Assembly: GCF_900143265.1 (NCBI RefSeq)
Contig: NZ_FRDJ01000013.1
Location: 1 to 45,325 of the forward strand
Direction: 5' to 3'
DNA length: 45,325 nucleotides
Source of the DNA: Fervidobacterium gondwanense DSM 13020
GTDB taxonomy: Bacteria > Thermotogota > Thermotogae > Thermotogales > Fervidobacteriaceae
The notes below the pieces were generated by a model, which saw only the letters and a program-made list of their open reading frames with translations, had not been told where the DNA came from and searched no databases. The translations under genes were made by a program, and so were the position numbers. This document shows positions 1 to 45,325 of this stretch, piece by piece. The number at the start of each line of letters is the position of its first letter. The stretch's first letter is position 1.

Positions 1-452
<452 letters not shown>

Positions 453-561
453 AACCCTTGTCAGGTTCAACCCAAGCTTATCTTTTTTCGGTGGCTGCTA
501 TTCGTATTTCAATGACCGGGCTTTCCCTTACCTTCTTCGTGTCGTCGCTCGGCGCTTTGTT

Positions 562-590
562 AATTTACCATAGTCCTTCAATTTTGTCAA
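562..590 (-). promoter_or_regulatory. rrn promoter P2 (proximal)
   Basis: On the minus strand TTGACA (590-585), a 17-nt spacer, then TAAATT (567-562) preceded by TGG, giving an extended -10. It lies ~110 bp before the 16S 5' end. The leader between 453 and 561 shows no clear boxA to me. Confidence 0.85.
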
Positions 591-631
591 GACCCGTACT
601 TTCTTCCGCTTGCTTTCCTCAAGCGTTTCTT

Positions 632-660
632 AATTTACCATATCCTCTTTGTTTTGTCAA
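632..660 (-). promoter_or_regulatory. rrn promoter P1 (distal)
   Basis: On the minus strand TTGACA (660-655), 17-nt spacer, TAAATT (637-632), again with TGG before the -10. It is a near copy of P2 placed exactly 70 bp upstream. Just downstream, around its start point, CGCTTG (608-613) can pair with CAAGCG to make a small hairpin. Confidence 0.85.
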
Positions 661-824
661 CTGTCTTTTTTGTCTTTCTTCTTTCTCGCTTCTTTCCTTC
701 CGCCTTCTGTCAGACGGCGAGATTCATTCTACACCATCTTTTGTTAACTGTAAAGCCTCATTCCGTAACGACTCCTTACCACTTTCTGTTACAAACAACC
801 ACAGCATGCCTATCTCTCAGGCGT
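661..824. other. Intergenic, purine/pyrimidine-biased tract upstream of rrn P1
   Basis: No gene seen. From about 661 to 710 the plus strand is almost only pyrimidine (minus strand almost only A and G), directly upstream of the P1 -35 element, where an UP element would lie. The rest up to the DUF429 promoter holds nothing I recognise. An open reading frame across 458-889 has no family signature, crosses the rRNA promoters and is rejected. Confidence 0.4.
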
Positions 825-851
825 TTGTGACACTCGAAAATATGCTAAAAT
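825..851 (+). promoter_or_regulatory. Promoter of the DUF429 gene
   Basis: TAAAAT (846-851) preceded by TGC makes an extended -10. TTGTGA at 825-830 is a possible -35 at a short 15-nt spacing. The start codon follows 25 nt later with a GGAGGTG ribosome site. Confidence 0.6.
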
Positions 852-875
852 TGATGTATGGAGGTGTGACAGATA

Positions 876-1550
876 ATGTACATTTTTAAGTACCTCAACG
901 TGCCAGAATATTATATGGGAATTGACCCTTCGTGGACTGGAAAGAACAAGAGTGCTGTTGTTGTACTTGTGCAACTGAAAGAATGTGATAAGTGTGGTCT
1001 TATAGATTATATATATACATCAAATGAAAGCGAAATCTTGGACTTTGTGTTGAGGTATCGTAATTCAGTATTAGGAATAGATGCTCCGTTGATTGTTAAG
1101 AATACTTCTGGTCACAGGCAAAATGAGCTCGAATTCTTGCAGAAATACAAGCTTCGAGTACCTTTATATCCTGTGAACGTAAGCAGATGGAATTCATTTT
1201 TTCCTACAAGCCTATACAATAGGCTGAAGAAGCACGAGTTTTCCTTCGAAAACTATAACGTATTCGAAATATATCCGCATGCAACGATCGCTGCCAAGTT
1301 CTTTGGGAAGTTATTCAGTTACAAGAGAGGGTCAAAGAGTGAGAGGGAAAAGAAATTAGACATACTTAAAAGAATTATTCTAAAATATGTCGAATTACCC
1401 GAGTTGCAATTTCAACAGCTAAAGGAATATGAAGATTTTCTCGATGCTGTTATATGTGCATACACCGTCTTTCTGCCAACGATAGAAGAGACTCTGGTCT
1501 TCGGAAGTACTTCAGAAGGGCTGTTGTTAGTTCCATGTCCTAAGTCCTGA
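876..1550 (+). CDS. DUF429 family protein (predicted RNase H-like nuclease)
   Basis: 224 residues. Family features visible are the N-terminal strand with GIDPSWTGKN (from about residue 15), the second acidic motif GIDAPL (about 68-73), EIYPHATI (about 131-138) and DAVICAY (about 189-195), which match the order of acidic motifs in DUF429, a family predicted to have an RNase H/resolvase-like fold. No substrate is known. The ATG at 876 is chosen because GGAGGTG (860-866) sits 9 nt before it; an internal ATG at residue 14 has no ribosome site. The gene leads a short plus-strand run: its stop is followed within 13 nt by the DUF123 gene, which is followed by photolyase, so the three may be co-transcribed. 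A nuclease role in nucleic acid metabolism is inference. Confidence 0.8.
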   Translation: MYIFKYLNVPEYYMGIDPSWTGKNKSAVVVLVQLKECDKCGLIDYIYTSNESEILDFVLRYRNSVLGIDAPLIVKNTSGHRQNELEFLQKYKLRVPLYPVNVSRWNSFFPTSLYNRLKKHEFSFENYNVFEIYPHATIAAKFFGKLFSYKRGSKSEREKKLDILKRIILKYVELPELQFQQLKEYEDFLDAVICAYTVFLPTIEETLVFGSTSEGLLLVPCPKS

Positions 1551-1562
1551 GGTGGTGATAAT

Positions 1563-1988
1563 ATCAAAGGGGCTTATATTTTGCTAATCAAAATCAAGAC
1601 GCAAACAGAATTGAAGATTTCAAAGAACTGTTGGGATCTAATGCCAGGTTTATATGCTTATGTTGGCTCAGCCATGAACAATATCGAAAAACGAATACTG
1701 AGACATCTGAGAAAGAACAAGAGAAAGCACTGGCATATAGACTACCTAACAGAGTTCGGAGAGGTAATCTGCGCTGTTATGTTTCCATCTGAAAACAGAA
1801 TAGAAGAAACGATTTCCAAGATGCTTTCAAAAAGATTTGAGCCAATCCCTGGTTTTGGTGCTTCTGATCTGGATGTAGACACTAACTTATTCTTGGTAGA
1901 TGATATAGAAGATTTCTTCGAGCCTGTTGATTTCTTGCCAATCATGGCGAAAGGAGTGAAAAATAGTGCCCATAGAGATCCACAGTGA
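1563..1988 (+). CDS. DUF123 family protein (GIY-YIG nuclease-like), apparent AUC start
   Basis: DUF123 proteins are short GIY-YIG-like domains, sometimes fused to endonuclease III. Family motifs are clear: GLYAYVGSAM, EKRILRHLR, then KHWHIDYL. The first canonical start in frame is TTG 1581, but the codons before it read KGAYILLIK, the conserved first strand of the family (usually M-K-G-x-Y-L-L). The codon in the place of Met is ATC (1563-1565), and GAGGTGGTGAT lies just upstream at normal distance. I therefore place the start at 1563 as a rare AUC start; the alternative is TTG 1581 with AAAGGGG as a weaker ribosome site and loss of a beta strand. Length (141 aa) is normal. The 3' end overlaps photolyase by 23 nt, suggesting translational coupling. 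Confidence 0.75.
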   Translation: MKGAYILLIKIKTQTELKISKNCWDLMPGLYAYVGSAMNNIEKRILRHLRKNKRKHWHIDYLTEFGEVICAVMFPSENRIEETISKMLSKRFEPIPGFGASDLDVDTNLFLVDDIEDFFEPVDFLPIMAKGVKNSAHRDPQ

Positions 1989-3270
1989 AAGATTTAGAAA
2001 ACTTAAAGAGGCAAATACTGTAAAGAAAAGACCTGTTATATACTGGATGCAAAGAGATCAAAGATTTGAAGATAACTGGGCTTTATTGTTCGCACAAAGA
2101 ATTGCAATTGAAAACGATGTTCCGCTGATTGTTTGCTTTAATATCGTTTCGTCGTTTCTTAACGCAACAATAAGACAGTATGACTTCATGCTTAAGGGAT
2201 TAAAAGAAACGCAAGATAGGCTACTTGAGTACAATATTCCATTAGTTTTCACATTTGGAGCTGCGACCGAAAGTTTGCTGACCTTCTTAGAATCGTTAAA
2301 GCCATCCTTTTTTGTAACTGATTTCAATCCGTTGAGGACGGTAAAAGAATGGAAAAAGAAAATAATAGAATCTATTGATGCCACGGTATACGAAGTTGAC
2401 GCTCACAATATCACACCTGCGTTTTGGATATCACAAAAGCAAGAATATGGTGCTTACACATTAAGACCTAAGATTCAAAAAGTACTGTCTAATTTTCTCC
2501 GTGAATTTCCAAAACCTCAGAAAATGCCTTATTCAAATCTCTCAGTCGTAGATTTTGACATGCTAAATGTAGAAAAAACAATCGAATTACTGAATGTAGA
2601 TAAGACCATCAAACCTCTTGAGAAACCTCTTCCTGGTGCTCAGATGGGTTTTGAAATAATGAATGAGTTTATAAAGGAAAGACTAAAATTTTATGCCAAT
2701 TTAAAAAACGATCCGACAGTAGATGGCACTTCGAATTTATCTCCCTATCTACATTTTGGGCAGATTTCTCCTCAGCGTGTTGCTCTTGAAGTCATTAAAC
2801 TTAAGGAGAAATACCCTGAATCTGCAGAAGCATTTTTGGAAGAACTTATAGTCAGGCGTGAACTTGCAGATAATTTTTGCCTTTACAACGAAAATTACGA
2901 TTCGCTCGAGGGATTTCCAGATTGGGCAAGAAAGTCTTTGGAAAAGCATGTGCAGGATAAAAGAGAGTATGTTTATACCCTGGAAGATCTCGAAAACGCG
3001 GAAACCCACGATTCGCTGTGGAACGCTGCGCAGTTGCAGCTTTTAAAGACAGGGTACATGCACGGTTATATGCGCATGTATTGGGCAAAGAAAATTTTGG
3101 AGTGGACAACCACTCCTGCCGAAGCTTTGAAATACGCAATTTACCTAAACGATAAGTACGAACTTGATGGCAGAGACCCTAACGGATACGCCGGTATAGC
3201 TTGGGCAATCGGTGGCGTGCACATAGACCTTGGAAAGAAAGAACAATCTTCGGAATGGTTCAATATATGA
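1966..3270 (+). CDS. phr: Class II CPD photolyase, C-terminus frameshifted
   Basis: Class II deoxyribodipyrimidine photolyase, a light-dependent flavoenzyme that splits cyclobutane pyrimidine dimers. The N-terminal photolyase fold ([17 protein letters not shown], about residues 24-40), TDFNPLR, the FAD-binding core ([35 protein letters not shown]) and [20 protein letters not shown] near the end are all present. After that His the frame breaks: the last 15 residues are not family-like, while the missing family C-terminus is encoded in another frame up to 3335 (separate entry). A missing G between 3222 and 3223 explains it. Start is GTG 1966 with AAAGGAGTG upstream. Whether the protein still works is unknown; a sequencing error is also possible. 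Confidence 0.9.
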
Positions 3271-3335
3271 GTTTTGAAGGATGTAAAAGAAAATTCGATG
3301 TTGAAAAATATATAGAAAGGTGGTATAATGAGTAA
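3223..3335 (+). pseudogene. Displaced C-terminal codons of the photolyase
   Basis: Reading AGA CCT TGG from 3226 gives [16 protein letters not shown], then [20 protein letters not shown] and a TAA at 3333-3335. This is the standard end of class II photolyases (family pattern H-D-R-P-W-x-E-R-x-I-F-G-x-x-x-Y-M, then G-C-x-R-K-F-D). It is +1 relative to the upstream frame, so restoring one base after the GTG CAC codons (3217-3222) rejoins the gene. Confidence 0.85.
3301..3329 (+). promoter_or_regulatory. Promoter of msrB-msrA
   Basis: TTGAAA (3301-3306), 17-nt spacer, TATAAT (3324-3329) with TGG before it. It lies inside the displaced photolyase C-terminal codons, 40 bp before the msr start. 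A small inverted repeat TTATAC-ATT-GTATAA follows at 3340-3354. Confidence 0.7.
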
Positions 3336-3368
3336 AAAATTATACATTGTATAAGAGCAGGTGAGTTT

Positions 3369-4229
3369 ATGAAAAAACGCATTGAGAATCATAATTTGAG
3401 CGAGTTTGAACGTTTTGTACTGTTTCAGAAAGGTACCGAACCACCTTTTACTGGTGAATATGAAAACCATTTCGAAAAAGGTATCTACGTTTGTAAGAAC
3501 TGTGGGATACCTCTTTACAATTCATCTGACAAATTTCATTCAGGATGTGGATGGCCAGCATTTGATGACGAAATCCCTGGTGCTGTTTTCAGGCAACCTG
3601 ACAGGGATGGTAGACGCACTGAAATAGTCTGTGCATATTGCGGGGCTCATTTAGGCCATGTTTTTCTAAATGAAGGATTCACATTGAAGAACGTGAGGCA
3701 CTGTGTTAATTCCGTCTCGTTGAAGTTCATTCCGGAAGGTCAAAAGCCACCGATAGATAGGATGTTCTTTGCTGGTGGTTGTTTCTGGGGTGTCGAACAT
3801 CTTTTCAAACAACTTGAAGGAGTAGTTGATACACGTGTTGGGTACATGGGAGGACATCGTCCAAATCCCACATACGAGATGGTTTGCACAGGTGTTACTG
3901 GGCACTACGAAACAGTCGAGGTTATATTCAATCCTTCAAAGATATCCGAAGAAGAGCTCGTAAGATACTTTTTCGAAATTCATGATTTCACTCAGGAAAA
4001 CGGTCAAGGACCTGATATCGGAGAACAGTACAGGAGTGTCATATTCTACACAAATGATAGGCAAAAATCCATTTCGGAGAAGATTATAGAAGAGCTGAGG
4101 AAAAGATATCGCGTGACAACGAAATTAAAAAAAGCCTCAACCTTTTGGCTTGCGGAAGATTATCATCAGGATTACTATGAGAAAACGGGGAAAGCGCCTT
4201 ATTGTCATTACAGAAGGAATGTGTTCTAA
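3369..4229 (+). CDS. msrBA: Bifunctional methionine sulfoxide reductase, MsrB-MsrA fusion
   Basis: 286 residues with two catalytic domains that repair oxidised methionine: MsrB (R-sulfoxide) at about 8-122 and MsrA (S-sulfoxide) at about 131-286. In MsrB the zinc cysteines are C42/C45 and C88/C91, and the catalytic Cys is C112 in RHCVNS. MsrA begins with FFAGGCFWG, catalytic C138, followed by GYMGGHRPNPTYEMVC, GHYETVEV and the C-terminal QDYYEK region. The order B-then-A is the reverse of the better-known A-B fusions. There is no signal peptide, so it should be cytoplasmic. ATG 3369 is preceded by AGGTGA. The gene has its own consensus promoter, and its 3' end overlaps the convergent sir2 gene by 4 nt with no visible terminator. 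Confidence 0.95.
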   Translation: MKKRIENHNLSEFERFVLFQKGTEPPFTGEYENHFEKGIYVCKNCGIPLYNSSDKFHSGCGWPAFDDEIPGAVFRQPDRDGRRTEIVCAYCGAHLGHVFLNEGFTLKNVRHCVNSVSLKFIPEGQKPPIDRMFFAGGCFWGVEHLFKQLEGVVDTRVGYMGGHRPNPTYEMVCTGVTGHYETVEVIFNPSKISEEELVRYFFEIHDFTQENGQGPDIGEQYRSVIFYTNDRQKSISEKIIEELRKRYRVTTKLKKASTFWLAEDYHQDYYEKTGKAPYCHYRRNVF

Positions 4230-4984
4230 GAAAGGTATAAGTTTAGTTTTTGAGATAAGTTCTCGGCAAATTCTATGAGGTCAACGTCGAATTTCAAATA
4301 AGCATACCTGTCGAGCGGAGTATCGCCTTTTGTTATTATTACCAGCTTTGCTCCATTCCTGAGTGCGTACAATGGCAATTGAGCTGCGGGATACACAACG
4401 AGTGATGTTCCTATGGCTAAAAAGACATCACTCTTGATTGCCCAATTTTGCGCTTTAGTGAACTCATTAAGAGGAAGCATCTCGCCAAAGAATACTATGT
4501 CTGGTTTTGTTAAACCACCACAAGAACACCTAAAATTGTTCGATAGCAAAAACTCTCTTTGAGCAAAGTCCAGAATTTCATACCTTCTACTGCACCTGAG
4601 ACAATTCCAAATTCTGACACTCCCATGAATTTCAGCGACGTTTCTGTTTCCAGCCTTCGTGTGCAGACCATCAATATTCTGAGTTATGACACCTTTTAAT
4701 TTACCTAACTTTTCGAGCTCTGCTAACAGCAGGTGCATCAAGTTTGGTTTAACTTCCAACATACTAAGCAAACCTTCCCTGGCAAATGCATAAAACCTAT
4801 CAGGATTCCTGTTGAATTCATCTATATCAAATATGTCCTGACCGTATTTGGTATACAAACCATTGGGGCTTCGAAAATCAGGAACCCCACTTGGGACGCT
4901 GACGCCTGCCCCTGTCAAAACAACGATATTTGACGACTTATTAATCAGCTCGACAATGTGATTTATGAGTTTTTCTTCCATCAT
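4226..4984 (-). CDS. cobB: Sir2-family NAD-dependent protein deacylase
   Basis: 252 residues, typical of bacterial sirtuins that remove acyl groups from lysines using NAD and release nicotinamide and O-acyl-ADP-ribose. Visible are the Rossmann GAGVS (25-29), PDFRSPNGLY (35-44), TQNIDGLH (101-108), catalytic His120 in EIHGS, zinc cysteines C128, C131, C153 and C155, and the NAD-binding GTSLVVYPA. All key residues are present, so it should be active. The start ATG (or the next one) follows AGGTGG. It sits 19 nt behind fliI, so it is probably the last gene of the fliH-fliI transcript. An acetate kinase operon lies just upstream on the same strand, a suggestive but unproven link to acetyl-phosphate-dependent protein acetylation. 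Confidence 0.95.
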   Translation of the reverse strand: MMEEKLINHIVELINKSSNIVVLTGAGVSVPSGVPDFRSPNGLYTKYGQDIFDIDEFNRNPDRFYAFAREGLLSMLEVKPNLMHLLLAELEKLGKLKGVITQNIDGLHTKAGNRNVAEIHGSVRIWNCLRCSRRYEILDFAQREFLLSNNFRCSCGGLTKPDIVFFGEMLPLNEFTKAQNWAIKSDVFLAIGTSLVVYPAAQLPLYALRNGAKLVIITKGDTPLDRYAYLKFDVDLIEFAENLSQKLNLYLS

Positions 4985-5003
4985 GTAGCCACCTGTTTCT
5001 TTT

Positions 5004-6335
5004 CTAAACTTTTCGTGCTATTGAAAGCAGATACTCTACAGTATCTGTAAAACTCATTCTTTCCTTAATACCTTGCCTAAGAAATTTGTTTATTTCATCT
5101 ATAAGCTCTATAGATTTATCAATCTTTGGATTTGTTCCCTTCTTGTATGCGCCAACGTCGATCAAATCCTTTGCATCGTTATATGTTGCCATGATGTCTC
5201 TTATCAACCTTGCAGCCTGAATGTGCTCAGGTTTAGTTACGTCCACCATCAACCTACTTATACTCATCAAGACATCAACTGCTGGGTAATGATTTGATTC
5301 AGCTAACCTTCTTGAAAGTATTATGTGCCCATCAACGATACCACGCACAGTATCTGAAATTGGTTCGTTAAAATCGTCCGCTTCTACAAGAACGGTATAT
5401 ATGCCCGTTATACTACCTTTGTCAGAGTTTCCCGCCCTTTCAAGAATCTTAGGTAATTGTGCGAAAACGCTTGGTGGGTAGCCTCTCGTTGTAGGAGGCT
5501 CACCAATAGCAAGTCCAACTTCCCTTTGAGCCATCGCCCAGCGTGTTAACGAATCAACCATTAGCATAACAGCATAGCCGTTATCCCTAAAATACTCAGC
5601 AACAGTTGTTGCCGTAAGAAGTGCTTTTATTCTAAGCAGTGCCGGTTGGTCAGATGTAGAAACGATAACGATTGATCTCTTCAAACCTTCTTCGCCGAGG
5701 TCCTTTTCTATGAATTCTCTAACTTCTCTACCACGCTCACCTATGAGGGCAATTACGTTTATGTCAGCTGCTGTATTTCTTGCAATCATACCGAGTAGAG
5801 TACTTTTTCCAACTCCACTACCGGCAAATATACCTATTCTCTGACCTTTACCGAGAGTTATAAACCCATCGATAGCTCTTACACCAACCGGTAATGGTTC
5901 AAGTATTCTCTTACGCACCAACGGGTTAGGGGCTTCGCTTATAATTGGTCTGTATTCTCTCAAAAACAAGCTTTTCCCATCTATCGGTCTTCCGAGTGCA
6001 TCTACCACCCTGCCCCTCAGATCTTCACCGACTGGTACACTAACTGATTTGTTAGTTTTAATTACCTCGCAACCCTTTTTCAACCCGGTGATATCCTCAA
6101 GTGGCATTAAAACGGTGAGATCCTCTTTGAAACCAACAACTTCAGCCAAAGCCTTTTTATTTCCAACGATTATTTTGCACAGCTCGCCATAAGCAGCATC
6201 CGGTCCCTTTGACTCTATGGTCAGACCTATTATCTTCTGGACTTCCCCAATGTATTCGTAAGGATTTATGTTATTAACTTTTTCTAAAAATATCTCCATC
6301 ACTTTGGGAAAGTTACACTTTTCAATGTTCCCCAT
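5004..6335 (-). CDS. fliI: Flagellum-specific ATPase FliI
   Basis: 443 residues. FliI is the soluble F1-beta-like ATPase of the flagellar type III export apparatus; it forms a ring with its regulator FliH and feeds subunits to the export gate. Walker A GSGVGKST lies at about residues 172-179, GERGREVREF and the Walker B segment (AVMLMVDSLTRWA) follow, and REVGLAIGEPPTTRGYPPSVF is highly diagnostic of FliI/type III ATPases. Start chosen at ATG 6335, 9 nt after GGGAG; a TTG three codons earlier is too close to that site. fliH is immediately upstream with a 42-nt gap. The remaining flagellar genes are not in this window. Confidence 0.97.
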   Translation of the reverse strand: MGNIEKCNFPKVMEIFLEKVNNINPYEYIGEVQKIIGLTIESKGPDAAYGELCKIIVGNKKALAEVVGFKEDLTVLMPLEDITGLKKGCEVIKTNKSVSVPVGEDLRGRVVDALGRPIDGKSLFLREYRPIISEAPNPLVRKRILEPLPVGVRAIDGFITLGKGQRIGIFAGSGVGKSTLLGMIARNTAADINVIALIGERGREVREFIEKDLGEEGLKRSIVIVSTSDQPALLRIKALLTATTVAEYFRDNGYAVMLMVDSLTRWAMAQREVGLAIGEPPTTRGYPPSVFAQLPKILERAGNSDKGSITGIYTVLVEADDFNEPISDTVRGIVDGHIILSRRLAESNHYPAVDVLMSISRLMVDVTKPEHIQAARLIRDIMATYNDAKDLIDVGAYKKGTNPKIDKSIELIDEINKFLRQGIKERMSFTDTVEYLLSIARKV

Positions 6336-6377
6336 TCTGAACAACTCCCATCGAGATTAAAAGTCTTACGAAAGACT

Positions 6378-7094
6378 CTAGCCATTTATGTTGAAAATCT
6401 CTTCGAATATCTCATCGAGCAAAGCAAACTGGAATTTAAGAGTTGCGTCTATGGTTCCAAGGTCTGTCTCTGCAATAATTCCGTACTCGACATTTTCGTT
6501 CAAGACAACTTCGTATCCTTTTTCTTTAATAAAGTTCAAAGTTTCATCATCTAACAATTTAGCATCAGCTGGGTTTATATGAATTTTCACCTTTGTAGAA
6601 CCTGCAAGGTGAGCCAATACCTTTTCGAGTTTCCGCTTTGTAACTTCGGGATCTACCTGTTTCTCCAAGAACTTTTCAACCAACACAGAACTTATCGCGG
6701 TTAACTTCTCACAGTATTGGGCAAATGCATCTGAAAGACTTTTTTCAAAGGTATCGACAATTCTCACTATCTGTTTCCTTAAATTCTCTATTTCAATTTC
6801 TTTTTGCTTCTCTAATTGCTCTATTAGTTCCTTAGATCTTTGATTAGCCTCCTCAACTATCCTGTTATACTCCTCCTGAGCCTGCAAGATTATTGATTGT
6901 GCTTGTTGCTGAGCCTCTTCAACAATCTTTTCTGCTTCTCTATTTGCATTCGCAACCATTTGGACGATTTCTTCCTCTGAAAGCGATTTCTTTTGTTCTT
7001 GAAGAATATCTTTGTTCTTATCAGCTTCAAGTTTTCTTTTCTCTTCCATCCTCAAAGGGGAATCCAGATAAACATAACGTTTCTTTATTATCAA
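6378..7094 (-). CDS. fliH: Flagellar assembly protein FliH
   Basis: About 238 residues. FliH is the elongated dimeric regulator of FliI; it belongs to the FliH/YscL and V-type E-subunit-like stator family. The sequence shows a long charged Ala/Glu/Gln heptad-rich coiled coil (about residues 30-125, with repeated EEA, QQAQ and EEANQRSKEL stretches) and a C-terminal globular domain with the family-like ending KIHINPADAKLLDD ... GIIAETDLGTIDATLKFQ. Position directly before fliI supports the call. The start is taken as TTG 7094 because AGAAGGAGTGAT precedes it; earlier codons of the frame run through a hairpin with no ribosome site. Confidence 0.93.
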   Translation of the reverse strand: MIIKKRYVYLDSPLRMEEKRKLEADKNKDILQEQKKSLSEEEIVQMVANANREAEKIVEEAQQQAQSIILQAQEEYNRIVEEANQRSKELIEQLEKQKEIEIENLRKQIVRIVDTFEKSLSDAFAQYCEKLTAISSVLVEKFLEKQVDPEVTKRKLEKVLAHLAGSTKVKIHINPADAKLLDDETLNFIKEKGYEVVLNENVEYGIIAETDLGTIDATLKFQFALLDEIFEEIFNING

Positions 7095-7116
7095 TAGTAT
7101 CACTCCTTCTAAAAGA

Positions 7117-7141
7117 ATGTTGGGCACATGGTGCCCAACAT
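7117..7141 (-). terminator. Terminator-like hairpin between ackA and fliH
   Basis: Perfect 11-bp stem (7117-7127 with 7131-7141; arm ATGTTGGGCAC) with a 3-nt loop. On the minus strand it is followed by TTCTTTT and then directly by the fliH ribosome site. It lies 50 nt after the ackA stop, and also between a consensus promoter (7166-7195) and fliH, so it could end ackA, attenuate fliHI, or both. Confidence 0.75.
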
Positions 7142-7165
7142 ACAAAACATCAATTTGCCAATTCT

Positions 7166-7195
7166 ATTATACAACATTTTATAAGCAGATATCAA
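7166..7195 (-). promoter_or_regulatory. Promoter for fliH-fliI
   Basis: On the minus strand TTGATA (7195-7190), 18-nt spacer, perfect TATAAT (7171-7166). The -35 overlaps the ackA stop codon. The predicted transcript starts ahead of the 7117-7141 hairpin. Confidence 0.65.
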
Positions 7196-8412
7196 TATTC
7201 AAGCTGTTTTAATCCTTTTTCAATTATCTCTTTTGTATCCCTTGCTATCATCAGTTCTTCGTTGGTTGGTACAAGGAGTACCTTAACTTTTGAATCCGGG
7301 GTTGTTATTATCCTTTCCTCACCCTTTATGTTGTTCTTTTCGTCGTCTATTTTTATTCCAAGGAAACTTAGGTAGTTTTCACATATTTCTTTTCTGGTAA
7401 TCGGGGAATTTTCTCCAACGCCTGCTGTAAATGCTATTGCGTCAACACCGTTCATTGCTGCGATGTATGCACCGATGTACTTTGCAATTCTGTATTCGTA
7501 AATATCAAGAGCGAGTCTGCAAACTGGGTCTCCTTCGAGTGCCTTGTCTTCTATATCCCTCATGTCTGAACTGAAACCATCTGTTAGCCCAAGTACACCA
7601 CTCTTTTTGTTGAGTATTGTGTAAACCTCTTCTGCTGTGAGTCCCTCTTTTTCCATTAAGAAGGTCACGATTGATGGATCGATATCTCCAGACCTTGTAC
7701 CCATGACAAGTCCTTCAAGAGGGGTGAACCCCATCGATGTATCTATACTGTGACCGTTTAGTACTGCAGCTACGGAAGCACCATTTCCAAGGTGAACTGT
7801 GATTATCTTTGATTTGTGATAATCGAGCCCAAGTATTTCTGCTGTCCTCTTTGAAACGTACCTGTGGCTCGTTCCGTGGAAGCCATATCTTCTTATCTTG
7901 TATTTCTTGTAGTATTCATAAGGTATTGCGTAAAGGTATGCTTTTGCTGGCATTTTTGAATGGAAAGCTGTGTCAAACACTGCAACGTTTGGAACGCCTG
8001 GCAACAACTTCATCATCGCTTTTATACCCATTATGTTTGGTGGGTTGTGAAGTGGTGCAAGGTAGGAATACTCCTCGAGAGCTCTCATAACTTCGTCGTC
8101 TATTAGAACAGAACCGGAAAATTTCTCGCCACCGTGTACCACCCTGTGACCAACGGCATCGATTTCCGAAAGATCCTTAACACCGCCGACCTTTTCGTCT
8201 ACAACCAATTCCAGAACGTATTTCAGTGCATCTTCATGGTCTTTCATGGGTTTTTCCACAACTGTTTTTTGATCATCTTTCTTGTGTACTATTCTACTTC
8301 CTGGTATTCCTATTCTTTCCGCAAGCCCTTTACAAAGCACTTGCTCTGTTTCCATATCAAGGAACTGGTACTTAATAGATGAGCTACCGCAGTTCACTAC
8401 GAGTACTCGCAC
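7192..8412 (-). CDS. ackA: Acetate kinase
   Basis: 406 residues, full length for AckA, which interconverts acetyl phosphate plus ADP and acetate plus ATP; in a fermenter it makes ATP while excreting acetate. Visible motifs: N-terminal [14 protein letters not shown] with the conserved Asn and Ser; [49 protein letters not shown] and RSGDIDP; and FTAGVGENS near the C-terminus. All are characteristic of the ASKHA-fold acetokinase family. Start is GTG 8412 with GAGGAGGGG at good distance. It lies 59 nt behind fba with no terminator between, so the two glycolytic/fermentative genes probably share the fba promoter. A phosphotransacetylase gene is not in the window. Confidence 0.97.
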
Positions 8413-8471
8413 TGATACCCCTCCTCTTAATGTCGTAAGAATTGCCTACTATGCGGCTTATACCTGCTGAA

Positions 8472-9407
8472 TCAAGCCTTTCCAGCGGCTCCAAGGAACT
8501 CGAGTCTGTTCATAACAACCTCTTTGACAAGTTTCTTTCCAGCTCCGAGGTAATGTCTCGGGTCAAATTCTTTTGGATTCTCTTTAAGGTATTTCCTAAG
8601 GCCTGCTATAAATGCAATTCTCAAATCTGTGTCTGTGTTAACTTTGTTTATACCGAGTTCAACGCACTTTTTCAATTCTTCCTCAGGAACACCTTTTGCA
8701 CCGCCCAAATCCGCACCGTATTCTTCTGCCAACTTCACATATTCCGGCAAAACGCTTGATGCACCATGCAATACGAGCGGCCTTTTTGTTAGTTCCTTAA
8801 CAGTCTTTAACCTTTCGAAATCGAGTTTTGCATCTCCCTTGAACTTGAACGCACCATGGCTTGTCCCGATAGCTGGCGCAAGAAAGTCTACTCCTGTTTC
8901 CTCAACAAATATTTTCGCTTGCTGTGGATCAACAAGAACAGATTCTTCTGCAGAAACATTGTCCTCAACACCTGCAAGCTGACCAAGTTCCGCCTCAACA
9001 GAGACACCTGCTGCATGCGCTATCTTCACGATTTCTTTTGTCTTCTTCATGTTCTCTTCAAAAGGTTCTTCGGAGGCATCGATCATAACGGAGGAATAAC
9101 CTGCCTTTATCGCTGCTATTATATACTCAAAGTGCTTACCATGGTCAAGGTGAAGGGCAATCGGTATATCGACGCTATCAGCGAATAACCTTACTAATTC
9201 GACAAAATATCTTGCACCCTTAAGTATGTCACCGTTTCCTGCATACTTTATCGCACCTTCGCTTGTTTCAATGATTAAAGGCGCTCTCTTTTCTAATGCT
9301 CCGTCAAGAATTGCATGGAAAAATTCCATGTTGTTGATGTTGAATGCTGGCACTGCGTAGTATTCCTTGCTTGCCTTTTCCAAAATGTCTTTCGTGTTAA
9401 CATACAT
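8472..9407 (-). CDS. fba: Class II fructose-1,6-bisphosphate aldolase
   Basis: 311 residues, zinc-dependent class II aldolase of glycolysis/gluconeogenesis (fructose 1,6-bisphosphate to glyceraldehyde-3-phosphate plus dihydroxyacetone phosphate). Landmarks are YAVPAFNINNME (about 17-28), IALHLDHGKHF with the catalytic Asp and a metal His, GYSSVMIDASEEPFEEN, VEAELGQLAGVEDN, IGTSHGAFKF with a metal His, PLVLHGASS with the third, and GINKVNTDTDLRIAF in the phosphate-binding end. The start is ATG 9407 since AAAGGAGTGG precedes it; six codons upstream in frame are not used. It is first gene of a probable fba-ackA operon behind an extended -10 promoter. Confidence 0.96.
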   Translation of the reverse strand: MYVNTKDILEKASKEYYAVPAFNINNMEFFHAILDGALEKRAPLIIETSEGAIKYAGNGDILKGARYFVELVRLFADSVDIPIALHLDHGKHFEYIIAAIKAGYSSVMIDASEEPFEENMKKTKEIVKIAHAAGVSVEAELGQLAGVEDNVSAEESVLVDPQQAKIFVEETGVDFLAPAIGTSHGAFKFKGDAKLDFERLKTVKELTKRPLVLHGASSVLPEYVKLAEEYGADLGGAKGVPEEELKKCVELGINKVNTDTDLRIAFIAGLRKYLKENPKEFDPRHYLGAGKKLVKEVVMNRLEFLGAAGKA

Positions 9408-9451
9408 ATGTTCCACTCCTTTCACTGTTTAGTTGTGTGCTTGCAAAATTA

Positions 9452-9460
9452 ATTATATCA
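9452..9460 (-). promoter_or_regulatory. Extended -10 promoter of fba
   Basis: Minus strand TGATATAAT (9460-9452). No good -35 at 16-18 nt, as often with extended -10 promoters. Leader about 40 nt. Confidence 0.65.
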
Positions 9461-9487
9461 CAATTCTTGATTAAGGAAAATAACAAT

Positions 9488-9517
9488 AAGAGAAAGGGGC
9501 ATTTACCCCTTTCTCTT
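9488..9517 (-). terminator. Intrinsic terminator overlapping the end of the ferritin gene
   Basis: Perfect 12-bp stem: 9488-9499 (AAGAGAAAGGGG) with 9506-9517, 6-nt loop. The stop codon of the ferritin-like gene (9503-9505) is inside the loop and its last codons form one arm. Downstream on the minus strand is ATTGTTATTTT, a broken U-tract. It separates the thiI-ferritin unit from fba. Confidence 0.8.
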
Positions 9518-9835
9518 CTGTCTTGACTTCTTTTTATTAATTTTTTGTATTTCTTCTTCAACTTCTTCGTATCCTTGCTTGTAAAGCTCAAACTCCTTAG
9601 GATCGAGTTCCATCAAAAGTCTCAAAAATTCACCCGCGTGGACTCGCTCTTCGTTGGCTATATCAATGAGGACTTCTTTAGCAAGCTCGTTATCAGTTGA
9701 TTCCGCAAGCTGCATATAGAGCTGAATTGCTTCATATTCAGCTGCAATCATAAATCTAATGGCTCTGATAAGCTCTTCGTGTGTTAATTTCTCTTTGTTC
9801 TTCAATCCACTGAATGCATGTGAAAATTCCGGCAT
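9503..9835 (-). CDS. Ferritin-like protein of the encapsulin-associated type
   Basis: 110 residues. A single two-helix ferritin-like unit with iron ligands in EYEAIQLY (about 32-39) and ANEERVHAGEF (about 62-72, E-x-x-H). The segment ELIRAIRFMIAAEYEAIQL through FLRLLMELDPKEFELYKQGYEEV resembles, from memory, the ferritin-like domain at the N-terminus of archaeal encapsulin shell proteins and encapsulated ferritins. No encapsulin shell gene is in the window and the tail is polybasic (KKKSRQKRKG) rather than a typical cargo peptide. A role in iron oxidation/storage or oxidative defence is inferred. It follows thiI by 11 nt with a GGGGGTG ribosome site, so the two are co-transcribed; the terminator begins inside its last codons. 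Confidence 0.8.
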   Translation of the reverse strand: MPEFSHAFSGLKNKEKLTHEELIRAIRFMIAAEYEAIQLYMQLAESTDNELAKEVLIDIANEERVHAGEFLRLLMELDPKEFELYKQGYEEVEEEIQKINKKKSRQKRKG

Positions 9836-9846
9836 ACTGACACCCC

Positions 9847-11019
9847 CTATTCAGTGCAGGTTACTCGATAGCTCTCCCTCTTCTTAAAAGCTTCATGCTC
9901 TAAGTCTGATAGCTTCTCCAACTGGGATTCTATCTTTCTTATCTCGTTTATGTCAGACTTCGTCGCTGGTCTTTTTGGTGCAAACGCAACGCAGCTGTCT
10001 ATATACGGCTGTATGGATATATCAAACGTACCTATCTCCTTTGCCTTCTTTGTTGTTTCAACTTTATCAAAACCAATAAGTGGTCGCAAAACCAACAATG
10101 AGCTTGCATCTTCTATTGCAGCCATATTTGTAAGTGTCTGACTTGCGACTTGTCCAAGATTTTCGCCTGTGACAATTGCTTTCGCTTTACTCCTTCTTGC
10201 TATCATACTTGCTATTCTCATCATTGATCTTCTTTGGAGGATAAGAGAATATTCGTCAGGTGCATTCTCTTTTATGTACATTTGAATATCTGTGAGCGGA
10301 ACAATCCACATCCTCAACCCGTTTGGAAGGTACTTGCTTAGTTCACGTCCAAGGCTCAGTATCTTCTCTACGGATTTTTCAGTTGTCATAGGTGGGCTAA
10401 GGAATGTGAGTGTTTGAAGTTCCAAACCACGTCTCATTGCATACCAACCTGCAACTGGGCTATCTATACCACCACTGAGCAACAAAAGAGCTCTGCCTGA
10501 CACTCCTACTGGTAATCCTCCAGACGATGGTATTTTACCGGAAAAGACAAAAATCTCCTTTTCTCTAACATCTATTCCAATTTCAAAATCAGGATTGTGT
10601 ACGTCCACTTTTAGATTTGGAAAACTCTCAAGAACGTAAGCACCGAATTCTCTATTTATCTCAAGACTTGTCATAGGAAATTCCTTATACCCTCTCTGTG
10701 CGTTTATCTTAAACGTTTTGAGCCCTTGTTCAACAAAAACCTTCGCAACCTTTATAACAACTTCTCTCAGTTCTTCCAAGTCGTGCGATACCGCATAACC
10801 CAGTGAGTAATTCTGGATTCCAAATACGTTTTTCAACCTTTGGGTTATAACCTCCGGGTCGTTTCTTCCAATCCTTACGATAATTCTTCCGTACCTTTTG
10901 TTAACTGCAGCAGGTCTAACTATCTTCAATATATTGTCTATCAACTTTTTCTCGAACCAACCCCTGTTCTGCCCTTTTAAGCCTATCTCAGAGTACCTAA
11001 TCACGAAAACATTTTCCAC
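9847..11019 (-). CDS. thiI: tRNA 4-thiouridine synthetase ThiI
   Basis: 390 residues. ThiI adenylates and thiolates U8 of tRNA and in some bacteria also feeds sulfur to thiamine thiazole. It begins VFVIRYSEIGLKGQNRGWFE (N-terminal ferredoxin-like domain), has a THUMP domain (about 60-160; FKINAQRGYKEFPMTS, DVHNPDFEIGIDV) and the PP-loop SGGIDSPVAGW at about 182-192. GENLGQVASQTL and the C-terminal APKRPATK follow. There is no rhodanese domain, which E. coli ThiI has, so sulfur must come from another donor. Start is GTG 11019, six nt after GGAGGG; the longer frame upstream lacks a ribosome site. The gene has an extended -10 promoter and is followed by the ferritin-like gene. Confidence 0.96.
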   Translation of the reverse strand: MENVFVIRYSEIGLKGQNRGWFEKKLIDNILKIVRPAAVNKRYGRIIVRIGRNDPEVITQRLKNVFGIQNYSLGYAVSHDLEELREVVIKVAKVFVEQGLKTFKINAQRGYKEFPMTSLEINREFGAYVLESFPNLKVDVHNPDFEIGIDVREKEIFVFSGKIPSSGGLPVGVSGRALLLLSGGIDSPVAGWYAMRRGLELQTLTFLSPPMTTEKSVEKILSLGRELSKYLPNGLRMWIVPLTDIQMYIKENAPDEYSLILQRRSMMRIASMIARRSKAKAIVTGENLGQVASQTLTNMAAIEDASSLLVLRPLIGFDKVETTKKAKEIGTFDISIQPYIDSCVAFAPKRPATKSDINEIRKIESQLEKLSDLEHEAFKKRESYRVTCTE

Positions 11020-11073
11020 AAGCGTCCCTCCATATTCTTCCTCTTTTAGACGACCTTCTTTCAGTTCCAAGTT

Positions 11074-11082
11074 ATTATATCA
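11074..11082 (-). promoter_or_regulatory. Extended -10 promoter of thiI
   Basis: Minus strand TGATATAAT (11082-11074), with TTCTAT as a weak -35 at 17 nt. About 50 nt of leader to the GTG start. Confidence 0.6.
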
Positions 11083-11189
11083 CGTGTGCCAAGAATATAG
11101 AACTATGAAACTTTCTGCTGCAGATGAACTGGTCATACTTTTCTTAAGTCTAAATATATGGACACTTCTCTAATGCGGGAGGCGATTTT

Positions 11190-11588
11190 ATGTATGTTGG
11201 TACAGAGCTTCTCGTAGTTATTGTCGGACTACTTTTAGTTCCAGTGGTTGTTATGGTTATTCTTGGAGTAGTTGGTTTTGAATCTCAGATAGGAGATTTT
11301 TCACTACTTATTGAAGGTATGGTAAGGCTTATACCGCCACCGGATGATTTCTCAGAATTCTTTCTTGGTTTTCGTCTGTACGGAGGATATCAATTTCTTG
11401 AATCAGGACCTTTTAGGTTGAAACTGAATATCGGAAATTTAAATGTTACTTTCAACAATTCAGAAAGTGAGCTGCTAAAATTAGAGTTTCAGCCCAGTAT
11501 TGGTGGTACGTTGGAAATTAATCAGCTAAGACTCAGAATAAACCTATTTAAGAACGGAGGTTTCGGTGGCATTTATTGGAAATTCTAA
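11190..11588 (+). CDS. Small membrane-anchored protein of unknown function
   Basis: 132 residues, not recognised. Residues about 7-30 form one strongly hydrophobic helix (LLVVIVGLLLVPVVVMVILGVVG), followed by a soluble, beta-rich-looking part with alternating hydrophobic residues (KLNIGNLNVTF, LEINQLRLRINLF) ending in GGFGGIYWKF. The pattern suggests a signal anchor with an extracytoplasmic beta domain; this is inference. ATG 11190 has GGGAGGCG eleven nt upstream. No convincing promoter was found. The gene stands alone between divergent thiI and convergent PEBP gene, with only 2 nt between the two stop codons and no hairpin. Confidence 0.7.
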   Translation: MYVGTELLVVIVGLLLVPVVVMVILGVVGFESQIGDFSLLIEGMVRLIPPPDDFSEFFLGFRLYGGYQFLESGPFRLKLNIGNLNVTFNNSESELLKLEFQPSIGGTLEINQLRLRINLFKNGGFGGIYWKF

Positions 11589-11590
11589 AA

Positions 11591-12190
11591 CTATTTTCTC
11601 TCGTACAACCCAACAATTTCCCCCTGAGCAACAATTTTCCCACTTAATGCCTTTTCAAGTTCCTTTTTCGTAACTCTGCCTTTGAGTTCCAGTAAAGAAT
11701 CAATAGCATAAACTTTGAAGTGATAATGATGAACACCATGCCCTTTTGGTGGGCACGGTCCGTTATATCCCAACTTTCCAAAATCGTTGTAGCCTTGTTT
11801 AGTTCCATCTGAAAGGTTCTCAATTTTCTGCAAACCTTTTGGAACGGTAACTGTACTCGATGTTACGGGTAAATTCCACAAAACCCAGTGAACAAATGTG
11901 CCGATCGGTGCGTCTGGATCATCGCATATGATTGCTAAAGTCTTTGCTCCTTCGGGAATATTCTGTATCAAGAGTTCAGGATTTAAGTCAGCCCCCTCAC
12001 AAGTGTATTCTTTCGGAATAAACTCGCCGTTTTTAAAAACCGAAGAGACTGTCATTGAACCCACCTCCTCTTTTGCGTTTGTTCTTACCGTTCCCTTCTC
12101 CATGAATCTTACAGTCATGATAACAATCAAAACAATGGCTATTATCAACAGAGAAATAGAAACAAACCTATGGTTTCTTGACGTAACCAT
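11591..12190 (-). CDS. PEBP-family (YbhB/YbcL, Raf kinase inhibitor-like) protein, membrane anchored
   Basis: 199 residues. After a short basic stretch, residues about 9-28 form a membrane helix, so the C-terminal domain should face outward. From about residue 45 the PEBP domain is complete: FIPKEYTCEGADLNPELLI, the ligand-site motif DDPDAPIGTFVHWVLWN, GYNDFGKLGYNGPCPP, then GVHHYHFKVYAID. Bacterial members are linked to phosphatidylethanolamine-binding proteins by fold, but their substrates are mostly unknown. Start ATG 12190 follows GGGGTGAT. It is transcribed divergently from an SDR gene, from a palindrome that contains both -10 elements, so the pair may be co-regulated. Confidence 0.9.
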   Translation of the reverse strand: MVTSRNHRFVSISLLIIAIVLIVIMTVRFMEKGTVRTNAKEEVGSMTVSSVFKNGEFIPKEYTCEGADLNPELLIQNIPEGAKTLAIICDDPDAPIGTFVHWVLWNLPVTSSTVTVPKGLQKIENLSDGTKQGYNDFGKLGYNGPCPPKGHGVHHYHFKVYAIDSLLELKGRVTKKELEKALSGKIVAQGEIVGLYERK

Positions 12191-12209
12191 CGGTAATCAC
12201 CCCTATTTT

Positions 12210-12245
12210 AAATTATACCACCTATCAACATTGGTGGTATAATTT
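12210..12245. promoter_or_regulatory. Palindrome with two divergent extended -10 promoters
   Basis: A perfect 13-bp inverted repeat (12210-12222 AAATTATACCACC with 12233-12245), 10-nt centre. Each arm contains TGGTATAAT pointing outward: 12235-12243 on the plus strand for the SDR gene and 12220-12212 on the minus strand for the PEBP gene. It is both a promoter pair and a possible operator. Confidence 0.75.
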
Positions 12246-12285
12246 TTTAAGTGAGCAATATAACCTCGGAAAAGAGGTGATAAAG

Positions 12286-13011
12286 ATGGAAAATGGAAAG
12301 GTCATAGTTGTCAGCGGTGGTGCCAAGAACATAGGAAAGGGAATAGCTTTGCATTTCCTAAGAAACGGCTGGTTGGTTGGTATTATCGATTTTGACAAAA
12401 AAGCACTTGATGAACTCGATGAAGACAAAAATCTTCTAAAATTCTACGGAGACGTTTCAGATGAGTATTCCGTTAGTGATTTTTATCTGCACGTCAAGGA
12501 GAGGTTCGGCAGGTTAGATGCGATAATTAACAACGCTGCAATAGGAGGGTTTAAGAATTTTTTAGACCTTACAGTCACAGAGTGGAAACGCGTGATAGAT
12601 ATAAACCTCACCGGATACTTCTTAATGGCACGTTTTGGTGTTCCACTGATTTTGGAAACCGCAAGAACAGGTGCAATTGTGAACATTTCATCTACACGTG
12701 CTTTGATGTCTGAACCGGGAAACGAAGCTTACAGCGCATCTAAAGCAGGCATATTAGGACTTACCCATGCACTGGCAAATTCGTTAGGTCCTAACATACG
12801 GGTAAATGCGATATGCCCTGGATGGATACTTCATGAGAGTGAAACTGTTTCTGAAGCTGATCACAAGCAGCATTTGACGGGCCGTGCAGGGAACATAGAA
12901 GATGTGGTTCAACTTGTCAATTTCCTGGTAGATGAAAGCAAGAGTGGTTTCATCACTGGTCAATATTTTATTGTCGATGGTGGAATGACTAAGAAAATGA
13001 TATACATTTAA
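12286..13011 (+). CDS. SDR-family oxidoreductase
   Basis: 241 residues, classical short-chain dehydrogenase/reductase with NAD(P). The nucleotide motif is SGGAKNIGKGIA (about 10-21), a variant of TGxxxGxG; IIDFD (about 34-38) has an acidic residue typical of NAD preference; NNAAIGG (about 84-90), ISS (catalytic Ser) and YSASK (catalytic Tyr and Lys) follow; the family ending is GQYFIVDGGMTK. Its substrate cannot be told from sequence. ATG 12286 is chosen because GAGGTGAT lies 4-5 nt upstream. It is followed after 30 nt by the MMPL-type exporter and then nadE, probably one operon driven from the 12238 promoter. Confidence 0.93.
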   Translation: MENGKVIVVSGGAKNIGKGIALHFLRNGWLVGIIDFDKKALDELDEDKNLLKFYGDVSDEYSVSDFYLHVKERFGRLDAIINNAAIGGFKNFLDLTVTEWKRVIDINLTGYFLMARFGVPLILETARTGAIVNISSTRALMSEPGNEAYSASKAGILGLTHALANSLGPNIRVNAICPGWILHESETVSEADHKQHLTGRAGNIEDVVQLVNFLVDESKSGFITGQYFIVDGGMTKKMIYI

Positions 13012-13041
13012 ACTACTAAAATCTTAGAAAGGAGGATCATT

Positions 13042-15120
13042 TTGGATATAATTCGACGATTCTTCGATATCATATACAGGTACAAATTTACTATCATAGG
13101 TTCGCTCTTGCTCATACTGTCTGTACTTATAATCTTAAACAACGCAAAAATAGAGACAAGAATAGAAACGTTCTTACCCGGATACAAACCAGGAAGACCG
13201 ATAGAAGAAATTGATGATCCCGCCGTTCAAAATATGGTAAGAATGGCTCTTAAATTCGGAGACAGTGCAAATGTTTCAATCATTTATCATTCAGAAGTTT
13301 CATTAAACCAGCCCGGTGCATTAAAACGCATAAAGGAATTTCAAGAAAAACTGGAAAAATTGAAAGATGTTAGATTGGTGATTTCAATACTGAACTACCC
13401 AGGGGCAGAGGCGTACTTTGAAAATGATGCGATAAATTTGAAAGAACTCCCTAAGGAACTGAAGAATTTTGTTTCAGAAGATGGACGTTACGCAATGTTC
13501 TTAGTTGTCTTATCAGTCTCTAAGCAAGTTGAACCTGTTGTTAGGAGATTGACGAACTCGTTAAAGGGAGAACCTATCATAGTTCTCTCAGAAGCCTCTG
13601 TGAACAATAAGCTTTTCGACGAACTTAAAAGATCGATGTTTTTCTACCCAGTAGTGATGTTCTTAGTTATACTTTCATTGTTCTTTTATCAAACTCAATC
13701 TCTGAGAGCAGCTTGGGTTTCTCTTTTCATACCAGTTTTGTCTTCAATATATACATATGCACTTTATTTTTACTTTGGAGGAGTTCTAAATATTTTAACT
13801 TCAATGACGGCATCTTTTCTAATCATAATCGGCTCAGCTTATCCACTACATTACTATAACGCTATATTTAGGACGGAAGATGTGAGAAAACACATAAGTA
13901 TACCAATATTTTTCTCAATGTTAACAACAGCAATTGGATTCATGTCTTTCTTGTTTGTAAAGATACCAGCGTTCAAAGAGTTCGGATTGTTAGTTTCTAT
14001 CGGGTTATTACTCGACTTTTTACTAACAATAACCATCGGTCACGAGCTGCTTGGAAGAGCAAAGAGAAAAACAATACGCGTACCAAAATCCTTTGGCATA
14101 CGTTATTTTGGCAACAAAGTTGCTATTGGAATTTTAGTAGTACTCGCTTTCTTCACAGTGTTGTCCGTATATTATCTACCACGACTTAAAGTTGGATTCA
14201 ACACAATGGACTATTTTTCTGAAAGCTCAGATATACGCAAGGGTTATAACGTCCTTGAAGAGAAGTTTGGAATGAAAGAATCTATTTATATGGTATTAGA
14301 AAAAGAATTTGGTGTATTTTTGCCATTCGACGATAGGAATATAGATTCAATCATCAAAGAGTTGTCTAAATATCCAGAAGTGGCGAGTGTAGATTTTCCA
14401 AGAAGCGTTAGCACGACTGCTCTAATCCTCGCTTCGAGAACCCAACCGGTCTTGAGAAGGTATATTGCGGACGGAAGAACGATAAGGCTCTCAATAAATC
14501 TAACACCATCAGGTGCTGAGAATATTAACAAAGTAACTGAGATTATAAATCAGATAATGACGGATTTTAAATACAAATACTATATCTCCGGTACACCCTA
14601 CATAATGAAGGCGATAAACGACAGCATACTGTCGAGTCAGATACAAAGCATAGTGGCGGCATTAATCCTTGTATTCGTCATGTTAATAATCGTCTTTAGA
14701 GATATTGCAGAGAGCGTAAAACTGATTTCTCCTGTACTATTTGCTACGATTTTGAACTTTTTCTACATGTCGGTATTTGGAATGAAGCTTGAGATATCGA
14801 CCGCTATTACGTCAAGCATTATCATAGGTCTTGCTATTGACTATTCGATCCATCTTGGTCATGATTACAACAAAACTGGTAATGTATTCACATCGATTAA
14901 GAACGTCGGACCAGCAATTGTTGGAAACGCACTGGGTATAATATTTGGTTTTCTAACGCTTCTAATTGGTGGTGAACTGGCTCTCTTCAAAAGAATCTCT
15001 ATACTTGTATCGCTTGGAATATTCACCGCCGCATTACTTACCTTAACTGTTTTGCCATTCATGTTATCATTTCAGAAAGTTAGGAAATTGAAACGTATAG
15101 GAGGAATGGAGGATGAATAA
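13042..15120 (+). CDS. RND/MMPL superfamily membrane transporter
   Basis: 692 residues. One N-terminal helix (about 13-31), an extracytoplasmic domain, a block of five helices (about 195-330), then the same plan repeated from about 350 to the end. This duplicated architecture with SSD-like helices (SAYPLHYYNAIF in the first half, GLAIDYSIHLGHDYN in the second) is characteristic of the MMPL/HpnN-type branch of RND exporters, which move lipids or other hydrophobic molecules by proton motive force. The Asp in LAIDYSIH is the usual proton-relay position. Start TTG 13042 follows AGGAGGATCA. Its 3' end overlaps nadE by 8 nt. No partner periplasmic adaptor is nearby. Substrate unknown. Confidence 0.88.
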   Translation: MDIIRRFFDIIYRYKFTIIGSLLLILSVLIILNNAKIETRIETFLPGYKPGRPIEEIDDPAVQNMVRMALKFGDSANVSIIYHSEVSLNQPGALKRIKEFQEKLEKLKDVRLVISILNYPGAEAYFENDAINLKELPKELKNFVSEDGRYAMFLVVLSVSKQVEPVVRRLTNSLKGEPIIVLSEASVNNKLFDELKRSMFFYPVVMFLVILSLFFYQTQSLRAAWVSLFIPVLSSIYTYALYFYFGGVLNILTSMTASFLIIIGSAYPLHYYNAIFRTEDVRKHISIPIFFSMLTTAIGFMSFLFVKIPAFKEFGLLVSIGLLLDFLLTITIGHELLGRAKRKTIRVPKSFGIRYFGNKVAIGILVVLAFFTVLSVYYLPRLKVGFNTMDYFSESSDIRKGYNVLEEKFGMKESIYMVLEKEFGVFLPFDDRNIDSIIKELSKYPEVASVDFPRSVSTTALILASRTQPVLRRYIADGRTIRLSINLTPSGAENINKVTEIINQIMTDFKYKYYISGTPYIMKAINDSILSSQIQSIVAALILVFVMLIIVFRDIAESVKLISPVLFATILNFFYMSVFGMKLEISTAITSSIIIGLAIDYSIHLGHDYNKTGNVFTSIKNVGPAIVGNALGIIFGFLTLLIGGELALFKRISILVSLGIFTAALLTLTVLPFMLSFQKVRKLKRIGGMEDE

Positions 15121-16861
15121 GGTCAGACTTGCGTTAGCGCAAATCAATTCTACGGTGGGAGATATCGAAGGAAACAAGAAGAAGATTATAGACTCTATCG
15201 TGGAAGCGAATAAACTTGGAGCCGATATCGTGGTGTTTCCAGAACTCGCTATCACAGGTTATCCACCTGAAGACCTGTTGTTTAAAACGCATTTTATTGA
15301 AGATAACGAAAAAGCACTCAAGGAAATTGCAACTTTCGTGCCAAAGTCTTTGGTAGCTGTTGTTGGATTTGTCGATAAAGACGGAGACATTTATAACGCT
15401 GCAGGTGTGTTAAATGATGGAAAGCTAATTGCAAAATATCACAAAAACTATCTCCCAAACTACGGTGTCTTTGATGAGATGAGGTACTTCCAAAAAGGAA
15501 ACAAGGCTTTAGTAATAAAGATGGGGGACGTAAGGGTTGGAATAACAATATGTGAAGACATATGGTATCCGGGTGGTCCTGCAAGGGCAGAAGCTCTGTA
15601 CGGCGATGCCCATATACTGCTTAACCTCTCAGCTTCACCTTACCACATGAACAAACTTCGCTGGAGAGAGGATATGCTCTCTGTTAGAGCAAATGACAAT
15701 ATAGCCGTCGTTGTGTATGTGAATCTTGTTGGAGGTCAAGATGAGCTTATCTTTGACGGAGCAAGTCTGGTTGTCAATGAAAAAGGCACAGTCTTAGCCA
15801 GAGGAAAACAATTTGAAGAGGACCTCCTATTGGTCGATGTAGAGATAGATAACATAGACAAACTACGACTCAAAGACCCAAGAAGAAGACAAGATAAACT
15901 TCTCATCACAAAGGAAAATCTTGAATCTATCGACATAGTTGAATTGTCTTTTGAATGGAATAACCAAAAACCGAAAAATGAAAACCGGATTGAGCCTGTA
16001 CTTGACGAAGTTGAAGAGGTGTACAACGCACTTGTAATCGCTACGAGAGACTATTTAAGAAAGAATGGAATGAAAAAGGCTGTAATAGGACTCAGCGGTG
16101 GTATAGACAGTTCACTCGTTGCCTGTATAGCTGTTGATGCGTTAGGTGCAGAAAATGTGATAGGTGTCTCTATGCCTGGTCCATTTTCATCAGAGCATAG
16201 CAAAGAAGATGCCAAGTTACTCGCCGAGAACCTCGGAATACAATTCCTGACAATTCCGATATTGGAACCATATAATGCATATTTGAACATTCTCAAGCCC
16301 GTTTTCGGCGATCTCCCATTCGACACAACTGAGGAGAATTTACAAGCAAGACTTCGTGGCATTATACTCATGGCACTTTCAAACAAGTTTGGATGGATTG
16401 TATTAACAACAGGAAACAAGAGTGAAAGCAGCACAGGATACTCAACACTGTACGGTGACACAGCCGGTGGTTATGCTGTCATAAAGGACGTCTACAAAAC
16501 ACTTGTCTACAAGCTCTCAGAGTACGTCAATCAAAAAGCTGCGAAAGAGATAATTCCAAGAAGGGTATTTATAAAACCACCGAGCGCAGAGCTAAGGGAG
16601 AATCAAACAGACCAAGATAAATTGCCACCTTACGAAATACTTGATGAAATATTAAAGCTGTACGTGGAGGAAGATTACAGTATCGAGGAAATCGTGGAAA
16701 AGGGTTTCGATGAATCTACTGTGAGAAACGTTGCCTGGATGGTTAATGTCAACGAATACAAAAGAAGGCAAACACCACCTGGTCCGAAGATCACACACAG
16801 AGCATTTGGAAAAGACAGAAGATTGCCGATTACAAATGGCTACAAGGAATGGAGAAAATAG
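15113..16861 (+). CDS. nadE: Glutamine-dependent NAD+ synthetase
   Basis: 582 residues in two domains. Residues 1-~260 are a nitrilase-type glutaminase (catalytic triad E44 in FPELAITGY, K111 in KYHKNYLPNYGVFDE, C147 in TICEDIWYPGG) that frees ammonia from glutamine. Residues ~300-582 are the NAD synthetase with PP-loop GLSGGIDSSL (about 326-335), TTGNKSE and DLPFDTTEENLQARLRG, which adenylates and amidates nicotinic acid adenine dinucleotide. The C-terminal RAFGKDRRLPITNGY is typical. It catalyses the last step of NAD synthesis. The start overlaps the exporter stop (ATGAATAA), implying coupling, and an intrinsic terminator directly follows the stop, closing the SDR-exporter-nadE unit. Confidence 0.97.
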   Translation: MNKVRLALAQINSTVGDIEGNKKKIIDSIVEANKLGADIVVFPELAITGYPPEDLLFKTHFIEDNEKALKEIATFVPKSLVAVVGFVDKDGDIYNAAGVLNDGKLIAKYHKNYLPNYGVFDEMRYFQKGNKALVIKMGDVRVGITICEDIWYPGGPARAEALYGDAHILLNLSASPYHMNKLRWREDMLSVRANDNIAVVVYVNLVGGQDELIFDGASLVVNEKGTVLARGKQFEEDLLLVDVEIDNIDKLRLKDPRRRQDKLLITKENLESIDIVELSFEWNNQKPKNENRIEPVLDEVEEVYNALVIATRDYLRKNGMKKAVIGLSGGIDSSLVACIAVDALGAENVIGVSMPGPFSSEHSKEDAKLLAENLGIQFLTIPILEPYNAYLNILKPVFGDLPFDTTEENLQARLRGIILMALSNKFGWIVLTTGNKSESSTGYSTLYGDTAGGYAVIKDVYKTLVYKLSEYVNQKAAKEIIPRRVFIKPPSAELRENQTDQDKLPPYEILDEILKLYVEEDYSIEEIVEKGFDESTVRNVAWMVNVNEYKRRQTPPGPKITHRAFGKDRRLPITNGYKEWRK

Positions 16862-16888
16862 CAAAGAGGGGGGTTAGCCCCTCTTTGC
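16861..16888 (+). terminator. Intrinsic terminator of nadE
   Basis: 11-bp stem GCAAAGAGGGG (16861-16871) with 16878-16888, loop 16872-16877, followed by GTTTATAG, a weak T-run. It starts on the last base of the nadE stop codon. Confidence 0.8.
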
Positions 16889-16938
16889 GTTTATAGATAT
16901 AGATAATATTTATACAGAGCAAATAAGAGAATCATGTG

Positions 16939-18762
16939 CTATTGTGCTACGTTTGGATAATATACGAGAATTAGACTGAGTTTGTTATTCCAAACATCTG
17001 ATGTCCAACCTTTATCAGATAATATGGACTGAACGTTCTCTGGATATGCGTCCACATCTGAGAATGTGTATAAAATGATTGTGAAGACATACCCTTCGTC
17101 AAAGATAAGCGTTTTCATTTCCACATTTTCGGGAATGTAGTCAATATATCCATATTCGTAGAGCGTGTCCAAGTCAACCTCCTGAATACCCTCGTAGCCC
17201 AAAAAGTCAAAGACCGCGTATGAAATTTTATCAAGCTCGTCTGCTATCTCATATTCAACATCACTATACTCTCCCCATTCTACTTCCTCTGTTGTTTCTT
17301 CATAGTATTCTTCCTCATATTCTTCGGAATAGTCTTCCCACTCTTCTTCATATTCTTCCTCGAATTCATCGTACTCTTCTTCATAATATTCGTCATATTC
17401 CTCTTCATATTCTTCCCAATCTTCCTCGTAGTCATAATACTCGTATTCTTCTTCATACGACTCTTCAGCTTTCTCCATTAAGTATTCTAAAAGGAGCATC
17501 GGATTAGTGAAATCACACGATACTAATGTGTTTCCGTTCTGAAGCGTGGTAATTGTAAATTCCAGATAACTGCCTAATTCATCAACTTGAACATTCACCC
17601 TGAAATACAAGTGTGAGTCATTTGTAAAAACACCGAGCTCCGTACTATTATCCAGTTCCTGTGACGATAACAGTGCGATCTTCTTATCCTGAAGAAGTTT
17701 ATAACTCAAACCATTTCTTTTGAGAAGTTCAAGTATAAGCCTAATGTCTTTCTCATACTCGGGAATATATTTTACGGAAAATAAGAATCCTTCTTCCGAA
17801 ATTGAGCCAAAAACTGACTCAACGGAATCCAAAAAACCTTCGAGTGCCTTTACAAACCGCTCCTCATCACCCGCAATCTCCTCCAAAAGACCAAACATCA
17901 GTATTTGTTTAACATTTTCCAGCACATCGAGACGAAAACCAAATGTGTAAGGTGAGTCTTTAACAAAATAGTGCCCTTTTAACGCTCCTATTCTTGAAAG
18001 TGCCAACTTTCGTTCGTACTCTACATAGGATTTGCTTACTGATAGTTCAAAATGATATTCATCTCCGCTCTTCCTAAGAAAAGCCTCCTCTGAACTCGGC
18101 GTACCGTAAAAATCTATAAATTGGTACAGGAGATCTCCAACAGGTGAAAATTTCAAAGCTTTATAGTAGAACACGTAATCATCTTTTGTGGATACGGAAT
18201 AAATATGAACTTTAGCATCAAGCATTGCCTTTGTTGACTGTGCAATATAGTTGTTGAAGCAAACGTATATGTTTGTATTTGAGCGAATAACGTACAACTT
18301 ACCAAAAGTCCCAACGGGCACTTCGTAAAGCGTGTTTTTCACAAACTGTGTTATAGATAAACGTGCATTTGAAAGTAGCGACAAAATAGAGATGAGTGTT
18401 TTATCACCAATTTCGCCAGGCAACACCAAACCTAATGGTAAACCGCTCAAAATATCAAGAAAACCGTCTTCAAAATTTTCAAAATCTTCTTCTAAGAGTA
18501 GCGCCAACTTAAATAACTGACCAGGTCCACCCAGAGAGTTTTTTCCATAAATCCCTAGGATTTTAGGAATTCCCAGCTCGTCGAATATCTTTACTATGTC
18601 TATAAATTCTCCTTCAACTTCATCTGTAATCAACTGTTCGAAATTAAAATACATCACGTAGTCGCTGTTTCCTGGTACATTCAGTGTAATGCCATAAACT
18701 GAGACTGATATCAGGAATAAGACCGCAAGTAGTGCTACATTCACTTTGGAAATGTTAAACAT
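16939..18762 (-). CDS. Secreted DUF3352-like protein with a Glu/Tyr-rich tract
   Basis: About 607 residues. A signal peptide is clear (VALLAVLFLISVSVYG, about 8-23), so it is exported. The mature part starts LNVPGNSDYVMYFNFEQL, similar in plan to DUF3352-like proteins and to the protein at 26503-27750 (hydrophobic leader, then a D-Y-x-M/V-x-Y strand and repeated large/small structural blocks). Around residues 427-500 there is an extreme low-complexity stretch of Glu, Tyr, Asp and Trp (units like YEEEY, EEYDEYYEEEYDEFEEEY), followed by about 100 normal residues. Function unknown; a surface or metal-binding role is speculation. Start ATG 18762 follows GGGAGGT; an ATG 7 nt upstream is out of frame. 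The promoter lies against the right end of the IS605 element. Confidence 0.8.
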   Translation of the reverse strand: MFNISKVNVALLAVLFLISVSVYGITLNVPGNSDYVMYFNFEQLITDEVEGEFIDIVKIFDELGIPKILGIYGKNSLGGPGQLFKLALLLEEDFENFEDGFLDILSGLPLGLVLPGEIGDKTLISILSLLSNARLSITQFVKNTLYEVPVGTFGKLYVIRSNTNIYVCFNNYIAQSTKAMLDAKVHIYSVSTKDDYVFYYKALKFSPVGDLLYQFIDFYGTPSSEEAFLRKSGDEYHFELSVSKSYVEYERKLALSRIGALKGHYFVKDSPYTFGFRLDVLENVKQILMFGLLEEIAGDEERFVKALEGFLDSVESVFGSISEEGFLFSVKYIPEYEKDIRLILELLKRNGLSYKLLQDKKIALLSSQELDNSTELGVFTNDSHLYFRVNVQVDELGSYLEFTITTLQNGNTLVSCDFTNPMLLLEYLMEKAEESYEEEYEYYDYEEDWEEYEEEYDEYYEEEYDEFEEEYEEEWEDYSEEYEEEYYEETTEEVEWGEYSDVEYEIADELDKISYAVFDFLGYEGIQEVDLDTLYEYGYIDYIPENVEMKTLIFDEGYVFTIILYTFSDVDAYPENVQSILSDKGWTSDVWNNKLSLILVYYPNVAQ

Positions 18763-18829
18763 ACAGCATACCTCCCTTCTCCAACCCAAGGAAGAAAAGA
18801 AAAAACCGCCTTAACATCCGTGTAAAATA

Positions 18830-18838
18830 ATTATATCA
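18830..18838 (-). promoter_or_regulatory. Extended -10 promoter of the Glu/Tyr-tract gene
   Basis: Minus strand TGATATAAT (18838-18830). It begins 5 bp outside the IS605 right end (18843), so any -35 contact would be with IS sequence. Confidence 0.6.
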
Positions 18839-18842
18839 TATT

Positions 18843-19010
18843 GTGAACTACCCATTACTAAAGTCACAGGCTTCCTGCTTCATCGACCGGACTTGCTGCA
18901 GTGTTACTTGACAGTAGAGGCCCAGCCTCCACAGGCATGGACTTTCGTCCTCGGGTCGTCCCAGCCCTACCAAAGATTCGGTTATCACGTTATCCCGAGT
19001 TGCAACAGCC
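18843..19010 (-). ncRNA. Candidate omega RNA (reRNA) of TnpB
   Basis: In IS605 elements the tnpB 3' end plus right end encodes the guide RNA scaffold, ending at the element boundary, with the flanking DNA as guide. Here, after the tnpB stop (18985), the minus strand shows a GGAC-GAAA-GTCC hairpin (18950-18939), a GAGGC-TGG-GCCTC hairpin (18929-18917) and the imperfect end hairpin near 18850-18870. The guide would start right after position 18843 and read AATATGATATAATTATTTTA. The upstream limit is a guess. Confidence 0.6.
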
Positions 19011-20202
19011 CTTGTCTTAATATATTCTTCGCTGCGTTTTCATCCCTATCATGTTCCATTCCACACTTTGGACATTTCCATGTCCTTACACTTAGTTCTT
19101 TTACTCCCTCATTCTTGTGTCCACACTTGCTGCAAATCTGTGATGACGGAAAACTTGGTGATACCTGCAAGAATACTCGTCCATACCGTTCTGCTTTGTT
19201 TCTTACCATCTCTACAAACTTTGACCATGATACATCATGAATACTCTTTGTTAGATGACTATTCCGTACAAGATTCTTAACTCTCAAATCTTCGCAGATA
19301 ATTGCTTGGTTTTCGCTAACTACCTGCGAAGATAACTTTTCCAGAAAGTCCTTCCTGATATTTGTTACTCTTTCATGCATTCTTGCAAGCTTTATTCTTA
19401 TCTTCTCAAAGTTCTTGCTTCCTTTCACCTTCCTTGCAAGCTCTCTTTGTAACTTCTTTATTCTCTTTTCATATCTTGCAAGAATCTTTGGATTCTCAAT
19501 ATGCTTTCCTTGACTGTCTACATAGAGATCTTTAACTCCTAAGTCTAAAGCTATTGCGAAATTTTGTGGCGTTTCACTAATTCTACGATTGTACACTTTC
19601 TCTTGTTCTACTGTAATTGATACATAGTACCTCCCGCTTGGGGTTAGTGTTACGGTTGCACTTTTGATTCTGCCATCGAAAGTTCTATGGATTCGTGCTT
19701 TTACCCAACCGAGTTTCGGAAGCTTTATCTTCCCCCAGCAACGGCTTTTGTCTGGATTTATTATTATCTCACCAAAATCGACTTGTATATTGTTATTCGT
19801 AGAGTTCGTCGTATACGAAAACCGATGTGATTTCTTTGTCTTGAATTTTGGACATCTTGCTTGTTTTTTGAAAAATATTTTGTAAGCATTGTCAAGATTT
19901 ATCAAAGCATTTTCGAGAGCAAACTTATCTACTTCCCTAAGCCATGGATATTGCTCTTTTAAAACACTGTTCAAATGCTTTCGACACTCAGGTTCAGTGG
20001 TCGAAAGCTTTTCTTCTTTGTATCTTTGCTCTCTCCAAGCAAGGAAGTAATTCCAAACAAATCTTACACAACCAAATGTCTTGGCTAACAGTGTTTTTTG
20101 TTTTTCATTTGGATAGAGCCTGTATCGATAGGTGACTATAATACTAAACTTGCTCCTTTTGAGAATTGATGTATTTCTTGATTTGCTCTTCAGTATTTTC
20201 AC
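18985..20202 (-). CDS. tnpB: TnpB, RNA-guided nuclease of IS200/IS605 (OrfB)
   Basis: 405 residues as drawn. TnpB is the RuvC-type, omega-RNA-guided endonuclease that helps IS605 copies persist. All active-site parts are present: D220 in ALDLGVKDL, E304 in ICEDLRVKNL and D387 in HDRDENAAKN; the zinc ribbon has C357, C360, C377 and C380. The N-terminal YRYRLYPNEKQ motif starts the recognised homology at about residue 25. The start is doubtful: the only canonical in-frame start is GTG 20202, inside the tnpA remnant and without a ribosome site, while AAAAGGAG sits just before the homologous part, where the suitably spaced codon is ATT (20142). So the natural start is either AUU or lost. Otherwise the reading frame is intact. 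Confidence 0.93.
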   Translation of the reverse strand: MKILKSKSRNTSILKRSKFSIIVTYRYRLYPNEKQKTLLAKTFGCVRFVWNYFLAWREQRYKEEKLSTTEPECRKHLNSVLKEQYPWLREVDKFALENALINLDNAYKIFFKKQARCPKFKTKKSHRFSYTTNSTNNNIQVDFGEIIINPDKSRCWGKIKLPKLGWVKARIHRTFDGRIKSATVTLTPSGRYYVSITVEQEKVYNRRISETPQNFAIALDLGVKDLYVDSQGKHIENPKILARYEKRIKKLQRELARKVKGSKNFEKIRIKLARMHERVTNIRKDFLEKLSSQVVSENQAIICEDLRVKNLVRNSHLTKSIHDVSWSKFVEMVRNKAERYGRVFLQVSPSFPSSQICSKCGHKNEGVKELSVRTWKCPKCGMEHDRDENAAKNILRQGLLQLGIT

Positions 20203-20375
20203 TCACCGTAGCAACAAAATATGACGGGTTTCCCTGTTCTTTTGCAATTTCCTGTAATATTTTTTAGGTCTGTTTCTATTTCACCTTGAAGAATTCTGTG
20301 TATGTACTTTACGCACCACACTATATGATATTGAAGGGAATATACGTACCCTCTTTTGTGACCAATTATAGGCAT
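20144..20375 (-). pseudogene. tnpA: IS200/IS605 TnpA remnant (internal deletion plus frameshift)
   Basis: The N-terminal Y1 transposase segment GHKRGYVYSLQYHIVWCVKY...LQGEIETDLKNI reads from ATG 20375. Near 20256-20262 the frame shifts, and the continuation LQEIAKEQGNPSYFVATVSE then NTEEQIKKYINSQKEQV runs to TAG 20144. Family members are about 130-150 residues and have a U-x-H-x-H (HUH) metal motif in the middle. Here the middle, with the HUH motif, is absent; the join is at the G-N-P-S-Y region. The helix with the catalytic Tyr (KKYIN) remains. It cannot be active. No ribosome site precedes the start. Confidence 0.85.
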
Positions 20376-20514
20376 TTTGTTTGCCCATCTAAGGTGTGTT
20401 ATGATTCTACACATATTATACAATAGCAAAATCAAGTCTTCATCTATTCTGTGCTCAAAGGTATAACAAATATAATGATATTATCTCTTACTCCTGCCTA
20501 AAGACACGAGAGTG
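20376..20514. other. Intergenic, presumed IS605 left end
   Basis: A+T-rich sequence between the tnpA remnant and the stop of the YkgJ-type gene. It should contain the element's left end, whose hairpin I cannot place with confidence. No gene is seen. Confidence 0.4.
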
Positions 20515-20973
20515 TTAATTCTCTTCAACTTCTATTGCCGCATCCATTAAGATGTCGTAATACTCCTTCCACCTTCTTGCCACAGTTTGCCTCGTGTATC
20601 CTTGTGGATCACACCTCTCGTCCACTTTTGGTACCAACATTCTACAGCTTTCTGGTCTTTTCTCAAACTCGAGCTCACATCCGTGCGGGGTTAAAAACGT
20701 ACATTCCCCAAGATAATTATGATCAAAAACGCTTCCTTCAAATCCTTTCACTGCTGGGCGAACAAAGTACAACCCCTCGTCTTGGTTGATCCAATCGATA
20801 GTCCACATTCCTGTCGATAAAGCTTCGATAAGGTTCGTTCGCAATTTTTCAATATCTGGTGCACCGAAATCCTCCGGCGTTGCTGGACCAGGGTAAGTCT
20901 TACAACACTTCCCACCACAACTTTTACAAATTGCCAAGTTCTCTACACCAATTGGTTTAATGTTTGAATTCAT
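20515..20973 (-). CDS. YkgJ-family Cys-cluster protein (putative Zn/Fe-chelating domain)
   Basis: 152 residues. The family signature C-x2-C-x3-C-C is at C16, C19, C23 and C24 (CKSCGGKCC), and the second cluster is GECTFLTPHGCEL and RPESCR in the middle. Proteins of this family (formerly UPF0153) are thought to bind zinc or an iron-sulfur cluster; biochemical roles are mostly unknown. Start ATG 20973 follows GAGGAG; a GTG three codons earlier overlaps that site. It is divergent from the MetH reactivation gene, with 76 bp between. Its 3' end abuts the IS605 left flank. Confidence 0.88.
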   Translation of the reverse strand: MNSNIKPIGVENLAICKSCGGKCCKTYPGPATPEDFGAPDIEKLRTNLIEALSTGMWTIDWINQDEGLYFVRPAVKGFEGSVFDHNYLGECTFLTPHGCELEFEKRPESCRMLVPKVDERCDPQGYTRQTVARRWKEYYDILMDAAIEVEEN

Positions 20974-21006
20974 AGCCCACACTCCTCACAGAATTGTTTT
21001 TAATTA

Positions 21007-21015
21007 TGGTAAAAT
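21007..21015 (+). promoter_or_regulatory. Extended -10 promoter of the MetH reactivation gene
   Basis: TGGTAAAAT (21007-21015), no good -35. About 28 nt of leader before the ribosome site AAAGGAGG. Confidence 0.45.
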
Positions 21016-21049
21016 AATTTCAAAAGAGTGCTCGAAAGGAGGAAAAAGT

Positions 21050-21610
21050 TTGAAAATATTCATCCCGGAGAAAGTACACTACATGCCACCGAAAAAAATC
21101 TACCTTGCCCGCACAGGAGCTGTGTACTCAAAAGTTCTTAATGATGAAAAACTTATGGAAGTGGCAAATAGTATCTACCTCAAAGGACTACAAATTGCCA
21201 AACCAGTCGTTTATTGGAACATTTATGATAAAAGCTCTCTAAGATCAGACATGATACCTTCTAAGTACCACGCCTACAAAATCTTTCTCATTTTTGTTTC
21301 AACACTCGGAAGAGAAGTAGATGAAGAAATTGAGAATTTGTCAAAGATTTCAACACTACAAGCAACACTTTTAGATTCATGGGGTTCTGAAGCACTTGAA
21401 TCGCTCAATGACAATTTTGAAAAGTTCTTTAAAAAAGAGCACAAAGCTGAACTAACAATGCGCTTTTCTCCTGGATATGGCGATTTGGATTTAACTGTGA
21501 ATAAAGATTACGTCAAATTACTCGGTATCGAAGACAAAATTAGAGTATTGGACTCTGGATTGATGATTCCGAGAAAGACCACAACGTGCATTGCGGCTAT
21601 CATAGAATGA
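21050..21610 (+). CDS. Stand-alone MetH reactivation-domain protein
   Basis: 186 residues. It matches the C-terminal activation domain of cobalamin-dependent methionine synthase, which binds S-adenosylmethionine to re-methylate inactive cob(II)alamin. Signs are a conserved YKIFLIFVSTLG-x-E-V-D strand and turn, RFSPGYGDLDL (family R-x-x-P-G-Y-G), and the end segment SGLMIPRKTTTCIAAI. The nearby MetH (23084-25438) lacks this domain, and T. maritima also has it as a separate protein, so the two gene products probably work as one split enzyme. Start is TTG 21050, six nt after AAAGGAGG; the frame further upstream overlaps the divergent gene. It ends 8 nt from the convergent CDF gene. Electron donor not seen here. 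Confidence 0.8.
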   Translation: MKIFIPEKVHYMPPKKIYLARTGAVYSKVLNDEKLMEVANSIYLKGLQIAKPVVYWNIYDKSSLRSDMIPSKYHAYKIFLIFVSTLGREVDEEIENLSKISTLQATLLDSWGSEALESLNDNFEKFFKKEHKAELTMRFSPGYGDLDLTVNKDYVKLLGIEDKIRVLDSGLMIPRKTTTCIAAIIE

Positions 21611-21618
21611 AAAAAAGT

Positions 21619-22596
21619 TCATTTGCAGTCTATTACACCAGAAGCAGAGCAGCCGTTATATTCGAACTGAATTGTAACATGCGTTATTCCAAATTCTTCA
21701 TCGAGTTCGTGCTTTATCTTTTCATAAATCTCCATAGATTTGCTAACCGTGATATCTTCTGTCAAATTCACATGCCCCTCAAAGAAGATGCTCTTTTCAT
21801 CGAGCCTCCAGATATGTACGTGGTGGATGTCTTTTATATTCTCTATCTCATTAAGTTTTCTCACAACTCTTTCTACTTCAATTTCGCTCGGAGCACTTTG
21901 CATCAGGATTGAAACTGATTCTCTTAGAATTTCAAAACTTTCTTTAAGAAGGTATAGCGAAATCCCTATCGTTAAGATAGGGTCTATAAATTTCAAATCG
22001 AAAATCCATATCATCACCGCACCTATAAGGACTGCTACCGAAGAAAGAGCGTCAGTTAACATGTGCAAATACGCTGACCTTATGTTAAGACTACTTTTTG
22101 ACCATCTTCTTAGTATGACCATGCTGAGTAAATTAGCAATCAAACCTATCGTTCCAACAACTAAGACAATCTCGGAATTTATTTCTACTGGATTTACAAA
22201 ACGTTCGATAGCTTCCCGTATTAACAATACACCTATTATCAAGAGAGTCGATGCGTTAAACAGCGCTGCAACTATGTTTGCCCTCTTATAACCAAATGTC
22301 TTTCTCGTATTTGCACTTTTCCCTGATAATTTAAAGGCAAAGTACGATATTACCAATGACAGAGAATCACTCAAATTGTGCATCGCATCCGATACGAGTG
22401 CTAAACTTCCAGCAATTAAACCTCCGATTATCTCCGCGAGCGTTATTCCAAGGTTTAGAAGGACAACAAAAGTAAATTGTGTCGGACTCAGGTTTGAGAC
22501 ACCATCTCCATGGTCATGGTGTGAATGGATATGGTCATGACTATGGACATGATTTACAGCATCTGTTCTATCAGCTTTTTTCTCACTCACAGACAT
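21619..22596 (-). CDS. Cation diffusion facilitator (CzcD-like metal exporter)
   Basis: 325 residues. CDF antiporters export Zn2+/Cd2+/Co2+ by exchange with protons. The N-terminus is His-rich (HVHSHDHIHSHHDHGDG, about 17-33), a usual metal-trapping tail. Six membrane helices lie between about 42 and 230; the metal-site residues are visible in SDAMHNLSDSLSL (helix 2) and HMLTDALSSVAVL (helix 5). The soluble C-terminal domain ends in GITHVTIQFE with the family HVHIW motif. It lies 7 nt after the ArsR-family gene, so the two form an operon under self-repression by metal. Start ATG 22596 has AGGAGTGA close by; a GTG two codons later is an alternative. Confidence 0.95.
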   Translation of the reverse strand: MSVSEKKADRTDAVNHVHSHDHIHSHHDHGDGVSNLSPTQFTFVVLLNLGITLAEIIGGLIAGSLALVSDAMHNLSDSLSLVISYFAFKLSGKSANTRKTFGYKRANIVAALFNASTLLIIGVLLIREAIERFVNPVEINSEIVLVVGTIGLIANLLSMVILRRWSKSSLNIRSAYLHMLTDALSSVAVLIGAVMIWIFDLKFIDPILTIGISLYLLKESFEILRESVSILMQSAPSEIEVERVVRKLNEIENIKDIHHVHIWRLDEKSIFFEGHVNLTEDITVSKSMEIYEKIKHELDEEFGITHVTIQFEYNGCSASGVIDCK

Positions 22597-22603
22597 TCAC
22601 TCC

Positions 22604-22915
22604 TCACTCTTTTGCATTCTTATGTTCGATATGTTCAAATGCTTGATTGATGACCTTTTCAACATGCTCATCATCTATGGAATAGTATACGTACTTTCCA
22701 ACTTTTCTGTACTTCACAATCCCAAATTGTCGAAGTAAACGCAATTGATGGGACACAGCCGACTGGCTAATTCCAACAGTTAGTACTATTTCAGAAACTG
22801 TCTTCTCGTCGTCCATAAGTGAGTTAATTATCTTAAGCCTTGTCTCATCAGAAAGAACATTAAAAAACTCGGCAACATGTCTCAATAATTCTTCGTTCTT
22901 TAATAGTCCCAACAA
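22604..22915 (-). CDS. ArsR/SmtB-family metal sensor, CzrA-like
   Basis: 103 residues. Winged-helix repressor that releases DNA when it binds metal. The recognition helix region is TVSEIVLTVGISQSAVSHQLRLLRQFGIV (about 39-67). The C-terminal helix has D82, H84, H95 and H98, exactly the D-x-H-x10-H-x2-H spacing of the alpha5 zinc site in CzrA/SmtB, and there is no alpha3 cysteine box. So zinc or cobalt sensing is predicted. Start is TTG 22915 (two TTGs in a row) after GGAGGGAT. A perfect 20-bp palindrome sits 26 bp upstream of the start, the expected operator, and the CDF exporter follows in the operon. Confidence 0.93.
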   Translation of the reverse strand: MLGLLKNEELLRHVAEFFNVLSDETRLKIINSLMDDEKTVSEIVLTVGISQSAVSHQLRLLRQFGIVKYRKVGKYVYYSIDDEHVEKVINQAFEHIEHKNAKE

Positions 22916-22940
22916 CTAAATCCCTCCTGTTCTCGAGAAC

Positions 22941-22960
22941 ATATGAACATATGTTCATAT
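22941..22960. promoter_or_regulatory. Operator palindrome of the arsR-CDF operon
   Basis: ATATGAACAT followed by its exact complement ATGTTCATAT, 20 bp. It matches the TGAACA-n-TGTTCA-like inverted repeat of SmtB/CzrA operators. On the minus strand TTGATG, 17 nt, TATGTT overlaps it, so a bound repressor would cover the promoter. Confidence 0.75.
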
Positions 22961-23032
22961 ATAGTATGCATCAAAATTCAACATTTGTCAAGTCAAAGAG
23001 ATGAGTTAGTTTCTTTATGAATCTGAAAAATG

Positions 23033-23041
23033 TGATATAAT
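23033..23041 (+). promoter_or_regulatory. Extended -10 promoter of metH
   Basis: TGATATAAT (23033-23041); weak TTTATG at 23014-23019 as -35. The distance to the start is 42 nt, so no riboswitch fits in the leader. Confidence 0.6.
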
Positions 23042-23083
23042 TATCAAAAAGTACAGAAATCGGAAGAATTGGGGGTGCAAGTA

Positions 23084-25438
23084 TTGGAGAGGTTAACACG
23101 AAAGAAATTTGCGGAAATATTATCTCAGCAGGTCCTTTTCTTAGACGGTGCGTACGGTACGGAATTTTTTAAGAGGGGGCATATAAAGGGAAGGGATCCG
23201 ATAGAGATTTTGAACATAAAATCCCCTGACGTTGTTGAAGAACTCCAAACTGAGTACGTGAGAGCCGGTGTTGACTTTCTATTAACGAACACGTTCAGCG
23301 GCAATCGTCATAAATTAAAGAAGCTCGGATATGAAGATTATTTCCAAGCAATAAACGAAAACGCTGTGAAAATAGCCAAGAAGTCTGCAAGCGTTTCTAA
23401 GAAACAGGTTTATGTGTTAGGTGACATTTCCTCGCTGGGCGAGTTGTTGCAACCGATAGGAGAACTCGATTCTAAGTATGTTTACGATATTTTAAAGGAA
23501 CAAGTTGAACTCTTAGTCAGAGCAGGTGTTGACGGAATAATAATCGAAACAATGAGCGATTTAAAAGAAGCGAAACTTGCTTATTTAGCCGCAAGAGATG
23601 TTTCATCCGATATACCGATTCTTGTAAGTATGACTTTTGAAGAAAACGGAGTCACTGTAACAGGTACGAGTCTGGAAGTTTACATATCGTTATTCAACGA
23701 CTTAGACGTAGATGCGGTAGGCATTAATTGTACACTTACACCGGACAAGATGCTTCCACTTGTGAAAAAATTGTCTCAGTTCTCAACTAAACCCATATTT
23801 GTAGAACCAAACGCCGGTAAACCAATACTTGGACCAGATGGAAAGCTTACTTACAAGACAACCCCGGAGGAATTCACAATTTACATAGAAGATTACGTAG
23901 AACTTGGAGCAAACATTGTTGGTGGATGTTGTGGTACCGCTCCAGAGCATATCATGTACATGACACATCACATTGGAGTAAGGACTCCTAAAAGAAGAAA
24001 AATTGAGGAACTTAACGTCGTGAGCAACAGAACTTACATGGTAAATCTCGAACCGTTTCTGGTTATCGGAGAACGCATAAACGCATCAGCAAAGAAGAAA
24101 CTGCACGCTCAAATAAAAGAATTCAATTTTGAGAACGTTAAAAAACAAGCTAAAGATCAAGAAGCAGAAGGCGCGCAAGTCTTGGACGTTAACCTTGGAC
24201 TTGAGAGTGTACTTACCGATGAACATTTCAGAAAGATTATACTGGAACTCGATAAAATAGTGAGTCTTCCTTTGTCACTCGATATACAATTCAACAACTT
24301 CCTTGAGACTGCTCTCTTTGAATACGTAGGAAGACCGCTCATAAACTCTTCTAAGGCGTTAAAAGAAGACTTAGACGAGAAGATACGATTGATGAAACGT
24401 TATGGCGGCGTGTTGATTGTTCTGGCAATGGGAAAGGAAATACCAAAGAGTGCGAAAGAAAGGTATGAAATTGCTAAACAAGCAGTAGAATACTTAGAAG
24501 AAAACGGTATATCGCGCTCTCGTGTATACGTGGATCCTTTAGTTTTGCCTATAGGTGCTAACCAAGACTACCAAGTAACTTTAGACACCATAAAGATGCT
24601 TGTCAATGATGGGATAAAGACGAGTATAGGTTTGTCGAATTTCAGTTTTGGAATGCCGAACAGAGAGAGCCTAAATGCATCATTCTTAAGCTTGGCAATG
24701 TATTTTGGCCTTTCAGCCGCTATATTGAACACCGCGGAACAGACAACGATGAATATTTTGTCCGGTATGAAAAAGATCCTTAAGAAGGAATTGACGGATA
24801 CGGCAGTTGGATCTTCAGAGAATGAACTTGTAACATATATCTTAAAAGCAGACTCAGCGAATGCAGAAAGGAATGTTTTTTCCTTCTTGGACACACTAAC
24901 GCCTATTGAAATAGCTCAAAGTGTCTTGACAAAAGCCATGGAGGAGATAGGAAATCTGTATTCAGCTAATAAGATATACCTCCCGCATCTTATCCTTGCA
25001 GCTGAGACTGTTAAACCGATATTTAATAAACTGCTTTCAATGATAAAGGAAAAAGATTCTGTAAAGCTCGGAAAGGTCATGCTCGCTACCGTTGAAGGAG
25101 ATATACATGACATTGGTAAGAAAATTGTCGCAACAGTACTTGAAAGTGCTGGTTTCGAAGTTATAGATATCGGAAAAGACGTACCAGCTGGCGAGATTGT
25201 AAAGAAGTTCTTTGAAATAAAACCGGATATTATAGGGCTGTCTGCAATGATGACAACAACCGTGGTGCAAGTCGGAAATGTCGTCACAGCTCTCAGAGAA
25301 AACAATATTCATGTACCCGTTATTTCTGGTGGAGCATCTATGAACGAAGAACTTGCAAGGAAATTCGGCTCGTATTATGCAAAAGATGCACAAGAAGCTG
25401 TTAGATTATGCAAGAAATTGTTAAGTCTTGAGAATTGA
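23084..25438 (+). CDS. metH: Cobalamin-dependent methionine synthase, without reactivation domain
   Basis: 784 residues. Domain order: homocysteine S-methyltransferase barrel (about 1-290; FLDGAYGTEFFKRG, zinc cysteines in GINC and GGCC), pterin/methyltetrahydrofolate barrel (about 315-560; VIGERINASAKKKL, LDVNLG), B12 cap helices and the cobalamin domain (about 575-784) with EGDIHDIGKK, whose His (about 675) is the lower cobalt ligand, and GGASMNEELA. The usual SAM-binding activation domain is missing; it is encoded at 21050-21610. It transfers the methyl group of methyl-THF to homocysteine via B12. Start is uncertain: TTG 23084 follows GGGGGTG; TTG 23069 or GTG 23075 are possible. A terminator follows the stop. 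Confidence 0.95.
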   Translation: MERLTRKKFAEILSQQVLFLDGAYGTEFFKRGHIKGRDPIEILNIKSPDVVEELQTEYVRAGVDFLLTNTFSGNRHKLKKLGYEDYFQAINENAVKIAKKSASVSKKQVYVLGDISSLGELLQPIGELDSKYVYDILKEQVELLVRAGVDGIIIETMSDLKEAKLAYLAARDVSSDIPILVSMTFEENGVTVTGTSLEVYISLFNDLDVDAVGINCTLTPDKMLPLVKKLSQFSTKPIFVEPNAGKPILGPDGKLTYKTTPEEFTIYIEDYVELGANIVGGCCGTAPEHIMYMTHHIGVRTPKRRKIEELNVVSNRTYMVNLEPFLVIGERINASAKKKLHAQIKEFNFENVKKQAKDQEAEGAQVLDVNLGLESVLTDEHFRKIILELDKIVSLPLSLDIQFNNFLETALFEYVGRPLINSSKALKEDLDEKIRLMKRYGGVLIVLAMGKEIPKSAKERYEIAKQAVEYLEENGISRSRVYVDPLVLPIGANQDYQVTLDTIKMLVNDGIKTSIGLSNFSFGMPNRESLNASFLSLAMYFGLSAAILNTAEQTTMNILSGMKKILKKELTDTAVGSSENELVTYILKADSANAERNVFSFLDTLTPIEIAQSVLTKAMEEIGNLYSANKIYLPHLILAAETVKPIFNKLLSMIKEKDSVKLGKVMLATVEGDIHDIGKKIVATVLESAGFEVIDIGKDVPAGEIVKKFFEIKPDIIGLSAMMTTTVVQVGNVVTALRENNIHVPVISGGASMNEELARKFGSYYAKDAQEAVRLCKKLLSLEN

Positions 25439-25455
25439 AATTGTAAAAAACAATG

Positions 25456-25485
25456 AAGGGGACTTCCGTCCCCTTTTGTATTTTC
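25456..25485 (+). terminator. Intrinsic terminator of metH
   Basis: AAGGGGAC (25456-25463), loop TTCC, GTCCCCTT (25468-25475), then TTGTATTTT. It may also serve the convergent gene ending at 25488. Confidence 0.85.
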
Positions 25486-25487
25486 GT

Positions 25488-25883
25488 TCATCTTTTCGTG
25501 TAATAGTCAGTTATAACCTCAAAAAGTTCATCTATTTCTTTTAATTTAGCTTCCTTTACCTCCAAAGGAAGTGAAGATAAAGACAGCATCCTTCTTAAGT
25601 AGTAATACCTAACAGAAATATCTGAATATGAGTCGTTGGGTGTTGCATTAAAAGTTTTAAAAGCCTTCAGAAGTTTTTCATCTGCTTCTGCTCTAAGATT
25701 TCTATACTGTTTTTTATCAAATTCGTTCCTTCTTCCAACATCAGTACCTGATTCTGGTGAAATCAAAAATCTTACTAAGATAAATAACGTGTAGACAGTT
25801 AGGAAGATAGCAAATATCCTTAAAATGATAAACAAGATGCTTATTGGTGGCATCGGAAACGTGAAATAGAACTCATATTCCAC
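25488..25883 (-). CDS. Small membrane protein with a degenerate J-like C-terminus
   Basis: About 131 residues, no recognised family. One or two hydrophobic helices at the N-terminus (ISILFIILRIFAIFLTVYTLFILVRFL, about 12-38), a charged linker, then a helical C-terminus of about 55 residues (FNATPNDSYSDISVRYYYLRRML ... ELFEVITDYYTKR). This end parallels that of the next gene (LGLKSNVPYTKVSEKYYELV ... AYEILTEYYSK), which is J-domain-like but lacks the HPD tripeptide. Start is taken as GTG 25883 after AAGGTGG; ATG 25907, overlapping the upstream gene by 8 nt, has no ribosome site. It is the last gene of a probable three-gene operon with the 25900 and 26503 genes. Function unknown. Confidence 0.7.
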   Translation of the reverse strand: MEYEFYFTFPMPPISILFIILRIFAIFLTVYTLFILVRFLISPESGTDVGRRNEFDKKQYRNLRAEADEKLLKAFKTFNATPNDSYSDISVRYYYLRRMLSLSSLPLEVKEAKLKEIDELFEVITDYYTKR

Positions 25884-25899
25884 AGAACCACCTTCTTTA

Positions 25900-26502
25900 T
25901 CAAGCATTCTTAGAATAGTATTCTGTCAAAATCTCATAAGCTTTTGCAAGCTCGTCTAGAACTTTCTGTCGCATCTCCTCAGACATCTTGGCTCTGTTGA
26001 ATTTCTTAACAAGTTCATAGTACTTTTCGCTTACTTTAGTATACGGTACATTCGATTTAAGACCTAAAAGTCTGAATGCCTCTGCAACACCCATGTCTTT
26101 TTCAGAGGAAGAAGACAAACCTGTTTCAGAGAAACTTCTTTTATACTCAAGCGTCTTTTCTCTTGTATAGTCTTCTGAAGTTTCTTCAAAATCCGATTCT
26201 GTTTTTCTTTCCTTGTTAATTAAATCCTTAATGTCCGTGCTTCTTTCTCTCGTTGGCTTTTTCCCGCCTTTGAAAATCTTGACGATAGTAGACAGTATTG
26301 CATAAGCAAAAATTACGAACACTAAAGTAGGAATGATTATGAAAATGAATGGCAATACTTTCTGAACAAACATAAAGAAATAGTAGTTCTCAAAAACTGA
26401 ACCAAAGATTGAAAGAAATATTAAAATCATGAATGCAAAAAACACAAAGCTAAAACAGCCACTTAATGCATTCTTCTGCTTACTTGCCCCTTTTTCAGAC
26501 AA
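25900..26502 (-). CDS. Membrane protein with a degenerate J-like C-terminal domain
   Basis: 200 residues. Two strongly hydrophobic helices (about 13-35 and 44-72, FIFIIIPTLVFVIFAYAIL), a charged, probably disordered linker (about 78-135, many Ser/Glu/Lys/Arg), then a C-terminal helical domain FRLLGLKSNVPYTKVSEKYYELVKKFN ... VLDELAKAYEILTEYY. That layout (L-G-L, a turn, a helix ending where J proteins have HPD, then AYEIL) is like a J domain, but HPD is replaced by FNR, so DnaK stimulation is not expected. The start TTG 26502 directly follows the upstream stop, with GGTG as ribosome site. Role unknown; a membrane-associated scaffold is only a guess. Confidence 0.72.
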   Translation of the reverse strand: MSEKGASKQKNALSGCFSFVFFAFMILIFLSIFGSVFENYYFFMFVQKVLPFIFIIIPTLVFVIFAYAILSTIVKIFKGGKKPTRERSTDIKDLINKERKTESDFEETSEDYTREKTLEYKRSFSETGLSSSSEKDMGVAEAFRLLGLKSNVPYTKVSEKYYELVKKFNRAKMSEEMRQKVLDELAKAYEILTEYYSKNA

Positions 26503-27750
26503 TCATTTCACCGTTCCTTTTTGAATGATAGAATCACCCTCAACATATGCAACGAATGTCGCGGAAGATTTAATTTTCTTTCCAAGCATCGTGTTTATAA
26601 GCGGTTCAAAGTTTATGAAAACACCCATAAAATACTTTGGATCATAGTTTGCTGTAAAAAACGTCTTATCTCCGGGTTTGTATTTGTTCGGTGCGACCGT
26701 GTACGTAATCATTCTGTCATTCTTTATAAGTAAATAACTCTCCATACCATTTTCTGTAGTGAGAACACCATATTTTTCAGAACCTATCGTAACATACTTC
26801 TTGACTTCTTCTGGCATTTTGAATCCACTTCCAAAAACAACCGAGTAGGATGAAACGGAAACATTTTGGTTATTTTGATTACTCTGATTAGACGTTTGAC
26901 TCTGTGAATCTGCACTAAGCAAACTACTCACAGCTGAACCTATATCTGCCGATGCGTACATCACACCACTTATACTCACGTTTGTTATATTTGCAACGGA
27001 TAACAATGCATCTAAAGTGCTCTTTTTCAAAGCCTCAGGTATCTGCCTGTTAACGAATATGAGCAAATCCCCTCCAACGTTCTTATCTCCGAGCACATCG
27101 ACTGGTTTTGTGTTTTGCAAAGTTTTAAGTGCATTCTTTGCAGCCTGTGTCTTTGCATCTATTTTCTGATAAAGCACAAGTGCGTTGTTCTCCACGCGGA
27201 TGTATCCGTATCCTTCAAACGATATATCTTTATCTACAATATTCGTGTACGTAACACCGAGATTTCCCTTCAACGTGCTCGATAGATTTGCTGGTACTTT
27301 CCCTCCGCCAACTTGCACGTCTGAATACACGAAGTAGTTTTCTACAAATTTTACTTTCTTGAGAGTCTCTTGTTCTAAGAAGCTTTCAAGGACTTTTCTG
27401 ACTTTTGTTGTGTTTTTCACAGGTCCAAGTACGACAGTTATATTTCCTTCTTTATCTGTAGTAACAAGCATTTCTTTCGTGAATAGGTCGAAGTCGCTCA
27501 GTGTGTACTTCATAGATAACAATTGTTGTTCGAGAACACCTAAGACGAGAGATTCAAGACCAATTCCCGTATCAGCCAATAAAGTCTGACCTATCGGAAG
27601 CGCTTTGAAGGCATCGTACGCTTTTGGAAGATCCGGGACATAAACAAGCATGGAATAATCCTTTGGCAAGAATTTCAGCGCATCGGCAAAACTCACTGTT
27701 AACAGCAGTATGGTTAGTAATAAAAAGCTCAATAGTTTTCTCAAGCTCAT
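26503..27750 (-). CDS. Secreted DUF3352-like protein
   Basis: 415 residues, not a firmly recognised family. A cleavable signal peptide is evident (LLSFLLLTILLLTVSFADA, about 6-24). The mature start FLPKDYSMLVYVPDLPKAYDAF and blocks such as KEMLVTTDKEGNITVVLGPVKN and a central VLYQKIDAKTQAAKNAL resemble DUF3352-type proteins. A Gln/Asn/Ser-rich linker (SQSQTSNQSNQNNQN) lies near residue 285. A second secreted protein of similar plan is at 16939-18762, so this looks like a small paralogous family. The ATG follows AGGAGGTG. Its stop abuts the TTG of the J-like membrane protein, so the three genes 27750 to 25488 are likely one unit. It should sit outside the membrane, near the toga. Confidence 0.75.
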   Translation of the reverse strand: MSLRKLLSFLLLTILLLTVSFADALKFLPKDYSMLVYVPDLPKAYDAFKALPIGQTLLADTGIGLESLVLGVLEQQLLSMKYTLSDFDLFTKEMLVTTDKEGNITVVLGPVKNTTKVRKVLESFLEQETLKKVKFVENYFVYSDVQVGGGKVPANLSSTLKGNLGVTYTNIVDKDISFEGYGYIRVENNALVLYQKIDAKTQAAKNALKTLQNTKPVDVLGDKNVGGDLLIFVNRQIPEALKKSTLDALLSVANITNVSISGVMYASADIGSAVSSLLSADSQSQTSNQSNQNNQNVSVSSYSVVFGSGFKMPEEVKKYVTIGSEKYGVLTTENGMESYLLIKNDRMITYTVAPNKYKPGDKTFFTANYDPKYFMGVFINFEPLINTMLGKKIKSSATFVAYVEGDSIIQKGTVK

Positions 27751-27790
27751 AGTTGTTGCACCTCCTGGAATTTTTTAACATAATATAGGT

Positions 27791-28927
27791 TCAATCTCTA
27801 TTGTACACCTCATGATATACTTCTTCAAGTTCTTCAAATTTTAACTTTTTGGTAGGTTGGTAGTTAGCAAATTCGCTCTTTCCACCACCTTTTCCACCAA
27901 ATTTCTCTATTAACTTTGATACAAAATTTCTTACATCGTATTTTTTAGAAGCAATTATGTATTTGCTGTTATCGTAAAATACTAAAATGCTGTCTTCGAA
28001 ATTTCCAATTTTAGCTAAGAAATTCCCAACTTCTGTGTATCCTTCTAAGTATACCAGACCTTTATTTGACAAATTCTGACTCAAAACAGTTGCGTATTCC
28101 TGCGAAATCTTAGAAAGTAGTAAAGCTTGGTCTCTGCTCTGGTTCAAAAGCTTTTCCACACGCAGTTCCAATTCGCCCACTGAAGATGTGAGCATTTTGG
28201 AAAGTTTTTTTAAGACGGAATTGTATTTTTGAAAGTATTTCAACGCCCTCTTCCCAGCGACTGCGTAGATCCTTGTGAGATTACCCTTGACTTTCTCAGC
28301 ATCTATTACTTTTATCAAACCTACCTCGCCAGTATTGTTAAGATGAAATCCACCACACGCAGAAACGTCGAAGTTGTCTATTTTTATAAGCCTAACTTCT
28401 CCGGTAACTTTATCGCTTAAGGGTTTTCTCAGGTTGTAATTCTTAGACCCCTCAATGTCCGTTATTATCTCTTCTATTGTATAACAAGATTGTGTAACTC
28501 TATTGGCGAGCTCTTCTGCCTCTGAGATGACTTCGCTTTCCAAAAATGGAACGTCGAGATCTATAGTTGAATACTCCTCGCCCATGTGGAAACTGACGGT
28601 TTCTATATCCGCAACCTCTAAGAACGCAGCTGAGAGAATATGCTGTCCGGTATGTTGCTGGGCGATATCTTTACGTCGCTTTTGATCGACAATGACTTCA
28701 TGGATACCTGGTGTGATAGTGCCAGCAATCTGATGGACAATTTCGTTATCTTTTTCAAAAACATGAAAAACATCTACTCCTGCAATCTTCCCCCTGTCAC
28801 CGAGCTGGCCACCCTTACCGTCTGGATAAAACGGTGATGCATTCGCATATGCATAAAACTTTCCGTCTTTTTCCTCGATTCTTGTAATTTCTACCGTGCT
28901 CTCAAAATACCTCTTGTGTATGAGCAA
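27791..28927 (-). CDS. Alanyl-tRNA editing protein, AlaX-type with DHHA1 domain
   Basis: About 378 residues. AlaX proteins are free-standing copies of the AlaRS editing domain and hydrolyse Ser- or Gly-tRNA(Ala). Zinc-site motifs are complete: QQHTGQHILSAAF (H-x-x-x-H) and SACGGFHLNNTGEVG (C-x-x-x-H). The N-terminal PFYPDGKGGQLGD is the classic first motif. A helical region follows and a C-terminal DHHA1-like domain ends with GGKGGGKSEFANYQ. Thus it is the long AlaX form. Start is taken as TTG 28927 after GGGGTGA; GTG 28936 overlaps that site. It sits 27 nt behind gltX, so it is part of the gltX transcript. Confidence 0.9.
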   Translation of the reverse strand: MLIHKRYFESTVEITRIEEKDGKFYAYANASPFYPDGKGGQLGDRGKIAGVDVFHVFEKDNEIVHQIAGTITPGIHEVIVDQKRRKDIAQQHTGQHILSAAFLEVADIETVSFHMGEEYSTIDLDVPFLESEVISEAEELANRVTQSCYTIEEIITDIEGSKNYNLRKPLSDKVTGEVRLIKIDNFDVSACGGFHLNNTGEVGLIKVIDAEKVKGNLTRIYAVAGKRALKYFQKYNSVLKKLSKMLTSSVGELELRVEKLLNQSRDQALLLSKISQEYATVLSQNLSNKGLVYLEGYTEVGNFLAKIGNFEDSILVFYDNSKYIIASKKYDVRNFVSKLIEKFGGKGGGKSEFANYQPTKKLKFEELEEVYHEVYNRD

Positions 28928-28954
28928 CTCAATCACCCCATAATGCCGAGAGTA

Positions 28955-30397
<1,443 letters not shown>

Positions 30398-30402
30398 TTA
30401 AT

Positions 30403-31578
30403 TCATCGTCTCAAAAACACCGCAGGAACATACAATTCTTCTTCAGTGAGCCCACCGTGCATTCCTGCGAGCCTTTCCTCGCCTCCGCTGTACATATATG
30501 TGAAGGCATTATTCTTTGTTGCAATCATTATAGCATCACCTATTCTGTTGTACAACTCCGGGTGTGTTCTTCCAGGACCAAAGAGTTCCATCTCGAGCGC
30601 TTCTTTATTAGACAAGAAAATTGCTGAATTTGGATAATTCTCGTCAAAGTATAACCTTAACGCATCGTAGGCACTACGCTTCAAAAGGTAGAAATACATC
30701 ATCCTCATCTCTCCACCGGGTGGAGAAGATAAAAGTCTATTAAATGAATCCGTAGGTTTCAAGAAGTTGTTGCTCGAATTTGGAATTTGAATCATTCCGT
30801 GATCAGAAGTGATTACAAAGAGCGAGTCGTGTGGCAGACTTTCAGAGGTAAATCTTTTCAATTCCATAAGTATCCTTGTCATTTCCATATCGTATGCATC
30901 GCTATCTGGTCCTTTTTTGTGCCCCAATCCGTCCAAGTGTCCCCAGTAAACGTAGAGAATTCCGCTCCAGTCTTCTAAAAGTTTCTTTCTAAGTGTTGCT
31001 AACAAGTCGCCCATGTAGTAATAACCCATTATATGTCCGTTCTTGTGTATTAGGTAAGATAATCCAGAATTGGCAATCGACGCGTGTGTTATAACTCCGC
31101 CGTACAATCCCTTTTCCTTTAACTGGTCAAATATGTTATCTATTCGATGGAGTCTTTTTTTCAGAATACTCGAGAATATATTTCCTTCAATTCCAGGATA
31201 AGTAAACTCTATCATGTTTGCAAGTCCGCCGATTTCTCTTAGGTAAAGAATATATCCTAACAATCCGTGTTCTTTTGGGGTCTTCCCTGTAAACCAACTT
31301 GTAACAGCCGCAGCTGTTGTAGAAGGAAAAACGCTCGATACCTTCAATATACTTTCAAACCCAAGTTTTTCGTTCACTTGGATAAATTTGTTGTATCCCA
31401 TTCCATCAACAAGAAATATAACTATCTTATTCACTCCATTGAAAAACCCCTCGAAGGAACCTTCGAGGGGAAATTCTGGGTGATTTGAATGACATCCAAA
31501 ATGTTTAAGAAATCGTGAGAGAAGATTTACAATAGATTTTTGGTAATCAGGCAAATAAAGCTCGTGCTCATTTAACAT
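30403..31578 (-). CDS. Alkaline phosphatase-superfamily phosphodiesterase (NPP-like)
   Basis: 391 residues. Belongs to the type I phosphodiesterase/nucleotide pyrophosphatase group: VIFLVDGMGYNKF (metal Asp, about 57), PSTTAAAVTSWFTGKTPKEHG (nucleophile Thr and the GxxPxxHG box), YVYWGHLDGLGH, and VITSDHGM (metal Asp/His). The N-terminal LPDYQKSIVNLLSRFLKHFG is also a family feature, so the long form is right. The start ATG 31578 shares its A with the malG stop (TAATG), so it is translationally coupled to malG. No signal peptide is seen. A strong terminator-like hairpin lies inside the coding region (31447-31470). Substrate unknown; nucleotides or phosphodiesters are likely. Confidence 0.88.
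   Translation of the reverse strand: MLNEHELYLPDYQKSIVNLLSRFLKHFGCHSNHPEFPLEGSFEGFFNGVNKIVIFLVDGMGYNKFIQVNEKLGFESILKVSSVFPSTTAAAVTSWFTGKTPKEHGLLGYILYLREIGGLANMIEFTYPGIEGNIFSSILKKRLHRIDNIFDQLKEKGLYGGVITHASIANSGLSYLIHKNGHIMGYYYMGDLLATLRKKLLEDWSGILYVYWGHLDGLGHKKGPDSDAYDMEMTRILMELKRFTSESLPHDSLFVITSDHGMIQIPNSSNNFLKPTDSFNRLLSSPPGGEMRMMYFYLLKRSAYDALRLYFDENYPNSAIFLSNKEALEMELFGPGRTHPELYNRIGDAIMIATKNNAFTYMYSGGEERLAGMHGGLTEEELYVPAVFLRR
31442..31470 (-). terminator. Terminator-like hairpin inside the phosphodiesterase gene
   Basis: Perfect 11-bp stem CCCCTCGAAGG (31447-31457) with 31460-31470, 2-base AA centre, followed on the minus strand by TTTTT. It is 108 nt downstream of the malG stop, inside codons for PLEGSFEGFF. 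It could be a partial terminator for mal transcripts. Confidence 0.7.
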
Positions 31579-33989
31579 TAACCTTTTACTGCTCCTTTCA
31601 CAAGGCCTCCAACGATGTACTTTTGCATCAGTAAGAAGAGTATAACCATTGGTATCATACCTATCATCGCTGCTGCAGTGAAAAGTCCCCATTGTGTTTC
31701 AAATGGTCCTGTCGAGAATGTGTAAAGACCGATAGCATAAGTGTACTGTTGAACGTCTTGGAGAATTATCCTTGCAAGAACGAATTCATTGAATGTCCCC
31801 ATGAAAGTTAGTATTACTATAACAGCAAGTATTGGTGAAGCGAGTGGAAGAACTATCTTTACGAATGTCTGCCATCTTGTTGCGCCATCTATAAGTGCGG
31901 CTTCTTCAAGAGAATCTGGAATCGTGTCGTAGTATCCTTTGATAAGGTACATATTATAGGCTATACCACCGAGATACGCAAATATAAGACCCGAGAGCTT
32001 GCTTAAGCCAAATCCAGGTATGTACTTTCCAGCAAATGCCAAGAACGTGTAGATAGCTATCATGTACATTATTGCCGGGAACATTTGAATCAGTAACAAT
32101 CCCATTATACCATACTTTCTTCCTTTGAACCTCATTCTACTGAACGGATATGCGGCTAGTGCTGTTACAGCTGTAATTATTAATGAAACTGAGAGCGAAA
32201 CGATAACACTGTTCAGTATCCATCTCATCATGTAATGGTCAGGTTTCCTTTGCCATATCTGGTCTATTCTGAATGAAGCACCATCAATCTTTTTAGAATA
32301 AGCAGTTATATCCTTTAAATTCAATTTATCGGAGAGTTCGGAAGACTTCCTTGACATAACGTTCATATTTGGCACAACATTGTTTCTGTAAACAGAGAGC
32401 ACAGTGTCAGTAAGCCTTTCCATTGACATTGGTCTGACTTTTACGCCAGTTTTTGAAACGGGCATAAATCTTGGACCTTGGATTTCTATGTCAGACAGGT
32501 ATAACTTCAAGTCACTTATGAAAGGTCCATAATTTTGAACGAACAAGTCATAGTTTGTGAACATATCTTTAGCGGTTCCGGGCCAGTCAAGTTTATTTGC
32601 TATGCTCCTTAGTGTTTTTTGCTTTTTCTCATCCCTAATCAGACTTGCAACATCACTGACTATGCCAAATATTCTTTTTGATTGCAAGTTCAGCATCTGG
32701 AGCTGTGCAGGTAACCTCATGTTTGAGACTCTTGACTTAACTTCGTTCAACTGAACAATGGCAAGCTGCGCTTTTAGGTAAAGCAGTGCATCGTGTATAA
32801 GTTCATAAGCCTTTTCTATCTCTGTATTTATCTCTTCTTTCCTTTTTTCGAGTTTATTTTGCATAGCTTTGTACTTCTCTATCTGACTCTGGAGCGCTAA
32901 CATCTTACTTGTATAATTGTTAAGCTTACTGAGCATTGAGACCGCCTCATTTACCGTACTTGACACCCTTACAGTGAATGTATCAAGCGTATTCAAAAAG
33001 TCAGCGTATGGTGCCTTGTCTTTATCAACTGCGGCAGACCAGTTATTTAGTACTAAATCATAATATTTTTGAAATTCTGTCAATGCTTGATCTATATCGT
33101 TCAAGTCTGTGAACTTTTGGATGTTCAACTGTATGTCTTTAATTTTACTCAGGGTGTTGGTGAATCTTTCCATAATAGCTGTTTCGTCCGGAATCATTTC
33201 CGCATAGACACTTGAGTTTTTTGCAGCTTCGAGCAGTTCTGAAGCAGATTTCAAGACAAGAGTATATTCCGAAAGCTGCGGAATAAGATAAGAACGTATT
33301 GTTCGAACGGAGGCTAAGAATACACCCTGATACTGTGCATAGGATTTTTCTAAGGGTTGCAAAGTCATCTTAACGCTGCTGATTTGCGAATCTATCTCTT
33401 CCAATTCGGATTTCTTATTGCCAATAAGGAGTTCCCATTCCTTTTGTCCTTGGTAAGGGTCGATATCAACAAGTGCACTCAAATCCTCTCCGCTGTTATA
33501 AAGCTCATATGCGGCAACTTGTAAATACTTCGTCGGCTTTTCAAACTTTAGCTCACCAACTATCTTATCAATGTCACTCACATAACCTTTTATTAAAGCA
33601 TCAGAATTTTTCTCGAAGTATTCCCTTAGATTCGATATTGCCGTGTCTATCTGAGACTTCAAATTTTCAGTTTCTTGTATATACTTTTTGAACCTTTGGA
33701 CATCCTCTTTGAAATATTGGGTTGCTTTTTCTATAGTTATTTTATCGTGTGGTGGAGCCATTAGTATAAGTGCATCCATATCGGATACGAGCCTTGGTCC
33801 ATTCTTTTCTGGTGCAAGAAGGTCGATATAATTTTGAAGGGTCATTCTACTACTGAAGAGCTTCGTCGAAAATGCCGCGTTATCCCTTCTAAGCGAGGTA
33901 GAAACAACCCATACTATTGGAAATAGAACAGCTACTGAAATGATTATGAGAATTATATGTGTTAGAATTTTTCTCTCTTTTCGAACCAT
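31578..33989 (-). CDS. malG: Maltose-type ABC transporter permease MalG with giant insert
   Basis: 803 residues, whereas usual MalG is about 280-300. The first helix is at about 10-31; the remaining helices and the EAA loop (YYDTIPDSLEEAALIDGATRWQTF) fill the last 220 residues as in ordinary MalG. Between them, about residues 55-585, is a roughly 530-residue helical, charged insertion with coiled-coil-like stretches (KSELEEIDSQISSVKMTLQPLE; EKYKAMQNKLEKRKEEINTEIEKAYEL). By the topology of MalG this lies outside the membrane. T. maritima MalG is similarly long, so this is a clade feature, but its function is unknown to me. It starts on the last base of the malF stop (TAATG). MalK is not in the window, so the ATPase must be shared. 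Confidence 0.95.
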   Translation of the reverse strand: MVRKERKILTHIILIIISVAVLFPIVWVVSTSLRRDNAAFSTKLFSSRMTLQNYIDLLAPEKNGPRLVSDMDALILMAPPHDKITIEKATQYFKEDVQRFKKYIQETENLKSQIDTAISNLREYFEKNSDALIKGYVSDIDKIVGELKFEKPTKYLQVAAYELYNSGEDLSALVDIDPYQGQKEWELLIGNKKSELEEIDSQISSVKMTLQPLEKSYAQYQGVFLASVRTIRSYLIPQLSEYTLVLKSASELLEAAKNSSVYAEMIPDETAIMERFTNTLSKIKDIQLNIQKFTDLNDIDQALTEFQKYYDLVLNNWSAAVDKDKAPYADFLNTLDTFTVRVSSTVNEAVSMLSKLNNYTSKMLALQSQIEKYKAMQNKLEKRKEEINTEIEKAYELIHDALLYLKAQLAIVQLNEVKSRVSNMRLPAQLQMLNLQSKRIFGIVSDVASLIRDEKKQKTLRSIANKLDWPGTAKDMFTNYDLFVQNYGPFISDLKLYLSDIEIQGPRFMPVSKTGVKVRPMSMERLTDTVLSVYRNNVVPNMNVMSRKSSELSDKLNLKDITAYSKKIDGASFRIDQIWQRKPDHYMMRWILNSVIVSLSVSLIITAVTALAAYPFSRMRFKGRKYGIMGLLLIQMFPAIMYMIAIYTFLAFAGKYIPGFGLSKLSGLIFAYLGGIAYNMYLIKGYYDTIPDSLEEAALIDGATRWQTFVKIVLPLASPILAVIVILTFMGTFNEFVLARIILQDVQQYTYAIGLYTFSTGPFETQWGLFTAAAMIGMIPMVILFLLMQKYIVGGLVKGAVKG

Positions 33990-35695
33990 TATCTATTCAC
34001 CTCCTCAAAGGAGCCGGACAAACGGAAGTTGATGAAGCTGAGAGTTCCAACTATAAGGAATATGATAATTGAAATTGCCGATGCAAATCCGAAATCCTGA
34101 CCTCGTCCACCTTCAAAAGCGAGCTTGTAAGTGTAGGATATAAGAATATCAGTTGAACCAGCTGGTGTGGTTGTATTTGGCATCGCTGGTCCACCACCAG
34201 TTAAGAGGTAGATATTAACAAAATTGTTGAAGTTAAACGCGAAGCTTCCAACCAAAAGCGGTGCTATTGTTGTCATAAGAAGTGGGAATGTTATCTTCCA
34301 AAATCTCTGCCATTTGTTAGCACCATCGATAGCAGCTGCTTCGTAATAGTCTTCCGGTATGCTCTGAAGCGCACCGAGTGAAACAACCATCATGTATGGA
34401 AATCCGAGCCAAGTATTGACGGTAAGAACAGCAACCTTTGCCCAGAATGGATCATTAAACCACTTAATCGGTTCCGCACCAAAAAGCTGCGTCACGACAA
34501 ACTTGTTGAGAATACCATATGTCTCATTGAAAAACCCATTCTTCCAAACAAGAACTGAAATGAATGCAGGAATAGCCCAAGGAATTATCAGCAATGACCT
34601 GTAAATCGCCCTACCTCTTAAGTTCGGATTATTAAGAACAAGAGCAAGTATCAGACCAATTACAAAAGTGAAGAGAACGCTGAGAGCTGCCCAGGTGAAG
34701 TTCCAAACAAATATCTTTGCAAAAGGACCTGAAACAGTCGGATCTGTGAAAATTCTTGTGAAATTCTTCAGTCCATAACCAGAGATGTAGCCACCAACTG
34801 CTACTTTTTCGCCTTTTTCATTTATATCGTAAATAGTACCATTCTCTTCGATTAACGGCCTGTTAGTAATCGTATTAATCAATACTGTCTTAACTATGCT
34901 CTTTCCTTTCTCTATAGTTTCTGCGAGACCAAGTTTGTACATGTGCCTAATCTTATACATATACAATTTTCCTTCTTCGTTCTGTCTCACAGCATATCTT
35001 TCTGACGATTTATCGACAAACTCTATTTTACTCATAGTTGGGAAGAGAATAGAATACTTAAAGTAATCTTCGTTAATTTGTGTAGAAGTATCGTCTGGAC
35101 TGTAGAAGTACTTATATATATTCCCCGAGTCTTTTATTAATTCAATTCTTCCATTTTGAAGTTCTGTCTGAACTCCACTTTCGTTAATTTTGAGAAACTG
35201 CGCCTCAGCTAAGATTAACTGACCAGCTTCGCTTTTCAAGACGTTGTAATCTTTCGCAATGTAAGTTTCCGTTGCCGAAGAAACAACCACTACAAAATCG
35301 GATGTTGGTTGAGTGCCGTCAAACTTTACGTAAACACTGTAATTGAGTGGTGTGCTTTCTTCCACAATGTACGTGTAAATTGGATCAACCAACAATCTCT
35401 CAACGACTTCCTGTCTTGTCATTATGTGACCAGTTCCATAGTTCGTGAAAGCTGTTCTGATCGTAAAAGCTATCGGATAAAGCACAAGTATAAACAAAAG
35501 AACAAGAGCGGGTATCATGTATCTGTACGGATAAGCGTTCCTGTTAATTATGAAAAAGTCAATCAAAAATATAAGCACAAACAAAGTTACAGATAGCTCA
35601 TAAAAGCCTCTGCCAAAAAGGAAAATCCCTCCAAGAACTCCAAATACTGTGAAAAACACCAAAAAGATCCAGCCAAGCACTTTCAAGAATCTCAT
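33989..35695 (-). CDS. malF: Maltose-type ABC transporter permease MalF
   Basis: 568 residues. MalF pairs with MalG to form the membrane channel for maltose/maltodextrin. N-terminal helices (about 5-30, 40-75), then an extracytoplasmic domain of about 200 residues (comparable with the MalF P2 loop), then the transporter core with EDYYEAAAIDGANKWQRFW as the EAA motif contacting the ATPase, and a final helix pair ending RLSGSFEEVNR. Start ATG 35695 is preceded by GGGGAGG. It lies behind a strong terminator that follows malE, so malF-malG are likely expressed at a lower level than malE. No ATPase is encoded here. Confidence 0.95.
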   Translation of the reverse strand: MRFLKVLGWIFLVFFTVFGVLGGIFLFGRGFYELSVTLFVLIFLIDFFIINRNAYPYRYMIPALVLLFILVLYPIAFTIRTAFTNYGTGHIMTRQEVVERLLVDPIYTYIVEESTPLNYSVYVKFDGTQPTSDFVVVVSSATETYIAKDYNVLKSEAGQLILAEAQFLKINESGVQTELQNGRIELIKDSGNIYKYFYSPDDTSTQINEDYFKYSILFPTMSKIEFVDKSSERYAVRQNEEGKLYMYKIRHMYKLGLAETIEKGKSIVKTVLINTITNRPLIEENGTIYDINEKGEKVAVGGYISGYGLKNFTRIFTDPTVSGPFAKIFVWNFTWAALSVLFTFVIGLILALVLNNPNLRGRAIYRSLLIIPWAIPAFISVLVWKNGFFNETYGILNKFVVTQLFGAEPIKWFNDPFWAKVAVLTVNTWLGFPYMMVVSLGALQSIPEDYYEAAAIDGANKWQRFWKITFPLLMTTIAPLLVGSFAFNFNNFVNIYLLTGGGPAMPNTTTPAGSTDILISYTYKLAFEGGRGQDFGFASAISIIIFLIVGTLSFINFRLSGSFEEVNR

Positions 35696-35785
35696 GGGTA
35701 TTCCTCCCCGACTGTATTTTTGAACATTCATTTGGTACGTTTGACTTTGAAAGAATGTTGCAGATTAGGTTTTGATATAGACATT

Positions 35786-35815
35786 AAGAAAAAGCACGGG
35801 GGCATACCCCCGTGC
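35786..35815 (-). terminator. Intrinsic terminator between malE and malF
   Basis: GCACGGGGG (35794-35802) pairs with 35807-35815; on the minus strand the hairpin is followed by TTTTTCTT. Very G+C-rich for this genome, so efficient. It probably lets a fraction of transcripts run on into malF-malG, with malE in excess. Confidence 0.9.
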
Positions 35816-35835
35816 CCCTATCTGTATTTCAAGAA

Positions 35836-37023
35836 TTATTTAATCTGTGCTTTAATCTGTGCAACTGCGTCTGCAAGTGCTTTTTCTGCTGGTACTCCTT
35901 GGTCAAGCGTCTTTGCGAGTGCGTCTCCCATTGCTCCCCAAACTGCTGCCATCTCTGGAACATTTGGCATTGGAAGTCCGTACTTTCCAAGGAAGTCTGC
36001 GAATTTCTTTGTAAGTGGATCTCTTGACATAACAAGTTCGTTAACATCGCTTCTTGATGGACATCTTGGGTCAGCTTGCCAAATTTGGAACATTATGTCT
36101 TTTGTTGCGATGAATTTTGTTAAGAAGTCAAGTGCGAAGAGTTTATTCTTGCTCTTTGCGTTAACCATGAAACCTTGTGCACCGAAGAATGGCTTTGGAT
36201 TCTTTCCGCCAGGGAGTGTTGGAATTGGTGCAACGTCAAAGTTGATACCCGCTTGTTTGTAGCCTGGAACTGCCCATGGACCATTGATTATCATTGCTGC
36301 AAGACCATCTTTGAAGAGACCGTCCATTGTATTGTAGTTGTCACCTGATGTGAGTATCTTTTCATCAACAAGTTTCTTTATGAGTTTAAGACCTTCAATT
36401 GCACCTGCGTTTGCAAGTCCAACGTCTTTTACGTTAACCTTTCCTGATTTGTCCGTTCCGAATACATAACCGCCCATACCAAAGAATGCAAATGAGCTGA
36501 AGTAGAAGTTTTTGTAATCGTAAATCAAACCTCTAACTTCTCCGCCAAAGTCCTTTTCAATCTTCTTTGCAAGTGTTATGAGCTCATCGAATGTTTTTGG
36601 TGGGTTCTGAACGTAATCTTTGTTGTACATTAGTGCAGGACCGTCAAATGCATATGGAACACCGTAGAGTTTTCCATTGTAGGTGAAACCTTGGAGTGGT
36701 GCTGGGAAGTACTTGTCTTTTTCTGGAAGGTTTATTGGTTCGAGTAAACCGTTGACAACAAGTTCTCCAACCCAGTCGTGTGCTCCAACGATGATATCTG
36801 GACCTTCTCCTGCTGGTGCTGCTGTTAAGAATTTCGACTTGATGTCACCAAAATTTACCTGAACGACATCAACCTGTACACCATACTTTGCTTTGTACTG
36901 ATCCGCAAGTTTCTTAAGAATAGGAACTTGTGCCTCAGATGTCCATATAGTAATCTTTTTGGCTTGAGCAAAAGCCAAGAAGACAAACAATACTGCTAAA
37001 ACTACCGTAAGAACTTTTCTCAT
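35836..37023 (-). CDS. malE: Maltose/maltodextrin-binding protein MalE
   Basis: 395 residues. Signal peptide MRKVLTVVLAVLFVFLAFAQA, no lipobox Cys, so a soluble or loosely attached extracytoplasmic protein. The mature start ITIWTSEAQVPILKKLADQYKAKYG and blocks VPYAFDGPALMYNKD, MIINGPWAVPGYKQAG, and FGAQGFMVNAKSK are those of the bacterial extracellular solute-binding family 1 (MalE). It delivers maltose or maltodextrins to MalFG. Start ATG 37023 follows AGGGGAGGT. Its promoter has -10 TATAAT (37071-37066) and two inverted operator-like 11-mers flank it. It leads the malE-malF-malG unit. Confidence 0.96.
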   Translation of the reverse strand: MRKVLTVVLAVLFVFLAFAQAKKITIWTSEAQVPILKKLADQYKAKYGVQVDVVQVNFGDIKSKFLTAAPAGEGPDIIVGAHDWVGELVVNGLLEPINLPEKDKYFPAPLQGFTYNGKLYGVPYAFDGPALMYNKDYVQNPPKTFDELITLAKKIEKDFGGEVRGLIYDYKNFYFSSFAFFGMGGYVFGTDKSGKVNVKDVGLANAGAIEGLKLIKKLVDEKILTSGDNYNTMDGLFKDGLAAMIINGPWAVPGYKQAGINFDVAPIPTLPGGKNPKPFFGAQGFMVNAKSKNKLFALDFLTKFIATKDIMFQIWQADPRCPSRSDVNELVMSRDPLTKKFADFLGKYGLPMPNVPEMAAVWGAMGDALAKTLDQGVPAEKALADAVAQIKAQIK

Positions 37024-37051
37024 ACACTCTACCTCCCCTTCTAAGATAATG

Positions 37052-37115
37052 TGGAAACCATTAGTATTATACTACAACAAGTAAGAAAGTAAACAACATT
37101 TTGGAATAGTTTCCA
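37052..37115 (-). promoter_or_regulatory. malE promoter flanked by two operator-like 11-mers
   Basis: TGGAAACCATT at 37052-37062 on the plus strand and TGGAAACTATT at 37115-37105 on the minus strand, inverted, centres 53 bp apart. Between them is the minus-strand -10 TATAAT (37071-37066). The upstream copy is itself within TTGGAA-n4-TTCCAA (37101-37116). Candidate sites for a sugar-responsive regulator (LacI/ROK type is an inference). Confidence 0.6.
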
Positions 37116-37240
37116 AGAATCTGTGAAAAGACTTACAAAACCTTTGAATACATTAGAGAACATACTTTTGCATACGCGAGCATACAAGAGCATAATAATA
37201 TACTTAAATTATTTTTTCTGAAATTCATTCTTTGCTGTTA
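37116..37240. other. Divergent intergenic with CAT(A) motifs at 10-bp steps
   Basis: CAT occurs at 37151, 37161, 37171, 37181 and 37191, and as CATAC at 37161, 37171 and 37181. GAGCATA is repeated at 37178 and 37188. One motif per helical turn suggests curvature or a multi-site regulator. No gene is seen. Confidence 0.5.
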
Positions 37241-37269
37241 TTGAAATTACACCCTTTACAATGTATAAT
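37241..37269 (+). promoter_or_regulatory. Consensus promoter of the cDPG synthetase-like gene
   Basis: TTGAAA (37241-37246), 17-nt spacer, TATAAT (37264-37269). Leader about 44 nt with GGAGGTG before the ATG. Predicted to be strong. Confidence 0.8.
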
Positions 37270-37320
37270 TAGTCTGCATTCATTCGAAAATCATGGTATA
37301 TAAAGTTGGAGGTGAAAGTG

Positions 37321-38664
37321 ATGGAAAAAAGAAGGAGAAGAGTTATCATCTTAGGTGCCGCAGGAAGAGATTTCCACAACTTCAACACATTCTTCAGAAA
37401 CAACCCCGATTACGAAGTTGTAGCATTTACAGCAACTCAAATTCCTGATATAGCAGGTAGAGTATATCCCGCCGAGCTTGCTGGACCACTTTATCCAAAC
37501 GGAATTCCTATTGAAGATGAGGCAAACTTACCCGAGTTAGTCAAAAAATATGATGTTGACGAAGTAATCCTTGCTTACAGTGATTTACCGCACCAATATG
37601 TTATGGAAAGAGCTGCTATAGCTCTTGCTACAGGTGCGGATTTCAAATTGATGGGTCCAAAAGCAACAACTGTTGAATCAACAAAACCTGTTGTATCGGT
37701 GTGTGCAATCAGAACAGGTTGTGGAAAGAGTCAGACAACAAGAAGAGTTCTTGACATACTCAGAAGCAAGGGCATGAAGGTTATTTCCATAAGACACCCG
37801 ATGCCATACGGCGACCTTGTTGCACAGAAAGTTCAAAGATTCGCAGATTATTCAGACCTTGATAAACACAACTGCACAATTGAAGAGAGAGAAGAATACG
37901 AGCCACATATCGACAGAAAGAGCGTTATCTACGCAGGTGTTGATTACGAGGCAATATTGAGAAGTGCAGAAGCAGAAAACCCAGATGTAATTCTCTGGGA
38001 CGGTGGAAATAACGACTTTCCATTCTACAAGTCTGACCTTCAGATAGTCGTTGTTGACCCACACAGACCAGGCCATGAAGTGACATACTATCCAGGCATG
38101 GCAAACTTACTCATGGCAGATGTCATAGTAATCAATAAAGAAGAGACAGCAAATAGGGAAGATATCGAGACAGTGAGAAGAAATATCGCAAAGTGGAACC
38201 CAAATGCAATAGTAGTAGATGCAGCTTCTCCAATTTTCGTTGATGATCCATCACTGATCAGAGGCAAGAAGGTTCTCGTTGTTGAAGATGGACCAACCCT
38301 AACACATGGCGAAATGAGATATGGAGCAGGTTACGTTGCAGCAAAAAGATTTGGAGCAAAGGAAATTATTGACCCAAGACCATTTGCTGTTGGCTCAATA
38401 GTTGAAACATACAAAAAATACAACCACCTTGACGTTATACTCCCAGCAATGGGTTATGGTGAAAAACAAATTAAAGAATTAGAAGAAACAATAAACAAGT
38501 CAGATGCTGACGTAGTTATCATTGGTACTCCAATCGACCTCAGAAGAGTTATGCACATAAATAAACCTGCAGTAAGAGTTAGGTATGAATTGCAAGAAAT
38601 CGGCGAACCAACATTGGAAGAAATACTTACAGATTTTCTCAAACAAAAAGGGTTACTTAAATAA
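37321..38664 (+). CDS. Cyclic 2,3-diphosphoglycerate synthetase-family protein
   Basis: 447 residues. The N-terminal part is a Rossmann-like NAD-type domain (VIILGAAGRDFHNF at about 9-22), followed by a P-loop domain with RTGCGKSQTTR (about 137-147), IRHPMPYGDL, ILWDGGNNDFPF and VDPHRPGHE. Homologues are named after archaeal cDPG synthetase, which makes the thermoprotectant cyclic 2,3-bisphosphoglycerate from 2,3-bisphosphoglycerate and ATP. Bacterial members also carry looser GTPase-like names, and whether this organism makes cDPG is unknown. ATG 37321 sits behind GGAGGTG. The gene stands alone, divergent from malE, with its own consensus promoter and a bidirectional-looking terminator. Confidence 0.82.
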   Translation: MEKRRRRVIILGAAGRDFHNFNTFFRNNPDYEVVAFTATQIPDIAGRVYPAELAGPLYPNGIPIEDEANLPELVKKYDVDEVILAYSDLPHQYVMERAAIALATGADFKLMGPKATTVESTKPVVSVCAIRTGCGKSQTTRRVLDILRSKGMKVISIRHPMPYGDLVAQKVQRFADYSDLDKHNCTIEEREEYEPHIDRKSVIYAGVDYEAILRSAEAENPDVILWDGGNNDFPFYKSDLQIVVVDPHRPGHEVTYYPGMANLLMADVIVINKEETANREDIETVRRNIAKWNPNAIVVDAASPIFVDDPSLIRGKKVLVVEDGPTLTHGEMRYGAGYVAAKRFGAKEIIDPRPFAVGSIVETYKKYNHLDVILPAMGYGEKQIKELEETINKSDADVVIIGTPIDLRRVMHINKPAVRVRYELQEIGEPTLEEILTDFLKQKGLLK

Positions 38665-38678
38665 TAAGTGCAGTAGAA

Positions 38679-38716
38679 AAAAGGCGAGTGGAAAATAACC
38701 ACTCGCCTTTTCTTAT
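38679..38716 (+). terminator. Intrinsic terminator (bidirectional type)
   Basis: Perfect 13-bp stem AAAAGGCGAGTGG (38679-38691) with 38699-38711, 7-nt loop, then TCTTATTTTT. On the minus strand the T-rich arm TTTTTCT also follows, so it can serve the convergent small gene ending at 38741. Confidence 0.9.
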
Positions 38717-38740
38717 TTTTTGTAAAGTGTAGTTGCAAAT

Positions 38741-38983
38741 TCAAACACTTGTATCGATGTTCTGTCCTTGATAAAGCTGACCTGCGATCCTAACAAGCTT
38801 GAGATTCATATCTTGCTGTTTGTAAAATGCAAATTCCAGTGTTTTCAGCATAAGTTCTTTTGCTTGATTTACTTGTGTTTGAACATCAGAGACTCCAGAT
38901 GTTCCAGAATGTACTGGAACACTTCGTTGAATAGGAAACATACTGATACCTGTATAACCGGATCCAAGACCGTTAACTTGCAT
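38741..38983 (-). CDS. Small protein resembling YjfB-type putative motility proteins
   Basis: 80 residues. Starts MQVNGLGSGYTGISMFP, has a helical middle (QVNQAKELMLKTLEFAFYKQQDMNLKLV) and ends QLYQGQNIDTSV. The ending is like the G-x-N-I-D-x-x-V tail of the YjfB motility-associated family, but similarity is weak and by memory. No signal peptide or membrane segment. ATG 38983 has GAGGTGAT upstream; a longer frame exists but lacks a ribosome site. It is 48 nt behind the histidine kinase and may be transcribed with it. fliH-fliI lie in the same window but far away. Function unknown. Confidence 0.6.
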   Translation of the reverse strand: MQVNGLGSGYTGISMFPIQRSVPVHSGTSGVSDVQTQVNQAKELMLKTLEFAFYKQQDMNLKLVRIAGQLYQGQNIDTSV

Positions 38984-39031
38984 AAATATCACCTCATATT
39001 TGTTATCGACCAAAATTTGATAGAATTAATA

Positions 39032-40243
39032 TCACCCATTCTTAATCTTAAGAATTGAAAACACTGTACGTTCATCAGAACTATACAGCTTTATCTGTAA
39101 TCCAAGTTTCTTAGCTATTTCGCTTGCTATGTACAAGCCCAACCCTGTTCCAGAAGAGTTTTCACCTTTATAGAATCTCTCAAATATTTTGTCCCGAACT
39201 TCATCTGATATCTTTGGTCCATGGTTTATGACGTCTATCTTGCCGTTATCTATGCTTACTATAACAGGTGGAGCACCGTGGGTAAATGCGTTGTCAACAA
39301 GGATAGTCAATATTATACCGAGTCCTTCTTTGTTCGTTTCAATAGTTCCTTCCCCTTCAACGATAACTTCTCTGTCTTTAAACTTGTGTTGTACAATTTC
39401 TGATATGAAGTCACGAATGTTAATCTTCTCTTCCGTAAGAGTTTCCACCCTTGCTATTAACAGCATATTCTCTATGATATTTTTAATTTCTTTTGCGCTT
39501 TCTTCTATCGCCTGAACAGATTCTGTAAGTATCTCTTCATTTTTCGCTCCCCACCTCTTAAGCATGTTTACATAACCGAGAAGAGTCGCAATAGGCGTTC
39601 TAAGCTCGTGGGAGACCGCAGACACGAAAGATTCCTGTGCCTTGTAAGAACGTTCAATTCTTTCCATCAAATCATTGAACTTCGACACTAATTCTTCAAC
39701 TTCCAAGCTCTTAGGTTTAATCTTTACCCGATATGAGACATCTGACCTACCAAGAAGTTCAATTTCTGAGACGAATGCTTTTATTTCCTTTACACTTTCC
39801 TTCGTTAGTACATAGGTAGATAAGAAGATACCTCCAGCGATCAATACTATGGTGAACATGAAAATCTTCCTTATGTTCTCCAAAAACCGCATCGCAGGTG
39901 TAACATCTTTTCCCAAAATAATATCATCAAGTTTCACAAAGTAGTAGTGTTTATCCCCAATCTTTTGAAATCCGTTTACATCTTTCAAACCTATACCATA
40001 CGGGTCATTGATAACTTCACCGGTAGACAAATCCGCAACATAAACATCCCATCTTAGAACGAAATATTGCTTTCCAACCGGTGTATCTACAACTGTGACA
40101 AACCTCTGAGGATTGATGAAGTCTGAAGTAACACTTCGAACAGCGAGGACGTAAAAATATCTGTAAATAAGCAGAAGTGCTATAGATACAACTAAAACAG
40201 AAGCGAGAGTTGTGAAGAAAGATATCTTAGTGGTCAGTTTCAA
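39032..40243 (-). CDS. Sensor histidine kinase (EnvZ/PhoR-like)
   Basis: About 403 residues. Two membrane helices (about 9-28 and 127-147) flank an extracytoplasmic sensor domain of about 95 residues. Then a HAMP-like linker, the HisKA dimerisation box AVSHELRTPIATLLGY (phospho-His about 212), and the HATPase domain with N box (ILVDNAFTHG), G1-like (VINHGP), F box (IFERFYKG) and G2 (GTGLGLYIA). It autophosphorylates and passes phosphate to the response regulator encoded directly upstream, whose 3' end it overlaps. Start is chosen as TTG 40243 after GGTGAG; earlier TTG/GTG codons are possible. The signal is unknown; the sensor domain (QRFVTVVDTPVGKQYFVLRWDVYV) is not a named family to me. Confidence 0.92.
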   Translation of the reverse strand: MKLTTKISFFTTLASVLVVSIALLLIYRYFYVLAVRSVTSDFINPQRFVTVVDTPVGKQYFVLRWDVYVADLSTGEVINDPYGIGLKDVNGFQKIGDKHYYFVKLDDIILGKDVTPAMRFLENIRKIFMFTIVLIAGGIFLSTYVLTKESVKEIKAFVSEIELLGRSDVSYRVKIKPKSLEVEELVSKFNDLMERIERSYKAQESFVSAVSHELRTPIATLLGYVNMLKRWGAKNEEILTESVQAIEESAKEIKNIIENMLLIARVETLTEEKINIRDFISEIVQHKFKDREVIVEGEGTIETNKEGLGIILTILVDNAFTHGAPPVIVSIDNGKIDVINHGPKISDEVRDKIFERFYKGENSSGTGLGLYIASEIAKKLGLQIKLYSSDERTVFSILKIKNG

Positions 40244-40925
40244 GTTTCTCACCAACTAACTTGTATCCTATACCTCTTACTGTCTTTATTATGTCTGGAG
40301 ATAGCTTTTTTCGTAAATAATTAATATAAACTTCGACTGTGTTGTCAGAACCGTAGTAATCAATTCCCCAGACTGCGTCTAAAATTTCTTCTTTACTGAC
40401 TGCACGGCTGTGATTCTTTAAAAGGTATAACAAGAGTTCAAATTCAGTTTTGCTCAAGTCAACTTCCCTTCCATTGAATAAAACAACATGCTTATCTTCA
40501 TATACTTCCAAATTCCCTAATCGTATCGGTGTTGATATCGATATGTGTTTTCTCCTCAATAGCGCTCTTATCCGTGCCAATAATTCCTCGTTATCAAATG
40601 GCTTTGTAAGGTAATCATCAGCTCCTGATTCAAAGCCTGTTAGTTTGTCTTTTTTCATTCCCAAAGCTGTAAGCATCAAAATGAGAACATCAGGGCTCAA
40701 CTTTCTGATTTCTTTTGCAACTTCGTATCCATCAGTATCCGGAAGCATTATATCCAATATAACCAAATCAGGTTTCTCGCTCCCAAAGTTTTCAATTGCA
40801 TCGATACCACTCTCGTAGGTAACGACACTATATCCAGCATGCTGTAACTCCAATTCGATCAGCCTTCTAAGCTTTCTATCGTCTTCTACTATCATAATTT
40901 TCGGTATATTACTTGTAGAACTCAC
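40227..40925 (-). CDS. OmpR-family response regulator
   Basis: 232 residues. Receiver domain (about 8-122) with the phospho-acceptor Asp in VILDIMLPDTDG, acidic pair VEDD, and Lys in TKPFDNEEL; followed by the winged-helix effector domain (about 135-228) with ELLLYLLKNHSRAVSKEEILDAVWG and TVEVYINYLRKKLS. It acts as a transcription factor when phosphorylated by the overlapping kinase. Start is GTG 40925 after GAGGTG; a GTG four codons earlier lies within that site. Target genes are unknown. The tRNA-Ser promoter lies divergently just upstream. Confidence 0.95.
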   Translation of the reverse strand: MSSTSNIPKIMIVEDDRKLRRLIELELQHAGYSVVTYESGIDAIENFGSEKPDLVILDIMLPDTDGYEVAKEIRKLSPDVLILMLTALGMKKDKLTGFESGADDYLTKPFDNEELLARIRALLRRKHISISTPIRLGNLEVYEDKHVVLFNGREVDLSKTEFELLLYLLKNHSRAVSKEEILDAVWGIDYYGSDNTVEVYINYLRKKLSPDIIKTVRGIGYKLVGEKLETDH

Positions 40926-40949
40926 TGATGAATTCACCTCTTTTGCATA

Positions 40950-40977
40950 TTGAAAAATCTTCAGCTTATGATATACT
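40950..40977 (+). promoter_or_regulatory. tRNA-Ser promoter
   Basis: TTGAAA (40950-40955), 16-nt spacer, TATACT (40972-40977) with TGA before it. The mature tRNA begins 22 nt later. Confidence 0.75.
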
Positions 40978-40999
40978 ATTTGAGCAGAGCTTAAAGGTC

Positions 41000-41087
41000 G
41001 GAGGCGTGTCCGAATGGCTAAGGAGCCGGTCTCGAAAATCGGTGGACCTCGCGGTCCTTGTGGGTTCGAGTCCCACCGCCTCCGCCA
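41000..41087 (+). tRNA. tRNA-Ser (anticodon CGA)
   Basis: Acceptor stem GGAGGCG with CGCCTCC; D arm after TG; anticodon stem CCGGT/ATCGG with loop CTCGAAA, anticodon CGA (41033-41035); long variable arm GGACC-TCGC-GGTCC typical of class II tRNA-Ser; T arm GTGGG-TTCGAGT-CCCAC; discriminator G and CCA at 41085-41087 encoded in the genome. Reads UCG codons. Confidence 0.97.
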
Positions 41088-41115
41088 ATTTTTATTTTAT
41101 ATTGAAATCTTTCGA

Positions 41116-41766
41116 TTACTTGCTTGTTTTTACCGACTGATAGAATTCATTCCTCCAAAGCATGTCAAAGTCAATTCCATCATTTTTCAACATTTCAAAA
41201 AAATCATAGGCGAAAACCTTCATTATGCTCAAAGAGTACTCATCGTCGAGTATCACAATATAGTAGTATGTAATAACCTCTCCGCTTGATTTTGTCCATA
41301 TCTTGAAAACTGGTGCCAAAGATTCGTCACTCGTTATGTGCTGATAGAGCTTATCAAAAACCAGTTTCAAATTTTCTGCGTAAAATTCTTTTTTCGCAGG
41401 ATTTTGAGAAACGATTTTTTGAAGAATTTCCTTCTGCAATTCATCGATTGATTCTATAACTTTCTGATATGCCGTTTGGAGAGCAGACTCTTTTACGGTT
41501 CGCTCGTTAAAATTTGGGCCTGACGCCTGACCAAGTCCGTATATTACTTTGCTTTTCTTGTCCTTGACCCAGTCATTGAGTCTATTGGTTAAAACATTAT
41601 TTTCGTACACCAAAGAAACAGAAGGATCACTTTTTCCAACGTCCGGAATAACCTCCTGTACGGATGGTAAAGCAACAGGTTCCTTCGGAATTGTAACCAG
41701 AACTTGTGTAAAAAGCAGTGTTGTAGCTACTACTCCAAATATCAACCAAAATATTAATTCCTGCAT
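41116..41766 (-). CDS. Membrane-anchored protein of unknown function
   Basis: About 216 residues, not recognised. Residues about 4-25 (LIFWLIFGVVATTLLFTQVLV) form one N-terminal membrane helix, followed by a Pro/Val-rich spacer and a soluble domain: VKDKKSKVIYGLGQASGPNFNERTVKESALQTAYQKVI, then helical segments with acidic and basic residues. The A/G-rich G-L-G-Q-A segment followed by repeated Ala-containing helices is reminiscent of LPP20-type outer surface proteins, but I would not assign it. Start ATG 41766 follows GAGGTGGT by 5 nt; an ATG 3 nt earlier is too close. It is followed by the tRNA gene on the other strand and lies 9 nt behind the radical SAM gene, so the two share a transcript. 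Confidence 0.7.
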   Translation of the reverse strand: MQELIFWLIFGVVATTLLFTQVLVTIPKEPVALPSVQEVIPDVGKSDPSVSLVYENNVLTNRLNDWVKDKKSKVIYGLGQASGPNFNERTVKESALQTAYQKVIESIDELQKEILQKIVSQNPAKKEFYAENLKLVFDKLYQHITSDESLAPVFKIWTKSSGEVITYYYIVILDDEYSLSIMKVFAYDFFEMLKNDGIDFDMLWRNEFYQSVKTSK

Positions 41767-41775
41767 CATACCACC

Positions 41776-42753
41776 TCATGAAATTTTCTGTAGCGTGAAT
41801 TCATCAACAAATCTGCGTATAAACACCTTGTAAGGAATGCTGTCGAGCAGAATATCATCTGCTTCGATTTCTCTCCGGTCGAGTTCTATATTGGAATTCC
41901 CATAGGCTGAAATCCAAGACTTATATCGTCTGTTGTACTGAATTTGGTGTATGTCGTACCTTTCTACCAGCATCCTTATTATAGAACTTCTAACAAGGTC
42001 ACCGAAAGAAGGATGATATGGTCCCGCGACGATGAACTGCTTTTGTGAATCAGGTACATAGTATCCTAAACGAGTTACAACCCCTCCGAAACTCTCTACA
42101 AACATTGTCATTTCCGAAATAATAGTAACAGCATCTTCAAGAGTCAAAGGTTCATATTCACCATTATTGTAAAGTTGCTCCAGTTCCGTGTCTTTGAAAA
42201 CAATAGTCGGATGTATCCTGAAAAGCTTAACTCCTTCATTTAAAAGCTTACTGACAGTGCGTAAATCCTTTTCACTTGTGTCATACGGAAGCCCTATCAT
42301 CAAGTGGGCTACAACTTCAAAATGATTTTGAACGAGTCTAATTGACTTTAGAACGTCTTCCTTAGTATAGTTTCTCTTAGAATGTTTTAACACATCATCG
42401 TCTAAGCTCTCTACACCGAGTTCTATTGTTTTAACATTGCCTGATTTCAATATTTCCAAGATTTCTTCATCTATACTATCAGGCCTTGTAGATATTCTTT
42501 TTGGAATATCAGGCCTTATTGATAACAATCTTTTCATAACATCTTTTGGAAGCCCTGTAAAAGTGCCACCATAGAATGCTATTTCGTCGATATCATTTTT
42601 GTCTTTAAGAAGCTGTTCCAAAACATAAAATTTAGGAACATTTTCACCAGTCATTATCGACTGATTGCAATAAACACACCGAGTCTTGCACCCTAAGTTT
42701 GGAAGAAATATTGGATATATTTTCAGTTTATTCGCAATTTTCACTCGATTCAT
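41776..42753 (-). CDS. Radical SAM protein, Elp3-like
   Basis: 325 residues. The 4Fe-4S motif C-x3-C-x2-C is in GCKTRCVYCNQ (about 22-32). EIAFYGGTFTGLP (about 57-69), RISTRPDSID and IELGVESLDDDVLKHSKR match the Elp3/MiaB-like radical SAM barrel. The C-terminal acetyltransferase of Elp3 is absent; instead about 100 residues follow with no recognised domain. Family relatives act in tRNA modification or coproporphyrinogen-like chemistry, so the substrate is not clear. The start ATG 42753 overlaps the yqeY stop (TGATG), showing translational coupling. The reading frame also allows a TTG one codon earlier. Confidence 0.88.
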   Translation of the reverse strand: MNRVKIANKLKIYPIFLPNLGCKTRCVYCNQSIMTGENVPKFYVLEQLLKDKNDIDEIAFYGGTFTGLPKDVMKRLLSIRPDIPKRISTRPDSIDEEILEILKSGNVKTIELGVESLDDDVLKHSKRNYTKEDVLKSIRLVQNHFEVVAHLMIGLPYDTSEKDLRTVSKLLNEGVKLFRIHPTIVFKDTELEQLYNNGEYEPLTLEDAVTIISEMTMFVESFGGVVTRLGYYVPDSQKQFIVAGPYHPSFGDLVRSSIIRMLVERYDIHQIQYNRRYKSWISAYGNSNIELDRREIEADDILLDSIPYKVFIRRFVDEFTLQKIS

Positions 42754-43196
42754 CAACTCAATAGTTCCTTCACCACTTCATTGACTAACTTACCATCGGC
42801 CGAACCTTTGACTCGTGCCATAACTTCTTTCATAACTTTTCCAAAATCTTTCTGCGTAGCGTTAAGTTCCTTAATTACAGCGGACACAATTGCGGCAATC
42901 TCATCTTTTGACAGCATCTTTGGAGCGTATTCTTCCAGTATCTTAAGCTCTTCTTCTTCTGCCTTTGCAAGGTCTTCCCTTCCAGCATTCCTGTAAGCTT
43001 CTATCGATTCTTGTCTCTTCTTAATTTCTTTCAGTATCAGCTTTTGTATGTCCTCATCGGTTGCCTCTCTTTTTTCACCCTCGACTTCGAAATATCCAAT
43101 AGCCGTCTTAATTGCTCTAAGAACTCTTAGTCTGAGGTCATCTTTATTCTTCATAGCTTCTTTCATATCGCTCAAAATCTTTTCCTTAAGGCTCAT
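42753..43196 (-). CDS. yqeY: GatB/YqeY domain protein
   Basis: 147 residues, typical length. Starts MSLKEKILSDMKEAMKNKDDLRLRVLRAIKTAI, followed by EATDEDIQKLILKEIKKRQESIEAY and LKILEEYAPKMLSKDEIAAIV, with the C-terminal DFGKVMKEVMARVKGSADGKLVN. This is the YqeY helical domain, also found at the C-terminus of GatB, where it binds tRNA. Its free-standing function is not settled; a link to tRNA-dependent amidation is a common inference. ATG 43196 is behind GGAGGAG. It precedes the radical SAM gene by overlap and follows the HDAC-family gene with 22 nt between. Confidence 0.95.
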   Translation of the reverse strand: MSLKEKILSDMKEAMKNKDDLRLRVLRAIKTAIGYFEVEGEKREATDEDIQKLILKEIKKRQESIEAYRNAGREDLAKAEEEELKILEEYAPKMLSKDEIAAIVSAVIKELNATQKDFGKVMKEVMARVKGSADGKLVNEVVKELLS

Positions 43197-43218
43197 TTAT
43201 ACTCCTCCTTGCATAATA

Positions 43219-44190
43219 TTAGCTTAGGAATCCCTCAAGAAAATTCTTTACTGCAGAGAGATTTGAATAATGATTATAACCACCTTCATGTACTAAGACT
43301 TTGTACTTTACCTTTGATGTGGCATCAGCAATCAGTCTGCCTGCTATCTTGTAATCTTCAGATTTTAAAGAAAACTTACCTACTGGATCTTTAACATGCG
43401 TATCGGTTCCGAGAGAAAGCAAAAACACATCGGGGCTAAATTCTTGAATCTTCTCCAGTGCCTTTCTTAGTGCCTCAAAATAAATCCTTCCATCAGTTCC
43501 CCTTGGAAGTGGTATATTTATATTCTTCCCTCTGCCTTTTCCCTCACCTATCTCGTCTTCAAAACCACTGTACCATGGATAGAATTCTTTTGGATCACCA
43601 TGCAAAGAGACATAGAGCACATTTGGATCAGCATAAAAGATGTCTTGCGTGCCGTTACCGTGGTGGAAGTCAACATCTAAGATTGCAACCTTCATACCCT
43701 TTTCTTCAAAAAATTTCGCAGCGATTGCAACATTGTTGAAATAACAATAACCACCACCGAAACTACGCATCGCATGATGCCCGGGTGGCCGAGTTAATGC
43801 ATATGTTACTTTTCCACTTGTGAAAGAACACTCTGCAGCAGACAATGCAACGTCCACTGCCCGTTTAGCTGCAATATAAGTAAGATTGTTTATAGGAGTT
43901 CCAGTATCAAAAATTAAATCGACAAAAAAGACTTCTGGAATATATTCACCAGATACTTCCTGAGATTTTTTGACAATGTACTTAAAATATTTTTCAGTAT
44001 GCACTTTGAGAATCCATTCTTCAGAGAATTCAACGACGCTTCCTGATTGAAATTTCTTATTTAAATAACCTAACACCCCAGTAAGTCTCTCGGGTTTTTC
44101 TGGATTTCTTACGAATTTTCCATTGTCGATTTCTTTCCTTGGTACAAAATCAACGTTCAAATCTGAAAAGAAAACGAATTCACACGACAT
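43219..44190 (-). CDS. Histone deacetylase-superfamily hydrolase (AcuC/acetylpolyamine-type)
   Basis: 323 residues. A zinc-dependent hydrolase of the HDAC fold: RPPGHHAMRSFGGGYCYFNNVAIAA (catalytic His-His and substrate loop), ILDVDFHHGNGTQDIFY (first zinc Asp and His), VSLHGDP, SLGTDTHVKDPVGKF (second Asp) and HEGGYNHYSN (Gly-Gly-Tyr). The metal ligands and the Tyr are complete, so activity is expected. Substrates in bacteria include acetyl-lysine, acetylpolyamines and acetoin-related acetylated proteins. The start ATG 44190 directly follows the rpiB stop (TAA then ATG), so both are coupled. A sirtuin is encoded elsewhere in the window, giving two unrelated deacylase types. Confidence 0.93.
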   Translation of the reverse strand: MSCEFVFFSDLNVDFVPRKEIDNGKFVRNPEKPERLTGVLGYLNKKFQSGSVVEFSEEWILKVHTEKYFKYIVKKSQEVSGEYIPEVFFVDLIFDTGTPINNLTYIAAKRAVDVALSAAECSFTSGKVTYALTRPPGHHAMRSFGGGYCYFNNVAIAAKFFEEKGMKVAILDVDFHHGNGTQDIFYADPNVLYVSLHGDPKEFYPWYSGFEDEIGEGKGRGKNINIPLPRGTDGRIYFEALRKALEKIQEFSPDVFLLSLGTDTHVKDPVGKFSLKSEDYKIAGRLIADATSKVKYKVLVHEGGYNHYSNLSAVKNFLEGFLS

Positions 44191-44628
44191 TTATTCCTCA
44201 AGCTCCTCAATTTTCTTAACTCTTCTTTCGTGCCTTCCACCTTCAAATTCGGCAGCAAGAAACGCATCAACTGTCCATTTTGCCAGTTCAATACCCATAA
44301 GTCTGCCAGGCAAAACTAATATATTAGCGTTGTTGTGTCTTCTGGCATATGTCGCCATATCAGGGAAAAGACACAAAGCCGCTCTTATTCCCTTTACTTT
44401 ATTCGCTGCTATTGACATTCCTATTCCTGTTCCGCACAGCAATATTCCATAATCGCACTCTTTCTTTACGACCTTTTCCGCAACCTTTTTGGCGTAGTCG
44501 GGATAATCGACGCTTTCAATTGAATAAGTACCGCAATCGATGACTTCGACCTCACTCTTCTTCAAATGTTCAACAATCCTTTCTTTTAATTCAAAGGCTG
44601 CATGGTCACTGCCAATGGCTATTTTCAT
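44191..44628 (-). CDS. rpiB: Ribose-5-phosphate isomerase B
   Basis: 145 residues. RpiB/LacAB family: KIAIGSDHAAFELK (phosphate site), DCGTYSIESVDYPDYAKKVA, LCGTGIGMSIAANKVKGIRAAL (catalytic Cys and oxyanion hole), RRHNNANILVLPGRLMG. It interconverts ribose-5-phosphate and ribulose-5-phosphate in the non-oxidative pentose phosphate pathway. ATG 44628 is chosen because GGTGTGAT precedes it; six more codons upstream are in frame. It follows the STAS gene by 32 nt and overlaps nothing, but its stop abuts the HDAC-family start. Confidence 0.97.
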   Translation of the reverse strand: MKIAIGSDHAAFELKERIVEHLKKSEVEVIDCGTYSIESVDYPDYAKKVAEKVVKKECDYGILLCGTGIGMSIAANKVKGIRAALCLFPDMATYARRHNNANILVLPGRLMGIELAKWTVDAFLAAEFEGGRHERRVKKIEELEE

Positions 44629-44660
44629 ATCGATCACACCCATCATTTAGAATTATAGAA

Positions 44661-44996
44661 TTACTTTATCGCATTTACGGCTTCCATCACTGAAGGATAC
44701 GACCTTATAACTTTATCAAGCGCCGTCATTGCAAGCAGCTTCTTAACATTTTCATTTGGACCTGCAAAAGCTATTACACCATTTGCTGAAAGAGCACTTT
44801 TGTGTAAGCTCACGAATGTTCCCAATCCAAAACTGTCTACTGAATTCACCTTTGCAAAGTCAAAAACGATTTTAGATTTTCCTTTTTTTATGAGATTGTC
44901 CACAACCCAATTTCTAAGTGACATGGCATTTTGCATATTAATTTCTCCGTCGAGTGCCACTACCGCAACACCGAACTGCTCTGTAAAAGTGTACAT
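44661..44996 (-). CDS. STAS-domain anti-sigma-factor antagonist-like protein
   Basis: 111 residues, the full SpoIIAA-like STAS fold: VAVVALDGEINMQNAMSLRNWV, FDFAKVNSVDSFGLGTFVSLHKSA, GPNENVKKLLAMTALDKVI. The Ser in VDSFGLG (about 56) is the typical phosphorylation site of SpoIIAA/RsbV-type antagonists. In such systems the unphosphorylated protein frees a sigma factor from its anti-sigma factor. No kinase or sigma partner is in the window, so it is an orphan here. ATG 44996 follows GAGGAGGGG. It is the first gene of the minus-strand run toward rpiB, and the IS110-family element begins within about 100 bp upstream. Confidence 0.92.
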   Translation of the reverse strand: MYTFTEQFGVAVVALDGEINMQNAMSLRNWVVDNLIKKGKSKIVFDFAKVNSVDSFGLGTFVSLHKSALSANGVIAFAGPNENVKKLLAMTALDKVIRSYPSVMEAVNAIK

Positions 44997-45076
44997 ATGA
45001 TCCCCTCCTCGTATAATAAGTTCGGTAAAAATTAAAATTGGTCTTTGAAAATTGAATGCATATTTTTTAACACCTC

Positions 45077-45085
45077 TGGTAAAAT
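45077..45085 (+). promoter_or_regulatory. Putative promoter of the IS110 leader
   Basis: TGGTAAAAT (45077-45085), an extended -10 like others in this window; -35 weak (TGCATA at 17 nt). A transcript would start near 45092. Confidence 0.45.
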
Positions 45086-45091
45086 AGTTTC

Positions 45092-45234
45092 AGGTTGCCC
45101 CTCCTTGAGACTTTGTTCTCTTAAATAAGATTGCCTAACTAGAGTACAGCTTTTTACTTGCCGGAAAATGTTTTGCCTCGTTTTCTTATGTACCGCGAGG
45201 TTGTAAGGCTGTACTCAATCCGGAGGTGATTCCT
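45092..45234 (+). ncRNA. Candidate bridge RNA of an IS110-family element
   Basis: IS110 elements encode a guide (bridge) RNA in the non-coding end before the transposase. Here GAGTACAGC (45142-45150) pairs with GCTGTACTC (45208-45216), TTAC (45154-45157) with GTAA (45203-45206), and inside CCTCG (45176-45180) with CGAGG (45196-45200). A small GAGA/TCTC hairpin lies near 45107-45120. The ends of the RNA are inferred, and loop-to-target pairing has not been tested. Confidence 0.55.
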
Positions 45235-45325
45235 TTGGCTATTTTAGCTATTGATGTCTCAAAGAACTATCTTTCTTTCTTTTCTGATTTCATCGGTAGT
45301 GGGACTGTTGAGAACTCTCCTCAAG
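45235..45325 (+). CDS. IS110-family transposase, N-terminus (partial)
   Basis: The first 30 codons are present, cut by the window edge: MAILAIDVSKNYLSFFSDF and then IGSGTVENSPQ. AIDVSK is the N-terminal RuvC-like DEDD motif of IS110 transposases, with the first catalytic Asp at residue 6. Start TTG 45235 lies 5-6 nt after GGAGGTGAT. IS110 transposases recombine DNA under guidance of the bridge RNA, which is predicted just upstream. The element's left boundary lies somewhere in about 45000-45090, close to the STAS gene start, and is not marked by a repeat I can see. The right part lies outside the window. Confidence 0.85.
   Translation, partial: MAILAIDVSKNYLSFFSDFIGSGTVENSPQ

What the first reader, a model, noticed from the sequence alone, without database searches (positions are those of the whole stretch)
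18843..20460. IS605 element whose TnpA is destroyed but whose TnpB is almost intact
TnpA has lost its central HUH part by an internal deletion and has a frameshift, while TnpB keeps all RuvC residues, its zinc ribbon and an omega-RNA-like end. TnpB genes kept without TnpA are interesting as possibly domesticated RNA-guided nucleases, or as copies in early decay.
Basis: partly seen in the sequence, partly recalled or inferred. Interest (0 to 1): 0.6.

Follow-up and report, generated by a model that had tools for sequence, protein, structure and literature searches.

The report
Recently immobilised IS605 element with tnpB
A common kind of bacterial jumping gene has lost its mobility enzyme through two separate mutations while its RNA-guided nuclease gene still looks nearly whole, which points to early decay rather than to a gene adopted by the host.

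Summary
It lies 3' of TTGAA in the last codons of a neighbouring gene, without target duplication; the joined flanks give a C-terminus like those of orthologues. TnpA has two separate lesions relative to an intact sibling in a congener: a 2-nt frameshift (about 20256) and a 171-nt in-frame deletion that removes the HUH motif (20230/20231). No other Y1 transposase was found in the genome. TnpB keeps an open 405-codon frame, D220/E304/D387 and its zinc ribbon, but where 16 of 16 readable homologues have ATG, GTG or TTG it has ATT, so translation may be weak. The right end keeps a covarying guide-RNA scaffold. The tnpA remnant shows no excess amino-acid divergence, so the lesions look recent. In the congener one of four copies has intact tnpA, and two tnpA-less copies share one deletion at unrelated sites, so such derivatives moved in trans. 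A published survey already files tnpB elements with tnpA remnants as IS605 decay products. Ordinary.

The parts
20524..20528 (-). TTGAA target pentamer (inferred TAM), host sequence
   Evidence: Precedes the left end in the window and in all 4 G001 copies; same letters in the orthologous gene of G003
20504..20523 (-). Left end; first base 20523; short palindrome ACAC-TCTC-GTGT at 20504-20515
   Evidence: Alignment with 4 G001 copies; first 38 bp matched at 82-84%
20144..20354 (-). tnpA remnant (from RGYVYS to stop TAG); -2 frameshift about 20256, 171-nt in-frame deletion at 20230/20231 removing the HUH motif; tyrosine motif NPSYF kept
18985..20202 (-). tnpB open frame, 405 codons from GTG; position equivalent to the homologues' start codon is ATT at 20140-20142 (385 codons from there)
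18843..18970 (-). Right end / guide-RNA scaffold; overlaps no more than the very 3' end region downstream of tnpB; terminal hairpin 18850-18871; element ends GTTCAC at 18843
18827..18842 (-). Inferred 16-nt guide (host flank AATATGATATAATTAT)
   Evidence: Adjacent to the right end; guide length by analogy with ISDra2 (PMC8612924 passages)
20515..20982 (-). Host gene entered by the insertion; its last codons and stop come from the left end
   Evidence: C-termini of 8 orthologues

Best explanation
An ISDra2-like IS200/IS605 element inserted 3' of TTGAA in the tail of a host gene by the usual single-strand peel-and-paste route and then lost tnpA (frameshift plus HUH deletion). It is now immobile in this genome, which shows no other Y1 transposase. 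tnpB and the guide-RNA end persist mainly because little time has passed; the tnpB start position is already ATT. If TnpB is still made, it should bind the right-end RNA and cut only the element-free allele (TTGAA plus flank), a target absent from this genome. Shown by sequence: boundaries, lesions, motifs, covariation. Inferred: TAM role, guide, cleavage, weak translation, recency, and that the loss came after insertion.
For: Exact ends and restored host C-terminus; two tnpA lesions against an intact sibling; no other Y1 match in the genome; tnpA remnant not more diverged from outgroups than intact TnpA; ISDra2-like TnpB with all catalytic and zinc residues; ATT start position; scaffold pairs 96.5% kept with 6 double changes; sibling copies with other tnpA deletions, a stop or an internal tnpB deletion.
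Against: The tnpA loss cannot be dated relative to insertion; a tnpA-less arrival in trans is possible. tnpB has no stop or frameshift at all. The draft genome has 26 contigs, so a missed TnpA is possible. ATT initiation was not tested. Window-lineage acceleration of tnpB is only a hint (9 v 2, p 0.065; not significant over all columns).
Confidence: 0.82

Rival explanations
1. A tnpB-only, non-autonomous element that arrived already lacking tnpA, moved in trans by another copy's TnpA that is absent from this genome now.
For: In G001 copies C and D share one tnpA deletion, homology starts at TTGAA and flanks differ, so a tnpA-less form transposed.
Against: No second copy with this tnpA deletion was found in G000 and no helper TnpA. 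No copy with the window's lesions was seen in G001.
Confidence: 0.12
2. TnpB retained by selection as a TnpA-free homing nuclease that maintains this insertion by cutting empty alleles.
For: Catalytic residues intact; target plus flank would rebuild exactly the empty site. In plasmids the reported drive depended on the RuvC domain of TnpB and not on TnpA (PMC11870625, passages).
Against: ATT start position, no expression or population data, open frame expected without selection for a short time.
Confidence: 0.05
3. Domesticated TnpB (host regulator such as TldR, or defence).
For: ORF open; the inferred guide overlaps a -10-like box in front of the next gene.
Against: That overlap is a by-product of where the element landed, and the occupied site no longer has TTGAA next to the guide target. 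RuvC is intact, unlike TldR (recalled). No TTGAA-bearing match to the guide elsewhere in G000 at up to 3 mismatches.
Confidence: 0.01

Closest known systems
ISDra2 (IS200/IS605 family, Deinococcus radiodurans)
   Same: Overlapping tnpA-tnpB order, right-end guide RNA, insertion 3' of a TTGA(T/A) pentamer without duplication, TnpB alignable over its length (PMC8612924 passages)
   Different: tnpA inactivated; TTGAA instead of TTGAT; tnpB start position ATT
Sibling copies A-D in the congener G001
   Same: Same family: about 68-69% protein identity, TTGAA, TTCAC end, shared scaffold
   Different: A has intact tnpA; B and C/D carry other tnpA deletions; C has a stop and D an internal deletion in tnpB
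tnpB-only IS1341-type elements / 'decays of IS605' (PMC9956272 passages)
   Same: tnpB with both ends and no working Y1 gene; Y1 remnant above 20 bp is that paper's criterion for an IS605 decay product
   Different: By that criterion it is excluded from true IS1341
RAGATH-18 RNA (Rfam RF03064)
   Same: Aligns at the core of the scaffold (18872-18935) with CCUGUGGAG...GAUGAAGCAGGAA
   Different: 24.2 bits against a cut-off of 44.9; no hit in the G001 copies

Membership tests
IS200/IS605 family element | Insertion 3' of a fixed short target without target duplication | tested here: met
   TTGAA before 5 of 5 left ends; joined flanks match orthologous C-termini
IS200/IS605 family element | Working Y1 HUH transposase TnpA | tested here: not met
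   HUH motif deleted, frameshift; so a decayed member, not an autonomous one
IS200/IS605 family element | TnpB with split RuvC and zinc ribbon | tested here: met
IS200/IS605 family element | Guide RNA made from the right end | tested here: inconclusive
   Scaffold conserved with covariation, but the window strand alone folds no better than shuffles (z 0.04); expression not testable
Active RNA-guided nuclease | TAM-dependent cleavage by the native locus | not testable with these tools
   Needs an assay; ATT start position is a warning
IS1341 (tnpB-only) as defined in PMC9956272 | No Y1-derived sequence above 20 bp next to tnpB | tested here: not met
   Y1 remnant of about 70 readable codons
TldR-type domesticated TnpB | Inactivated RuvC (recalled) | tested here: not met
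   D220, E304, D387 present
RAGATH-18 RNA | Score over the family's gathering cut-off | tested here: not met
   24.2 v 44.9 bits

The most novel reading that the evidence does not exclude
TnpB without any TnpA persists as a selfish homing nuclease that keeps this insertion in the population by cutting element-free alleles, perhaps at a low dose set by the ATT or the upstream GTG start.
Probability: 0.05. Interest if true: 0.45.

Novelty: new member of a known kind. Interest (0 to 1): 0.15.

Why it matters
It is a clean small example of how tnpB-only elements arise: an intact sibling, distinct tnpA deletions in other copies, and a tnpA-less form that moved in trans, all within one genus. It also supplies a TTGAA-target relative of ISDra2 TnpB. 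It does not change what is known about TnpB.

Tried and rejected
dN/dS of the window tnpB against its siblings could not be used: synonymous sites are saturated (pS 0.78-0.80). dN/dS against other copies in the same genome was impossible: the only other tnpB there is 31% identical. A count of private substitutions that ignores how isolated each sequence is (window 9, isolated L080 12, others 0-3) was replaced by relative-rate counts. Viral contigs gave one hit at 32% identity, not used. Genome contigs gave only L004, a 4.2-kb contig with a partial tnpB, 72% identity over residues 111-306, not used as a sibling because it is truncated. DNA folding of the ends gave nothing beyond shuffles. The promoter scan did not report the -10-like box in the minus-strand flank. 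Searching 'Fervidobacterium' with 'TnpB' found 0 papers; that genus name is my guess from recall and no call names the organism. No structure prediction was run because sequence similarity to solved TnpB was strong.

Rows dropped: 4 of 20 homologous loci had no readable tnpB 5' end (L096, L084, L090, L091), and several of the 16 read are close copies of each other; searches used 8 of these loci as outgroups; one search left copy D out of the pairwise counts because of its internal deletion; L006 and L028 are the same TnpA. For the RNA alignments I used 12 and then 6 of the loci, because the more distant right ends did not align well.

Full report
What is there. On the minus strand lies a complete insertion of the IS200/IS605 type. 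Alignment with four copies of the same family in an unnamed congener (G001; copies A in L049, B in L048, C in L050, D in L051) fixes both ends: homology begins right after TTGAA (20524-20528) and ends with GTTCAC at 18843. The element is 18843-20523, 1681 bp. All five left ends follow TTGAA.

The insertion site. The gene at 20515-20982 runs into the left end. Its orthologues in eight congeners end differently; G003 reads gaagttgaaaatagtcaatga, and G002 and G004 end DVENSNF. Joining the window's own flanks gives gaa gtt gaa aat atg ata taa, EVENMI-stop, which fits that pattern. So the element entered the last codons of this gene without duplicating the target, and the gene's present last residues and stop come from the left end. 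The two genes that flank the element are 15-64 kb apart in the four single-contig congeners where both were found (G001-G004), so there is no syntenic empty site to read directly; the reconstruction rests on the coding match.

tnpA. Pfam Y1_Tnp matches only its positions 2-37 here. Against A's intact tnpA there are two lesions: loss of 2 nt in the KNI/LQEI region (about 20256), and an in-frame loss of 171 nt (57 codons) that removes the DHVH motif and everything up to the NPSYF tyrosine motif, with the junction at 20230/20231; net loss 173 nt. No other Y1 match was found in G000, a 26-contig draft with an estimated completeness of 99.35%.

tnpB. The frame is open for 405 codons from a GTG at 20202, with OrfB_IS605, HTH_OrfB_IS605 and TNB domains over their cut-offs, and aligns with ISDra2 TnpB (8h1j) over residues 26-404, E 1.4e-85. 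D220, E304, D387 and the CxxC pairs at 357-360 and 377-380 are present. The codon at which homologues begin is TTG in the four G001 copies, ATG in 11 and GTG in 1 of the others (16 of 16 readable); in the window it is ATT (20140-20142), still preceded by AAAAGGAG. ATT is a rare start codon (recalled), and the upstream GTG has no good ribosome site by my reading, so translation is probably weak. That is inference.

Guide-RNA end. The right end (18843-18970) aligns with those of A-D and of more distant homologues. A 41-pair consensus over 6 sequences is formed in 96.5% of cells; 6 pairs change on both sides (reached by 3 of 500 shuffles), and sliding the partners by 1-3 columns drops pairing to 28-50%. 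The window breaks three of these pairs (columns 7/15, 63/74 and 113/122, the last in the terminal hairpin). Against this, the window strand alone folds no better than its shuffles (z 0.04, while A is -3.36 and B -3.72). RAGATH-18 aligns at the right place but far below its cut-off, and not in the G001 copies.

How old is the damage? In the tnpA remnant the window matches outgroup TnpAs as well as intact A does (22 v 20 of 70; 26 v 26 of 69; 23 v 23 of 63; 21 v 22 of 70) and has changed 0 of 12 outgroup-invariant sites. pN is 0.215 in the remnant and 0.187 in tnpB, both against copy A. So the lesions look recent relative to the split from the G001 copies. For tnpB, 9 window-only against 2 A-only changes at 87 outgroup-invariant columns hint at faster change (p 0.065), but counts over all columns with each of 8 outgroups are not significant (lowest p 0.174). 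About 5.1% of random substitutions in this frame make a stop, so the absence of stops is unremarkable up to about 0.05 neutral substitutions per site. The open frame is therefore no evidence of selection since tnpA was lost.

The family pattern. In G001 only A has intact tnpA. B has lost most of tnpA but keeps tnpB open from its TTG; the two TAGs that one search counted in it do not occur between the TTG and the end of the 390 codons read. C and D share one tnpA deletion and lie at unrelated sites, with homology starting at TTGAA; C has one stop in tnpB and D an internal deletion. So tnpA loss has recurred in this family, and a tnpA-less form has moved in trans. The window's lesions are a further, different event.

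Guide and target. By analogy with ISDra2 (TAM TTGAT; last 16 nt of the RNA from the flank; PMC8612924, passages), TnpB here would cut TTGAA followed by AATATGATATAATTAT. No TTGAA-bearing match with up to 3 mismatches exists in G000; its three pattern hits are the element's own flank without TTGAA and two other sites without it. The guide overlaps a TGaTATAAT box ahead of the 16939-18789 gene; the TATAATTA..TTACA stretch recurs upstream of its relatives in G002 and G004, so the insertion abuts that gene's probable promoter. This follows from where the element landed and is no evidence of regulation.

Known kind. PMC9956272 (passages) treats tnpB elements with Y1 remnants above 20 bp as decays of IS605; this element fits. 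Domestication has no positive evidence. A TnpB-only homing role (compare PMC11870625, passages) is not excluded.

Noticed in passing
L002 (G000:C1:271819-275484), ORF at 1054-2277 of the locus: The only other tnpB of the genome (31% identical, open frame 408 codons) also has no Y1 transposase nearby: the single Y1 match of the genome is the remnant in this window.
   Followed up: partly
window 18830-18842: The right end abuts a TGaTATAAT box; the -10-like stretch is shared with relatives of the downstream gene, so the insertion replaced whatever lay at its -35.
   Followed up: partly
window 16939-18789: A 616-aa protein with a long acidic, tyrosine-rich stretch (EEYEEEYDEYYEEEYDEFEEEYEEEW); relatives in G001, G002 and G004 are only about 40% identical although other genes here are far closer.
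   Followed up: no
window 1-452: The contig begins inside a small-subunit ribosomal RNA gene on the minus strand; ORFs listed there are spurious.
   Followed up: no
L051 and L050 (G001 copies D and C): tnpA-less copies with the same deletion at unrelated sites show movement in trans; D also has an in-frame internal deletion in tnpB.
   Followed up: yes
L004 1-757: A 4.2-kb contig labelled Bathyarchaeota holds a truncated tnpB 72% identical to the window's, beside phage-like genes; transfer or a binning error.
   Followed up: no

Follow-up and report, generated by a model that had tools for sequence, protein, structure and literature searches.

On the minus strand of the window (the whole 45,325-nucleotide stretch of Fervidobacterium gondwanense DNA that was analysed), genes are arranged in the order gltX (28955-30358), a gene for an AlaX-like alanyl-tRNA editing protein with tRNA_SAD and DHHA1 domains (27791-28936), P0003 (26503-27750), P0002 (25900-26502) and P0001 (25488-25907). 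P0003 encodes a 415-aa secreted protein, which carries a signal peptide, has no Pfam match and belongs to a Thermotogota-wide protein family; across the bacterial family of Fervidobacterium the alaX-like gene is a constant upstream neighbour of the P0003 gene, while the other neighbours vary (Omp85 lies upstream in other genera). P0003 and P0002 abut, the former ending at 26503 and the latter starting at 26502, and P0001 as called (139 aa) overlaps P0002 by 8 bp. The true start of P0001 is probably a GTG at 25883, which is preceded by a good Shine-Dalgarno sequence (AGAAGGTGG) and agrees, together with the resulting length of 131 aa, with several relatives, the closest among them; the overlap is therefore probably not real, and the two genes would be separated by about 16 bases. 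Beyond P0001, a minus-strand hairpin at 25456-25475 (AAGGGGACGGAAGTCCCCTT plus a T-rich tail) is a candidate operon terminator, a suggestive feature of a type matched equally often in shuffled sequence and one that could also act for metH on the opposite strand. The original prediction of two adjacent reading frames with hydrophobic N-termini, tightly packed behind the gene of a secreted protein, was borne out by this layout and by the signal peptide of P0003. Elsewhere in the window, inspection by eye picked out a 405-aa IS200/IS605-type OrfB/TnpB-like protein with C-terminal zinc-finger CxxC pairs (18985-20202) and an 803-aa MalG-like ABC permease (31578-33989), in which some 500 additional residues, coiled-coil in type, separate the first transmembrane (TM) segment from the permease core.

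P0002 (200 aa) consists of two TM segments (residues ~19-37 and ~52-70), a linker modelled with low confidence and a J-like domain without HPD (~136-200, encoded by 25903-26097 on the minus strand). P0001 has one TM segment and a paralogous C-terminal J-like domain (25491-25682, minus strand), so that a domain of about 65 aa is common to both proteins; in a genome search the two tails match each other with an E-value of 5.2e-5. In the two TM segments of the P0002 homologues of Fervidobacterium and of a sister genus (g2), the second is directly followed by a K/R-rich stretch, and the J-like homologues of a further genus (g3) have three TM segments. By the positive-inside rule, the tails of P0001 and P0002 are predicted to face the cytosol; most P0001 proteins lack a K/R-rich segment before their TM segment.

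The J-like nature of the tails is indicated by four lines of evidence: (i) Pfam DnaJ matches were obtained for 11 of 24 tail homologues at E-values of up to 1, the best being 2.7e-6; (ii) a profile of 19 tails ranks J domains first among PDB sequences (2dn9, E = 3.4e-4; 6iws, 4e-4; CbpA, 6e-3); (iii) hhalign of the tails against 16 Thermotogota DnaJ J domains gave a probability of 81% (P = 1.4e-6) over 64 columns; and (iv) the AlphaFold model of P0002 shows three confident helices in the tail (residues 139-145, 154-170 and 175-199; block-mean pLDDT 86-92), and in a Foldseek search of this model against the PDB, ranks 1 to 42 were all J domains or chains containing one, mostly at probabilities of 0.9-1.0, with a modest E-value of 0.024 for the full-length query. 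The proteins of the window thus share homology with the J domain (PF00226) and its fold, with antiparallel helices II and III, each of them scoring individually under the Pfam cut-off. That the tail might be a convergent three-helix bundle of other than J ancestry is suggested by the score of P0002 alone against Pfam DnaJ, which at 15.5 to 17.8 bits lies under the gathering cut-off of 27.8. However, profile, profile-profile and structure matches agree independently over the entire domain, and when the tail profile was run against 103 Thermotogota genomes, the hits after its own family were 20 orders of magnitude weaker and consisted mostly of canonical DnaJ (~380 aa) from other Thermotogota. 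We consider convergence highly improbable, and chance similarity between three-helix structures was rejected on the agreement of the four tests. The earlier reading of both C-termini as J domains devoid of HPD, with a corresponding fold, is hence upheld.

A second J protein without HPD was seen in the same genome (L046:1492-1860; G000:C11, near 35268). It has 122 aa, reads YSPAK in place of HPD, ends in a cysteine-rich tail and scores 25.9 bits against Pfam DnaJ, slightly below the cut-off. Its gene sits behind that of a small multi-TM protein, and a tail-profile match in another genome (G002:C5, L040) likewise adjoins a similar membrane gene.

The DnaK contacts of a J domain include R22, K26, R27 and HPD, and HPD is needed for a functional J-domain/Hsp70 interaction (PMC8215388). 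We aligned 19 non-redundant tails, with residues numbered as in E. coli DnaJ. HPD is absent from all 19 tails, and its position in P0002 reads N169-R170-A171. The R22 position is occupied by S or N in 17 of the 19 and is basic in none, the K26 position is Y or F in every tail, and at the R27 position E is found in 11/13 tails of the P0002 and g3 types, the remaining tails being mostly non-basic there. The basic DnaK-binding face of J-domain proteins is therefore missing from the tails, most of which do retain Y at the Y25 position. A142, Y154 and E184 are invariant in all 24 tail homologues. Where dS was computable, omega was 0.05-0.17 in the tails vs about 0.1-0.5 elsewhere in the proteins, and most comparisons show the tails to be better conserved than any other part of either membrane protein; on these codon-level data they are under purifying selection. 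Retention of the fold together with a new conserved face marks a domain that has been repurposed and is not decaying; the DnaK face has been rewritten coherently, and the strong conservation of what replaces it (aromatic Y/Y, Y154, E184) suggests a new binding partner.

Judged from their sequences, P0001 and P0002 are unlikely to be ordinary co-chaperones. They might nevertheless still bring DnaK to the membrane by a non-canonical route, or regulate canonical DnaJ and DnaK negatively by binding and holding the two. The retained J fold and the Y at the Y25 position would suit such a role, as would the finding by Pfam of one canonical HPD-containing DnaJ only in the genome, since a membrane recruiter would fill this gap; some of the lost DnaK contacts might also be compensated, which counts against a DnaK-independent reading. 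But HPD, R22, K26 and R27 are all lost, with R27 often reversed to E, and the functional interaction with Hsp70 requires HPD, as cited above; we rate DnaK recruitment or regulation as quite unlikely. We prefer, at a probability of roughly one in two, to read P0001 and P0002 as membrane-anchored J-like modules for docking or dimerisation that work independently of DnaK and serve an envelope task such as the export or assembly of P0003. Both proteins would sit in the inner membrane and display the J-fold domain on the cytosolic side, where, given the loss of HPD and of the basic DnaK-binding face, it would not activate DnaK. The tails would instead provide for docking or dimerisation, much as Pam16/Tim16 and plant CJD1 do; the two tails probably pair with each other or share a cytosolic partner, which they would tie to the membrane during the envelope task.

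The order alaX-P0003-P0002-P0001 is kept in 9/9 Fervidobacterium genomes searched. In the sister genus g2, one J-like gene lies behind P0003 (2/2 genomes), in the order P0003-P0002. The four genomes of genus g3 each have one J-like gene, located away from P0003; it directly adjoins a Mur-ligase/hydrolase/ddl cluster in two of them and is near the cluster in a third. J-like genes were not found in genera g4 and g5 or in two other families of the order (f2 and f3). They are thus confined to three genera of one family, and the pair occurs only in Fervidobacterium. In a phylogenetic tree, the canonical J domains are set apart from a single clade holding all the tails (support 100/100), within which the P0001-type tails form a clade of their own (99/97). 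This topology fits an origin of P0001 and P0002 by tandem duplication in the Fervidobacterium lineage; P0001 is weakly grouped with g3 (80/71), and the order of events is not settled by the tree.

P0003, on the other hand, was found in all of the order's genomes (45/45) and, counted at superfamily level, in 99/103 of those of the phylum; g4, g5, f2, f3 and most Thermotogota have it but no J-like genes. Given these distributions, the three-gene set is a peculiarity of Fervidobacterium, built onto a secreted gene that is old and widespread. The original prediction had proposed the set as a cell-envelope system of Thermotogales: the conserved neighbourhood was found in all nine Fervidobacterium genomes, but the set is specific to that genus and not Thermotogales-wide, and the envelope role is circumstantial. 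The surroundings of P0003 differ among genera. In g3, g4 and g5 an Omp85/POTRA gene and alaX lie upstream of it and gatA/gatB downstream, apart from one g5 genome in which the downstream genes differ; outside these genera it is usually followed by a gene identified by eye as pyruvate-phosphate-dikinase-like.

P0003 has no C-terminal TM segment and was modelled as a mixed alpha/beta protein; the model (mediocre, pLDDT 64.5) had no credible match in the PDB, where TP0453, at a probability of 0.57, is a hint at most. The protein had been described as DUF3352-like (PF11832). P0003 itself and the orthologues tested have no match to this domain, which was also not found anywhere in the genome of the window; what remains is a remote resemblance through the paralogue family of P0003, in which 2 of 13 members match weakly (best E = 0.0011, under the cut-off; best score 19.0 bits, in the paralogue of a relative, vs a gathering cut-off of 26.8). 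A full-length paralogue of P0003 lies elsewhere in the same genome (G000:C9:17040-18404; hhalign 99.4%, E = 2.7e-21). The protein encoded at 16939-18762 (P0004), to which this relationship had been assigned, could not be demonstrated to be a paralogue: BLASTP gave E = 0.96 in a single comparison, and hhalign a probability of 22% over 105 N-terminal columns. P0004 is a 607-aa protein with a signal peptide, a long acidic stretch rich in E and Y (~430-500) and no Pfam match, and within the order its homologues were confined to 7/9 Fervidobacterium and 2/2 g2 genomes. Searches of NCBIfam, PHROGs and PADLOC yielded nothing convincing, the PADLOC 'cyclase' match being weak (E = 0.0087, 82 residues), and literature searches on DUF3352 and on TM0271, which may be the Thermotoga maritima orthologue of P0003, found no papers.

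The clues to an envelope function of the J-like genes, namely the Omp85-alaX-P0003 clusters of the sister genera, the location of the g3 J-like gene beside Mur-ligase/ddl and the secretion of P0003, are circumstantial, coming as they do from gene neighbourhood and from the secreted protein. The main uncertainty is whether any relation exists between the J-like pair and P0003 other than the shared operon. Such a link would not be obligatory, since P0003 often occurs where there are no J-like genes and in g3 the J-like gene and P0003 are not neighbours; direct contact is also doubtful, because the J-like proteins have only short periplasmic stretches. The J-like genes could accordingly be lineage-specific membrane proteins that share the operon by chance and whose function, maybe in the cell wall or in transport, is unrelated to P0003. 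The same two distributional facts, with Mur-ligase, hydrolase and ddl genes beside the g3 gene in two or more of the four genomes, speak for this possibility, against which stands the order P0003-P0002-P0001 in every Fervidobacterium genome searched and P0003-P0002 also in g2; we hold it to be a real option, with the odds somewhat against it.

Mitochondria and plastids are the best-known sources of J-like domains devoid of HPD. With a J fold and no HPD, the tails of P0001 and P0002 fall into the J-like class (Pam16, CJD1) as defined in PMC3196505. By analogy, the closest functional precedents for the docking or dimerisation that we favour would be Tim16 with Tim14 and CJD1 with ARC6: Tim16 binds Tim14, and CJD1, which neither binds Hsp70 nor rescues a dnaJ cbpA mutant, binds another J-like domain (PMC3196505). 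Pam16/Tim16, which works with Pam18/Tim14 in the mitochondrial import motor, likewise has a membrane-associated J-like domain lacking HPD, a J-type partner and an inner-membrane location, a likeness compared at the J domain only; unlike that pair, P0001 and P0002 both lack HPD, both have their own TM segments and have no known import motor. CJD1/ARC6 of the plant plastid is comparable in that a TM protein carries a J-like domain lacking HPD, but there the domain is N-terminal and no secreted-gene neighbour exists (PMC3196505). DjlB and DjlC of E. coli are also bacterial membrane-anchored J proteins, but they are tail-anchored HscC co-chaperones (shown for DjlC, assumed for DjlB; PMC8215388), whereas the J-like domain of P0001 and P0002 is C-terminal and devoid of HPD. 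A small literature search found no bacterial membrane pair of J-like proteins lacking HPD.

To our knowledge, the outer envelope (toga) of Thermotogota is poorly understood, and P0003 represents an uncharacterised secreted family in nearly all members of the phylum. An inner-membrane pair of J-like proteins without HPD that dimerises as an Hsp70-independent dock, and so serves export or envelope assembly of this Thermotogota-wide secreted family, is unlikely in that complete form; if true, it would be a bacterial counterpart of the Pam16/Pam18 pair without the catalytic member.
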